NCBI GenBank assembly: GCA_017623115.1
Contig: JAGAPT010000003.1
Span: 1-44,734, forward strand
From: Alistipes sp.
GTDB taxonomy: Bacteria; Bacteroidota; Bacteroidia; Bacteroidales; Rikenellaceae
DNA: 44,734 nt
Direction: 5' to 3'
In this document: in pieces, positions 1-44,734 of the stretch
Numbering within the stretch: position 1 is the first letter of the stretch
Layout: the number at the start of each line of letters is the position of its first letter
Translations under genes and position numbers: made by a program
Notes under the pieces: model-generated
Told to the model about the DNA's origin: nothing
What the model saw: the letters and a program-made list of their open reading frames with translations, nothing else
Database searches by the model: none

Positions 1-34
1 ACAAAACAAACAACCGAAGCATCCGCTTCGGTTG
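1..34 (-). terminator. Intrinsic terminator of tRNA-Lys
   Basis: A perfect 10-bp stem (arms 11-20 and 25-34, four-base loop) lies just downstream of the tRNA on the minus strand. It is followed in that direction by a T-rich run (TTTGTTTTGT, positions 10 to 1). Stem plus T-tract fits Rho-independent termination of the tRNA transcript. Confidence 0.85.
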
Positions 35-45
35 TCGCTTGAAGG

Positions 46-118
46 TGATCCCGCTGGGGCTCGAACCCAGGACCCCAACATTAAAAGTGTTGTGCTCTAC
101 CTGCTGAGCTACGAGATC
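46..118 (-). tRNA. tRNA-Lys (anticodon UUU)
   Basis: The minus strand folds as a standard 73-nt tRNA. The acceptor stem pairs GATCTCG with CGGGATC, the discriminator base is A, the D-loop carries the AGCTCAG...GGTAGAGC pattern, and the T-arm has GGTTCGAGCC. The anticodon arm has stem CAACA/TGTTG and loop CTTTTAA, so the anticodon is TTT, decoding lysine AAA/AAG. The genomic 3' end continues CCT rather than CCA, so the CCA tail must be added enzymatically. A promoter lies upstream (158-188) and a terminator hairpin directly downstream, so the gene looks monocistronic. Confidence 0.96.
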
Positions 119-157
119 TCCGGTACCAATGATTCGGACGTATCCGTTTTGGTGGTG

Positions 158-188
158 CAAATGTAGCCAATATTTTTTGTTTTGCAAA
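158..188 (-). promoter_or_regulatory. Promoter of tRNA-Lys
   Basis: Read on the minus strand, TTTG (188-185) is followed after 19 bases by TACATTTG (165-158). This is an exact match to the Bacteroidetes -33/-7 consensus TTTG-N19-21-TAnnTTTG. Transcription should start near 152, about 35 bases before the mature tRNA 5' end. Confidence 0.75.
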
Positions 189-343
189 AAGTATCTCGAT
201 TTTTTCGCAAAAAACCAGCGGCACAGGCCAAATTGTGTCTCGGGCAGCCTTCTTCAATTACCAAATCACGGCAGGGGGCTCTCTTCGGGTAGCCATATGT
301 GCGGTGTCTGCATGGTTAAAACCGCGATTTTTCACGGAATCTA

Positions 344-373
344 TTGGCAGAACAAAAAATTTCTCTAAATTTG
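344..373 (+). promoter_or_regulatory. Promoter of the carboxyspermidine dehydrogenase gene
   Basis: TTG (344-346), 19 bases, then TAAATTTG (366-373) match the Bacteroidetes consensus. The predicted start near 380 gives a leader of about 80 bases that begins with a stem-loop (385-408). The rest of 119-343 shows no gene. Confidence 0.7.
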
Positions 374-459
374 TAGATAATTTGCATCGGTGAGGACCCT
401 TGCCGATGTAGCAATGATGGAAACCGAAAACATACAAATATAAATAAAAGAGAAGATTT

Positions 460-1650
460 ATGTGTAGAGCTCTTATCATCGGTGCCGGAGGTGTCGGCAC
501 GGTTGTTACGCACAAGATTGCTGCCAATCCCATCTTCACGGATGTGATGTTGGCCAGTCGCACCAAGTCGAAATGTGATGCCGTGGCGGCTGCCATTGGC
601 GGCGACCGCGTAAAGACGGCGCAGGTCGATGCTGACAGCGTTCCCGAATTGTGCGAGTTGTTCCGCGCGTTCAAGCCGGATATTGTGGTGAATGTTGCCC
701 TCCCCTATCAGGATTTGACCATCATGGATGCCTGCTTGGAGTGTGGCTGCAACTACCTCGATACGGCCAACTACGAGCCCAAAGATGAGGCGAAGTTCGA
801 GTATTCGTGGCAGTGGGCCTACCAGGATCGTTTCCGCGAGAAGGGGCTCACGGCGATCCTCGGCTGCGGTTTCGACCCGGGTGTAACAGCTATTTTTACG
901 GCCTATGCTGCCAAGCATCATTTCGACGAGATTCACTACCTCGATATCGTCGACTGTAATGCCGGTAACCACGGCATGGCTTTCGCCACGAACTTCAATC
1001 CCGAGATTAATATCCGTGAGGTGACGCAGAAGGGCCGCTACTATGAGAACGGTGAGTGGGTGACGACCGAGCCGCACGAGATTCACCGCCCGCTGACCTA
1101 TCCGGGCATTGGTGAGCGCGAGTCGTATGTGATTTACCACGAGGAGTTGGAGTCGCTTGTGAAGAACTACCCCACCATCAAGCGTGCACGTTTCTGGATG
1201 ACCTTCGGTCAGGAGTATCTTACGCACCTGCGCGTGATTCAAAATATCGGTATGGCTCGTATCGACCCGATTATCTACAACGGGGTGGAGATTGTGCCGA
1301 TTCAGTTCCTGAAGGCTGTTTTGCCCGATCCGAAGTCGCTCGGTGCCAACTACACGGGGCAGACCTCGATTGGTTGCCGCATTCGCGGTATCAAGGATGG
1401 CAAGGAGCGCACCTACTACATCTACAATAACTGCGACCACGAGGAGGCCTTCAAGGCTACGGGTACGCAGGCCGTAAGTTTCACGACGGGTGTGCCGGCT
1501 GCGCTGGGTGCTACGATGTGGGCTAAAGGCTTGTGGCGTGGTGCCGGTGTCTTCAATGTGGAGGAGTTCGATCCCGATCCGTTCCTCGCAGAGTTGGGCG
1601 AGCAGGGTCTGCCGTGGCACGAACTGTTCGATACCGACATCGAGGTGTAG
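460..1650 (+). CDS. Carboxy(nor)spermidine dehydrogenase (saccharopine dehydrogenase family)
   Basis: A 396-residue NAD(P)-binding enzyme of the Lys1/saccharopine dehydrogenase fold. The N-terminal Rossmann glycine motif GAGGVG is at residues 8-13, and the overall pattern (VNVALPYQDLTIMDACLE, GCGFDPGVT) matches carboxynorspermidine/carboxyspermidine dehydrogenases. These cytosolic enzymes reductively condense aspartate semialdehyde with putrescine or diaminopropane. A decarboxylase (NspC) then yields spermidine or norspermidine, the alternative polyamine route used by gut Bacteroidales. No nspC is in the window. The ATG at 460 is the first in the frame and follows an AG-rich stretch. It has its own promoter and is followed by a strong hairpin, so it appears monocistronic. 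A saccharopine dehydrogenase in lysine metabolism is the less likely alternative. Confidence 0.88.
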   Translation: MCRALIIGAGGVGTVVTHKIAANPIFTDVMLASRTKSKCDAVAAAIGGDRVKTAQVDADSVPELCELFRAFKPDIVVNVALPYQDLTIMDACLECGCNYLDTANYEPKDEAKFEYSWQWAYQDRFREKGLTAILGCGFDPGVTAIFTAYAAKHHFDEIHYLDIVDCNAGNHGMAFATNFNPEINIREVTQKGRYYENGEWVTTEPHEIHRPLTYPGIGERESYVIYHEELESLVKNYPTIKRARFWMTFGQEYLTHLRVIQNIGMARIDPIIYNGVEIVPIQFLKAVLPDPKSLGANYTGQTSIGCRIRGIKDGKERTYYIYNNCDHEEAFKATGTQAVSFTTGVPAALGATMWAKGLWRGAGVFNVEEFDPDPFLAELGEQGLPWHELFDTDIEV

Positions 1651-1666
1651 TGCCGGATACGACGAC

Positions 1667-1710
1667 AAAGCATGAGGGCCATCAGCAAAAACTGATGGCC
1701 CTCATGCTTT
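1667..1710. terminator. Bidirectional terminator between convergent genes
   Basis: A perfect 19-bp stem (1667-1685 with 1692-1710) with a six-base loop lies between the dehydrogenase (plus) and the DsbD-like gene (minus). The stem ends in AAAG/CTTT. The T-tracts are short, but the stem is very stable. It probably terminates both transcripts. Confidence 0.8.
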
Positions 1711-1726
1711 GTGGCTTGCAAGCGCG

Positions 1727-3694
1727 TTACTTCCGATAGGCCTCAATGCCTCGCTTCAGGAAATCGACAAAGGCCGCCACATCGAGGTCATAGCCTCGCG
1801 GCTCAACCAACTGATTGCCCTCGTTGTCCTGCAACACATAAAAGGGTTGTGCATTGACTCCATACGTTTTCAGCGCATAGTAGGAGTTGATTTTTCCCAA
1901 TTGCTTGAGCACCTTGCCGGTGTCGGTCGTTACCCAGGCCTCTTTGGGCAGCACCGTCTTGTCATCCGAATAGAGGGCACATACCACATAGTCATTTTTC
2001 AAGCGTGCAAGTACCTCGTCATCCGACCATACGCGCATCTCCATTTCACGGCAATTGACGCAACCATGCCCCGTGAAGTCGATAAAGAGCGGTTTGCCGA
2101 CCTCCTTGGCATAGGCCTCGGCCTCCTCCAGGTCGAAGAAGCCCTCGATGCCGTGAGGCAGGTGGAGAAAGTCGCTGTATTTACGTCCGGCAGGAGCCTG
2201 CGTGGGCTGCTGTACGGCACTTCCCGACCCCATCACAAAGTCTTGGCTCGTGAGCGGAGGCAGGTAGCCCGAAAGACCCGAGAGCGGAGCACCCCACATG
2301 CCCGGAATCAGATAAACGACAAACGAGAAGGTGACGATGGCGAGAGCCAGGCGGGTTACGCTGACATACTTCACCTCGCTGTCGTGGGCGAATTTCAGTT
2401 TGCCAAGCAGATAGAAGCCCAACATTGTGAAGACCACAATCCAGATGGCGAGATAAATCTCGCGGTCGAGAATTCCCCAGTGGTAGACCTGGTCGGCCAC
2501 CGACAAAAATTTCAGACCCAAGGCTACCTCAATAAAGCCGATAACGACCTTTACCGAATTGAGCCAACCGCCACTCTTTGGCAGATTCTTCAGCAACGAA
2601 GGGAAGAAGGCGAAGAGGGTGAAGGGCAGGGCAAAAGCTACCGAGAAGGCAAGCATGGTCAGGATGGGCGACCAGAACTCCCCGGCTGTCGATTTAATCA
2701 GTACCGATCCGACGATAGGACCTGTGCAGGAGAAGGACACCAGCACGAGTGTCAAGGCGAGGAAGAAGATACCTCCCAACCCCTTCGTATCGGCCTTTGC
2801 GTCGGTTTTATTGACCATCCACGAGGGCATTGTAATCTCGAATGCACCAAAGAACGATGCTGCAAAGAGCATGAATACCAAGAAGAAAATCACGTTTGGC
2901 AGCCAGTGTGTAGCCAGCCAGTTGAAGATGTCGGCTGTTACCGAATCGCCACCCACAAAGCGTGTAATGAGGATGATAGCTGCAATCGGCAACGTATAAA
3001 GTCCGACGATGAACAGCCCATAGAGTGCTGCACGCAGACGACCTCGAGCCACACCTCCCTCGCCTTTGAGAAAGTAGGAGACGGTCATCGGAACCATCGG
3101 GAAGACGCAGGGGGTAAGCAGCGCAGCAAATCCCCACAGAATGGCCTCGATAATGAGCGACCAGAGCGACCCCTCGCCGGCAACATCTTTCGGGGCTTCA
3201 GCAATCGTTTCCGGAGCCTCTTGCACACGCTCGGCTGCCGGCTTGGGTTCCCCGAGGGTGATGCTCAATTCGATGTCGCCCGGCACGCACGCTCCCTGAC
3301 GGCAGATTTGCCAATCGAGTTGCGCCTTCACCACGGCACCCGTATCGACCAAACGTACCCACTGCGCAAAGCGAGCCATGCGCTCGTAATAACCAATCTC
3401 CATGTCGAAGATGGCGTCGTATTCACGATGTGGTTTGTCGAGAGCTTCCAAAGCCCCCTCCACTTCGGCACCATCGGCCGTAATAGCGATGGTCGTCGGC
3501 ATAGGGCCTCCTGCATAGGGGCCTAAATCATACATGTGGTAGCCCATCGGTATCTCCGCCTCAAAGAGGAGTCTATAACGCTCTCCGGCGACCGAATCGG
3601 TTTTTACCGTCCAGCGCACATCCTGCGCGGTGAGGCTCTCCATCGCAAAGAGTGCTACTGCAAGTAGCCACATCCGTAACATCAATTTCTTCAT
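1727..3694 (-). CDS. dsbD: DsbD-like thiol:disulfide interchange protein (cytochrome c biogenesis family)
   Basis: A 655-residue inner-membrane electron-transfer protein. It moves reducing equivalents from cytoplasmic thioredoxin to periplasmic thiols. Order: signal peptide (about 1-24); N-terminal immunoglobulin-like DsbD-alpha domain with redox pair C131/C136 (CRQGAC); eight or so membrane helices (about 180-465) with the two buried cysteines C196 (TPCVFPMVP) and C323 (SFSCTGPIVG); and a C-terminal thioredoxin-like domain with CVNC at 545-548. All three cysteine pairs are intact, so it should be functional. It is the last gene of an operon, 16 bases after the radical SAM gene and next to a lipoprotein gene. 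Its substrate here may be that system or general periplasmic thiol redox. The start ATG (3694) is directly followed by MKK and a hydrophobic stretch. Confidence 0.92.
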   Translation of the reverse strand: MKKLMLRMWLLAVALFAMESLTAQDVRWTVKTDSVAGERYRLLFEAEIPMGYHMYDLGPYAGGPMPTTIAITADGAEVEGALEALDKPHREYDAIFDMEIGYYERMARFAQWVRLVDTGAVVKAQLDWQICRQGACVPGDIELSITLGEPKPAAERVQEAPETIAEAPKDVAGEGSLWSLIIEAILWGFAALLTPCVFPMVPMTVSYFLKGEGGVARGRLRAALYGLFIVGLYTLPIAAIILITRFVGGDSVTADIFNWLATHWLPNVIFFLVFMLFAASFFGAFEITMPSWMVNKTDAKADTKGLGGIFFLALTLVLVSFSCTGPIVGSVLIKSTAGEFWSPILTMLAFSVAFALPFTLFAFFPSLLKNLPKSGGWLNSVKVVIGFIEVALGLKFLSVADQVYHWGILDREIYLAIWIVVFTMLGFYLLGKLKFAHDSEVKYVSVTRLALAIVTFSFVVYLIPGMWGAPLSGLSGYLPPLTSQDFVMGSGSAVQQPTQAPAGRKYSDFLHLPHGIEGFFDLEEAEAYAKEVGKPLFIDFTGHGCVNCREMEMRVWSDDEVLARLKNDYVVCALYSDDKTVLPKEAWVTTDTGKVLKQLGKINSYYALKTYGVNAQPFYVLQDNEGNQLVEPRGYDLDVAAFVDFLKRGIEAYRK

Positions 3695-3710
3695 GCGTTT
3701 GCTATTTTAG

Positions 3711-4796
3711 TTATTTTTCTTCATACAATTTGCGGTAATGGCAGTAGAGTAACTCTCCCTGCTCATCACGCAGGTGCATGCCCCCACCCTGGCAGTAGCG
3801 AAACATTTTGCAGGCAGCGCATGCCCCCTGTCGCATCCACTCCCGATTGCGGAAGGGCTCGAAGCGTTGTTCCCACACCTCCCAGAATCGGTCGTGATAG
3901 ATGTTGCCCTGATGGTAGTCGGCCCGAATTGAGGTACACCCCGAGATGGCACCATCTACCCGTATCGAGGCCACCGAAACGCCGGCAGCACATTGATAGA
4001 AGTGGTCACGAACCTCGGCCTCATACTCGCCCAGGAATCCTTCGCAGGCGTAACTGACCTCCATTCGTTTCGTTTTGCGCATTGTGCGGATGAAGTCGAG
4101 CATTGTGCGGAACTCCTCGGAAGTGAGTTGAAGGCTTCGATCCTCTTTGGCACGCCCCATCGGAAATATCGAGAAGAGCCGCCACTCTCGAACACCCTCA
4201 CTGAGCAGCATTTCTGCCATCTCGGGCAACCGATGCACCATCGCGCCGGTTACACAGGTAACGACATCGAAGGCTAATTCAGGATAGCGACGGATGGCCC
4301 GAATGGCTGCCAACGCCCTCTCGAAACTCTTCGGGTGGCGACGCATCGCATTGTGTTCCTGCTCAAAGCCGTCGAGGCTCACCGATACGGTGCGCAACCC
4401 CGCATCGACCAATCGAGCCAATCGCTCCTCATCGAGAGCCAGCCCATTGGTTACCATTCCCCACGGATATCCGCGTCGGGTTACCTCGCGACCGGCCTCC
4501 TCCAAATCGGAGCGCATCAGCACCTCGCCACCGGAGAAGATGATGAGCACCTCGCGGGGATTGACATGGGGCGTAATCTCCTCATCGAGTACTCGCAGAA
4601 AATCGGCCAACGGCATATCGGCTGTGCGGGTATCGCTGCGGCAATCGCTGCCACAATGGCGGCAATTGAGGTTGCACCGCAGGGTACACTCCCAAAAGAG
4701 CGTATCGAGGCGATGCTCGGCGACCTTCTCCCGATATAAATCGGCAAAGAGGCCGAGTGCTAACCGTTTTCGCAATCCCAACCGACACCCTGCCAT
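3711..4796 (-). CDS. Radical SAM/SPASM enzyme, rSAM/lipoprotein system (TIGR04133-like)
   Basis: A 361-residue radical S-adenosylmethionine enzyme. The canonical CxxxCxxC iron-sulfur motif is C41-C45-C48 (CNLNCRHC), and the SAM-binding SGGE is at 88-91. A C-terminal SPASM-like domain for auxiliary clusters has C269, C287 (G-x4-C), C326, C329, C335 and C352. The usual next cysteine after C335 is replaced by glycine in the CQGGGMH stretch. From memory of the families, this matches the Bacteroidales radical SAM enzyme found beside a small lipoprotein (TIGR04133 with TIGR04134), whose chemistry is unknown. The partner gene ends 9 bases upstream and a DsbD-like gene starts 16 bases downstream, so all three are probably co-transcribed. 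Modification of the lipoprotein peptide is inference from SPASM enzymes in general. Confidence 0.88.
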   Translation of the reverse strand: MAGCRLGLRKRLALGLFADLYREKVAEHRLDTLFWECTLRCNLNCRHCGSDCRSDTRTADMPLADFLRVLDEEITPHVNPREVLIIFSGGEVLMRSDLEEAGREVTRRGYPWGMVTNGLALDEERLARLVDAGLRTVSVSLDGFEQEHNAMRRHPKSFERALAAIRAIRRYPELAFDVVTCVTGAMVHRLPEMAEMLLSEGVREWRLFSIFPMGRAKEDRSLQLTSEEFRTMLDFIRTMRKTKRMEVSYACEGFLGEYEAEVRDHFYQCAAGVSVASIRVDGAISGCTSIRADYHQGNIYHDRFWEVWEQRFEPFRNREWMRQGACAACKMFRYCQGGGMHLRDEQGELLYCHYRKLYEEK

Positions 4797-4805
4797 GCGC
4801 TGTTG

Positions 4806-5078
4806 CTACTTCTTGGGGGCGTTTTCAACCGGTGACTCGAGTGGCTCGGCATAAATCTTTTTGCCCTTGTCAACCTCTGTGGTATCCGTCTTCAGTTTCT
4901 CCTCCACAAGTGTCGGGCGGGGCGAAGGCACGCCATACATCAATTTGATGCGTTGCGCTTCCGACGCTTCAAGGGTCGTCAGCCCTTCGGGACTCTCCTG
5001 TGGCGCATTTTTCACCGTCGAGCAGGCTGTCGAGAATCCCAACAGAGCCGCAAGCATTAATTTTACTCTCTTTTTCAT
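4806..5078 (-). CDS. Small lipoprotein partner of the radical SAM enzyme (TIGR04134-like)
   Basis: A 90-residue protein with a basic N-terminus (MKKRVK), a short hydrophobic stretch and a lipobox ending STAC, so the mature protein starts at the lipidated C19. The mature 72 residues are hydrophilic, rich in Pro, Glu, Lys and Thr, with no predicted fold. They carry the block MYGVPSPRP (residues 47-55), which resembles the conserved MYG-P block recalled for lipoproteins encoded next to this radical SAM family. C19 is the only cysteine, so any modification would have to target other residues. It is the first gene of the three-gene operon with the radical SAM and DsbD-like genes. Its length is at the short end; longer relatives carry a carboxypeptidase-regulatory-like domain that is absent here. 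Outer-membrane or surface location is inferred. Confidence 0.8.
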   Translation of the reverse strand: MKKRVKLMLAALLGFSTACSTVKNAPQESPEGLTTLEASEAQRIKLMYGVPSPRPTLVEEKLKTDTTEVDKGKKIYAEPLESPVENAPKK

Positions 5079-5113
5079 CGTTTTGCGGTATTTGGACTAT
5101 CATTCCAATTTTG

Positions 5114-5121
5114 CAAATATA
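5114..5121 (-). promoter_or_regulatory. -7 element of the lipoprotein/radical SAM/DsbD operon
   Basis: The minus strand carries TATATTTG, a perfect TAnnTTTG match, 36 bases upstream of the lipoprotein ATG. No TTTG lies at the standard distance; the nearest TTG triplets leave 13-16 bases. A weak -33 suggests dependence on an activator, and an inverted repeat (5146-5167) lies just upstream. Confidence 0.6.
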
Positions 5122-5145
5122 GTGATTTTCTCCGCAACAACCCAT

Positions 5146-5167
5146 AGGGTGATTAAAAAATCACCCT
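5146..5167. promoter_or_regulatory. Perfect inverted repeat between divergent promoters (candidate operator)
   Basis: AGGGTGATT (5146-5154), spacer AAAA, AATCACCCT (5159-5167) is a perfect 9-bp inverted repeat. It lies between two divergent promoters, with no gene end nearby to terminate. The centre is roughly 48 bases upstream of the predicted start of the lipoprotein operon and 62 upstream of that of pfk, both plausible activator positions. It loosely resembles CRP/FNR-type sites (GTGA...TCAC), but the half-sites are two bases further apart than normal. Confidence 0.55.
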
Positions 5168-5181
5168 TTCCGTCGATTTAT

Positions 5182-5213
5182 TTTGGCTGAACAAAAAAAT
5201 AGTCGTATTTTTG
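5182..5213 (+). promoter_or_regulatory. Promoter of phosphofructokinase gene
   Basis: TTTG (5182-5185), 20 bases, TATTTTTG (5206-5213) is an exact consensus Bacteroidetes promoter. The predicted start near 5220 gives a leader of about 50 bases. Confidence 0.8.
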
Positions 5214-5271
5214 ACCGAATAAAGTGTTATGAACACCATAAATAGTCACAAATCATAAAACAACACACGTC

Positions 5272-6504
5272 ATGAAAGATGCAATTGCAATTCTGACCGG
5301 TGGCGGTCCGGCTCCCGGTATGAACACGGTAGTCGGCAGCGTTGCCAAAACCTTTCTCCACCATGGCTACAAGGTGATCGGTCTGCACGAGGGTTACACG
5401 GGTCTTTTCAACCCCGCTCCGCGCACGGTAGAGATAGACTTTGCCATGGCCGATGCTATCTTCAACCAGGGTGGCTCGTTCTTGCAGATGAGCCGTTTCA
5501 AGCCGAAGGATTCGGATTTCGAGAACAACTTCAACCTCGACTTCTTCATCAAGAACAACATCAAACTGCTCGTAACGGTGGGTGGTGATGATACGGCGTC
5601 GACAGCCAACCGCATCGCCAAGTTCCTCGAGGCAAAGCAATACCCCATTGCCAATATCCACGTTCCCAAGACCATCGACAACGACCTTCCGTTGCCGAAG
5701 GGTGCTCCCACGTTCGGCTACGAGTCGGCCAAAGATAAGGGTGCCGTTATCGCTCGCGCCGTCTATGTAGATGCTCGCACGAGTGGCAACTGGTTCGTCC
5801 TGGCTGCCATGGGTCGCTCGGCCGGCCACCTCGCATTCGGTATCGGTGAGGCTTGCCACTACCCCATGATTGTTATCCCCGAGATGTTCAACAAAACCGA
5901 AATTACGGTGGAGAAGATTGTGAACCTCGTTATCTCGGCTATCTTGAAGCGTAAGATTATGGGTATGGACTATGGCGCAGCGGTCATCTCGGAGGGCGTA
6001 TTCCACTCGCTGTCGGATGAGGAGATCAAGAAGAGCGGTATCCACTTCACCTATGATGAGCACGGTCACCCCGAGTTGGGTAAGGTTTCGAAGGCGCATA
6101 TCTTCAACGAGATGATTGAGAAGAAGGTGAAGGAGATTGGCCTGAAGGTAAAGAGCCGTCCCGTTGAGTTGGGCTATGAGGTGCGTTGCCAGACCCCGAT
6201 TGCCTACGACCTGACCTACTGCTCAGAACTCGGTATCGGTGTACACAAACTCTTCTCGGAGGGTAAGACCGGTTGCATGGTCTATGTTGACTCGGAGGGT
6301 AATGTGTCGCCCCTCTACCTGAAGGATCTGCAAGACCCGACGACGGGTAAGATTCCTCCCCGTTTGGTGGACATCAACTCGGATAAATTCTCGTCGGTGG
6401 TGGAGAACATCATCAATGCCATCACGCCCGAGGATTACGAGGCTGCCAAGGCCTATGTGGCAAATCCCGAGGAGTTCGACTTTAAGAAGATTCTGAACTG
6501 GTAA
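5272..6504 (+). CDS. 6-phosphofructokinase, probably pyrophosphate-dependent
   Basis: A 410-residue phosphofructokinase-family protein that phosphorylates fructose 6-phosphate in cytosolic glycolysis. The N-terminal LTGGGPAPGMN loop binds the phosphoryl donor. Two signature positions favour PPi over ATP as donor. The motif is GGDDT (104-108), where ATP enzymes have GGDGS. PKTIDND (132-138) has lysine at 133, where ATP enzymes have glycine. PPi-linked enzymes work reversibly and save ATP, which suits a fermentative gut anaerobe. The length exceeds the roughly 320 residues of the E. coli ATP enzyme, as is usual for this clade. It has its own consensus promoter and is followed by a terminator, so it is monocistronic. 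Donor preference is inferred from residues. Confidence 0.9.
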   Translation: MKDAIAILTGGGPAPGMNTVVGSVAKTFLHHGYKVIGLHEGYTGLFNPAPRTVEIDFAMADAIFNQGGSFLQMSRFKPKDSDFENNFNLDFFIKNNIKLLVTVGGDDTASTANRIAKFLEAKQYPIANIHVPKTIDNDLPLPKGAPTFGYESAKDKGAVIARAVYVDARTSGNWFVLAAMGRSAGHLAFGIGEACHYPMIVIPEMFNKTEITVEKIVNLVISAILKRKIMGMDYGAAVISEGVFHSLSDEEIKKSGIHFTYDEHGHPELGKVSKAHIFNEMIEKKVKEIGLKVKSRPVELGYEVRCQTPIAYDLTYCSELGIGVHKLFSEGKTGCMVYVDSEGNVSPLYLKDLQDPTTGKIPPRLVDINSDKFSSVVENIINAITPEDYEAAKAYVANPEEFDFKKILNW

Positions 6505-6528
6505 TTCGTTGCCATACACTTCGAAAGA

Positions 6529-6566
6529 AAAAACGGAGCGCACCGATGTGCGTTCCGTTTTTGTTT
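6529..6566. terminator. Bidirectional terminator between pfk and the DUF1273-like gene
   Basis: A 14-bp stem (6529-6542 with 6549-6562, one G-T pair) with a six-base loop. It has A-rich sequence on the left and TTTTTGTTT on the right, so both the plus and minus transcripts meet a T-tract after the hairpin. Confidence 0.85.
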
Positions 6567-7052
6567 CTAAAACAGCTGTGGGTCGAGCCTAATAAGGCCT
6601 AAATTTTCGACGCGCAACCCCCGATGCAGTGCTGAAAGAAAGGTTTGCCTCGTTCCTCCCGAACTGCCGTTGTACCACGCTACAAGCGTCGCAGCATGCT
6701 CGACCAAATAGCGATTCCGCAGCTGATAACATCCTTTATAATAGGTCGGAGCGAGCGTAATGCGTTGATTGGCCTCCTGCACGAGTCGTGTATGCCGCTC
6801 CCGCTCCTTGGTCGAGAAGCGTCGTGCCTGCTCGGCAAAAGGGAGCACTGCGACGAGTTCCACGTCGGGATGCTCACGACGTAATTCGATAACCGCCTCG
6901 GCGGCAGCCATATCAAAGCCTACAGCCATGCCACTCAGGAAGGTGCGTGCGCCCTCCTCATACAGCGAGCGCAACAACTGACGGAGAGCCTGGTCGGCCT
7001 CTCCGCAATAGAAACGATGCCCTGTGAAGGCTACGGTGGTGATGCGTTGCAT
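6567..7052 (-). CDS. DUF1273/SLOG-family protein (YpsA-like)
   Basis: A 161-residue Rossmann-like protein. It starts with the FTGHR motif (residues 9-13) and has LSGMAVGFDMAAAE (39-52) and the LVAWYNGSSGGT segment (about 123-134), the pattern of YpsA/DUF1273 proteins in the SLOG nucleotide-binding superfamily. These are thought to bind a nucleotide or nucleotide-derived ligand; no reaction is established. It is a single gene, convergent with pfk and divergent from the YtxH gene. A near-consensus -7 (TATCTTTA on the minus strand, 7073-7080) lies 20 bases before the ATG. Confidence 0.8.
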   Translation of the reverse strand: MQRITTVAFTGHRFYCGEADQALRQLLRSLYEEGARTFLSGMAVGFDMAAAEAVIELRREHPDVELVAVLPFAEQARRFSTKERERHTRLVQEANQRITLAPTYYKGCYQLRNRYLVEHAATLVAWYNGSSGGTRQTFLSALHRGLRVENLGLIRLDPQLF

Positions 7053-7138
7053 GTGCAGGATGAATTTTTCGGTAAAGATACAACTTTTGGCGCGTAGTTT
7101 GCTCCTTGTAGGGTGTTACTTTCAAAAAAAACAGACAT

Positions 7139-7372
7139 ATGAAACACACTACCATCTGCGTAGCCGCTATGTTGGGCGGCATGATTATCGGCTCGGCTCT
7201 TGCTATGCTCCTCACACCTCAGTCGGGTCCCGAGTTGCGCCACCGCATCAAAGACTTTGTTGATGACGAGGTGGAGAAGATGAAGTCGAAGGCCGAAGCC
7301 ATGCATGACAAACTGAAAGCCGAAATCGAGGAGGCTCGCTGCAAATGCGAGGAGCATGTGACCAAGGCCTAA
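7139..7372 (+). CDS. YtxH-domain small membrane protein
   Basis: A 77-residue protein with one N-terminal membrane helix (about 7-25) containing small-residue motifs (GGMIIGSALAMLLTP). A basic junction and an amphipathic, probably coiled-coil tail rich in Glu, Lys and Ala (40-77) follow. This is the YtxH/gas-vesicle-like stress protein pattern. The tail has two cysteines (RCKCEE). Members are linked to envelope stress but have no known reaction. The next gene starts 4 bases after the stop and is also a small membrane protein, so the two form an operon. Confidence 0.8.
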   Translation: MKHTTICVAAMLGGMIIGSALAMLLTPQSGPELRHRIKDFVDDEVEKMKSKAEAMHDKLKAEIEEARCKCEEHVTKA

Positions 7373-7376
7373 AACA

Positions 7377-7733
7377 ATGAGTAGCCGCAAAAACAACTCG
7401 GGTGGAGGTTTCTTAATCGGTCTTCTGCTCTTTATGGTGGGTGTTGCAGGTGCGCTGCTTTCGGGGCTGACGGCCTTGATCGTATGGCTCTCCTCGTGGC
7501 TCGGTGTAACGATGGCCGCATTGGTTGTAAGCCTGCTGTTTATGCTGATAGCCCTCTTGAGTTATGCGCTTTCGCTACACGGCACCATAAAACGCATCGG
7601 GAAACAGTTTGAGACGGTCTCCTATGTGGCCGATTTGATTGAAAGCGGTTACGACTGGGTGCGAGGAAAAACAGCATTGGCACTACGTGTTGTGGAGCAA
7701 CTCCTCGACCGCTTGGTGCCTCCTACCACCTAA
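7377..7733 (+). CDS. Holin-like (DUF1469/phage_holin_3_6-type) membrane protein
   Basis: A 118-residue protein with a short charged N-terminus and two adjacent membrane helices (about 13-38 and 43-68), then a soluble amphipathic tail. This topology is typical of the so-called phage holin superfamily III/DUF1469 proteins. They are usually chromosomal and not phage-related, and often sit next to YtxH genes, as here (4-base gap). The function is unknown, presumably in envelope organisation or stress. No phage genes are nearby. The family assignment rests on topology and context. Confidence 0.7.
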   Translation: MSSRKNNSGGGFLIGLLLFMVGVAGALLSGLTALIVWLSSWLGVTMAALVVSLLFMLIALLSYALSLHGTIKRIGKQFETVSYVADLIESGYDWVRGKTALALRVVEQLLDRLVPPTT

Positions 7734-7773
7734 AAACAAAGAGGGTGTCACAACTTTTCGGTTGGACACCCTC
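7734..7773. terminator. Terminator between holin-like gene and rubrerythrin
   Basis: Stem GAGGGTGTC/GACACCCTC (7741-7749 with 7765-7773), extended by CAAC/GTTG across one bulged A, with a short loop. The minus strand continues TTTGTTTTT after the hairpin, so it is strongest for the rubrerythrin transcript. The plus side has only a weak T-tract. Confidence 0.75.
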
Positions 7774-7792
7774 TCGTTATAGAAACGGTTGC

Positions 7793-8341
7793 TTATTTGA
7801 AATAGCGGTTGTAGAGACCCTCGAAGCCCTTGCCGTGGCGAGCCTCGTCCTTTGCCATCTCGTGAACGGTGTCATGCACAGCGTCGAGGTTCTGCTCTTT
7901 GGCAATCTTGGCCAGGTGCATCTTACCCTCGCAAGCACCGCACTCGGCATTCATGCGCTTGTACAGATTGGTCTTCGTATCCCACACCACCTCACCGATG
8001 AGCTCGGCAAACTTGGCAGCATGTTCAGCCTCCTCCCAAGCGTAACGCTTGAAAGCCTCGGCGATTTCGGGATAACCCTCGCGGTCAGCCTGACGGCTCA
8101 TGGCCAGGTACATACCAACCTCGGTGCACTCACCCATGAAGTGGTCTTGCAGACCCTGCCACAACTCGGCATCCGAACCCTTGCCGTCACCCAGCTGATG
8201 CTCGGTCACGAAATCCAGAGCGCCATCCTCGACAACCTCTACAAATTTATCGGCACCAACCTTGCACAACGGGCACTGCTCGGGAGCCTCATTACCTTCA
8301 TGAATGTAACCGCATACGGTACAACGAAACTTCTTTGCCAT
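7793..8341 (-). CDS. Reverse rubrerythrin (rubredoxin-ferritin-like peroxidase)
   Basis: A 182-residue oxidative-stress protein. The N-terminal rubredoxin domain has iron-binding C7, C10, C23 and C26 (CTVC...CPLC). A ferritin-like four-helix domain follows, with di-iron ligands in ECTEVG, WEEAEHA and KDEARHG. The rubredoxin is at the N-terminus, the reverse of classical rubrerythrin, as in the reverse rubrerythrins of anaerobes that reduce hydrogen peroxide with electrons from NAD(P)H via a reductase. It acts in the cytosol. It is monocistronic with a consensus promoter and a terminator. The electron donor cannot be told from sequence. Confidence 0.9.
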
Positions 8342-8388
8342 AATTTTACAGTTTTAAGTGTTTTGTTTGTGTGTTTCTGTTTCGTCAG

Positions 8389-8418
8389 CAAAGATAGCAT
8401 CTTTCGTCGAAATAGCAA
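8389..8418 (-). promoter_or_regulatory. Promoter of reverse rubrerythrin
   Basis: On the minus strand TTG (8418-8416), 19 bases, TATCTTTG (8396-8389). The leader to the ATG is about 40 bases. Confidence 0.7.
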
Positions 8419-8460
8419 CACAAAAGGCATTATCTTTTTTTATGGTGCAATAAGCAAAAC

Positions 8461-9381
8461 TTATTGCTGAAGCGCAGCCTCCAACTCCCCCACCTCGGTC
8501 GAATCTTTGACCAATACCTGCTTCTCGCTATTGAGCAGATAGAGCGATGGAATGGCGTTGATGTCATATAGATGCTGCTCCCGAATCACACACCCTTTAT
8601 CATAGGCGTTAATCCAATTGGCAGGGATATTCGGTCGATAGGCCTGCCAGGCCTTCAGGTCCTCGTCGGGATAGAGTGCCAGCACCTTCAGCCGCCCGGC
8701 GGCTATCAGCGAGGAGAGCACTTCGGATGACCCAATTTGTTCGCGTAACCCCTTACACATGGCGCAATCCGGATTGTTGAAGAAGAGCAGTACGAACTCG
8801 GCTTTCAGGTCATAGAGTGATCGCGTGATGCCATTGGCGGTTGTGTAGGCAAAATCTGCCGCCGGATGCCCGATGCGATTCTTGCGAGCCATCTCTAAAT
8901 CATACGCCGGGGCGATGCGCTCATACTCATCGTACCACGAAGCAGCAAGTTGTGCCTCCAGAACCGGAATATAAAACTCGTCACTACGTAAAGGCGAGTT
9001 GGGGTCATGCAACACCTGATCGGCCAAAAAGAGGAAGAGATCCATCATCGGTCGTGAAGCAGCGGCACGTTTCATCAGTCGTTGCATGGGGAGGCCGTTG
9101 GTCGGTTCTGGTGTACAGAGTGCCGTAAATTGTCCGAATCGCTGCAACATGGCCACCGTATCGACAGTTGCCAAGGCTGTGGTGTCGGCAAATCGGAAAT
9201 TATCCCAAAAGTGATCGCGGGCGAATTCGAGTTGCTGCCAACGATCAAAGGTAACCGGCGGAATCGGAATCGTGAACTCGTGCAGGGGTTGCACCACTTC
9301 AGGTTGCTTGGGTGAATGGGTACCACAGGCAACCATTGTCGCCCCTACCATGCACATAAGAGGTCTATATATCGGTTTCAT
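8461..9381 (-). CDS. Thioredoxin-fold lipoprotein with DUF5106-like N-terminal region
   Basis: A 306-residue lipoprotein. The signal peptide ends at C19 (TMVAC). A helical DUF5106-type region spans about 45-160. A C-terminal thioredoxin-like domain (about 170-306) has CAMC at 206-209 and a cis-proline-like segment, NAIPSLYLL. In Bacteroidetes such proteins sit in the periplasm or outer membrane and are thought to handle thiol-disulfide exchange. The CxxC suggests redox activity; the partner is unknown. The -7 element ends only 4 bases upstream of the ATG, so the transcript may be nearly leaderless. Methionines at 9 and 11 are alternative starts, but they would leave too short a signal peptide. 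Confidence 0.82.
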   Translation of the reverse strand: MKPIYRPLMCMVGATMVACGTHSPKQPEVVQPLHEFTIPIPPVTFDRWQQLEFARDHFWDNFRFADTTALATVDTVAMLQRFGQFTALCTPEPTNGLPMQRLMKRAAASRPMMDLFLFLADQVLHDPNSPLRSDEFYIPVLEAQLAASWYDEYERIAPAYDLEMARKNRIGHPAADFAYTTANGITRSLYDLKAEFVLLFFNNPDCAMCKGLREQIGSSEVLSSLIAAGRLKVLALYPDEDLKAWQAYRPNIPANWINAYDKGCVIREQHLYDINAIPSLYLLNSEKQVLVKDSTEVGELEAALQQ

Positions 9382-9385
9382 AAGG

Positions 9386-9416
9386 CAAAGATAATAATAA
9401 GCGAGGGCAAAAGCAA
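9386..9416 (-). promoter_or_regulatory. Promoter of the thioredoxin-fold lipoprotein
   Basis: On the minus strand TTG (9416-9414), 20 bases, TATCTTTG (9393-9386). The element is so close to the ATG at 9381 that the predicted start of transcription falls at or next to the start codon. Confidence 0.6.
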
Positions 9417-9434
9417 GCTTGTTTGCATTTTGCC
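9406..9434. promoter_or_regulatory. Imperfect inverted repeat in the divergent promoter region
   Basis: GGCAAAA-GCAA (9406-9416) pairs with TTGC-A-TTTTGCC (9423-9434): 11 pairs, one bulged A, six-base spacer. It overlaps the -33 TTG of the minus-strand lipoprotein promoter and lies about 100 bases upstream of the antiporter ATG. No gene ends here, so an operator is more likely than a terminator. Confidence 0.35.
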
Positions 9435-9532
9435 AAGCGGGAGTATTTAAGACGAAGACAAAGATAACGATTTTTTTTGCACGGTAGTTGCAGAGAGCCC
9501 CAATAAGTAAAACAAATCAAACCAAAAACAAC

Positions 9533-10999
9533 ATGGAGCAAAAGAAATCAACCTCCTCGACCGGGTTCAAATTGAGCGTGATGACACTAGCCATCATGAA
9601 TGTAACAGCGGTCGTCAGCCTGCGTGGCCTTGCCGCCGAGGCTGAGTATGGTCTCTCATCGGCCTTCTATTACTTGTTTGCCGCAATTGTCTTTCTGATT
9701 CCCACGGCCATGGTGGCCGCCGAGCTGGCTGCTATGTTCTCCGATAAGCAAGGAGGCGTATTCCGTTGGGTTGGCGAGGCATTCGGTGCCCGTGCCGGAT
9801 TCCTGGCAATCTTCCTGCAGTGGATTCAATCGACCATCTGGTACCCTACCGTATTGACGTTTGGAGCCGTCTCCATCGCCTTCATCGGTATGAATCAACA
9901 ACATGACATGGCATTGGCCTCGAATAAAATCTTTACACTCTGTATCGTCTTGGCCATCTACTGGGTTGCTACCTTCGTGGCATTGAAAGGCCTGTCGTGG
10001 GTCGGTAAAATCTCGAAATGGGGAGGTATGATTGGCACGATTATTCCGGCCGGACTACTCATTGTGCTCGGCATCATCTATCTGGCCACCGGTGGACAAA
10101 ACCAGATGAATATGCACCAGAGTTTCTTCCCCGACCTCAAGCATTTCGATAATTTGGTCCTGGCCAGCAGCATCTTTCTCTTCTATGCAGGTATGGAGAT
10201 GATGGGTATTCATGTCATGGAGGTAAACAACCCTTCACGCAACTATCCGCGCGCCATCATCATTGGTGCATTGATGACCGTCACCATCTTCATCCTCGGT
10301 ACTTTTTCCCTCGGCTTGATTATTCCGGCCAACGAAATCAATCTCACCCAATCCTTATTGATTGGATTTGACCGCTATTTCGAGTACATCCACCTTTCAT
10401 GGGCCAAGCCGATTATTGCCGTCGCACTGATGTTTGGCGTGTTGGCCGGTGTGTTGACGTGGGTTGCAGGCCCTTCGCTCGGTATCTTTACGGTCGGTCG
10501 AGCCGGCTATCTTCCGCCCTTCTTCCAGCGCACGAATGCCAATGGCGTGCAACGCAACATCCTGCTCGTACAAGGAGTTATCGTGACCTGTTTGGCACTG
10601 CTCTTTGTCGTGATGCCTTCGGTGCAGTCCTTCTATCAGATACTCTCGCAACTCACCGTGCTGCTCTACCTGATTATGTACATGCTGATGTTCTCGGCCG
10701 GCATCACCCTGCGCTATAAGATGAAATCTACCCCACGCCCCTTCCGTCTCGGAAAAGGAAATATGTTGATGTGGATGCTGGGGCTTTTGGGCTTTTGCGG
10801 AGCGTTGCTCGCCTTTGTGCTCAGTTTTGTGCCGCCGGCACAAATCGCCACAGGTAGCAAAACCGTATGGTATTCGGTGCTCATCATCGGTTGTATCGTC
10901 GTCGTGACGATTCCATTCGTCATCTATGCCATGCGCAAGCCCTCGTGGCGCAATGCCGAGGCGGCGCAGGACTTTGCCCCTTTCCATTGGGAGAAATAA
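9533..10999 (+). CDS. APC-family amino acid antiporter (GadC-like glutamate:GABA antiporter)
   Basis: A 488-residue inner-membrane transporter with about 12 hydrophobic helices. It has the APC-superfamily N-terminus (SVMTLAIMNVTAVVSLRGLA) and the KQGGVFRWVGEAFG segment, closest to GadC-type glutamate:GABA exchangers of gut Bacteroidales. Such exchangers take up glutamate and export GABA, consuming protons with a decarboxylase for acid resistance. No gadB or glutaminase gene is in the window, so the substrate is uncertain. The ATG at 9533 (MEQKKS) is preferred over an in-frame upstream ATG at 9488, because the extra residues are Asn/Lys-rich and lie in promoter-like DNA. It is followed by a terminator. 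Confidence 0.85.
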   Translation: MEQKKSTSSTGFKLSVMTLAIMNVTAVVSLRGLAAEAEYGLSSAFYYLFAAIVFLIPTAMVAAELAAMFSDKQGGVFRWVGEAFGARAGFLAIFLQWIQSTIWYPTVLTFGAVSIAFIGMNQQHDMALASNKIFTLCIVLAIYWVATFVALKGLSWVGKISKWGGMIGTIIPAGLLIVLGIIYLATGGQNQMNMHQSFFPDLKHFDNLVLASSIFLFYAGMEMMGIHVMEVNNPSRNYPRAIIIGALMTVTIFILGTFSLGLIIPANEINLTQSLLIGFDRYFEYIHLSWAKPIIAVALMFGVLAGVLTWVAGPSLGIFTVGRAGYLPPFFQRTNANGVQRNILLVQGVIVTCLALLFVVMPSVQSFYQILSQLTVLLYLIMYMLMFSAGITLRYKMKSTPRPFRLGKGNMLMWMLGLLGFCGALLAFVLSFVPPAQIATGSKTVWYSVLIIGCIVVVTIPFVIYAMRKPSWRNAEAAQDFAPFHWEK

Positions 11000-11017
11000 C
11001 CTTCGCTTGTTTGACGG

Positions 11018-11055
11018 AACGGCTCTACTTTTTCCAAGTAGAGCCGTTTTGTAGT
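11018..11055 (+). terminator. Terminator of the antiporter gene
   Basis: A 13-bp stem (11018-11030 with 11036-11048), five-base loop, followed by TTTTG. The next promoter begins 12 bases after the stem, so terminator and promoter are nearly fused. Confidence 0.8.
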
Positions 11056-11059
11056 TGTT

Positions 11060-11091
11060 TTTGTTCGTTTAGAGAATAATAGTTATCTTTG
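11060..11091 (+). promoter_or_regulatory. Promoter of outer-membrane barrel gene
   Basis: TTTG (11060-11063), 20 bases, TATCTTTG (11084-11091): full consensus. Predicted transcription start is about 11097-11099, directly before a C8A8 run (11101-11116). Confidence 0.75.
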
Positions 11092-11100
11092 CATAAAGAA

Positions 11101-11116
11101 CCCCCCCCAAAAAAAA
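11101..11116 (+). repeat. C8A8 homopolymer double tract in the 5' leader
   Basis: Eight C followed by eight A lie between the predicted transcription start and the ATG at 11126. Homopolymers of this length can slip during replication or transcription. The tract is outside the coding frame, so any effect would be on transcription initiation, leader stability or translation. Confidence 0.6.
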
Positions 11117-11125
11117 CGTTTATCT

Positions 11126-11905
11126 ATGAAGAAACTGCTTATGCTCGGCCTGTTGCTGAGCCTTGTGATGCCGTTGTCGGCCAAAGAGAAGAAAGAGGCA
11201 CCGTTACGCAAAGCCTTTAGCAACATCGGCCTGTCGGCCGGAGTCAGCACAACGGGTATCAATCTGTTTGTGGCTACCCCCTTGGCGAATTGTCTGACTT
11301 TGCGTGCCGGATATACCTTCAGTCCCATTTCGTATACGTATGAATACGATGAATTTGACCCTATTGAGGTGGGAAACACCTCCATCTCTGTCCCGGCCTT
11401 GGATTTGAATGGCGATCTGAATTTCAACTCCGGACAATTGTTGGTGGACTGGGTGCCTTTCCGCAAGGGCAAAAGCTCGTTCTACATCACCGCAGGTCTG
11501 GTTTTTGGCTCCAGTCGTATGATTAAAGTAGATGGCCAATTCGACCCGAACGATCCGAATTTCAAAGCCATTAAGGATGCCGGACTGATTGATGAGATTG
11601 AGATTGAGATTGGTGACCAGGTTGTACACCCGAATAGCGATGGTTCGATGGATGCGGCCATTAAGGTGAAAGGCCTTCGCCCCTACCTCGGAATCGGCTT
11701 TGGACGTGCCATTCCGAAACGCCGTGTCGGTTTCCGCTTCGAATTGGGTGCACAATTTCTGGGAAAACCCGAGGTTGTGTCGAGTAATATTGAAAACACG
11801 GCCGATATCGACGAACTTAGCGATTTTAATAAAATTCTGCGCGATATTACGGTCTATCCGAATATTTCATTCCAACTCACCTATCGTCTTTTCAAGGACA
11901 AATAA
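11126..11905 (+). CDS. Outer-membrane beta-barrel protein (uncharacterised)
   Basis: A 259-residue protein with a clear signal peptide (MKKLLMLGLLLSLVMPLSA, cleavage about 19-20). The rest is alternating beta-strand sequence rich in Gly and aromatics, ending in a hydrophobic strand (NISFQLTYRLF), as expected of an outer-membrane barrel. No catalytic motif is visible. An acidic segment (about 140-170, DEIEIEIGDQ) is probably an extracellular loop. Its own consensus promoter and downstream hairpin make it monocistronic. I do not recognise a named family; a porin-like or adhesion role is possible but unsupported. Confidence 0.75.
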   Translation: MKKLLMLGLLLSLVMPLSAKEKKEAPLRKAFSNIGLSAGVSTTGINLFVATPLANCLTLRAGYTFSPISYTYEYDEFDPIEVGNTSISVPALDLNGDLNFNSGQLLVDWVPFRKGKSSFYITAGLVFGSSRMIKVDGQFDPNDPNFKAIKDAGLIDEIEIEIGDQVVHPNSDGSMDAAIKVKGLRPYLGIGFGRAIPKRRVGFRFELGAQFLGKPEVVSSNIENTADIDELSDFNKILRDITVYPNISFQLTYRLFKDK

Positions 11906-11929
11906 AAGAGCCGCTCGGAAATAGCGACA

Positions 11930-11964
11930 GAGGAGGCTATCCCACTTATGCGGATAGCCTCCTC
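11930..11964 (+). terminator. Terminator between the barrel gene and the AraC gene
   Basis: A 13-bp stem (GAGGAGGCTATCC at 11930-11942 with GGATAGCCTCCTC at 11952-11964), nine-base loop, then TTATTGTTGTT on the plus strand. The minus strand lacks a T-tract, so it mainly ends the plus transcript. Confidence 0.75.
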
Positions 11965-11976
11965 TTATTGTTGTTA

Positions 11977-12891
11977 CTATTGGCGGCGATAGTTCGAGGG
12001 GGATTTGCCGGTGTGCTGCTTGAAGTACTTTCCGAAAAAGGATTGATTCGGGAAATTGAGCTTGTAGGCAATCTCCTGAATGCTCATCTCGGAGTATTTC
12101 AGCAGATATTTTGCTTCGGTAATGATGTAACGATTCATCCAATCCGTTACCGAGTAGCCACTCACTTGACGTACAATGGTTGTCAGATAGCGCGAGGAGA
12201 TACAGAGGCGATCGGCATAGAATGACACACTTTGGCGTTCGAGGTAGTGTTCGGACAACGCTTTGATAAAGCGGCGAAAATACTCCTCGGCGCGATTCGT
12301 AATAGCGGTTGATGGTTTAGCATCATGTGCATGCACCGAAAACAAATCGCAGGCCAAATAGGTTGCCATCTCCATTTGGGAACGCTCGACATCCTCCTTG
12401 AAAAGCGTCGCGGACTCGGAGGCAAGCGTGGCGAAGATCAATTCGAAGGTATACTCCAGGCGTTGCTGCTCAATCGGTGTCAAGTGAATTACTCGTTGGG
12501 GCATACGCTCCAGCATGAGTGCCATCACCTTTTTCAAGTTGATGTGGCATTCACTCATATAGGCTTGGGTGACCAGCATCACATAACCGCTATATTTGTC
12601 GGAGACATGCTGCTTTAGAATGATGCTTTTCGGGGGAATCAGTGCAAAACTACCGGCCTTGATATGTACCTCCTCCAAATCGTAGGTCAGTACCATCTCT
12701 CCCTCCGTGCAGAGCCAAAAGACCAATGCGTCGACTCGAATCGGCTCTTGATAGAGCGTTTCGGGTCGCCCGGCTACCACATCCGAAAAGCGGGCAAGGA
12801 TACAATGCTTGCTCGTGGCTACATTAGGCAGATTTTCTACATATCGTCTTACCGAATCAATCGTTAAACTTTGAACGGTCCACTCTTCCAT
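11977..12891 (-). CDS. AraC-family transcriptional regulator
   Basis: A 304-residue regulator. The N-terminal half (1-185) has a cupin-like sensing region (VLTYDLEEVHIKAGSFALIPP). The C-terminal AraC/XylS DNA-binding domain (about 200-304) has both helix-turn-helices: SFYADRLCISSRYLTTIVRQ and MSIQEIAYKLNFPNQSFFGKYFKQHTG. The start is set at 12891 (MEEWTV): the frame runs open to 12975, but the -7 element (12910-12917) lies inside that extension. It is divergent from the phosphoesterase lipoprotein operon, with a long palindrome between them, and may regulate it. The ligand is unknown. Confidence 0.88.
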   Translation of the reverse strand: MEEWTVQSLTIDSVRRYVENLPNVATSKHCILARFSDVVAGRPETLYQEPIRVDALVFWLCTEGEMVLTYDLEEVHIKAGSFALIPPKSIILKQHVSDKYSGYVMLVTQAYMSECHINLKKVMALMLERMPQRVIHLTPIEQQRLEYTFELIFATLASESATLFKEDVERSQMEMATYLACDLFSVHAHDAKPSTAITNRAEEYFRRFIKALSEHYLERQSVSFYADRLCISSRYLTTIVRQVSGYSVTDWMNRYIITEAKYLLKYSEMSIQEIAYKLNFPNQSFFGKYFKQHTGKSPSNYRRQ

Positions 12892-12909
12892 ATTTATTCG
12901 TTTTGGGTG

Positions 12910-12917
12910 CAAAGGTA
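12910..12917 (-). promoter_or_regulatory. -7 element of AraC gene
   Basis: The minus strand carries TACCTTTG, a perfect TAnnTTTG, 18 bases upstream of the chosen ATG. No clear TTTG is present 19-21 bases further upstream. Confidence 0.5.
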
Positions 12918-13003
12918 GCGTATTTAGGGGAATAGAATAGGGCGTTTTTGCGCTGTTGTTGGTCAAATTGTACATAAACGCTTTCCTGTTGTTTTAGATT
13001 TTG

Positions 13004-13031
13004 TTTTCGGGGATACATGTATACCCGAAAA
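13004..13031. promoter_or_regulatory. 28-bp near-perfect palindrome (candidate operator)
   Basis: TTTTCGGG-G-ATACA at 13004-13017 faces TGTAT-A-CCCGAAAA at 13018-13031. Thirteen of 14 base pairs are symmetric and there is no spacer. With no loop it would make a poor RNA hairpin, and it sits between divergent genes, so a dimeric DNA-binding protein site is the likeliest reading. The centre is about 93 bases upstream of the phosphoesterase ATG and about 126 upstream of the AraC ATG. Confidence 0.6.
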
Positions 13032-13109
13032 GCCGAATTGTATTCCGATTTTGGCCTTTTTCATCCTCAAAATCTTTCCGACCTTTGCACCTTCAAGACT
13101 TTATGGCAT

Positions 13110-13907
13110 ATGAAACGACTCTTTTTTATGATAGGCGGCTTGTTGCTGTTGGGCAGTTGTGAGGTGGAATATCACCCTTACGATACCCGTATCGATGGCG
13201 AGACAGGCATCCATGCGAAACAGATAACCCGCATCGAGCAAGCCTGTGCCGGGCGTACAGCCTTGCGGTTTGCCGTTATCAGCGACACGCAGCGATGGTA
13301 TGACGAGACAAACGCTGTTGTTGATGCGTTGAATCGACGCGACGACATCGACTTTGTGATTCACACGGGAGATATCGCCGATTTTGGTTTGCGTACCGAG
13401 TTTGAGCGACAGCGTGACATCCTAAACCGATTGAAAGTGCCCTACCTTGTATTAATAGGAAACCACGACTGCCTGGCGACCGGTGAGGATATTTATCGGG
13501 AGATGTTTGGCGAGTTTGACTTTTCGTTCTCGGCAGGCGACACACACTTTGTATGCCTCAATACCAATTCGCTCGAATTTGACCACTCGGTAAGTGTTCC
13601 CAATCTCATGTTTATCGAAAAGGAGTTGCGCAACTACCCCTCCACATGCCGTAAATCTTTTGTGCTGATGCATGCTTCGCCTAAATCGGAACAATTTGAC
13701 AAAGGGCTTGTCAACTCGTTCCATCGCCACGTCAAGGCGTTCCCGGGGTTGCAATGTTGCATCCACGGCCATGGGCATAGTTATGCCATCTCCGACCTGT
13801 TTGAGGATGGTATTCTCTATATCATGTGTCCTCAGATCGAGCGTCGAGCATATCTTCTCTTCACTGTAAACGACCAAGGTTATGAACATGAGCAAGTATT
13901 TTTTTAA
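13110..13907 (+). CDS. Metallophosphoesterase lipoprotein
   Basis: A 265-residue calcineurin-like phosphoesterase. The lipobox is LLGSC with C17 lipidated, so it is periplasmic or surface-anchored. Di-metal motifs occur in order: SDTQ (D59), GDIAD (D88), GNHD (N118-D120), MHAS and HGHGH near residues 222 and 248. The first motif lacks the usual DxH histidine: SDTQ has glutamine at that place, seen in some family members. The substrate is unknown. The start at 13110 is chosen because MKRLFFMIGG begins a lipoprotein signal; upstream in-frame codons from 13017 cross the palindrome and promoter region. Its 3' end overlaps the next gene by 26 bases. Confidence 0.85.
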   Translation: MKRLFFMIGGLLLLGSCEVEYHPYDTRIDGETGIHAKQITRIEQACAGRTALRFAVISDTQRWYDETNAVVDALNRRDDIDFVIHTGDIADFGLRTEFERQRDILNRLKVPYLVLIGNHDCLATGEDIYREMFGEFDFSFSAGDTHFVCLNTNSLEFDHSVSVPNLMFIEKELRNYPSTCRKSFVLMHASPKSEQFDKGLVNSFHRHVKAFPGLQCCIHGHGHSYAISDLFEDGILYIMCPQIERRAYLLFTVNDQGYEHEQVFF

Positions 13908-14547
13908 GTTGCTGTGCATCACAGCTCTCCTTGGCTATATGTCTGAAGGGTATGCACAATCGACAGATTCACTTTCGCATAGAAAACTTGACACCCGTCA
14001 ACATCAGGGATACACGGGATGGAAGCGCATTGTACCTACCCATGTCAAGGCGCAATATGCTGGAGGCATGGGCGTGATGTCGGTCGGCGGTGGCTGGGAC
14101 TATGGTCAAAAGTGTCGCTGGGAGACCGACCTGTTGATGGGTTACCTGCCCCAACGCTATTCGGATGCTTTCCATGTCACCTTTACCCTCAAACAAAATT
14201 ACATTCCGTGGTCGATTCGCTGTCATGAGCGATTCTCCATTGACCCGCTGACCGCCAGTATGTATATCAATCTCATTGCGGGTGATGAGTATTGGGTGCG
14301 CGAGCCTGACCGCTATGGAGGCTCCTATTATCGCTTCACGACCCGCATGCGTCTGCATATGGGATTAGGACAGCGCGCCACCTATCATCTGCGCAATCCG
14401 CAGGGGGTGTTGCGAAGCATTTCACTCTATTACGAGTTTCATACCTACGACCTTGATATGATTGCCAAATGCACCAATCGGGATTTGAAATTCCGGGATA
14501 TCGTTCACTTCTCTTTTGGCTTGAAATTCCATCTCATGCGTCAATAA
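13882..14547 (+). CDS. Secreted, probably outer-membrane barrel protein, partner of the phosphoesterase
   Basis: A 221-residue protein with a signal peptide (about 1-25, ending EGYAQ) and beta-rich, aromatic-rich sequence with alternating pattern (YYRFTTRMRLHMGLG, SISLYYEFHTYDLD, HFSFGLKFHLM). It ends in a hydrophobic strand, so an outer-membrane barrel is likely. It starts inside the phosphoesterase gene (26-base overlap; ATG at 13882, or 13888 giving MSKYFF), which suggests translational coupling and joint function. Cys residues are few. I do not recognise a family. Confidence 0.75.
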   Translation: MNMSKYFFKLLCITALLGYMSEGYAQSTDSLSHRKLDTRQHQGYTGWKRIVPTHVKAQYAGGMGVMSVGGGWDYGQKCRWETDLLMGYLPQRYSDAFHVTFTLKQNYIPWSIRCHERFSIDPLTASMYINLIAGDEYWVREPDRYGGSYYRFTTRMRLHMGLGQRATYHLRNPQGVLRSISLYYEFHTYDLDMIAKCTNRDLKFRDIVHFSFGLKFHLMRQ

Positions 14548-14548
14548 C

Positions 14549-14590
14549 AAAAACGAGGCTGACCCCAATCCTTCGGTCAGCCTCGTTTTT
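14549..14590. terminator. Bidirectional terminator
   Basis: A 16-bp stem (AAAAACGAGGCTGACC at 14549-14564 with its complement at 14575-14590), ten-base loop. A-tract and T-tract ends serve both the barrel gene (plus) and the acyl-CoA dehydrogenase operon (minus). Confidence 0.9.
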
Positions 14591-14609
14591 CTGTTATAGA
14601 ACAGCTGCT

Positions 14610-16325
14610 TTACGCCCGGCGATATAATGCCACATCCTCCTCGTCGGAGGTGGTGACCACCGTATAGGCCTCGGCTACCTTGCCGGCCCCCATACGGCAG
14701 AAGATGCGGGCAGAAGCGAGATACTCCTCGGGGTGTTGGGTTGCCTCACGCAACAAGAGGTATCCCATGAGGATATGTCCGATGCTCTCGACCAAACGAC
14801 GTGCGTGGAACTCCTTGAACCCTGCAACCTCCTTGTCCAGTTGCTCGACACGTGCCACCATTTGGCGTACCTGTTCGGTCATGTGCTGCAACATGCCAAC
14901 CTCATTGGAAAGTGCCGGCGCATAGGCTTCAGCGGCATACCGCTCAATCTGTTCAAGGAAAATGCCCTTCGTTACCCCATTAATCGCGGCCACGACCTGC
15001 AGTTGTGAGGTTCCCTCATAGATGCTCATGATGCGTGCATCCCGATAGATTCGCTCGCAGGGATAATCTTTCATGAAGCCCGAGCCACCGTGTACCTGAA
15101 TGGCATCGTAGGCTGTTTGATTGGCATACTCTGACGAGAAGAGCTTCACAAGCGGCGTAAAACCATCGGCCAGACGGTTGTAGAACTTCATCTCTTGACG
15201 CTCTTCACTCTCCAATGCTCGTTCCTTGGCGACAGCAGCCAACTGCTTGTAAATCTCCACAAAACGAGCTGTTTCATAAAGTAATGCACGAGCACCTTGT
15301 GTCTTTGCCTTCATCTGTGCCAGCAACTCCGATACAGCCATAAACGAGGCTATCGGTTTTCCGAACTGACGACGCTCGAGAGCGTATTTCTCGGCCTCAC
15401 GAAGTGCAGCCTCGCAGGTGCCCACCGATTGGGCGCTGATACCCAGTCGTGCGGCATTCATCAGCGACATGACATATTTAATCAGGCCCATACGGCGGTC
15501 TCCCACCAATTCGGCCGGAGCATCCGAGAAAACCAATTCGCAGGTCGGTGAACCTTTGATGCCGAGTTTGTTTTCGATGCGGCGCACCTTGACGCCACCC
15601 CACGCTTTATCATAGACAAACATCGAGAGCCCTCGGGCATCGCTTGTGCCCTCCTCGGTACGGGCCAGCACCAACGAAAGGTCGCCATCGCCATTGGTGA
15701 TAAAGCGTTTTACGCCATTGAGTAGCCATTGACCTCGCTCCTCGTTCCAGGTGGCTTTCAGCATCACTGCGCCCAAATCCGAACCTGCATCGGGCTCGGT
15801 GAGTGCCATCGACCAGGTAGCCCCCTCTGCAGTACGTTTCAAGAAACGCTCCTTCTGCTCTTCGGAGCCAAATTCGTTGAGCGTCTCGGCGCAATCCTGC
15901 AATCCCCAGACATTCTGGAATCCGGCATCAGCACGAGCAATCATCTCGTTGACCATCACAAAGGTAACCAACGGAAAATTCAGACCGTCATACTTGCGTG
16001 GGAGCGACATGCCATCCAACCCTGCCGCATGAAAAGCGTGTAGATTCGCTACTGTTCCGGCTGCATACTCCACATGGTCGCCTACATGATGCGGCCCCTC
16101 ATGGTCGACGCTTTCTGCATGCGCAGCCAAGGTCTCGCCACATACCTCACCGGCCAACTCCATGACCAGCCGATACGAGTTCATCGCATCCTCCACATCC
16201 TGCGGGGCGTGGTTGTAGGCATCTCGTTCGGCAAAATTTCGCTCACGAAGTGCAATGATATGAGGCATCAGCGGATGCTCCAACTGAAGTTGTAAGTCTT
16301 TGTTGTCGAGAAAGAAATTAGCCAT
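14610..16325 (-). CDS. Acyl-CoA dehydrogenase
   Basis: A 571-residue FAD flavoenzyme that oxidises acyl-CoA to enoyl-CoA or works in reverse with ETF. It has the N-terminal, middle (MALTEPDAGSDLGAV; NGVKRFITNGD) and C-terminal domains of the family. ERRQFGKPI is present, and the catalytic glutamate is E437 in IYEGTSQ. About 130 residues follow the catalytic motif, so it belongs to the long (about 560-600 residue) subgroup, not the short-chain 380-residue type. The ATG at 16325 overlaps the etfA stop in a TGATG arrangement; a GTG at 16328 is also in frame but less likely. With EtfAB next to it, it should exchange electrons with that flavoprotein. The chain-length substrate is not evident. Confidence 0.92.
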   Translation of the reverse strand: MANFFLDNKDLQLQLEHPLMPHIIALRERNFAERDAYNHAPQDVEDAMNSYRLVMELAGEVCGETLAAHAESVDHEGPHHVGDHVEYAAGTVANLHAFHAAGLDGMSLPRKYDGLNFPLVTFVMVNEMIARADAGFQNVWGLQDCAETLNEFGSEEQKERFLKRTAEGATWSMALTEPDAGSDLGAVMLKATWNEERGQWLLNGVKRFITNGDGDLSLVLARTEEGTSDARGLSMFVYDKAWGGVKVRRIENKLGIKGSPTCELVFSDAPAELVGDRRMGLIKYVMSLMNAARLGISAQSVGTCEAALREAEKYALERRQFGKPIASFMAVSELLAQMKAKTQGARALLYETARFVEIYKQLAAVAKERALESEERQEMKFYNRLADGFTPLVKLFSSEYANQTAYDAIQVHGGSGFMKDYPCERIYRDARIMSIYEGTSQLQVVAAINGVTKGIFLEQIERYAAEAYAPALSNEVGMLQHMTEQVRQMVARVEQLDKEVAGFKEFHARRLVESIGHILMGYLLLREATQHPEEYLASARIFCRMGAGKVAEAYTVVTTSDEEDVALYRRA

Positions 16326-17344
16326 CACTTCGAGTTTTTCTTGTAGTACTTGATTAGCTTCGGTATCACCTCCTCGACACGTCCCGTAATGGCGTAGTCG
16401 GCAATCTTGGTGATGGGAGCTGCAGGATCGGTGTTAATCGAAATCACCATAGCCGACTGCTCCATGCCGGCCGTGTGTTGAATCTGTCCCGAGATACCGC
16501 AAGCGATATAAAGTTTCGGACGGACGGTAACACCCGTCTGCCCGATTTGGCGCTCCGGCTCCGTGAAACCGGCATCTACAGCTGCGCGTGAGGCACCTAC
16601 CTCGCCGCCTAACACCTCGGCCAGTTCGTGCAACAGCGCAAAATTCTCCTTCGAGCCTACCCCATAGCCACCGGCGACGATGATATGCGCCCCTTTGATA
16701 TCGATGTTGCGCTCCTTGATTTCACGGTCGAGAATCTCCACGGCCATGTCGCTCTCCGACAGATACCCCTGCCAGGCAATCTCCCGTCGTTCGCCCCGCC
16801 CCGATACTGCAGCGTAGGCTTTGCGCATCACACCCTCACGCACGGTAGCCATCTGGGGACGATGCTCGGGATTGATAATCGTCGCAATAATATTACCACC
16901 AAATGCCGGGCGAATCTGATAGAGCAGATTCTCATAATGGGTTCCCGTCTTGGCATCTGTGTGGTCGCCTATTTCCAACTGCGTACAATCGGCTGTCAAG
17001 CCGCTGTGCAGAGCTGACGATACGCGTGGTGCGAAATCTCGCCCTACACAGGTTGCACCAAAGAGCACGATTTGCGGTTGCTCGTCGCGAATCAGACCCG
17101 TCAGTACCGCTGTGTGAGGCAGCGTGCGGAAGGGTGCAAAGCAAGCATCATCGGCCACCCAGACCGTATCTGCGCCATAGCGAGCCAGCTCCTGCTCAAT
17201 GCCTGCCAAATCGGCGCCAATCACGACCGCTTCGAGTTGTACCCCCAATTGCGTCGCCAATTCACGCCCCTTGGTCAATAGTTCCAGGCTCACATCAGCC
17301 ACTCGGCCGGCCTCCTGTTCTATGTAAACAAACAGATTATTCAT
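16325..17344 (-). CDS. etfA: Electron transfer flavoprotein subunit alpha
   Basis: A 339-residue ETF alpha subunit. The C-terminal FAD-binding domain shows VAGGYGVGSKENF, GASRAAVDAGF and the signature PKLYIACGISGQIQHTAGM (about 278-296), followed by VISINTDPAAPI. The N-terminal domain forms the interface with EtfB. It is cytosolic and carries electrons between acyl-CoA dehydrogenase and other redox partners. It lies 15 bases after etfB and its stop overlaps the dehydrogenase start, so the complex is made from one transcript. Its potential for electron bifurcation is discussed under EtfB. Confidence 0.95.
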   Translation of the reverse strand: MNNLFVYIEQEAGRVADVSLELLTKGRELATQLGVQLEAVVIGADLAGIEQELARYGADTVWVADDACFAPFRTLPHTAVLTGLIRDEQPQIVLFGATCVGRDFAPRVSSALHSGLTADCTQLEIGDHTDAKTGTHYENLLYQIRPAFGGNIIATIINPEHRPQMATVREGVMRKAYAAVSGRGERREIAWQGYLSESDMAVEILDREIKERNIDIKGAHIIVAGGYGVGSKENFALLHELAEVLGGEVGASRAAVDAGFTEPERQIGQTGVTVRPKLYIACGISGQIQHTAGMEQSAMVISINTDPAAPITKIADYAITGRVEEVIPKLIKYYKKNSK

Positions 17345-17359
17345 CGTTTACTACTTCGA

Positions 17360-18238
17360 TTAACCGATGGTGTGTGCCGCCATCAACTCTTGAATCAAAC
17401 CTTCCAATTCCTCGTCAGCCGCCGTCAAACACTTGGCCTCCTTGGCTTGGAATACTACATTTTCGATGCGCTTGACCTTCGTGGGAGAGCCTTGCAAGCC
17501 CAATTGCGCTGCGTCGGGCTGAATATTGGCTGCCGTCCACTCGATAATCTCCAATTCGGGTTTGGCGGCTACCCGTTGCGCTGCGAAGGATGCGGGAGCT
17601 GCATGTAACTCCGAACGGCATCGAGCCGACTTATAGTACATGAGTCGTTTGGCATGGCGAGGGCGACATGCGGGAGCCGAGCCATTGACCGTAATCACCA
17701 ATGGGAATGGGGCTTTCACCACCTCAATACCCTCGGCGATACGACGACGAATCGTCAAATATCCCTGCTCGATGTTCACCACCTCCTCGGCATAGGTTAC
17801 CTGCGGAAGTCCCAATTTTTCGGCTACTTGCGGGCCAACCTGTGCCGTATCTCCGTCGATGGCCTGGCGACCGGCGACAATCACATCTGCACCAATCTTG
17901 CGGAGTGCACACGCCAAGGCATAGGAGGTAGCCAATGTATCCGAACCGGCAAATTCACGTCCAGAGAGCAGATATCCGCCATCCGCACCGCGATACATCG
18001 CTTCACGAATGATATCGGCTGCACGTTGTGGCCCCATCGTCAGCAGGTAGACCGAAGCTCCCGCGCAACGCTCTTTGAGGGTCAGAGCCAACTCCAGCGC
18101 ATGGAGGTCTTCGGGGTTAAAAATAGCCGGCAGAGCAGCACGGTTCACCGTGCCCTCTGCCGTCATGGCATCTTTGCCAACTTGTCGTGTGTCAGGCACC
18201 TGCTTGGCCAACACAACGATACGTTGTATGGTATTCAT
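17360..18238 (-). CDS. etfB: Electron transfer flavoprotein subunit beta
   Basis: A 292-residue ETF beta subunit. It has KQVPDT (residues 12-17), the nucleotide-binding-type loop VAGRQAIDGDTAQVGPQ (about 120-136) and the recognition region PTKVKRIENV. The GRQAIDGDTAQVGPQ loop is like that of EtfB proteins from anaerobes in the Bcd-Etf complexes, several of which bifurcate electrons between crotonyl-CoA and ferredoxin. That makes bifurcation possible but not proven here. The stop is 15 bases before etfA, and the start follows the purA stop by 16 bases, so purA, etfB, etfA and the dehydrogenase probably share a transcript. Confidence 0.95.
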   Translation of the reverse strand: MNTIQRIVVLAKQVPDTRQVGKDAMTAEGTVNRAALPAIFNPEDLHALELALTLKERCAGASVYLLTMGPQRAADIIREAMYRGADGGYLLSGREFAGSDTLATSYALACALRKIGADVIVAGRQAIDGDTAQVGPQVAEKLGLPQVTYAEEVVNIEQGYLTIRRRIAEGIEVVKAPFPLVITVNGSAPACRPRHAKRLMYYKSARCRSELHAAPASFAAQRVAAKPELEIIEWTAANIQPDAAQLGLQGSPTKVKRIENVVFQAKEAKCLTAADEELEGLIQELMAAHTIG

Positions 18239-18254
18239 TCAGATAATGTTTCAC

Positions 18255-19520
18255 TTAGCGGATGACCGTCTCGTCACGATCGGGACCCACCGATACAATC
18301 TTCACCGGAACGCCTGTCTCATGCTCGATGAAATCGACATAGCGTTTGAATGCCTCGGGGAACTCCTCGTAACTGCGGCAAGCACGCAGGTCGCACTTCC
18401 AGCCCTCAAAATCGGTATATACGGGTTCTACACCCTCCTCAATCGAATAGGGGAACTCGGTGGTCTCTACGCCATTGACCTTATAGGAGGTGGCGATACG
18501 AATGGTCTCGAAGTCGTTCATCACGTCGGACTTCATCATAATCAACTGCGTGACGCCATTGATCATGATGGCATATTTCAACGCCACGAGATCCAACCAG
18601 CCACAACGACGCTCACGTCCCGTCACAGCTCCATACTCATGGCCGATACGACGCAACGTAGCACCCGTCTCATCAAACAACTCGGTGGGGAACGGACCAC
18701 TACCTACGCGCGTGCAATAGGCTTTGAAGATACCGAAGACCTCGCCAATGCGATTTGGGGCGACACCCAAACCGGTGCAGGCACCTGCGCAGACCGTGTT
18801 CGACGAGGTTACGAAGGGATACGAACCGAAGTCGACATCGAGCAGCGTGCCCTGTGCACCCTCGGCCAGGACGCTCTTGTCGGCTTTCAGGGCGTTATTA
18901 ACGAAGAACTCGCCATCGACCAGCTGGAACTGCTTGAGATAGTCGACTGCCTCGAACCACTCTTGCTCCAATTCGGTGATGTCGTAGGCGAAGTCAAGGC
19001 TCTTCAGAATCGCCTCATGGCGGGCTTTGGCGCGCTCGTAGATGCTCTTAAAATCGGGGCTGAGCAAATCGCCCACACGCATACCGTTGCGGCTTACCTT
19101 ATCCGTATAGGTGGGGCCGATACCTTTACCCGTCGTACCAATCTTACCGCTACCCTTGGCAGCCTCATAGGCGGCGTCGAGGATGCGATGCGTAGGCAGA
19201 ATCAGGTGAGCCTTCTTCGATATGGCCAACTGCTTCGTCAAATCGTGACCGCTCTTGGCCAACTCCTCAGCCTCCTTACGGAAGAGAATCACATCGAGCA
19301 CCACGCCACCACCGATGATGTTGGCCTTACCACCTTGGAAGATACCCGAGGGAATCGAGCGCAACACATACTTCTCGCCATTGAACTCGAGCGTATGTCC
19401 GGCATTCGGGCCACCCTGGAAGCGGGCTACCACCTCATAGTTCGGAGTCAGCACATCGACCACTTTACCTTTACCCTCATCGCCCCACTGCAGGCCAAGG
19501 ATTACATCTACTTTCTTCAT
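18255..19520 (-). CDS. purA: Adenylosuccinate synthetase
   Basis: A 421-residue cytosolic GTPase-like enzyme that makes adenylosuccinate from IMP and aspartate, the first committed step to AMP. The N-terminal LGLQWGDEGKGK carries the catalytic aspartate and phosphate loop, GPNAGHT binds substrate, and GTTGKGIGPTY, GAQGTLLDVDFGSYPFVTSSN and TGRERRCGWLD are family signatures. The start is set at ATG 19520 (MKKVDVILG), because homologues begin there and the 15-residue extension from 19565 is unlike the family. Upstream is a perfect palindrome next to a -7 element. Downstream etfB follows after 16 bases. Confidence 0.97.
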   Translation of the reverse strand: MKKVDVILGLQWGDEGKGKVVDVLTPNYEVVARFQGGPNAGHTLEFNGEKYVLRSIPSGIFQGGKANIIGGGVVLDVILFRKEAEELAKSGHDLTKQLAISKKAHLILPTHRILDAAYEAAKGSGKIGTTGKGIGPTYTDKVSRNGMRVGDLLSPDFKSIYERAKARHEAILKSLDFAYDITELEQEWFEAVDYLKQFQLVDGEFFVNNALKADKSVLAEGAQGTLLDVDFGSYPFVTSSNTVCAGACTGLGVAPNRIGEVFGIFKAYCTRVGSGPFPTELFDETGATLRRIGHEYGAVTGRERRCGWLDLVALKYAIMINGVTQLIMMKSDVMNDFETIRIATSYKVNGVETTEFPYSIEEGVEPVYTDFEGWKCDLRACRSYEEFPEAFKRYVDFIEHETGVPVKIVSVGPDRDETVIR

Positions 19521-19557
19521 TGTATCGTTTGTATTATAAATATTTTCGCAAACAAAA

Positions 19558-19579
19558 GGCTGCAAAACATTTTGCAGCC
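19558..19579. promoter_or_regulatory. Perfect 22-bp palindrome upstream of purA
   Basis: GGCTGCAAAA (19558-19567), CA, TTTTGCAGCC (19570-19579): perfect 10-bp arms with a 2-base centre. On the minus strand it begins at the last G of a TAATTTTG -7 element (19586-19579), so it would cover the transcription start of purA, a classic repressor position. The minus strand continues TTTTGTTTG, so a terminator for the upstream LRR gene is the alternative. The 2-base loop argues for DNA recognition. Confidence 0.5.
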
Positions 19580-19586
19580 AAAATTA
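19579..19586 (-). promoter_or_regulatory. Candidate -7 element of purA
   Basis: The minus strand reads TAATTTTG, an exact TAnnTTTG match, 59 bases before the purA ATG. The nearest upstream TTG leaves only 14 bases, so the -33 is poor and the promoter call rests on the -7 alone. Confidence 0.4.
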
Positions 19587-19652
19587 CAAAAAAGTTTTTA
19601 CAATTCGGGGTTCCGGGCAGGAGTTTTTCACCAAGTTATAAACATACCGGCT

Positions 19653-20291
19653 TTATTCTCGCTCAATCAATGTCGTTGGCGACTCAAAATCAATCTGCTG
19701 CCCCGGTCGATAATAGACCGTTTCGAGCAGCGGATTGGCTCGCACGTTGGCCTTCAGATTGCCGGCACACGGTGCTACGTCCAGCATCACCAGCCGATTT
19801 CCCTGTGCCTCGAGCAGTCGTAAAATGCCATTGGTTTGCAATTCGAGTTGCGAAAGGCGATTTTCCGAGCAGTTCAACTCCGTCAGCACGCGCAGATTCT
19901 TCAAACGCAAATCGGTCAAGGCATTACGGGAACAATTCAAGGTGCGGAGCTCGGTGCAATCCTCGACATTGAGGCGGACTAATTCGTTATCCGAGCAATC
20001 CAACCGCTCCAAATGTGCAAACTCATCGATATCATCCAAGAACCGAATCAGTTGTCCCGAGCAATCCATCTCCACAATCCGCTCGGCCTCATAGCGCGAG
20101 AAACGGCCGTCTCCGTTCAAGTCATAGCGATCCAGGCAGAATGCCATAAATCGCTCATCGTCAAAGGTTAGATAGATGCTGCGGTTACGATCATCCTGCT
20201 CATCTTCGGCCATGCCGCAAGCGACAAGGCCAAGCAGCATTGTTCCAACAAATAAGGTGCTATGAAATCGGCTATATGTCAACATCGTCAT
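19653..20291 (-). CDS. Leucine-rich-repeat lipoprotein with an EF-hand-like segment
   Basis: A 212-residue lipoprotein. The lipobox is GLVAC with C25 (or C23 if translation starts at the second ATG). An EF-hand-like or dockerin-like calcium loop, DLNGDGRFSRYE (57-68), comes next. About four short LRR units follow (about 90-165) with repeated LxxLxCSxNxL patterns such as LERLDCSDNELVRL and LTELNCSENRLSQL. LRR lipoproteins of this type are surface-associated in Bacteroidetes and are thought to bind proteins or glycans. The start overlaps the preceding gene by 20 bases, suggesting translational coupling with the acidic-tailed protein. The binding target is unknown. Confidence 0.8.
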   Translation of the reverse strand: MTMLTYSRFHSTLFVGTMLLGLVACGMAEDEQDDRNRSIYLTFDDERFMAFCLDRYDLNGDGRFSRYEAERIVEMDCSGQLIRFLDDIDEFAHLERLDCSDNELVRLNVEDCTELRTLNCSRNALTDLRLKNLRVLTELNCSENRLSQLELQTNGILRLLEAQGNRLVMLDVAPCAGNLKANVRANPLLETVYYRPGQQIDFESPTTLIERE

Positions 20292-20613
20292 CGGTCGATA
20301 CTACCGAGTCGACCCCGTCGCCGCTACCGTCATCCGACAGCTCATCGGCACCCTTCAGGTCGTCATCGTAGTAATCCTTGTCATCTTCCTCGTGTGCTTT
20401 GTCATCGATTTTGACATCGATTTTCACCAGATAGGCCACATCCTCGGTGTCATAGGGAACGGCGTAGAAAAAATCTCCATTCGGCTTATCGATACGCATC
20501 ATGGCGTCGGTAAATCCAAGCGGATAAAAGGCCTTTACGGCCTCCTGCAACTCGGGGCTCAGGTTGTGGAAACTGGTTACGATATGCTTCTTTGCCATAT
20601 TCTGTTTTGCCAT
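20272..20613 (-). CDS. Small conserved-looking protein with an acidic tail (unknown function)
   Basis: A 113-residue soluble protein. Residues 1-72 form a compact region (KHIVTSFHNLSPELQEAVKAFY, YAVPYDTEDVAYLVKIDVKI). Residues 73-113 are an Asp/Glu-rich low-complexity tail (DDKDYYDDDLKGADELSDDG). No signal peptide or membrane helix is present, so it is cytosolic. Translation may start at M1 or M6 (MAKKHIV). It overlaps the LRR lipoprotein gene by 20 bases. I do not recognise a function; the tail could bind metal or basic proteins. Confidence 0.7.
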   Translation of the reverse strand: MAKQNMAKKHIVTSFHNLSPELQEAVKAFYPLGFTDAMMRIDKPNGDFFYAVPYDTEDVAYLVKIDVKIDDKAHEEDDKDYYDDDLKGADELSDDGSGDGVDSVVSTDDDVDI

Positions 20614-20698
20614 AAGTAGTGTTCAAAATTTTCTGCAATTATACGCAAAATTTACCTATTGCAACACATCTGGATTTTTTTTTTGCATTTTTTTTTAA

Positions 20699-22822
<2,124 letters not shown>

Positions 22823-22828
22823 TAGCGT

Positions 22829-23725
22829 ATGTTAAAAGAAAAACTTTCCGGCGTGGGTGTCGCCATGATTACCCCCTTTACCGAGCAGGGACAAGTCGAT
22901 TACCAAGCCCTTGGCGATATGGTCAATTATGTCATCGAGGGAGGTGTGGATTACATCGTAGCCCTCGGCACAACGGCCGAGACGCCGACCCTCTATAACT
23001 CCGAACGTGCCGTGATTGCGATGTACACGGCTCACAAAATCAATGGTCGTGTGCCGCTGGTGATGGGTTGCGGTGGTAACTCGACGAGCGAGGTCTTGGA
23101 CCAGCTGCGCGAATTTGACCTGCGTGGTGCCGATGCCATCCTGAGTGTTACCCCCTACTACAACAAACCCTCGCAGGAGGGTCTTTATCAGCATTTCAAG
23201 ACCGTGGCTGAGCACTCGCCGCTGCCCGTGATTCTCTACAACATCCCGGGGCGTTCGGGCGTAAACATGACCGCCGAGACGACGCTACGCCTGGCGCGCG
23301 AGATACCGAATATCATCGGTATCAAGGAGGCCTCGGGCAATCTGGAGCAGATGCAGCAGATCATCGACAACCGCCCCGAAGGATTCCTCGTACTGTCGGG
23401 CGACGACGGCATTGCCATCGAGCTGATGGAGCGTGGCGGCGATGGCGTCATTTCGGTGGCTGCCAATGTCTTCCCAAAACTCTTTATGGAGTGCATCAAT
23501 CTGGCCAAGCAGGGCAACTACACCGCTGCCCGCAAAGCCTGGGAGGATGCCGACATGGAGGATGCCGTGGCTGCACTCTTTGCCGAGGGTAACCCCGTCG
23601 GTGCGAAGTGCGCCCTCTCGGTGATGGGAAAAATCGGCCCTACGATGCGTCTGCCACTGGTTCCCGGCTCGGCGCAACTGCGTGAGCGGTTCAAAATGCT
23701 CATCGAGAAATACGATTTACACTAA
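22829..23725 (+). CDS. dapA: 4-hydroxy-tetrahydrodipicolinate synthase
   Basis: A 298-residue TIM-barrel aldolase that condenses pyruvate with aspartate semialdehyde, the entry step to lysine and diaminopimelate for cell-wall synthesis. Visible signatures are GTTAETPTL (substrate loop), the VTPYYNKPSQEGLYQHF segment with the catalytic tyrosine, YNIPGRSG and the Schiff-base lysine in IGIKEASGN (about 165). Length is typical. It lies 6 bases after ligA and probably shares its transcript. The two downstream lipoprotein/secreted genes start 40 bases later and may belong to the same unit. Confidence 0.97.
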   Translation: MLKEKLSGVGVAMITPFTEQGQVDYQALGDMVNYVIEGGVDYIVALGTTAETPTLYNSERAVIAMYTAHKINGRVPLVMGCGGNSTSEVLDQLREFDLRGADAILSVTPYYNKPSQEGLYQHFKTVAEHSPLPVILYNIPGRSGVNMTAETTLRLAREIPNIIGIKEASGNLEQMQQIIDNRPEGFLVLSGDDGIAIELMERGGDGVISVAANVFPKLFMECINLAKQGNYTAARKAWEDADMEDAVAALFAEGNPVGAKCALSVMGKIGPTMRLPLVPGSAQLRERFKMLIEKYDLH

Positions 23726-23765
23726 ACGACTCGTTTGTAGGCTGTAATCAAACCATTGGAAACAG

Positions 23766-24503
23766 ATGAAACGTCTCTTTGCTTTGTTGCTGCTGTTGCC
23801 CGTACTCGCGGTGTCCAAAACCCCGGTCGAGGAGGATATTCTGCAACGCATCACCGACCAGAACTCCCCCTTCTACTACACGGGACTGATGATGCGTTAC
23901 GAGAATGGCGATGCGACCCTTTCGGACGAGGATTATCACTACCTCTACTATGGGTACGCCTATCAGGACAATTATAAACCGCTCGCTACCAATCCCGATT
24001 TGGAGCAGTTGCTGGCACTCATGCAGGGCTTGAATCCCGACCAGACCGACCGCACGCAGTTGGAGGAGATGCTCGTGGCGGCTAATGCGGCTCGCCAAAA
24101 AGACCCCTTCAGCCCGAAAATTCTCAACGTGCTGACCTTCATCTACGAATCGTTGGGCGAAAAGGTCAAAGCCGAGCAGTGGGCCCGTCGCATGAATGGT
24201 GTGATTCGTGCCATTGTGGCCTCGGGAGACGGCTTGACGCAACGCACACCACGCCATATCCTGATGTTTGACCATGCACTCGATGTGATGGCGGCCGAGG
24301 GGCTTCCCTGTGGCAAGGCCCGCATCGTCAGTCGCAACGTGGAGTTCATTCCCCTGGCAGCCTCCTATGTCATCGACGGCAAGAAGCGCAAAGGTTTCTA
24401 CTTCGATTTCAGCCGTGTCTACTGGAATAAGCCCGAGGGCTACACCTATAAACGAGATCGCACCTGGCAATTCAATAACCTCAAACCTCGAGAATACAAA
24501 TAG
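23766..24503 (+). CDS. Secreted DUF4919-like protein
   Basis: A 245-residue protein with a short signal peptide (MKRLFALLLLLPVLAVSKT). A mostly helical mature region follows, with the conserved-looking blocks FYYTGLMMRYENGDATLSDEDYHYLYYGY and FYFDFSRVYWNKPE. This matches the Bacteroidetes DUF4919 family as I remember it; no reaction is known. The tandem-helix pattern around 70-150 looks TPR-like. A C11 peptidase lipoprotein gene begins 3 bases after the stop, so the two envelope proteins are co-translated and may act together. Confidence 0.78.
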   Translation: MKRLFALLLLLPVLAVSKTPVEEDILQRITDQNSPFYYTGLMMRYENGDATLSDEDYHYLYYGYAYQDNYKPLATNPDLEQLLALMQGLNPDQTDRTQLEEMLVAANAARQKDPFSPKILNVLTFIYESLGEKVKAEQWARRMNGVIRAIVASGDGLTQRTPRHILMFDHALDVMAAEGLPCGKARIVSRNVEFIPLAASYVIDGKKRKGFYFDFSRVYWNKPEGYTYKRDRTWQFNNLKPREYK

Positions 24504-24506
24504 ACT

Positions 24507-25742
24507 ATGAAGAAAATATTGACCCTATTATTGGTACTCGGCCTCTTGGCCGGCTGCTCGAAAGAGGATGGACCTGCACCCGATTTAACGGGCGAGCAGA
24601 CACTGATTCTCTATTTCCCTTACTCGGGTTTGGCCGGAAACATCATCAATAACCTCGATGAGTTGCATGAGGTGTGGAATGGAAAGATACCTCGTGGCTA
24701 TCGTATTTTGGTCTATTTGAGTACCTACGATAAAGGGCATGCCGACCTATTCGATTTGACGCAATGGGATCAGGCACAGAATAAGCCGACCCAAAGCATT
24801 GAAACATATGCTGACCCCGATTTTAAGACTGCAGACGGCATTGCGCAGGTGTTGATCGATGCCAAGACGGAGGCTCCGGCCAAACGCTATGCCATGGTTA
24901 TCGGATGCCATGGCATGGGTTGGATTCCCGCTCCGGTACAGCAGGGAAAAGGTGTGTTGCGCCAAAGCCAAGCGGCTCCGCAATATAAACTGCATTGGGA
25001 CTACACCGACGAAAATGGCAATCCGTTAGCTCGTTATTTCGGCTCGGGAGGTGTGAATTATTCGCTGACCCATACCGATGTAACCACCTTAGCCGATGCT
25101 CTCGCAATGGCAGGTATGAAGATGGAGTACTTGTTGTTTGATGTATGCTATATGGCCAATATCGAAACAGTCTACGCGCTGCGCCAGGTGGCTGACAATT
25201 TGATTGCCTCGGTAAGCGAGATTCCTGCCCATGGATTTCCCTATAAACAGATGGGTCATCATTTGCTCGGCAATCCCGATTATGTGGCGATTTGCCAGGC
25301 CTTTGGCGACTTCTACAAGAATTACTCCAGTCGTCCTCACGCCACCATCTCGCTCACCAAGAGCAGCGAGTTGGATGCTTTGGCCGCTATCGTCAAACAA
25401 ATCTATGCCGACAAAGGGAATGTTGCTGTTTCGTTTGATGCTATGCAACACTACGACAAGGCCGATTATCCCTACTATTTCGGGTATAAGACCTACCACA
25501 TGTTTTACGATTTATCGGATTACATCCATCGTCTCTGCACCAATCAAGTGTTGCTGGACGCCTTCGATGCGCAACTGAAAAAGGCTGTGCCGGAGAATTG
25601 TCTCCAGCACACGCCCCGAGGTATTGCGGGCTCATACACCTTCCCCATCACCTCCTATTCGGGTATGACGACTTCTGACTTACTGGATGAAGAGACCTGT
25701 CGGGATATTACCTCCACCGAGTGGTGGCAGGCTACGCATTAG
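24507..25742 (+). CDS. Clostripain-like cysteine peptidase lipoprotein (C11 family)
   Basis: A 411-residue lipoprotein. The lipobox is LLAGC with C17. The catalytic domain of the clan CD peptidase family C11 shows histidine H135 in MVIGCHGMGW and cysteine C214 in LLFDVCYMANIE. Supporting blocks are LVYLSTYDKG and SVSEIPAHGFPY, the latter near the substrate pocket. C11 enzymes usually cut after Arg or Lys and are activated by self-cleavage. As a lipoprotein it is probably periplasmic or surface-exposed. It is paired with the DUF4919-like gene, a candidate partner or substrate. Both catalytic residues are present, so activity is plausible. Confidence 0.88.
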   Translation: MKKILTLLLVLGLLAGCSKEDGPAPDLTGEQTLILYFPYSGLAGNIINNLDELHEVWNGKIPRGYRILVYLSTYDKGHADLFDLTQWDQAQNKPTQSIETYADPDFKTADGIAQVLIDAKTEAPAKRYAMVIGCHGMGWIPAPVQQGKGVLRQSQAAPQYKLHWDYTDENGNPLARYFGSGGVNYSLTHTDVTTLADALAMAGMKMEYLLFDVCYMANIETVYALRQVADNLIASVSEIPAHGFPYKQMGHHLLGNPDYVAICQAFGDFYKNYSSRPHATISLTKSSELDALAAIVKQIYADKGNVAVSFDAMQHYDKADYPYYFGYKTYHMFYDLSDYIHRLCTNQVLLDAFDAQLKKAVPENCLQHTPRGIAGSYTFPITSYSGMTTSDLLDEETCRDITSTEWWQATH

Positions 25743-25764
25743 ACTGCATACAACACTAAAAAAG

Positions 25765-25797
25765 GCTACACCTCCTTCTATTTGAAGGGGGTGTAGC
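25765..25797 (-). terminator. Terminator overlapping the stop codon of the 855-residue gene
   Basis: A 14-bp stem (25765-25778 with 25784-25797, one T-G pair), five-base loop, followed on the minus strand by CTTTTTTAG. The stop codon of the minus-strand gene (25778-25780) lies inside the hairpin. The plus side lacks a T-tract. Confidence 0.75.
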
Positions 25798-28345
25798 TGC
25801 TATTGGGATAGAGCATCTCGACCGCCCACAATGAGCCAAAAGCGGCTATTTTGGAAGCGGCAAGGCCCTCGCCATGAGTTGCCTTCGGGAAGGCCTCGGT
25901 CAGGCGTTCCAAATTGCGGAACGACCCCTGCGAAGCAAATGCCCACACATATTTGAGCAACACGGCCCGCAGGTTGGCATCCTCGCCGACATAGCGTTGG
26001 TAGTAGAGCAACGGCAATGCGTTGAGCGTACCTCGGCCACCATTCCTGTAGGGCTCTCGGTCGGCCGAGCGATAGCGTTTGCCAAGCATCGTCTCCACCA
26101 GATTGCGGTCGATGCGGGCAATCTGCTCCTCATCGCCAATCGTCTTACGCAACCAGAAGGCTGCCTCGGCTTGGAAATAGCCCTCCAGGGTACTGTTCTT
26201 GCCGATGAAGTAGTTGGCATTACGTCGGTAGATGGGTTTGGCCCATGCTTGTATCTCGGGGGTATCGTAGAAGGCTAAATAGGTCTGAATACCCAGCACG
26301 TCGGTCATCACCCAGTGGGGACCGGTCAAACGTCGCTTGGTACCCGAGGCCCCCAAGCCATATTCGCCCTCATCCGCCCAGCCTCGAGCTGCCATCTTCG
26401 GATTCTCTGCTTTGAGCTGCTTGCTGCGCTCGGCATCGATGTAGTACTCCTCCATCCAGACTGCCAGGCGACGCGCGGCCTTCAAATAACGCTCACGACG
26501 CACCGGGTCGGCTACATATTGCGCCGACTGCGCCATGGCGAGGCTGATTTGTCCCATGTCGGCCACATTGCAGACCCCTCCCGGCTCGCTATACCCCATC
26601 GGCATCATGCCATTGGCCGTTTGGCGGTTACATAGCATATCGAAGAAGCGATAGGCACACAGGCGCATATCCTCAAACGACACCGTGGCAAAAATATCCC
26701 GATGACGCTCCACCAGCGCAGCATCCTGCTCGGCATGGTGCAGGAAGGCCAACATGGCTCGAACACCATAGGCATCGCCAAAGTAGTGGTTCGAGATGCG
26801 GCCATCGGGGAAGCGTTTCTGATTACGCACCAAGTGACGGAAGGCAATCAGCATTGCGCGTTCGACATCCACCCGGTCGCGCCATTCGTCAACGGTTTGC
26901 TCTGTGGCCAAACGTACATTCCACTCGAAACGAGCCATCGGAAAATCCTCACGCACAGCACGGAGCTTGAATTTACGGATAGTCAGCTCCCCCTCTTTGA
27001 GGGAAATCTGTTGGTCGTACTCCATGCGGCCGGCTACATCAATCTGCAACGAAGCCTTCGAAACAGGCCCCAGCGGATTGCGTATCGTCAGTTGCAGATT
27101 GGGATAGACAGCCCCCTCCTCATCGGGACGGCTCGTGTGCATATCGGCTGCCACCACCATCGGAGTGCGTGTCATCATCTCGGCGGCTCGCAGCACCTCA
27201 TGCACCAACTGTCGCTCCTCCATCGGATTGGCAAAGAGGGCTACCGCACCTCCCGCCATCGGGCCATTGGCAAAAAACTCGATTTGTGCCTCATTGCCGA
27301 CACCCTCGATCTCAACGAGCGGAACAATGCGGCTTTCGCGGGTATGTTTGGTTTTATAGCCCTGCTCGATATCGTCCCCCATGCGGGTACCTGTAATCCA
27401 ATCCAGCGAGTTACGAATAATCGTACGCCCCGCATGAGTTGTTGCACGGTAAGCCGGATCGAACAACGCATCCGGCACCTTCGTATCCATCGTCTCAAAG
27501 GGGATGCGGAGGCGCATCAACTCCGAGGTGGGTGCATAATGGGGATTCTTGTTGCGCGCCAAGGCTATATCGGCCAGGGCCAGATAGGTGGGCTGCTCGT
27601 GCCAAATGGTTTTCAGGTTCACACCGATAAAGAGTCGGGATATTTGTGAAGGGCGTAACGGCTCGTAGTGCTCGGCCGTAGAGCCCTCGGGAATGAAGTC
27701 GGCCAACGAGACGGCATAACTCTCCCAATCGGGCGTAATGGCACAAAATGACAACCATTTTGCCCCCTCTCGGTCGATGATTTCCAACGCCAGCAAATCG
27801 ACATAGGCATTGCCGCAAGCACGGAAGGTCAGTACGTTATAGGCATCCTCCAAACGTCGGGGTGCATCCACCTTGAGGAACATGTCGGGCATCGAACGAC
27901 GGCGCGTCTGCAACTCGACTGCCGGTGTTCCTTCAGGTGACTCGATCAGCACCGGTTTGGGGGTCTCCAACGAGCCCGCTTTCAAATCGCGCTTATCGCG
28001 TTCGACGATATAACTCTCCGTGTCGGATAGGTCCACCAATGGGCGTACATCATAGGGCTCGGGTATATAGTTAAAGGCTTCACTGCCCAAGAACAGCACA
28101 CTACCCTGCCGCTTCAGCACTTTGGCCAAAGCCTCACGCAAAGCCGGTTTGACCGCTTTCCGACCATCTACAACCACCAACGCTGCCGTACTCAAATCAG
28201 CCTCGCCACCCTGTTTAACTGCATAATCGGCATTGAGTAATGCCCGCTCTACGGCCGAGGGGGTCTCTCCAACCAATACCACCTCTTGCGCTGTCAACCA
28301 CCCGGGAAAAAAGAGGGCCGCAATCGCCCATAACCATCGTTTCAT
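25778..28345 (-). CDS. Large secreted protein of unknown function
   Basis: An 855-residue protein with a signal peptide (1-19, ending LTAQ). Residues about 20-115 look like an alpha/beta flavodoxin- or ThuA-like domain (AALVVVDGRKAVKPALREALAKVLKR). About 150-290 is beta-rich and resembles a carbohydrate-binding jelly-roll (VLTFRACGNAYVDLLALEI; SYAVSLADFIP). About 300-450 is mixed, including a second beta region. From about 510 to the end it is helical, with repeated helix pairs and aromatic or acidic pockets, reminiscent of an alpha/alpha toroid as in some glycoside hydrolases and lyases. No catalytic residues can be assigned. A polysaccharide-related periplasmic role is inference only. It has its own -7 element and terminator. 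Confidence 0.7.
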   Translation of the reverse strand: MKRWLWAIAALFFPGWLTAQEVVLVGETPSAVERALLNADYAVKQGGEADLSTAALVVVDGRKAVKPALREALAKVLKRQGSVLFLGSEAFNYIPEPYDVRPLVDLSDTESYIVERDKRDLKAGSLETPKPVLIESPEGTPAVELQTRRRSMPDMFLKVDAPRRLEDAYNVLTFRACGNAYVDLLALEIIDREGAKWLSFCAITPDWESYAVSLADFIPEGSTAEHYEPLRPSQISRLFIGVNLKTIWHEQPTYLALADIALARNKNPHYAPTSELMRLRIPFETMDTKVPDALFDPAYRATTHAGRTIIRNSLDWITGTRMGDDIEQGYKTKHTRESRIVPLVEIEGVGNEAQIEFFANGPMAGGAVALFANPMEERQLVHEVLRAAEMMTRTPMVVAADMHTSRPDEEGAVYPNLQLTIRNPLGPVSKASLQIDVAGRMEYDQQISLKEGELTIRKFKLRAVREDFPMARFEWNVRLATEQTVDEWRDRVDVERAMLIAFRHLVRNQKRFPDGRISNHYFGDAYGVRAMLAFLHHAEQDAALVERHRDIFATVSFEDMRLCAYRFFDMLCNRQTANGMMPMGYSEPGGVCNVADMGQISLAMAQSAQYVADPVRRERYLKAARRLAVWMEEYYIDAERSKQLKAENPKMAARGWADEGEYGLGASGTKRRLTGPHWVMTDVLGIQTYLAFYDTPEIQAWAKPIYRRNANYFIGKNSTLEGYFQAEAAFWLRKTIGDEEQIARIDRNLVETMLGKRYRSADREPYRNGGRGTLNALPLLYYQRYVGEDANLRAVLLKYVWAFASQGSFRNLERLTEAFPKATHGEGLAASKIAAFGSLWAVEMLYPNSSYTPFK

Positions 28346-28369
28346 GCTACTCTGTATTTGCCTTTTCTA

Positions 28370-28377
28370 CAAAGATA
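28370..28377 (-). promoter_or_regulatory. -7 element of the 855-residue gene
   Basis: The minus strand reads TATCTTTG, 25 bases before the ATG at 28345. No TTG lies at the standard 19-21-base spacing upstream. Confidence 0.5.
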
Positions 28378-28451
28378 CGCATAGTTTATTCAAAAATACG
28401 TAAAATTTCGCAATCGAATCCTCATTTTGCGCATACATCTATCCCTGCAGG

Positions 28452-28482
28452 TTGCTTTTCTACCTAAAAATAGATATGTTTG
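28452..28482 (+). promoter_or_regulatory. Promoter of the fimbrillin-like gene
   Basis: TTG (28452-28454), 20 bases, TATGTTTG (28475-28482). It lies upstream of ATG 28520 and inside the longer open frame, which supports the shorter start. Confidence 0.7.
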
Positions 28483-28519
28483 CATCGTATTAGGACTCAA
28501 AAGAAACAAAAAAAGGAAG

Positions 28520-29818
28520 ATGACTCGAATTTATTTTTCCCTATTGCTGTTACTTGCTTGCGCATGCACCCAAGAAGAGGCGGGCTCATCGCTGTTGCGT
28601 ATTCGTCCTACGATGCAGAGTCGTGCTACGGCACTGAACTTCGAGGCGGGCGACTGCATCGGACTGACCATCACCCGCTCATCGGGCGACTATGTCAACA
28701 ATGAACCGCTTACCTATGATGGAGCGGATTTTCATTCGGCAACGCTCGCATGGTATGCGGCCAATGATCCGGCGATATTGCGGGCTTACTACCCTTTTCG
28801 CCTCGAAGGCGTGGATACGCAATTTACGATTGCAGTCGATCAGCGAGCAGGTTTGACCTCCTCGGATTTGCTGGCGGCTTATCGTGCGGAGGTTACACCG
28901 ACGGCCGAGTCTGTACGCATGGATTTTTACCACCTGTTGGCTCGACTGCAAATTATGCTCTCGAACAAGAGCGGAGAGGCGATTCGCTCGATTGCTATCG
29001 AGGGGCTCTCCCCTACGGCTCGTATCGACTGGCCGACGCTGACTGCTACTGCCGATACATCCGTTGCACCACAGGCAGTCATTCCCTATGCGATCACGCC
29101 CGAGACGCTCTATCACGCCATTCTTGTCCCGCAACAAGCCTCGCTCACCTTGCGCCTGACGACCGATACGCAACAATACACGAAAACCATCGATGCAGCG
29201 ATGCTGGGCGGAAAATCCTACAACTTGATGGTTACCTTGCAGCAAGAGGCTCTGTCGCTGACCCTCTCCGGCGAGATTCACGACTGGGCGGAGGGTGGCA
29301 ACCTCGGAGAAGAGGAGGACGAAGCGGAGGATACTCCGCAGCAGCCGGCAGAGAAAGAAACGCTGACCATCGGCAACGAAAACTACGCCACCCGCATCGT
29401 GGAGGGTCGTCGGTGGATGGCCGAGAACCTGCGCAATGCGGTCGAGGAGGTGCTTGTTGGCTCGGGTTATTGGTATCCGAGCGATGGCGTGCATAAGGTC
29501 GGTGAGGCTTCGCTGGTAGCTACCCATGGCTATCTCTACGACTACGACACAGCGGCTGCGCTCTGTCCCGCAGGATGGCACCTCCCCTCGGCCGAGGAGT
29601 TGGAGTCGCTACTCGCAGCCCCGACCGGTTTTTTCTGTTGCGCCGGCATGTACTCCACGAGCGGTGCTTATAATCTCTCCAGCTACCTGCTTGGCACATG
29701 CTCCTCGGAGGATGCCTCGAGATGCCATGTCTTGCAATTTACGAACGACGGAGCCACCACGCTCAAAACCCTGACTCAAGCCAACGGCTACTCGGTGCGC
29801 TATGTGGCGGATAAGTAA
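28520..29818 (+). CDS. Fimbrillin-like lipoprotein with a C-terminal FISUMP domain
   Basis: A 432-residue lipoprotein. The signal peptide has lipobox LLLAC (C14; C16 also possible). Residues about 20-270 resemble the Bacteroidetes fimbrillin (FimA/Mfa-type) fold, with the N-terminal A-strand region, TYDGADFHSATLAWYAANDPAILRAYYPF and repeated beta strands. An acidic linker (about 275-295, EEEDEAEDTP) joins a C-terminal FISUMP domain (RWMAENLRN, LYDYDTAAALCPAGWHLPSAEELESLL, GYSVRYV). FISUMP domains occur on surface proteins of Fibrobacter and Bacteroidetes. The start at 28520 begins the lipoprotein signal; the frame runs upstream across the promoter. It is probably a surface or fimbrial tip protein. 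No pilus genes are adjacent. Confidence 0.8.
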   Translation: MTRIYFSLLLLLACACTQEEAGSSLLRIRPTMQSRATALNFEAGDCIGLTITRSSGDYVNNEPLTYDGADFHSATLAWYAANDPAILRAYYPFRLEGVDTQFTIAVDQRAGLTSSDLLAAYRAEVTPTAESVRMDFYHLLARLQIMLSNKSGEAIRSIAIEGLSPTARIDWPTLTATADTSVAPQAVIPYAITPETLYHAILVPQQASLTLRLTTDTQQYTKTIDAAMLGGKSYNLMVTLQQEALSLTLSGEIHDWAEGGNLGEEEDEAEDTPQQPAEKETLTIGNENYATRIVEGRRWMAENLRNAVEEVLVGSGYWYPSDGVHKVGEASLVATHGYLYDYDTAAALCPAGWHLPSAEELESLLAAPTGFFCCAGMYSTSGAYNLSSYLLGTCSSEDASRCHVLQFTNDGATTLKTLTQANGYSVRYVADK

Positions 29819-29835
29819 ACAAGGATGAGCAACAA

Positions 29836-29873
29836 AAAACCTCCTAAAGCGTAAGGCTTGGGAGGTTTTGTTG
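29836..29873. terminator. Bidirectional terminator between fimbrillin-like gene and hom
   Basis: AAAACCTCC (29836-29844) pairs with GGAGGTTTT (29861-29869), extended inward by AAGC/GCTT. T-tracts follow on both strands (TTTTGTTGTTTT on the plus, TTTTTTGTTG on the minus). Confidence 0.85.
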
Positions 29874-29875
29874 TT

Positions 29876-31087
29876 TTAGTTATCCTTATTGAGGAAGAAA
29901 ATCGGAATATTGGCGATAAAGAGGTCTTTGGAGTGGAGTTGGTCGCGCTTTTTGAGTAGTTCGCTGAGGCGAATCTCGCCAATGACATAGTTGCTCTCAT
30001 CCGAGATATACTGCTCGCAGATGCGCTCAAATTGCAGTACATGCAGGATGTTGGTCTGCGAGTAGCGCACATAAATCTTCAACACGATATCGGTCGTATA
30101 ATCGGGTTTCTGCTCGAAACGCTGCTTCTTATACTCGTAGCGGTAGTCGTGTTGGCGGGCCATGATGTCGCTCAGAATCGACGAGGCGGTAGGCAGCGAG
30201 CCCGCCCCCTTGCCGAACATGAACTGGCGGTCGTAGCATTCGCCGCGAATCACTACACCGTTATACTCGTCATCCACACTATAGATATACTTATTCGGGC
30301 TGACAAACTCGGGCATCACAAACATCGTGAAGTGCTCGTCGCTCACCTTCACGACCTGCGCCACCAACTTAATCTTTACCCCCTTCTCGCGGGCATACTG
30401 AATATCCGAGTCGTGGATGGTCGAGATGCCATAGGTGAAAATCTGCTCGGGAGCCACATAGGTGCCCAAAGCGTGCACGGTGATAATGACGAGTTTGAAG
30501 AGCGAGTCGTAGCCCTCGATGTCGAACGACGGATCGACCTCGGCAAAACCCAACTCCTGCGCCTGACGCAGGGCATCGGCATAGGGCTCTTTGTGGTCGA
30601 AGACGCGCGAGAGAATGTAGTTCGACGAGCCATTCAAAATGCCCTTTACCTCGAGCAGCAGGTCGTTGTCGTAGTACTCCTCCAGGTTGCGAATCACAGG
30701 AATCGAACCACACGACGAAGCATCGTACAACAAGGCCACCTTGTTGCGCTTCTGAATCTCAATCAGCTCGGGCAGGTGCTTGGCCAGCATCGCCTTGCTG
30801 CCCGACACGACGGGGATGCCCTTTTCGAGAGCCGTCTTCACAATCCGATAGGCATCGTCGGCATTGTTGATGACCTCGACCACCAGATTGATTTCGGGGT
30901 TGTTCAATATCTCATCGGCTTGGTCGGTCAGCATCTCTGCGGGCACCTCGACCTGACGCGGTTTCTGCAAATTGCTTACACAAATTTTGACAATCTCGGC
31001 ATGGGCATTACGCGATTTGCGAATCACCTCGTAGACCCCCTGCCCCACGACACCAAAGCCGAAAAGACCGATTTTAATAGTGCTCAT
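29876..31087 (-). CDS. hom: Homoserine dehydrogenase
   Basis: A 403-residue monofunctional homoserine dehydrogenase that reduces aspartate semialdehyde to homoserine for methionine and threonine synthesis. The N-terminal Rossmann motif is GFGVVGQG (10-17). The catalytic region contains GILNGSSNYIL and EVDPSFDIEGYDSLFKL with the family lysine. The C-terminal 70 residues are beta/alpha and could be an ACT-type regulatory domain. It lacks the aspartokinase domain found in bifunctional ThrA. It starts 5 bases after metX, so homoserine is made and acetylated from one transcript. The stop is followed within a few bases by a terminator. Confidence 0.94.
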   Translation of the reverse strand: MSTIKIGLFGFGVVGQGVYEVIRKSRNAHAEIVKICVSNLQKPRQVEVPAEMLTDQADEILNNPEINLVVEVINNADDAYRIVKTALEKGIPVVSGSKAMLAKHLPELIEIQKRNKVALLYDASSCGSIPVIRNLEEYYDNDLLLEVKGILNGSSNYILSRVFDHKEPYADALRQAQELGFAEVDPSFDIEGYDSLFKLVIITVHALGTYVAPEQIFTYGISTIHDSDIQYAREKGVKIKLVAQVVKVSDEHFTMFVMPEFVSPNKYIYSVDDEYNGVVIRGECYDRQFMFGKGAGSLPTASSILSDIMARQHDYRYEYKKQRFEQKPDYTTDIVLKIYVRYSQTNILHVLQFERICEQYISDESNYVIGEIRLSELLKKRDQLHSKDLFIANIPIFFLNKDN

Positions 31088-31092
31088 AACTG

Positions 31093-32097
31093 CTATTCGT
31101 TGATAAATGGATAGAGTATTTCATTCAACTGTACATGCTCGACCAAAAAACCGTCATGGCCAAAGGGCGAGTCGATTTCGTAGTAACGGCTCTCGGGAAT
31201 CTGCTGTTGCAGCGTGCGCATCTCTTCGGGTGTAAAGATAATATCCGAGGTGATACCCACCAAGATGGTCTCGGCCGTAATCTGCGCCAACTCCTGCTCC
31301 AAGCCACGTCGGCCACGCCCCACGTCGTGCGTGTCGAAGGCATTCAGGATAGCCACATAGGAGTAGGCATTATAGCGACGGCACAATTTTTCGCCCTGGT
31401 ACTGCTGATAGGTCGAGGCTCGATGTACCGCAGGTGCCTCCTTCGGATCCTGCTGTGTGAGGTTGTAGCCCAACGAACCACGATAGGTCAGCAAGCCCAA
31501 AGCTCGCGCTGCAGCCATGCCTCGCATACCGGCATCGGCTCGACGCTCTCCGAATGTCGCATCGGCTTCAATGGCCATACGCTGTGTCTCGTCAATGGCA
31601 ATAGTCCACGGCGAGGCTTTGGCGGCCGTTGCAATCAAAATCAGTTTCTCAAAGCGCGAAGGCTCCATTACAGCCCACTCTACGGCTTGAAAACCGCCCA
31701 CCGAACTACCGACCAGGACCTTGATGCGGTCAATACCCAACGCTTCGGCCAGCACCTGATGGGCAGCTACCATATCCCGAATCGTAAAGGCAGGGAAATC
31801 GCCATACCAGGGCTCGCCCGTCGTCGGATTGATCGACAGCGGACCGGTGGTGCCATAGTGCGACCCAAGGATATTGGCGCAGACCACAAAATGTTTTGCG
31901 GGGTCGAGGAAACGACCCTCTTCGACCGTATGTGGCCACCAATCGGCGACATCCGAGTTAGCCGTCAGGGCATGGCAAACCCAAATCACATTGTCACGTG
32001 AAGCATTGAGCGTACCATACGTGTGATACGCTATATCGAGTTGCGGCAGCACCCTCCCCGACTCCAATTGAAACGCTCCGTGATGATAAATCTGCAT
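31093..32097 (-). CDS. metX: Homoserine O-acetyltransferase (MetX family)
   Basis: A 334-residue alpha/beta hydrolase-fold acyltransferase that activates homoserine for methionine synthesis. The serine nucleophile sits in LVGSSVGGFQ, the region NILGSHYGTTGPLSINPTTG lines the acyl-CoA site, and the catalytic histidine is in PFGHDGFLVEH near the C-terminus. The start is set at ATG 32097 (MQIYHHG), because the family begins there and the 10-residue extension from 32127 crosses the -7 element (32117-32124). Acetyl- versus succinyl-CoA preference cannot be fixed from sequence alone. It is first in the metX-hom operon. The leader is only about 20 bases, so no SAM riboswitch fits. Confidence 0.92.
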   Translation of the reverse strand: MQIYHHGAFQLESGRVLPQLDIAYHTYGTLNASRDNVIWVCHALTANSDVADWWPHTVEEGRFLDPAKHFVVCANILGSHYGTTGPLSINPTTGEPWYGDFPAFTIRDMVAAHQVLAEALGIDRIKVLVGSSVGGFQAVEWAVMEPSRFEKLILIATAAKASPWTIAIDETQRMAIEADATFGERRADAGMRGMAAARALGLLTYRGSLGYNLTQQDPKEAPAVHRASTYQQYQGEKLCRRYNAYSYVAILNAFDTHDVGRGRRGLEQELAQITAETILVGITSDIIFTPEEMRTLQQQIPESRYYEIDSPFGHDGFLVEHVQLNEILYPFINE

Positions 32098-32116
32098 CCA
32101 AAAAGGAATTAATGTG

Positions 32117-32149
32117 CAAATATACACTTTTTACATAAAAAATCCGCAA
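32117..32149 (-). promoter_or_regulatory. Promoter of metX-hom
   Basis: The minus strand carries TATATTTG (32124-32117) with TTG (32149-32147) 22 bases upstream, slightly longer than the usual 19-21. It overlaps the terminator of the efflux operon. Confidence 0.55.
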
Positions 32150-32178
32150 CGACAAACACGGCCGTTGCGGATTTTTTT
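32137..32178 (-). terminator. Terminator of the RND efflux operon
   Basis: A 15-bp stem (AAAAAATCCGCAACG at 32137-32151 with CGTTGCGGATTTTTT at 32163-32177), eleven-base loop. The T-run on the minus strand ends transcription before metX. Confidence 0.85.
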
Positions 32179-32198
32179 GCGTTGGTAGGAGTCAATCG

Positions 32199-33572
32199 TT
32201 ACTCACGACCGCCACCCAAAGCCTGATAGAGATTTACGATGCCCTGCAACTCGTCAAAGCGATCGGAAATCTGCGCCAACTCGGCTGACAGCAACGACTG
32301 ACGGGCCGTCAGCACCTCCAGATAGGTCGTCGAGGTGTGCTCCATCAAGAGTTCGGTGCTCTCAACGGCACGACGCATTGCCTCTACTTGATTGGCACGC
32401 AACGTACGCTTGGCACGTGCCGACTGGCACTGCGACAGCACGTTGTTTACCTCGGCACCGGCATTGATAATCGTCTGCTTATAGGCCAACATAGCCTCCT
32501 CTTGTTGGGCTTTGGCAATCTTGACCTGATTTTGCAGGGCACGAGCATTGAAAATCGGCATCAGTAACGAACCGGCAGCATTCATAATCACATCACCCGG
32601 ATTCACAATACCGGCTCCGCTGTTGTTGGTCCAGCCCAGCGTACCACTCAGCGAAATCGAGGGATACAGTGCTGAGCGAGCCACATTCGTAGCAAAGTAG
32701 GCCTGCATCAGCGAATACTCGGCAATGCGGACATCGGGGCGATTCGAAAGCATCTCCACCGGAACACCTACAGCCAGATTCTGCGAAAGTTGCTGATCGG
32801 CCAATTTGCCACGGGCAATCGTCTGCGGGCCGCGAGCCAACACCGAGTTCAGGTTGTTCTCAACCGTCGTGCGGGTATGGAGCAAATCCTGCAGCGACGA
32901 GAGGACCGACTGCTGTGTTGCCTCATATTGTGCCACAGCTGCCTCATTGAACATGCCAGCCTCCTTCATGGCCTTGGCCTTCTCGACAAACTCTTGCCAA
33001 ATATCGGCCGTAGCCTCGGTAACGCGCACCTGCTCGTCGAGCATCAGCAGCGTATAGTAGAGGTTTGCGATACCGGCTATGAGTTGTGCACGCACCGCCT
33101 GCTCATACTCCTTCGAGAGTTCATAAGCCGCCTTTACCTGACGTTTTTGGTTCGAGATGCCCCCCATGAAGAGGTCGAACTGCCAGCTGGCCACCACGGG
33201 CAGCGTGTAGGTTTTGGCCGGCGTTACATGGTTGAAACTTGCCAGATTACCCTGCGGTGCCAGGTTGATCGTAGGCAGATAGGCCAGACGTGCCGATTGT
33301 AAAGCAGCATGCGCCTCGTCAATCTTCAGTTTGGCACTCTGCAAATCGGTATTCTCGGCCAAGCCCAGCGTAATGAGTTCCTGCAGTTGGGCATCCGTGA
33401 AGAGCTCCTGCCACTTCAAATCGGCAATCGTCTCCTCCTCGGCCGTACCTGCAACATCGCCATAGAGCCCCTCCGTCTCAATCTCCGGACGGCTATACGG
33501 CTTGTGGATGCCGCAGCCGACAAAGCAGCCGGCTGCAAGGCATAAGATGATTATTCTTTTCATAGACTTCAT
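32199..33572 (-). CDS. TolC-like outer-membrane efflux channel lipoprotein (NodT/OprM family)
   Basis: A 457-residue outer-membrane factor. The signal ends GCFVGC with the lipid-anchored cysteine at about residue 20. Two duplicated TolC/OEP domains follow, each with the coiled-coil alpha-helical barrel and beta-barrel strands (LYYTLLMLDEQVRVTEA, NRPDVRIAEYSLMQAYFATNVARSALYPSISLSGTLGW, TARQSLLSAELAQISDRFDELQGIVNLYQALGGG). It completes the tripartite pump with the RND permease (stop 4 bases upstream of this gene's ATG) and the adaptor. Translation starts at the ATG 33572 (MKSMKRI) or 33563. Substrates are not evident. Confidence 0.93.
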   Translation of the reverse strand: MKSMKRIIILCLAAGCFVGCGIHKPYSRPEIETEGLYGDVAGTAEEETIADLKWQELFTDAQLQELITLGLAENTDLQSAKLKIDEAHAALQSARLAYLPTINLAPQGNLASFNHVTPAKTYTLPVVASWQFDLFMGGISNQKRQVKAAYELSKEYEQAVRAQLIAGIANLYYTLLMLDEQVRVTEATADIWQEFVEKAKAMKEAGMFNEAAVAQYEATQQSVLSSLQDLLHTRTTVENNLNSVLARGPQTIARGKLADQQLSQNLAVGVPVEMLSNRPDVRIAEYSLMQAYFATNVARSALYPSISLSGTLGWTNNSGAGIVNPGDVIMNAAGSLLMPIFNARALQNQVKIAKAQQEEAMLAYKQTIINAGAEVNNVLSQCQSARAKRTLRANQVEAMRRAVESTELLMEHTSTTYLEVLTARQSLLSAELAQISDRFDELQGIVNLYQALGGGRE

Positions 33573-33576
33573 TTTC

Positions 33577-36500
33577 TTACTCGTTAGCAGCCTCCTCGGC
33601 CTTCTTGAACTGAATCGGCTTAATCTTCTCTTGGAGCGTCTGGAATATGATGAAGAGCATCGGAACCAGGAACAGCAAGGCCAATGTACCGATAATCATA
33701 CCTCCGACAACACCCGTACCGAGGGTCGAGTTACCATTGGCACCTGCACCGTGCGAGAAGACCAGTGGCAACATACCGAATACCATTGTGAGGACGGTCA
33801 TCAGAATCGGGCGCAGACGAGCCTTGGCGGCCGACATGGCGGCCTGTGCGAGGCTCATACCCTGACGACGACGCTGACCGGCATACTCGGTCAACAGAAT
33901 GGCCGTCTTGGCCAACAGACCGATCAACATAATCAGACCCGTTTGCAGGTAGATGTTGTTCTCCAAGCCGAGAGCTTTGGCAAAGAGGAACGAACCCATC
34001 AGACCACAAGGAACGGCCAAAATAACAGCGAACGGAATCACGAAACTCTCGTAGAGCGCAGCAAGAATCAGATAGATCAGCAAGATACAGATCGCAAAGA
34101 TCGTTGCCGTATTGTTACCCGTCGTTGTCTCCTCTCGCGTCAAACCACTGAAATCGTAGCCATAACCACGCGGCAGCACCTGATCGGCAACCTCACCGAT
34201 AGCCTTGATGGCATCACCGGTCGAATAGCCATCAGCCACCGAACCACTAATCGAAATCGAGTTGTAGAGGTTGAAGCGGTTCAATACCTCCGGGCCATAG
34301 ATCTTCTTCATCTGCACGAACTGGCTGGCAGGAGCCATCTCACCACGCGCATTGCGGATGTAAATATTGTTCAGCGACTCCGGATCGTCTCGATCGACGG
34401 CACGAGCCTGCATCGTTACACGATACACCTTCGAGAAGCGGTTGATATTCGAGATGTAGGCACTACCGAAATAGCTCGACAAGGCGGACAGCACCTCCGA
34501 AGGCGAAATGCCGGCACGCTTGGCTTTTGCAGCATCAATATCGAAGATATACTGCGGGAAGTTGATGCTGAACGACGAGTAGGCCATCGCAATCTCGGGA
34601 CGCTGATTCAACGCTGCAATATATTGCAGATAGACATTATAGAAGTCGTTGATCGAGCCACCAACCTGGTCCTGCAAATGCATTTCGAAACCGGTAGTCG
34701 CACCATAACCCGAGATCATCGGCGGTGCGATAGCAAAGATCTGTGCATTTTTGATATCCATCGTGCGACCATAGATTTGCTGAATGACCGAAGTTACATC
34801 GTCTCCCTTTTCGGTACGCTCCGACCAATTCTTCAAGCGAACCATGCACATACCATAAGAGGAACCAGCACCAGCCATCAAACCATAACCTGCTACCTGA
34901 GATACTATTTCAACCTGCGGAATGGTACGAATACGTGCCGCAACTTCTTTCATGATCTTATCGGTCTCGGCAAGTGTTGAACCCGGAGCAGCTGAAACCT
35001 GCACAATCGCCACACCCATATCCTCGTCGGGCACCAAACCAGTCTTCGTGTTATTCATCAACACAAGAAGTAATGCCAATGAACCGAGCAGCGTACCCCA
35101 CATCAGCCACTTGTGCTTAATAAAGGTGAGAACGCCATATTTGTACTTATTGACAAGTGCCTCAAAACCGGTGTTGAATACCTTACGGAATCGAGCGGCG
35201 AAATTATCTTTGGCCTGACCATCCTCGGTAAGGTAAGGTTTGAGCAACAAGGCGCAAAGTGCAGGCGAAAGCGTCAAGGCGTTAATAGCCGAAATACCTA
35301 CGGCTACAGCCATTGTGATACCGAACTGGGTATAGAAGACACCCGACGTGCCGGCCATCATCGAAGTAGGAATAAATACAGCCATGAAGACCAGCGTCGA
35401 GGTAATAATAGCCGACGTAATGCCCGACATGGCATCAATCGTAGCTTGCTTCGGCGAACGATATCCCTCATCAAATTTGGCTTGGACGGCTTCGACCACA
35501 ATGATGGCGTCATCGACCACCGTACCAATGGCAAGCACCAACGCGAAGAGCGTCAGGATGTTGATCGAGAAACCGGCCACAGCCAAGAAGGCAAAAGTAC
35601 CGATGAGCGACACGATGATGGCAATCGAGGGTACAAGGGTCGAGCGGATATCCTGCAAGAAGAAATACACCACGATGATTACCAACAAGATAGCCTCCAA
35701 AAGTGTCTTGATTACCTCACGAATCGATGCATAGAGGAAGTCGTTTACTGACATCACACGAGCGATAGCCAAGCCCTCGGGCATCTCGGCCTCCACCTCA
35801 TCAAGCAAGGCATCGACATTCTCCACGACCTCCGTAGCATTCGATCCCGGTGTCTGCATGATCATGGTCATCAAGCCTGGACTGCCATTCAGGAAGCCCT
35901 TGTAGGCATACGACTCGGCACCGAGCTCAATGTCGGCCACATCCTTCAACTTCAAGACCGAGCCATCGGCATTCGAACGAATCACAATCTCCTCGAACTC
36001 CTCGGGCGTTGCTAAACGACCCTTGTAACGAAGGGTAAATTGGAAGGTGTTCTCCGACTCGGCACCCAAAGCACCGGCAGCAGCCTCAATATTCTGCTCG
36101 GCCAATGCATAGGTAATATCCGACGGCATCATCTTATACTGGGCCATCACCTCGGGCTTGAGCCAGATACGCATCGCATAGTCTGCACCCAGCGTAAAGC
36201 ACTCACCCACACCCTGGATACGCTGAATACGCGGCTCGAGGTTAATCTTCACATAGTTCGAGATGAAGTTCTCGTCGTAGCGTCCATCGGGCGAGTAGGT
36301 CGAGAAGACGCGCAGCATCGAGGTCTGACGCTTCATCGTGAAGACACCAATCTGGTTTACCTCGGCAGGTAGCAGCGCGGTTGCCGTAGCCACCTTATTC
36401 TGCACGTTCACAGCCGCCATATCGGGGTCGGTGCCCTGACGGAAGAAGATGTTAATCGATGCCGTACCGGTCGAAGCGGTCGAGGAGATATACATCATGT

Positions 36501-36723
36501 TCTCCACACCGTTGATAGCCTCCTCCAACGGCACGATAACCGACTTTTGGATTGTCTCTGCACCGGCACCCGGATAGCTGGCGTGCACCATCACCGTCGG
36601 CGGTGCGATATTGGGATACTGCTCAATAGGCAGCGAAGCGAGTCCGACGACACCGGCGAAGACAATCAGGATTGAAATCACCGAGGCCAATACGGGACGC
36701 TCAATAAATGCTCTTAAATTCAT
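33577..36723 (-). CDS. RND-type multidrug efflux permease (AcrB/HAE1 family)
   Basis: A 1048-residue inner-membrane proton-driven pump, the usual length. The N-terminal helix begins FIERPVLASVISI. Two large periplasmic porter loops (about 40-330 and 560-860) and 12 helices follow. The proton-relay aspartates lie in TVVDDAIIVVEAV (about 402-414), and the relay lysine is in AKTAILLTEYAGQRRRQG. SIEQYPNIAPPTVMV is the family opening. It sits between the adaptor (13 bases upstream) and the TolC-like channel, so the three make one pump. It probably exports hydrophobic or amphipathic compounds such as bile salts or dyes; the exact substrate is unknown. Confidence 0.95.
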   Translation of the reverse strand: MNLRAFIERPVLASVISILIVFAGVVGLASLPIEQYPNIAPPTVMVHASYPGAGAETIQKSVIVPLEEAINGVENMMYISSTASTGTASINIFFRQGTDPDMAAVNVQNKVATATALLPAEVNQIGVFTMKRQTSMLRVFSTYSPDGRYDENFISNYVKINLEPRIQRIQGVGECFTLGADYAMRIWLKPEVMAQYKMMPSDITYALAEQNIEAAAGALGAESENTFQFTLRYKGRLATPEEFEEIVIRSNADGSVLKLKDVADIELGAESYAYKGFLNGSPGLMTMIMQTPGSNATEVVENVDALLDEVEAEMPEGLAIARVMSVNDFLYASIREVIKTLLEAILLVIIVVYFFLQDIRSTLVPSIAIIVSLIGTFAFLAVAGFSINILTLFALVLAIGTVVDDAIIVVEAVQAKFDEGYRSPKQATIDAMSGITSAIITSTLVFMAVFIPTSMMAGTSGVFYTQFGITMAVAVGISAINALTLSPALCALLLKPYLTEDGQAKDNFAARFRKVFNTGFEALVNKYKYGVLTFIKHKWLMWGTLLGSLALLLVLMNNTKTGLVPDEDMGVAIVQVSAAPGSTLAETDKIMKEVAARIRTIPQVEIVSQVAGYGLMAGAGSSYGMCMVRLKNWSERTEKGDDVTSVIQQIYGRTMDIKNAQIFAIAPPMISGYGATTGFEMHLQDQVGGSINDFYNVYLQYIAALNQRPEIAMAYSSFSINFPQYIFDIDAAKAKRAGISPSEVLSALSSYFGSAYISNINRFSKVYRVTMQARAVDRDDPESLNNIYIRNARGEMAPASQFVQMKKIYGPEVLNRFNLYNSISISGSVADGYSTGDAIKAIGEVADQVLPRGYGYDFSGLTREETTTGNNTATIFAICILLIYLILAALYESFVIPFAVILAVPCGLMGSFLFAKALGLENNIYLQTGLIMLIGLLAKTAILLTEYAGQRRRQGMSLAQAAMSAAKARLRPILMTVLTMVFGMLPLVFSHGAGANGNSTLGTGVVGGMIIGTLALLFLVPMLFIIFQTLQEKIKPIQFKKAEEAANE

Positions 36724-36736
36724 GGTTTACTCCTCC

Positions 36737-37894
36737 TTATTTCGTTTCGGTTTGAGCAGCAGCCTCTGCAGGTGCAGCAGCCGGAGCAGCCTGCTTCGGC
36801 ATAATGGGGGTGCCCTCACGCAACAAGGCAGCACCCTCGGCTACAATCACGTCGCCGACCGTCAGGCCCGACGTGACGATGTACTCCTTACCGTCGTTAA
36901 TCTTCTCCACCTGAATGGGAGCCGACTTGGCTACACCATCGATGTACTTATACACATAAACACGATCTTGCAACTCGAAGGTAGCCAACTGCGGAACCAC
37001 GATGCAATTCTCGTAGTTGTTAGGCAGGATGATGTTACCCGAACCACCGCTGTGCAACAAGCCACCCTTGTTGGGGAAGGCAGCACGCAACGACACCGTA
37101 CCGGTCGTCATATCAATCACACCGCTAATCGACTCGATGCGACCCTTCTCCGAGTAAATTGAGCCATCCGAGAGTTTGAGCTCCACATCGGGCATCTGCT
37201 TCAGCGTAGCGGCAATCGAACCATACTCGCGCGTTAAATCGAGCAACTGATTCTCGTTCATCGAGAAGTATACATACATCACCGAGTTATCCGATACGGT
37301 AGTCAGCGGTTTCGGCATAGCGGCACTCACCAATGCACCTACGCGATACGGCAGCGTACCAACCACGCCATTGGCGGGAGCCTTCACAACCGTGTACGAG
37401 AGCGAATTGGCAGCATTGACACGCTGTGCCTCGGCCTGTGCTAACTGGGCCTTCGCCGTCAGGAGTGCGTTCTCGGCCGTCGAAAGGTCGAATTTCGATA
37501 CGACCTGCTTGGCATACAACTCCTTTTTGCTGTTGTAAACCAACTGAGCCGTAGCCACACCTGCCTTGGCAGCGGCTACATTCGCCTCGGCGGTCTGCAA
37601 AGCAGCCTTATAGGGAACTTGGTCGATGATGAAGAGGGTCTGACCCTTTGCCACACTTTGGCCCTCGCTTACACACAACTGGGCAATCGTACCACCCACC
37701 TGCGGGTAGATGTCAATGTCCTGACGACCACGAATGGCAGCCGAGTAAGAACTCGGAATGACACGGTTGGTCGTTGCGACCTCCATCATAGCATACTGTG
37801 CCGGCGGCATGGTTACCGGAGCTTGAGCACAGCCTACGGCAGCCACGGCACAAGCGACTGCAATTGCTTTCACAAACATCTGTTTCATAATCAT
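36737..37894 (-). CDS. RND efflux periplasmic adaptor (membrane-fusion protein)
   Basis: A 385-residue lipoprotein adaptor. Lipobox AAVGC gives C22. A biotinyl-lipoyl-like domain (PQVGGTIAQLCVSEGQSVAKGQTLFIID), an alpha-helical hairpin rich in Ala (about 100-160) and beta-barrel and membrane-proximal domains (ISGVIDMTTGTVSLRAAFPNKGGLLHSG) follow. The C-terminus is an Ala/Pro/Glu-rich tail (about 365-385). It links the RND pump to the outer-membrane channel. It is first in the operon, transcribed away from the AraC regulator. The ATG at 37894 or 37888 (MKQMFVK) may be used. Confidence 0.94.
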   Translation of the reverse strand: MIMKQMFVKAIAVACAVAAVGCAQAPVTMPPAQYAMMEVATTNRVIPSSYSAAIRGRQDIDIYPQVGGTIAQLCVSEGQSVAKGQTLFIIDQVPYKAALQTAEANVAAAKAGVATAQLVYNSKKELYAKQVVSKFDLSTAENALLTAKAQLAQAEAQRVNAANSLSYTVVKAPANGVVGTLPYRVGALVSAAMPKPLTTVSDNSVMYVYFSMNENQLLDLTREYGSIAATLKQMPDVELKLSDGSIYSEKGRIESISGVIDMTTGTVSLRAAFPNKGGLLHSGGSGNIILPNNYENCIVVPQLATFELQDRVYVYKYIDGVAKSAPIQVEKINDGKEYIVTSGLTVGDVIVAEGAALLREGTPIMPKQAAPAAAPAEAAAQTETK

Positions 37895-37934
37895 TTTTTT
37901 TGTATGTAATTATTAATAACTTTTTTCTCGGTTG

Positions 37935-37942
37935 CAAATGTA
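37935..37942 (-). promoter_or_regulatory. -7 element of the RND operon
   Basis: The minus strand reads TACATTTG. The -33 region is poor, and directly upstream lie direct repeats that may bind the divergent AraC regulator. The leader is about 35-40 bases. Confidence 0.6.
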
Positions 37943-37968
37943 TCGCATTCATGTCAAAAATCGGCATT
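37942..37968. promoter_or_regulatory. Direct-repeat half-sites upstream of the RND operon (candidate AraC site)
   Basis: ATCGCATT (37942-37949) and ATCGGCATT (37960-37968) are the same motif with one extra base. Their starts are 18 bases apart, nearly two helical turns. They lie where the -33 should be for the minus-strand promoter, a typical class II AraC activator location. The repeats are short, so chance is possible. Confidence 0.35.
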
Positions 37969-38030
37969 GATATTGCGAACAACACTCGTCTTTTTCGGAA
38001 GAAAAATTCGTTTTTTTGTTTTCTTTTCAC

Positions 38031-38038
38031 TATTTTTG
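38031..38038 (+). promoter_or_regulatory. -7 element of the AraC regulator
   Basis: TATTTTTG, 17 bases before ATG 38055. The base group 20 bases upstream is TTCG, a one-base mismatch to TTTG. The position inside the longer open frame favours the shorter protein. Confidence 0.5.
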
Positions 38039-38054
38039 TCCCTATCGTAAACCA

Positions 38055-38915
38055 ATGCATATGGTAGACCATATAATCAATCCGCTCCAACCGACATCCG
38101 AGGAGGAGTTCTTGGTAGGCTCTTCCGATTTGTCCTACTTTGACAACAACAGCAATCGCTGCGAATGCGGGGCTGTTATGGTATGTCGAAAAGGCCATTG
38201 CGACATCACGCTGGACAGCTACCACGGGACGATTCGTCGCAACCATTCGATTCTGATGCTGCCGGGCTCCCTCCTCTCGCTCAAGAATCGTTCGGACGAT
38301 TTCCAGGTCGAGTTTTTCTCATTTCGACCAGCGCTCTTTGCCGAGGCGGCATTCCGCATCGAAGTCGATTTCATCCGTATTATCAAAACTCATCCGGTTT
38401 CGCAACTGAAAGGAAGTGCCATGAAGGCTCTTAATCTATGGTTGCAGATCTTGGAATACAGTTACCTCGACCGCGAAAACCGATTCCGAAACACCATCAT
38501 CAAAAATCGCCTGCAAAACGCCTTATTAGAGATGTGCGATAAGGTGATGCGTATGCCGAACATAGATTCAATAAGACCTAAATTATCAAGGCGTTGCGTA
38601 GACCACTTCAACCGATTTGTAACTCTTCTGAATGAATATGGAAGCCGCGAGCGCGAGGTGAGTTTTTATGCCGAAAAACTCTGCATTTCGACCCGCTACC
38701 TCTCGACGATCGTACAGGCCACATCAGGTCGAACGGTCAAGAGTATGATTGACGATGTTGTGCTGCTGGAATTGAAAATTCTGCTGCAAACGACCGACTT
38801 GTCCATTCAGGAGATTGCCTATCGTCTCAACTTCCCCGACCAATCCTACCTCGGTCGATTCTTCCGCAAGCACACCGGTCAATCCCCCACTGCATTCCGC
38901 AACAGCAATCAATAA
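38055..38915 (+). CDS. AraC-family transcriptional regulator next to the efflux operon
   Basis: A 286-residue regulator. The N-terminal part (about 1-150) is a cupin-like ligand or dimer domain (HCDITLDSYHGTIRRNHSILMLPG). The C-terminal AraC domain (about 185-286) has SFYAEKLCISTRYLSTIVQATSG and LSIQEIAYRLNFPDQSYLGRFFRKHTGQSPTAFR. It is homologous to the AraC gene at 11977-12891 but clearly different. The start at 38055 (MHMVDH) or 38061 is chosen because the frame otherwise spans the -7 element. It lies divergent from the RND operon and probably regulates it. Confidence 0.88.
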   Translation: MHMVDHIINPLQPTSEEEFLVGSSDLSYFDNNSNRCECGAVMVCRKGHCDITLDSYHGTIRRNHSILMLPGSLLSLKNRSDDFQVEFFSFRPALFAEAAFRIEVDFIRIIKTHPVSQLKGSAMKALNLWLQILEYSYLDRENRFRNTIIKNRLQNALLEMCDKVMRMPNIDSIRPKLSRRCVDHFNRFVTLLNEYGSREREVSFYAEKLCISTRYLSTIVQATSGRTVKSMIDDVVLLELKILLQTTDLSIQEIAYRLNFPDQSYLGRFFRKHTGQSPTAFRNSNQ

Positions 38916-38916
38916 A

Positions 38917-38949
38917 AAAGAGCCACCGCAAACTTTGCGATGGCTCTTT
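38917..38949. terminator. Bidirectional terminator between AraC and nuclease genes
   Basis: Stem AAAGAGCCA-C-CGCAAA (38917-38932) with TTTGCG-A-TGGCTCTTT (38934-38949), one internal mismatch. The A-run before and the short T-run after serve both strands. Confidence 0.8.
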
Positions 38950-38967
38950 AACAGCGTAAGTGATTGC

Positions 38968-39744
38968 TTATTTAGCCCCGTAGAGGTTGTTTAACACACC
39001 CGCCAGGCGCAAGCCGCCCAACAGCAACTGCTGCTCGATGACGGGAGCCATGGCATTGATGTAGTCATACGAAACTTTATAGCCCTCGGGCGTCACCTCG
39101 TAGATTTTCTTGGCGATGGCTACCGTCTGCGTAAACCACTCCTCGATAGTCCCTTGTTGCATCTGTGTGGCAAACTCCTCACTAACACGGTCGAGCTGGA
39201 ACTGCCACTCCGAGTAGCTCCAATTATGGGCCGACTCCACCAGCGAAGAATCCCAAATCGAGTGCAGATTCGTCTCGCGGTTGAAATAGAGCACCTTGAC
39301 GCGGTTACCACCCAAGTCGGTCGAGCGACCGGCGTGCATCGGGCAGTGCATATCGCCCATCAGGTGAATCAGCATGCGCAGTTCATCGAACTCCTCCTCT
39401 TTCGAGAGTTTGCCCTTCTCGATGTGCTTTATAATGCCATTAATAGCGGTCAAAACATCCCCTTTCGGATGGCGAGGTTGCGTCTCGAGGGTCTCGCCCT
39501 CGTCGATGTTCATGTAGTGCCACGTTTTGGTATGGGCATAGGCAGGCGTATGGCTTGCATTATCCATCCAGTTGGCATAATAGACCAGCGAACGGCCTCC
39601 GAGCACCTCGGCAACACGCTGTGCGGCTTCGGGTGTCAGATGATTCTCGGCAATATAGGCCACCACATCGTGCCCCTTTTGCCCCCAGCCAAAGACATTG
39701 CACGTGGCAAGTAAGGCCAGGCATACTACAATAAGTCTCTTCAT
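38968..39744 (-). CDS. Secreted S1/P1-type zinc nuclease
   Basis: A 258-residue S1/P1 nuclease. The signal peptide (1-19) should cleave so that W20 is the mature N-terminus, the residue whose amino group and carbonyl bind zinc in this family. Other zinc ligands are visible: H25 in GQKGHDVV, ANWMD, KTWHYMNI, HLMGDMHCPMHAG with DLGGN, and NLHSIWDS. It cleaves single-stranded DNA or RNA in the periplasm or outside the cell and may recover nucleotides or phosphate. The gene starts 12 bases after the rho stop, so the two are co-transcribed, an unexpected pairing. Confidence 0.92.
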   Translation of the reverse strand: MKRLIVVCLALLATCNVFGWGQKGHDVVAYIAENHLTPEAAQRVAEVLGGRSLVYYANWMDNASHTPAYAHTKTWHYMNIDEGETLETQPRHPKGDVLTAINGIIKHIEKGKLSKEEEFDELRMLIHLMGDMHCPMHAGRSTDLGGNRVKVLYFNRETNLHSIWDSSLVESAHNWSYSEWQFQLDRVSEEFATQMQQGTIEEWFTQTVAIAKKIYEVTPEGYKVSYDYINAMAPVIEQQLLLGGLRLAGVLNNLYGAK

Positions 39745-39756
39745 TTCGTTTTGGTT

Positions 39757-41406
39757 TTATTGGTTCATGGTTGCTAAAAACTCTTCGTTTGTCTCGGTCA
39801 GGCCCATCTGCTTCTGCAAGAACTCCATCGCCTCGACCGTCGTCATGTCCGACAGGTATTTGCGCAATACCCACGTGCGGTTCATCACCTCGCGCGGCAG
39901 GAGCAAATCCTCACGGCGAGTACTCGAGGCCATCACATCGACGGCCGGATAGACGCGCTTATTCGAGAGGCGGCGGTCGAGCTGAAGCTCCATATTACCC
40001 GTACCCTTAAACTCCTCGAAAATAACCTCATCCATCTTCGAGCCGGTATCAATCAAGGCAGTAGCAATGATGGTCAGCGAACCCTTCTCCTCCGTATTAC
40101 GGGCTGCACCGAAGAAACGCTTCGGTTTATGCAGGGCATTGGCATCGACACCGCCCGACAACACCTTACCCGAGGCGGGTTGCACCGAGTTATAAGCACG
40201 AGCCAGACGGGTAATCGAATCGAGGAAAATCACCACATCGTGACCACACTCAACCATGCGCTTGGCCTTCTCCAGCACCATCTCGGCAACCTTCACGTGG
40301 CGGGATGCCTGCTCATCGAAGGTCGAGGCAACTACCTCGGCTTTCACATTACGAGCCATCTCGGTAACCTCCTCGGGACGCTCGTCGATGAGGAGTACAA
40401 TCATATAGACTTCGGGATGGTTATCGGCAATGGCGTTGGCAATCGACTGCAACAGCATCGTCTTACCGGTCTTCGGCTGGGCGACAATCAGCGCACGTTG
40501 CCCCTTGCCAATTGGCGAGAAGAGGTCGACAACACGCGTCGAAAGGCTGTTATGGCCATGCCCCGTCAAACAGAATTTCTCGCTCGGGAAGAGCGGGGTC
40601 ATATACTCAAATTGTACACGATCACGGATATACTCCGGCTTCAGGCCGTTGATGTCATCGACCCGCACCAGGGGGAAGTATTTCTCCCCCTCTTTTGGCG
40701 GACGAATCGTACCACTCACCGTATCTCCCGGCTTCAGGCCAAAGAGTTTAATCTGCGACGGGGAGACATAGACATCATCGGGCGAATTGAGGTAGTTGTA
40801 ATCGGCCGAGCGCAAGAATCCATAGCCATCGGGCATAATCTCCAAAACACCTTCACCGGCAATCTCGCCCGCGTAATCATCCTTGGTAATAACTTCATCA
40901 TCAATAGAATGAGCTGGGTCAGCTACAGCCTTTTCTTCCTTCTTTTCAGGTTCTTTCGACTGCTCGGGAGTTGCTGTGGCATCAGGCTGTTTAGTTTGCT
41001 CGGGGCGCATCTTGGGTTTACGACCACGACGCTTCGGCTCGGGTTTTGTTTCGGACGTTGCAGGCTCGGCCGTCGGTGCCATCTCGGGGGCAGCCGGTGT
41101 GGCCGGAGCGGATGCAGTTGCAGGCTGTGGTTGCTCCACTTGTTCAACGGCATCGTTCTGCTGAGCCGTTGCGGATTCCACTTTGGCCAAGCGAGGACGA
41201 CGGCCTCGACGAGGTTTCTCCGATGCCGAGGCTTCGGGCTTTGAAGGTGCATTTTCAGCCTGCAGACCTTCTTCCTCGGGGATGGCTATGCCGGCAATAC
41301 GCTCCAGTAGTGTATGTCGTTTCAAGCGGGCATCAATGCCCAACGCCTTGGCAATCTCCCGCAATTCGGGTAAACTTTTGTTTTTTAATGCTTCTAAATC
41401 TTGCAT
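39757..41406 (-). CDS. rho: Transcription termination factor Rho with a disordered insert
   Basis: A 549-residue Rho helicase. An N-terminal Rho_N domain (about 1-40, [15 protein letters not shown]) is followed by an insert of about 130 residues (about 45-175), rich in Pro, Ala, Glu and Lys and predicted disordered. It carries two AT-hook-like blocks, RRGRRPR (66-72) and KRRGRKPK (125-132). The RNA-binding cold-shock-like domain (about 180-265) and ATPase domain follow: P-loop PKTGKT (311-316) and Walker B region [15 protein letters not shown]. The ATG at 41406 is chosen because it starts the Rho_N domain. Rho inserts are known in Bacteroidetes, and in B. thetaiotaomicron the insert drives phase separation. 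Confidence 0.95.
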
Positions 41407-41472
41407 AAAATAAGATGGTCGTTGTTGATTGGCAGTCGAAGGATTTTTCGACAGATTGTTTGATTTCGCTTG

Positions 41473-41502
41473 CAAAGATAGTACAAAAAATGTGGAGTGC
41501 AA
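41473..41502 (-). promoter_or_regulatory. Promoter of rho
   Basis: On the minus strand TTG (41502-41500), 19 bases, TATCTTTG (41480-41473). The leader is about 65 bases. This lies inside the long open frame upstream of the chosen start, so it supports ATG 41406. Confidence 0.7.
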
Positions 41503-41627
41503 TTTTTTTTTGCCTCTTATCCCCATTATTTGCCCAATTGCGCTATATTTCTCCCATTGGTTCGCTTTAAGCTCGTTCTTGGCTGTCGGATAGTATGTGC
41601 AACGAGATAAAGTCTTCGATGTAGGGA

Positions 41628-42005
41628 CTAACGATGATGCTCCCCACACTCGTGTGCAACGCACCCCACACCGGAATCGGAAATTTCGCCACGAAGGTAG
41701 GCTGCAACGAGCGGCTCGACCGCTCCGCTACATCCACGAACAACACGGATCTGGTGCTTGGTGAGGACCTGCACGGCTCCCTCGCCCATATTTCCGGCCA
41801 GCAATACTCCGACACCTTTGGCTTGTAGCACGGCGGCAATGTTGGATTTGCAACCACACCCTTCCGGTGAAGCAAGTATCTCCCGGCGCGTAATGTGCCC
41901 CGCCACAACCGTAAAGAGCGAATAGTAGGCGCAGTGGCCAAAGTGATCATCAACACGCTCATCGCGCGTCGGAACAGCGATTGTTTCAGTGGATAGTGTA
42001 AACAT
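41628..42005 (-). CDS. NifX/NifB-type dinitrogenase iron-molybdenum cofactor-binding domain protein
   Basis: A 125-residue single-domain protein of the NifX/NifB-C/YbcN-like fold. Its blocks are [15 protein letters not shown] (11-25), [14 protein letters not shown] (47-60), [11 protein letters not shown] (68-78) and RGCSG (90-94), with a C-terminal Cys/His tail ([11 protein letters not shown]). Six cysteines (25, 50, 52, 92, 115, 120) suggest iron-sulfur or metal cluster binding. No nif gene is present, so nitrogen fixation is not implied; such orphans are common in anaerobes. It is 33 bases after the short TrkA gene and probably co-transcribed with trkH. The function is unknown. Confidence 0.85.
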
Positions 42006-42038
42006 GATGAGTGAGTGTTTTTAATCAAACAGCATGTT

Positions 42039-42458
42039 TTATAGTCCGTTCTTCTTCTCCATGTTTGAAAATCGCTCGGCATAGATGCATGCAGCGTAAC
42101 TCTCGGGAATAAAAATTTTCTGGATATTCATTGCCCCGAGAATCGATTGATGCGTCTGATCGATGGCGCGCGCATAGATGCATTTGACCGACAACTCCTT
42201 CAAGGCGGCCACCGTGCGCAATGAGGCGTCCATGCTCTGCCCGATGGCCACAATCGTACAATCCACCTCATCGAGAGGCAGCGCCGAGAGTGCCGTACGC
42301 TCCGTGGCGTCGAGGATATAGGCCAACGAGATACGGTCTTTGACCGCATCGACACGGTGCTCGTTCTGATCCACTCCGATTACATCATTGCCACGATCGG
42401 TCAACTCCTCGGCCAGCGTTTTTCCAAAATTGCCCAAACCAATAATTAAATACTTCAT
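42039..42458 (-). CDS. Short TrkA/KtrA-like RCK_N protein lacking the RCK_C domain
   Basis: A 139-residue Rossmann protein of the TrkA/KtrA family. The nucleotide motif is GLGNFG (7-12), VIGVDQNE (26-33) follows, and the segment VDCTIVAIGQS binds the ligand. These proteins gate the TrkH/KtrB potassium channel in response to NAD(H) or ATP/ADP. The usual protein is about 220 residues with a second RCK_C domain; here it stops after ERFSNMEKKNGL, so the C-terminal domain is missing. No remnant of RCK_C is visible in other frames. It follows trkH by 12 bases. Confidence 0.88.
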   Translation of the reverse strand: MKYLIIGLGNFGKTLAEELTDRGNDVIGVDQNEHRVDAVKDRISLAYILDATERTALSALPLDEVDCTIVAIGQSMDASLRTVAALKELSVKCIYARAIDQTHQSILGAMNIQKIFIPESYAACIYAERFSNMEKKNGL

Positions 42459-42470
42459 AGGTATTGCTTG

Positions 42471-44294
42471 TTAGTTGATAATCACAAAATCCTTCGGATA
42501 GTGGAACTTCGGCGGATCACGATGCGGCAGAAGACTCATGCCTGCCGTGATCAGCCCCACACGGCCAATGAACATCATCAGCGTAATGATTACCTTGGCC
42601 ACATCGCCCAGTTGAGCGGTTACATTGAGGCTCGATCCGACCGTCGAGAAGGCTGAAATGGTTTCGAACAGCAGGTGGAAAGGTGCAATCTCGGGCTCGG
42701 CAATCACCAGCGCGATAAAGCCGATCAAGATGGTGATAATCGAGCCGAAGACAACGGCCGAGGCGCGTTGTAACGAGGTGTTGGGAAGCTCGCGTCCCAA
42801 TAACACCACGCGGTTTCGACCACGAATTACGGCCAGAAAATTAGCACACGCGACGGCAAAGGTATTGACCTTGATACCACCGGCTGTCGATTGCGAAGCA
42901 CCACCGATCCACATCAGAAAGAGGTAGCCGAGGAGCGTTAGGGTTGAGAAATGGGTCAAATCGACGCTGTTAAAACCCGCCGTACGCGGAGCAACGGCAT
43001 TGAAAAAGGCTTGCACGAGTTTTTCGCCGACCGCCATCGAAGCAAAGGCTTTGTTCCACTCCGTGAGGGCAATGGTGAGTGTGCCACAGATGAGCAGAAT
43101 CGTGGTGACATAGAGCACACTCTTCGTGTTGATATTCGTCAGATGGCGGTAGCGTGCCGGACGTACCGAGCTGCGAATGAGCCGATACCACGCTATTTTG
43201 ATGTAGTAGACGATCACCTCTTTGAAATTTACCAGAATCGGGAAACCGATACCGCCCAGGATAACCAGCACTGAGATCGTGAGATAGAAGTTACTATGGC
43301 CGACCATGATGGCGGAATTTCCCAGATTTCCCGTCAGGGTCGAAAAACCGGCGTTGCAGAAGGCCGAGATGGCATGAAAGAGCGAGAAGAAGAGCTCTTC
43401 ATGCAACCCCATCTGCATCGTGCCATGTATCTCGTGCCAGATGAGCAGCATGCCGAGGGCCTCGATCACGAAGGTAAATCCGAGAATGTAGAGCAGCGTT
43501 GAAACCAACGACGAGAGGCGGTCTGACGAGACCATGTCGCGCAACGCAAATTGATTGAGCAGACCGCCGTTCCCCATAAAAAACAGGGCGAAAAAGCTGG
43601 TGATGGTCATGACCCCCAGCCCTCCGACTTGGATCAGTAGGGCGATGACGATTTGCCCCTCGATGGTAAAGGTTGTAGCCACATCAACCGGGGAGAGTCC
43701 CGTAACGCAGACAGCACTTGTTGCTACAAAGAGTGCATCGATGACCGAGAGGTGGATATGTTCCAGCGTAGATCGCGGCACAAGCAATAGCAGTGTGCCG
43801 ATGAAGATGATCACCAAGAAGGCCGCCGACATGAGCAATGCAGGGTTTGTACGGCGATTAAAGATGCCGATAAAGCCGCGTGAGATCTCCCCTACGGCGA
43901 TCAGCCCCAAGACCGAGGCGAGGTAGTATTTGTTCGTCAGCAACGCCCACATTCCGGAAAGCAGGCTGTCGCTCGGCTGCAACGGAAAGAGCACGGGCAG
44001 GAGTGGTGCGTAGAGCAGAAGAGCGATAAGCAGGGTCATCAACAGCTGTTTTTGCCTCAGCTGCTTGCGATAGAGCACTACACGCAAGAGAAGTATGATG
44101 AGGAAGAAGTACCATGCCCCTGTATAGAAGCGGTGTACGAAGAGCATCTCGTGTGCTTTGAGTGTGAAGCCGTAATCGAGAAAGAGTACTGCCATAATCA
44201 GCAAGGACACAAGAAATGACGCGGATTGCACGATGCGTGTCAACCACTTTCGCAAGAGAGCAATCCGCTCTTTGATGTTGCCTTGTGAAATCAT
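42471..44294 (-). CDS. Potassium uptake channel TrkH/KtrB family
   Basis: A 607-residue membrane protein with about ten helices, the TrkH/KtrB fold of four M1-P-M2 repeats. Selectivity-filter-type segments (SAVCVTGLSP, SAFCNAGFST, NAVAPRTAGFNSVD, SAFSTVGSSLN) are visible. The start is set at ATG 44294 (MISQGNIKERIALL), because the frame upstream to 44420 crosses the consensus promoter (44316-44345). A hydrophobic N-terminal region of four extra helices (about 20-150) is longer than in KtrB. The gene is first in an operon with the truncated TrkA and the NifX-like gene. It imports K+ or Na+/K+ across the inner membrane. Confidence 0.93.
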   Translation of the reverse strand: MISQGNIKERIALLRKWLTRIVQSASFLVSLLIMAVLFLDYGFTLKAHEMLFVHRFYTGAWYFFLIILLLRVVLYRKQLRQKQLLMTLLIALLLYAPLLPVLFPLQPSDSLLSGMWALLTNKYYLASVLGLIAVGEISRGFIGIFNRRTNPALLMSAAFLVIIFIGTLLLLVPRSTLEHIHLSVIDALFVATSAVCVTGLSPVDVATTFTIEGQIVIALLIQVGGLGVMTITSFFALFFMGNGGLLNQFALRDMVSSDRLSSLVSTLLYILGFTFVIEALGMLLIWHEIHGTMQMGLHEELFFSLFHAISAFCNAGFSTLTGNLGNSAIMVGHSNFYLTISVLVILGGIGFPILVNFKEVIVYYIKIAWYRLIRSSVRPARYRHLTNINTKSVLYVTTILLICGTLTIALTEWNKAFASMAVGEKLVQAFFNAVAPRTAGFNSVDLTHFSTLTLLGYLFLMWIGGASQSTAGGIKVNTFAVACANFLAVIRGRNRVVLLGRELPNTSLQRASAVVFGSIITILIGFIALVIAEPEIAPFHLLFETISAFSTVGSSLNVTAQLGDVAKVIITLMMFIGRVGLITAGMSLLPHRDPPKFHYPKDFVIIN

Positions 44295-44315
44295 ACCTGT
44301 CGAATTTGTATGAAG

Positions 44316-44345
44316 CAAAGATAGTTTTTTTTCTTTACATTTCAA
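44316..44345 (-). promoter_or_regulatory. Promoter of the trkH-trkA-nifX-like operon
   Basis: On the minus strand TTG (44345-44343), 19 bases, TATCTTTG (44323-44316). The leader to ATG 44294 is only about 15 bases. Confidence 0.7.
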
Positions 44346-44386
44346 GATTCGGTTCAAAAAGGGTGCAATATACCTATATGTTGTGA

Positions 44387-44417
44387 TTGACAAAATCGCT
44401 CTCAAAGACGATCTTTG
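44387..44417 (+). promoter_or_regulatory. Orphan plus-strand promoter-like sequence
   Basis: TTG (44387-44389), 20 bases, GATCTTTG (44410-44417), one mismatch to TAnnTTTG. No open frame follows within 100 bases, but a hairpin plus T-run does (44472-44505). Confidence 0.35.
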
Positions 44418-44423
44418 CACTGT

Positions 44424-44505
44424 AAAAGTAAAACAGCCGTTTTATTGTTATTGTTTGTGTGTGAAAAAGGGGTTATCCGACCATCATCGCGATAACTCTT
44501 TTTTT
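44424..44505 (+). ncRNA. Possible short non-coding transcript (unconfirmed)
   Basis: A predicted transcript of about 80 nt runs from the orphan promoter to a terminator-like hairpin with seven T. It contains a small hairpin TAAAAC-AGCC-GTTTTA (44429-44444) and the terminal stem GTTATC-CGA/TCG-GATAAC. No known RNA family is recognised. This is an inference from promoter plus terminator without an ORF. Confidence 0.25.
44472..44505 (+). terminator. Terminator-like hairpin in the right intergenic region
   Basis: GTTATCCGA (44472-44480) pairs with TCG-C-GATAAC (44487-44496) across one bulged C, six-base loop, followed by TCTTTTTTT. The other strand continues CCCCTTTTTC, so it could work both ways. 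Confidence 0.5.
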
Positions 44506-44607
44506 AATTAATATGCTCAAGGTGTACAATAGAATTCACCCAGCATCCCACAAAGATACCAATCAGTTAGATTATTTTAGTGTTCACCTGTGATATATTA
44601 ACTTAAA

Positions 44608-44643
44608 AAAGTGTATTCAAATTGATTTTTCTGAATACACTTT
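44608..44643. terminator. Bidirectional hairpin near the right edge
   Basis: A 12-bp stem AAAGTGTATTCA (44608-44619) with TGAATACACTTT (44632-44643), twelve-base loop. T-rich sequence follows on both strands (ATTTTTG on the plus, TTTAAGT on the minus), suggesting a gene ends beyond the window. Confidence 0.6.
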
Positions 44644-44734
44644 ATTTTTGAATACGTTAGTTAAATTCGAATTTACTTACTTGTTAACCATTCCATCTTT
44701 GTTAGGCAAGTAATGTGTTCCGTCCGCAACTCAC

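Follow-up and report, generated by a model that had tools for sequence, protein, structure and literature searches.

A candidate lipoprotein splicease: a TIGR04133 radical SAM enzyme and its Tyr-Gly lipoprotein partner in Alistipes

Introduction

Among the closest described systems are the spliceases. PlpXY excises a tyramine equivalent at a Tyr-Gly (YG) site, and its natural sites are MYG and LYG (PMC10533398). Among tagged FtsZ variants, only two were spliced by PlpXY (PMC10533398, Nat Chem 2023); therefore, an XYG site alone is insufficient. PlpX has been placed in IPR026482 with Xaa-Tyr-Gly as its target, and its cluster contains precursors with nitrile hydratase-like or Nif11-like leaders together with the small protein PlpY (PMC11002830). 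The spliceotide products have been termed protease inhibitors (PMC11117315).

A second group, TIGR03913 (GDL motif peptide-associated maturase) with its DUF1843 peptides, falls into the same clade as TIGR04133. Each TIGR03913 enzyme has several small partner proteins, and many of these contain LYG or PYG close to their N-terminus. Unlike in TIGR04133, these partners are small and have no lipid anchor, and the SPASM cysteines of the enzyme are complete. The available part of a structural paper on DUF1843 gives no reaction for this group, and the words "radical" and "RiPP" are absent from it.

The enzyme/lipoprotein pair considered in this study is itself an already known family pair, TIGR04133/TIGR04134, and the family names carry no reaction. 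Our literature search, which covered the key spliceotide papers only partly, returned no mention of either family or of the pair, no reaction assigned to TIGR04133, no work joining as many as four of ketoamide, lipoprotein, radical SAM, RiPP and splicing, and none that brings together radical SAM, lipoprotein, Bacteroidales and SPASM. A word search of a paper on RiPP mining in Bacteroidales found neither TIGR04 nor spliceotide in its text.

The locus studied here lies in a 44,734-nucleotide stretch of an Alistipes sp. genome (GCA_017623115.1, contig JAGAPT010000003.1), and "the window" denotes this whole stretch. Its enzyme is a full TIGR04133 member, and TIGR04134 partners at other loci share the YG site and the signal peptide motif of its lipoprotein; however, the window lipoprotein has a short tail without the TIGR04134 domain. 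As in PlpX/PlpY of Pleurocapsa, a radical SAM/SPASM enzyme of a related group stands beside an XYG partner, here MYG. In contrast to PlpX/PlpY, the putative substrate is a lipoprotein with a type II signal peptide and not a precursor with a Nif11 or nitrile hydratase-like leader, and TIGR04133 has no adjoining PlpY-like gene and one SPASM cysteine fewer. Beyond the known pair, we name a site and a likely leader, extend the putative substrates to a class outside TIGR04134, describe a sister clade and propose a specific reaction.

Results

Three minus-strand ORFs, for the lipoprotein, the enzyme and a DsbD-like protein, stand in series behind a single -7 type element (Table 1), with gaps of 9 bases between the first two genes and 16 bases between the last two. 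The pattern TAnnTTTG, the -7 type promoter element of Bacteroidota, occurs 37 times on both strands of the window, and because of this frequency the element is weak on its own. The features that an earlier note had read from this DNA (the ORFs, their spacing, Cys19, 72 mature residues, the MYGVPSPRP block, C41-C45-C48 and the -7 element) are all present in the sequence.

Table 1. Positions of the features discussed in the text, numbered along the window.
Feature	Position	Strand	Remarks
-7 type promoter element, TAnnTTTG (TATATTTG)	5114..5121	minus	35 nt before the lipoprotein ATG
Partner lipoprotein ORF, 90 aa	4806..5078	minus	proposed substrate
Type II signal peptide, residues 1-18	5025..5078	minus	called by script from the lipobox and a hydrophobic stretch
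LGF, residues 13-15, before the lipid cysteine	5034..5042	minus	alignment and motif count
Cys19, lipid anchor	5022..5024	minus	sole cysteine of the lipoprotein
Met47-Tyr48-Gly49, proposed splice site, followed by VPSPRP	4932..4940	minus	Tyr/Gly conservation in partners
Radical SAM/SPASM enzyme ORF, 361 aa, TIGR04133 family	3711..4796	minus	proposed lipoprotein splicease
CX3CX2C motif, residues 41-48, radical SAM cluster	4653..4676	minus	within family block WECTLRCN..CRHCGSDC
SPASM region, C269 to C352	3741..3992	minus	G339 replaces the fourth Cys of CX2CX5CX3C
DsbD-like protein, 655 aa	1727..3694	minus	Pfam DsbD_TM, DsbD_N, Thioredoxin_7

The earlier note had taken the DsbD-like gene as a hint of a redox link in the envelope, and the three genes would then act as one redox operon, with the DsbD-like protein either assisting the modified lipoprotein or making use of it. 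The narrow gap in the window fits this reading, as does a DsbD-like match downstream of the enzyme at L069, L077 and L082, all near relatives of the window; by eye, similar ORFs were also seen at L007 and L013, two further loci of the same genus taken with 1.5 kb flanks. However, no DsbD-like gene follows the enzyme at 71 of the 74 loci with room for one, and the lipoprotein has no free cysteine. We regard the redox operon as highly improbable. Because the adjacency is confined to three of the 74 loci, the redox link was dropped and the gene was rejected as part of the system; it is probably a co-transcribed neighbour. A conserved third gene such as PlpY was not found either: no PlpY-like gene lies beside the window enzyme, and none recurred when ORFs of 45 aa or more, lying within 5 kb, were clustered across 80 TIGR04133 loci, although short divergent genes could escape such clustering. 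Apart from the enzyme and the lipoproteins, the largest cluster spanned 17 of the 80 loci and consisted mostly of antisense ORFs; the next two spanned 11 and 10.

The window enzyme matches TIGR04133 (rSAM_w_lipo) at 592.3 bits over positions 1-349 of 350, against a curated cut-off of 425; the earlier note had named this family correctly. A profile search found one TIGR04133 match in the window's genome, and the Pfam domains Radical_SAM and SPASM were both found in the enzyme. Its residues C41, C45 and C48 are invariant among 63 aligned members, namely the window and 62 of the 79 loci that remained after L126, which has a stop near the end of the match, was omitted. Four additional cysteines (C37, C52, C181 and C251) are invariant in 26 of 26 TIGR04133 members, and both AhbD-like enzymes sampled also have a cysteine at the C251 column. 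The glycine that had been noticed earlier in place of one SPASM cysteine, G339, is a family-wide trait: its column holds Gly in 25 and Pro in one of the 26 TIGR04133 members sampled, vs. Cys in all 16 splice-like enzymes, by which we mean enzymes of the TIGR04103/TIGR03913 type. C251 might conceivably substitute for this missing ligand. TIGR04103, which we take to be the family of PlpX and the same entry as IPR026482, gave the window enzyme 130.5 bits, which fails its cut-off of 725, vs. 135.4 bits for heme b synthase; AhbD and NirJ models gave 121-135 bits. The nearest solved folds include peptide-modifying enzymes such as SuiB, and no solved splicease was among the structure matches listed, which excludes nothing.

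The window lipoprotein, with MYGVPSPRP at residues 47-55 ahead of its short tail, did not match TIGR04134 (150 positions, 39.8 bits) at E-values up to 1, nor did the genome at E 0.001, and it had no Pfam match over the cut-off. We therefore reject it as a TIGR04134 member, contrary to the suggestion of the earlier note. Thioether formation, which that note had rightly considered unlikely, is rejected because a second cysteine is missing, and the cysteine in a modified core that marks sactipeptides and ranthipeptides is likewise absent. DNA matches to M-Y-G-x-P number six in the genome, and only that of the window sits in a small lipoprotein. A second lipoprotein-like ORF (window 8461-9381, minus strand, 306 aa) seems, by eye, to resemble thioredoxin towards the C-terminus and has no YG site near the anchor.

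Of 295 genomes sampled from the order to which the window belongs, 61 had a TIGR04133 match over the cut-off; among the named genomes scanned, the family was present in Alistipes, Parabacteroides, Phocaeicola, Bacteroides and Butyricimonas. The latter scan confirmed 583 loci, of which the best 80 were used. A script that took no account of the motif picked as partner an adjacent upstream ORF that carries a type II signal peptide; this gave a partner at 72 loci (the pick at L122 is probably the wrong ORF), and 92 other lipoprotein-like ORFs from the same 80 loci served as background. A YG within 60 residues after the lipid cysteine occurs in 69 of the 72 partners vs. 18 of the 92 background proteins (Fisher p 3e-25); at L143, one of the 69, this YG is incidental and the motif position reads YA. 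YGx(1-2)P within the same distance occurs in 64 partners vs. four background proteins (Fisher p 3e-31), and three of these four (L102 twice and L110) look like partners approximately 4-6 kb from their own enzyme. The LGF motif precedes the lipid cysteine in 47/72 vs. 1/92. When the remaining loci were inspected by hand, a YG lipoprotein was present at 77 of 79 assessable loci, with YA at L124 and L143; this count includes two loci cut by contig ends (L118 and L133), and L141 ends 257 bases upstream. A second genome search with a stricter script and 1.5 kb flanks, which overlaps the first set in some species and in which the regex failed to recognise the enzyme at 5 of 56 loci, gave a YG partner at 45 of the 51 loci kept. 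The six misses comprise two loci with less than 400 bases of room (L021 and L252), one with YA (L027), one with DEYGV that was excluded by rule (L019), and two that are unexplained (L030 and L255).

The co-occurrence of the two genes in related genomes had been set beforehand as a test, and the counts above bear it out, as they do the pairing proposed in the earlier note. Because related pairs exist in many species, chance pairing is ruled out; judged from these genomes, the gene pair is real. Adjacency and the shared YG site also support the earlier proposal that the lipoprotein is the likely substrate.

Alignment of 73 partners (the window and the 72 adjacent picks, 58-280 aa) indicated that the proteins differ in length, tail and domain yet share the YG site, mostly as YGxP. 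Only Gly14 of LGF (70/73), Cys19, Tyr48 (72/73) and Gly49 (69/73, with Ala in three and one gap) are at least 90% conserved. Immediately ahead of the first YG, 46 of 71 partners have Met, 12 have Glu and six have Cys, and in 54 of 71 a Pro stands two residues past the Gly. The residue directly after the Gly, position +1, is variable (V, T, S, I, P, A, C, M or D). Two YGx(1-2)P sites were present in 13 of the 73. At E 0.01, 34 of the 73 partners matched TIGR04134, and the other 39, including that of the window, did not. A TIGR04134 search of 395 genomes returned mostly stretches of large ORFs, with matches in 60 genomes at E 0.001 and in two over the cut-off.

The two motifs could instead be signals for export, sorting or folding, with the enzyme acting elsewhere, for example on a cofactor. 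This reading draws on the location of LGF inside the signal peptide, on the scores of AhbD and NirJ, which are models of tetrapyrrole enzymes, and on one same-genus genome (82% complete) that has an LGF/MYGxP lipoprotein and no enzyme over the cut-off, which counts against an enzyme substrate. However, such lipoproteins are absent from the other three of the four enzyme-free genomes of the genus, YGx(1-2)P tracks the enzyme, and the tree described below separates TIGR04133 from AhbD-like enzymes and NirJ. In addition, a TIGR04134-like lipoprotein in a genome lacking the enzyme (L040) has neither a YG-type motif nor LGF. We thus regard export or sorting signals as quite unlikely. Of five same-genus genomes with the enzyme, four have the exact-pattern lipoprotein, and the fifth has MYGVRPP beside the enzyme. 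One of these five genomes (G007, L217) has an LGF/MYGxP lipoprotein without the enzyme motif in its 3 kb; therefore, the partner is probably encoded at a distance from the enzyme in some cases.

Relatives of the enzyme were sought in 72,556 plasmid records, and the best 60 of 149 matches at E 1e-6 were listed. The 10 records at E 1e-20 or better all belong to TIGR04133 or to the splice-like group. The TIGR04133 records are from Phocaeicola (unannotated), Parabacteroides and Treponema (both annotated as TIGR04133), and the splice-like ones, by annotation or tree, are from Nostoc, Azospirillum (three, the third of which, L176, is assigned by annotation only and is not in the tree), Aureibacter, Tropicibacter and Agathobacter. 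Among the matches listed, the next was NirJ at 8e-18, followed by TIGR04347, MftC, TIGR04053 and PqqE. A TIGR04103 search of 296 Bacteroidota genomes gave matches in nine, none over the cut-off; it supplied 10 of the 16 splice-like enzymes in our trees, and plasmids supplied six.

Three maximum-likelihood trees were built. In the first, 26 TIGR04133 and 16 splice-like enzymes were separated from 17 others by a branch with support of 99/96, with L194 also on the inside. The second omitted seven long-branch or divergent rows, PqqE among them, and added two AhbD-like enzymes (four such loci were tried, two of which the regex missed); the same 26 and 16 enzymes were separated from 13 others, including NirJ, AhbD-like, MftC, TIGR04053 and TIGR04347, at 100/99, and the splice-like group itself was weakly held (51/51). 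AhbD and NirJ thus resemble the window enzyme in HMM score, and the AhbD-like enzymes also in the C251-column cysteine; in contrast to the splice-like enzymes, however, they fall outside this side of the tree. For six Bacteroidota splice-like enzymes, the best NCBIfam match after TIGR04103 and TIGR03913 is TIGR04133; for the seventh scanned, L153, heme b synthase ranks before TIGR04133, and two distant members score higher on TIGR04053. The closeness of TIGR04133 to TIGR04103/TIGR03913-type enzymes is a matter of the tree and the plasmid ranking, not of HMM score, in a comparison that included no PlpX sequence.

A sister clade of ten enzymes, from nine genomes of the window's order (L257-L265, 336-372 bits) and L194 (genome G053, 333 bits), was recovered at 100/99 in the third tree, in which the others were limited to NirJ and AhbD-like enzymes. 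Its lipoproteins carry YGxP at or next to the lipid cysteine at L194 and at all eight loci with room among L257-L265; at L258 it follows the next Cys, and in the second partner of L260 it lies three residues on. The signal peptides of this clade have a different motif, often TGSFS. More distant relatives (L266-L268) score 222-247 bits, and at L266, the one of these in which the regex recognised the enzyme, a YG lipoprotein was not found and the HCGSDC block is absent.

Discussion

The earlier note had suggested peptide modification, with a C-C bond or an epimerisation as the plausible change. The first part stands, with the lipoprotein as the likely substrate. As for the second, the YG site, the LGF motif and the clade with TIGR04103/TIGR03913-type enzymes, taken together, lead us to favour the excision of tyramine at the lipoprotein Tyr-Gly site by the TIGR04133 enzyme over an unnamed C-C bond or epimerisation; we consider excision probable, though well short of secure.

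The enzyme and the lipoprotein would constitute a minimal two-gene backbone-editing system, whose reaction, order of events, function and role for the signal peptide we infer as follows. The cytoplasmic enzyme would bind the unprocessed lipoprotein, probably through the signal peptide (LGF before the lipobox), which is a possible leader, and would act at Met47-Tyr48-Gly49. After editing, the precursor would be exported and would receive its lipid at Cys19; once it is held in the envelope, its electrophilic ketoamide could capture proteases or further nucleophiles.

Several observations speak against splicing, among them the missing SPASM cysteine, the four extra invariant cysteines, the lack of a PlpY-like gene, a TIGR04103 score that is far below the cut-off and slightly under that of heme b synthase, and the splice-like loci without a convincing YG partner. 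The CYG partners are also odd for a splicease in that the residue to be homologated would be the lipid-bearing Cys. At the same Tyr-Gly site, the enzyme might instead catalyse another radical reaction, such as a C-C or C-O cross-link of the tyrosine ring, hydroxylation, or epimerisation next to Gly. The site evidence is identical to that for splicing, altered SPASM ligands allow an altered reaction, SuiB is among the enzymes with the nearest folds, and the +1 residue is often V, T or S, a potential cross-link partner. However, that position varies, whereas the Gly is swapped only for Ala in the aligned partners, one gap aside; XYG is the described rule of spliceases (PMC10533398, PMC11002830), and the nearest enzyme group is splicease-like. 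We therefore judge a different reaction at this site to be unlikely, although it is the alternative that we take most seriously.

A wider form of the splicing proposal is that two-gene backbone editing of lipoproteins is widespread in Bacteroidales, with the signal peptide as the leader and an anchored ketoamide that traps proteases, and that the sister clade splices at the lipid-bearing Cys itself. Which protease such a trap catches would depend on the residue that had been X (Met, Glu or Ala). As a whole, this extension is tentative and rather doubtful.

Because the proposal specifies a site and a mass change and involves only two genes, the question is directly testable: the calculated mass of the tryptic peptide LMYGVPSPRPTLVEEK would fall from 1814.960 Da to 1679.892 Da upon the loss of C8H9NO (135.068 Da). 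Backbone excision at one tyrosine is a rare kind of protein editing. If splicing is correct, envelope lipoproteins of gut bacteria would contain ribosomal beta-amino acids, and proteases of the host and of other microbes would meet, in the ketoamide, an unusual chemistry at the cell surface.

Candidate partners of the splice-like enzymes were picked by eye, and an XYG protein adjoins the enzyme at 8 of the 16 loci. The Nostoc locus (L167) has the layout described for the PlpX cluster (PMC11002830), with an enzyme annotated as nif11-class maturase 3, Nif11 and NHLP precursors, one of which, a Nif11 precursor, ends in ALYGLPPELF, and a 71 aa protein directly downstream. At L151, a 165 aa protein ends in LLYGTPPVPLYQ plus a few further residues. 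A convincing YG partner was not found by eye at seven of the 16 loci (L152, L154-L157, L159 and L173), and L150 has LYMAHSK instead of YG. Within splice-like family f43 (L155-L159 and L166), a conserved neighbour of approximately 99 aa (..DPSVVMYL..) has no YG; therefore, the XYG rule is not valid for the whole splice-like group.

DUF1843 (PF08898) proteins with LYG or PYG near the start stand beside TIGR03913-type enzymes at L149/L160, L170, L171, L172 and L176, the first in a Bacteroidota genome and the others on Aureibacter and Azospirillum plasmids; some paralogues at L149, L170, L171 and L172 read YA or YM. These proteins may be splicease substrates, to judge from the motif and the gene order. 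Another genome of this order encodes, downstream of a TIGR04103-like enzyme, a protein of 214 aa (L153 at 2955-3599, the same as L161 at 7415-8059) that contains KYGYP six times, as KYGYPC or KYGYPG, and resembles a substrate with multiple sites. In Agathobacter rectalis (plasmid locus L168), an unannotated ORF at 3710-3916 that ends in GPVMYGTGVRM immediately precedes genes for a radical SAM protein and an MFS transporter.
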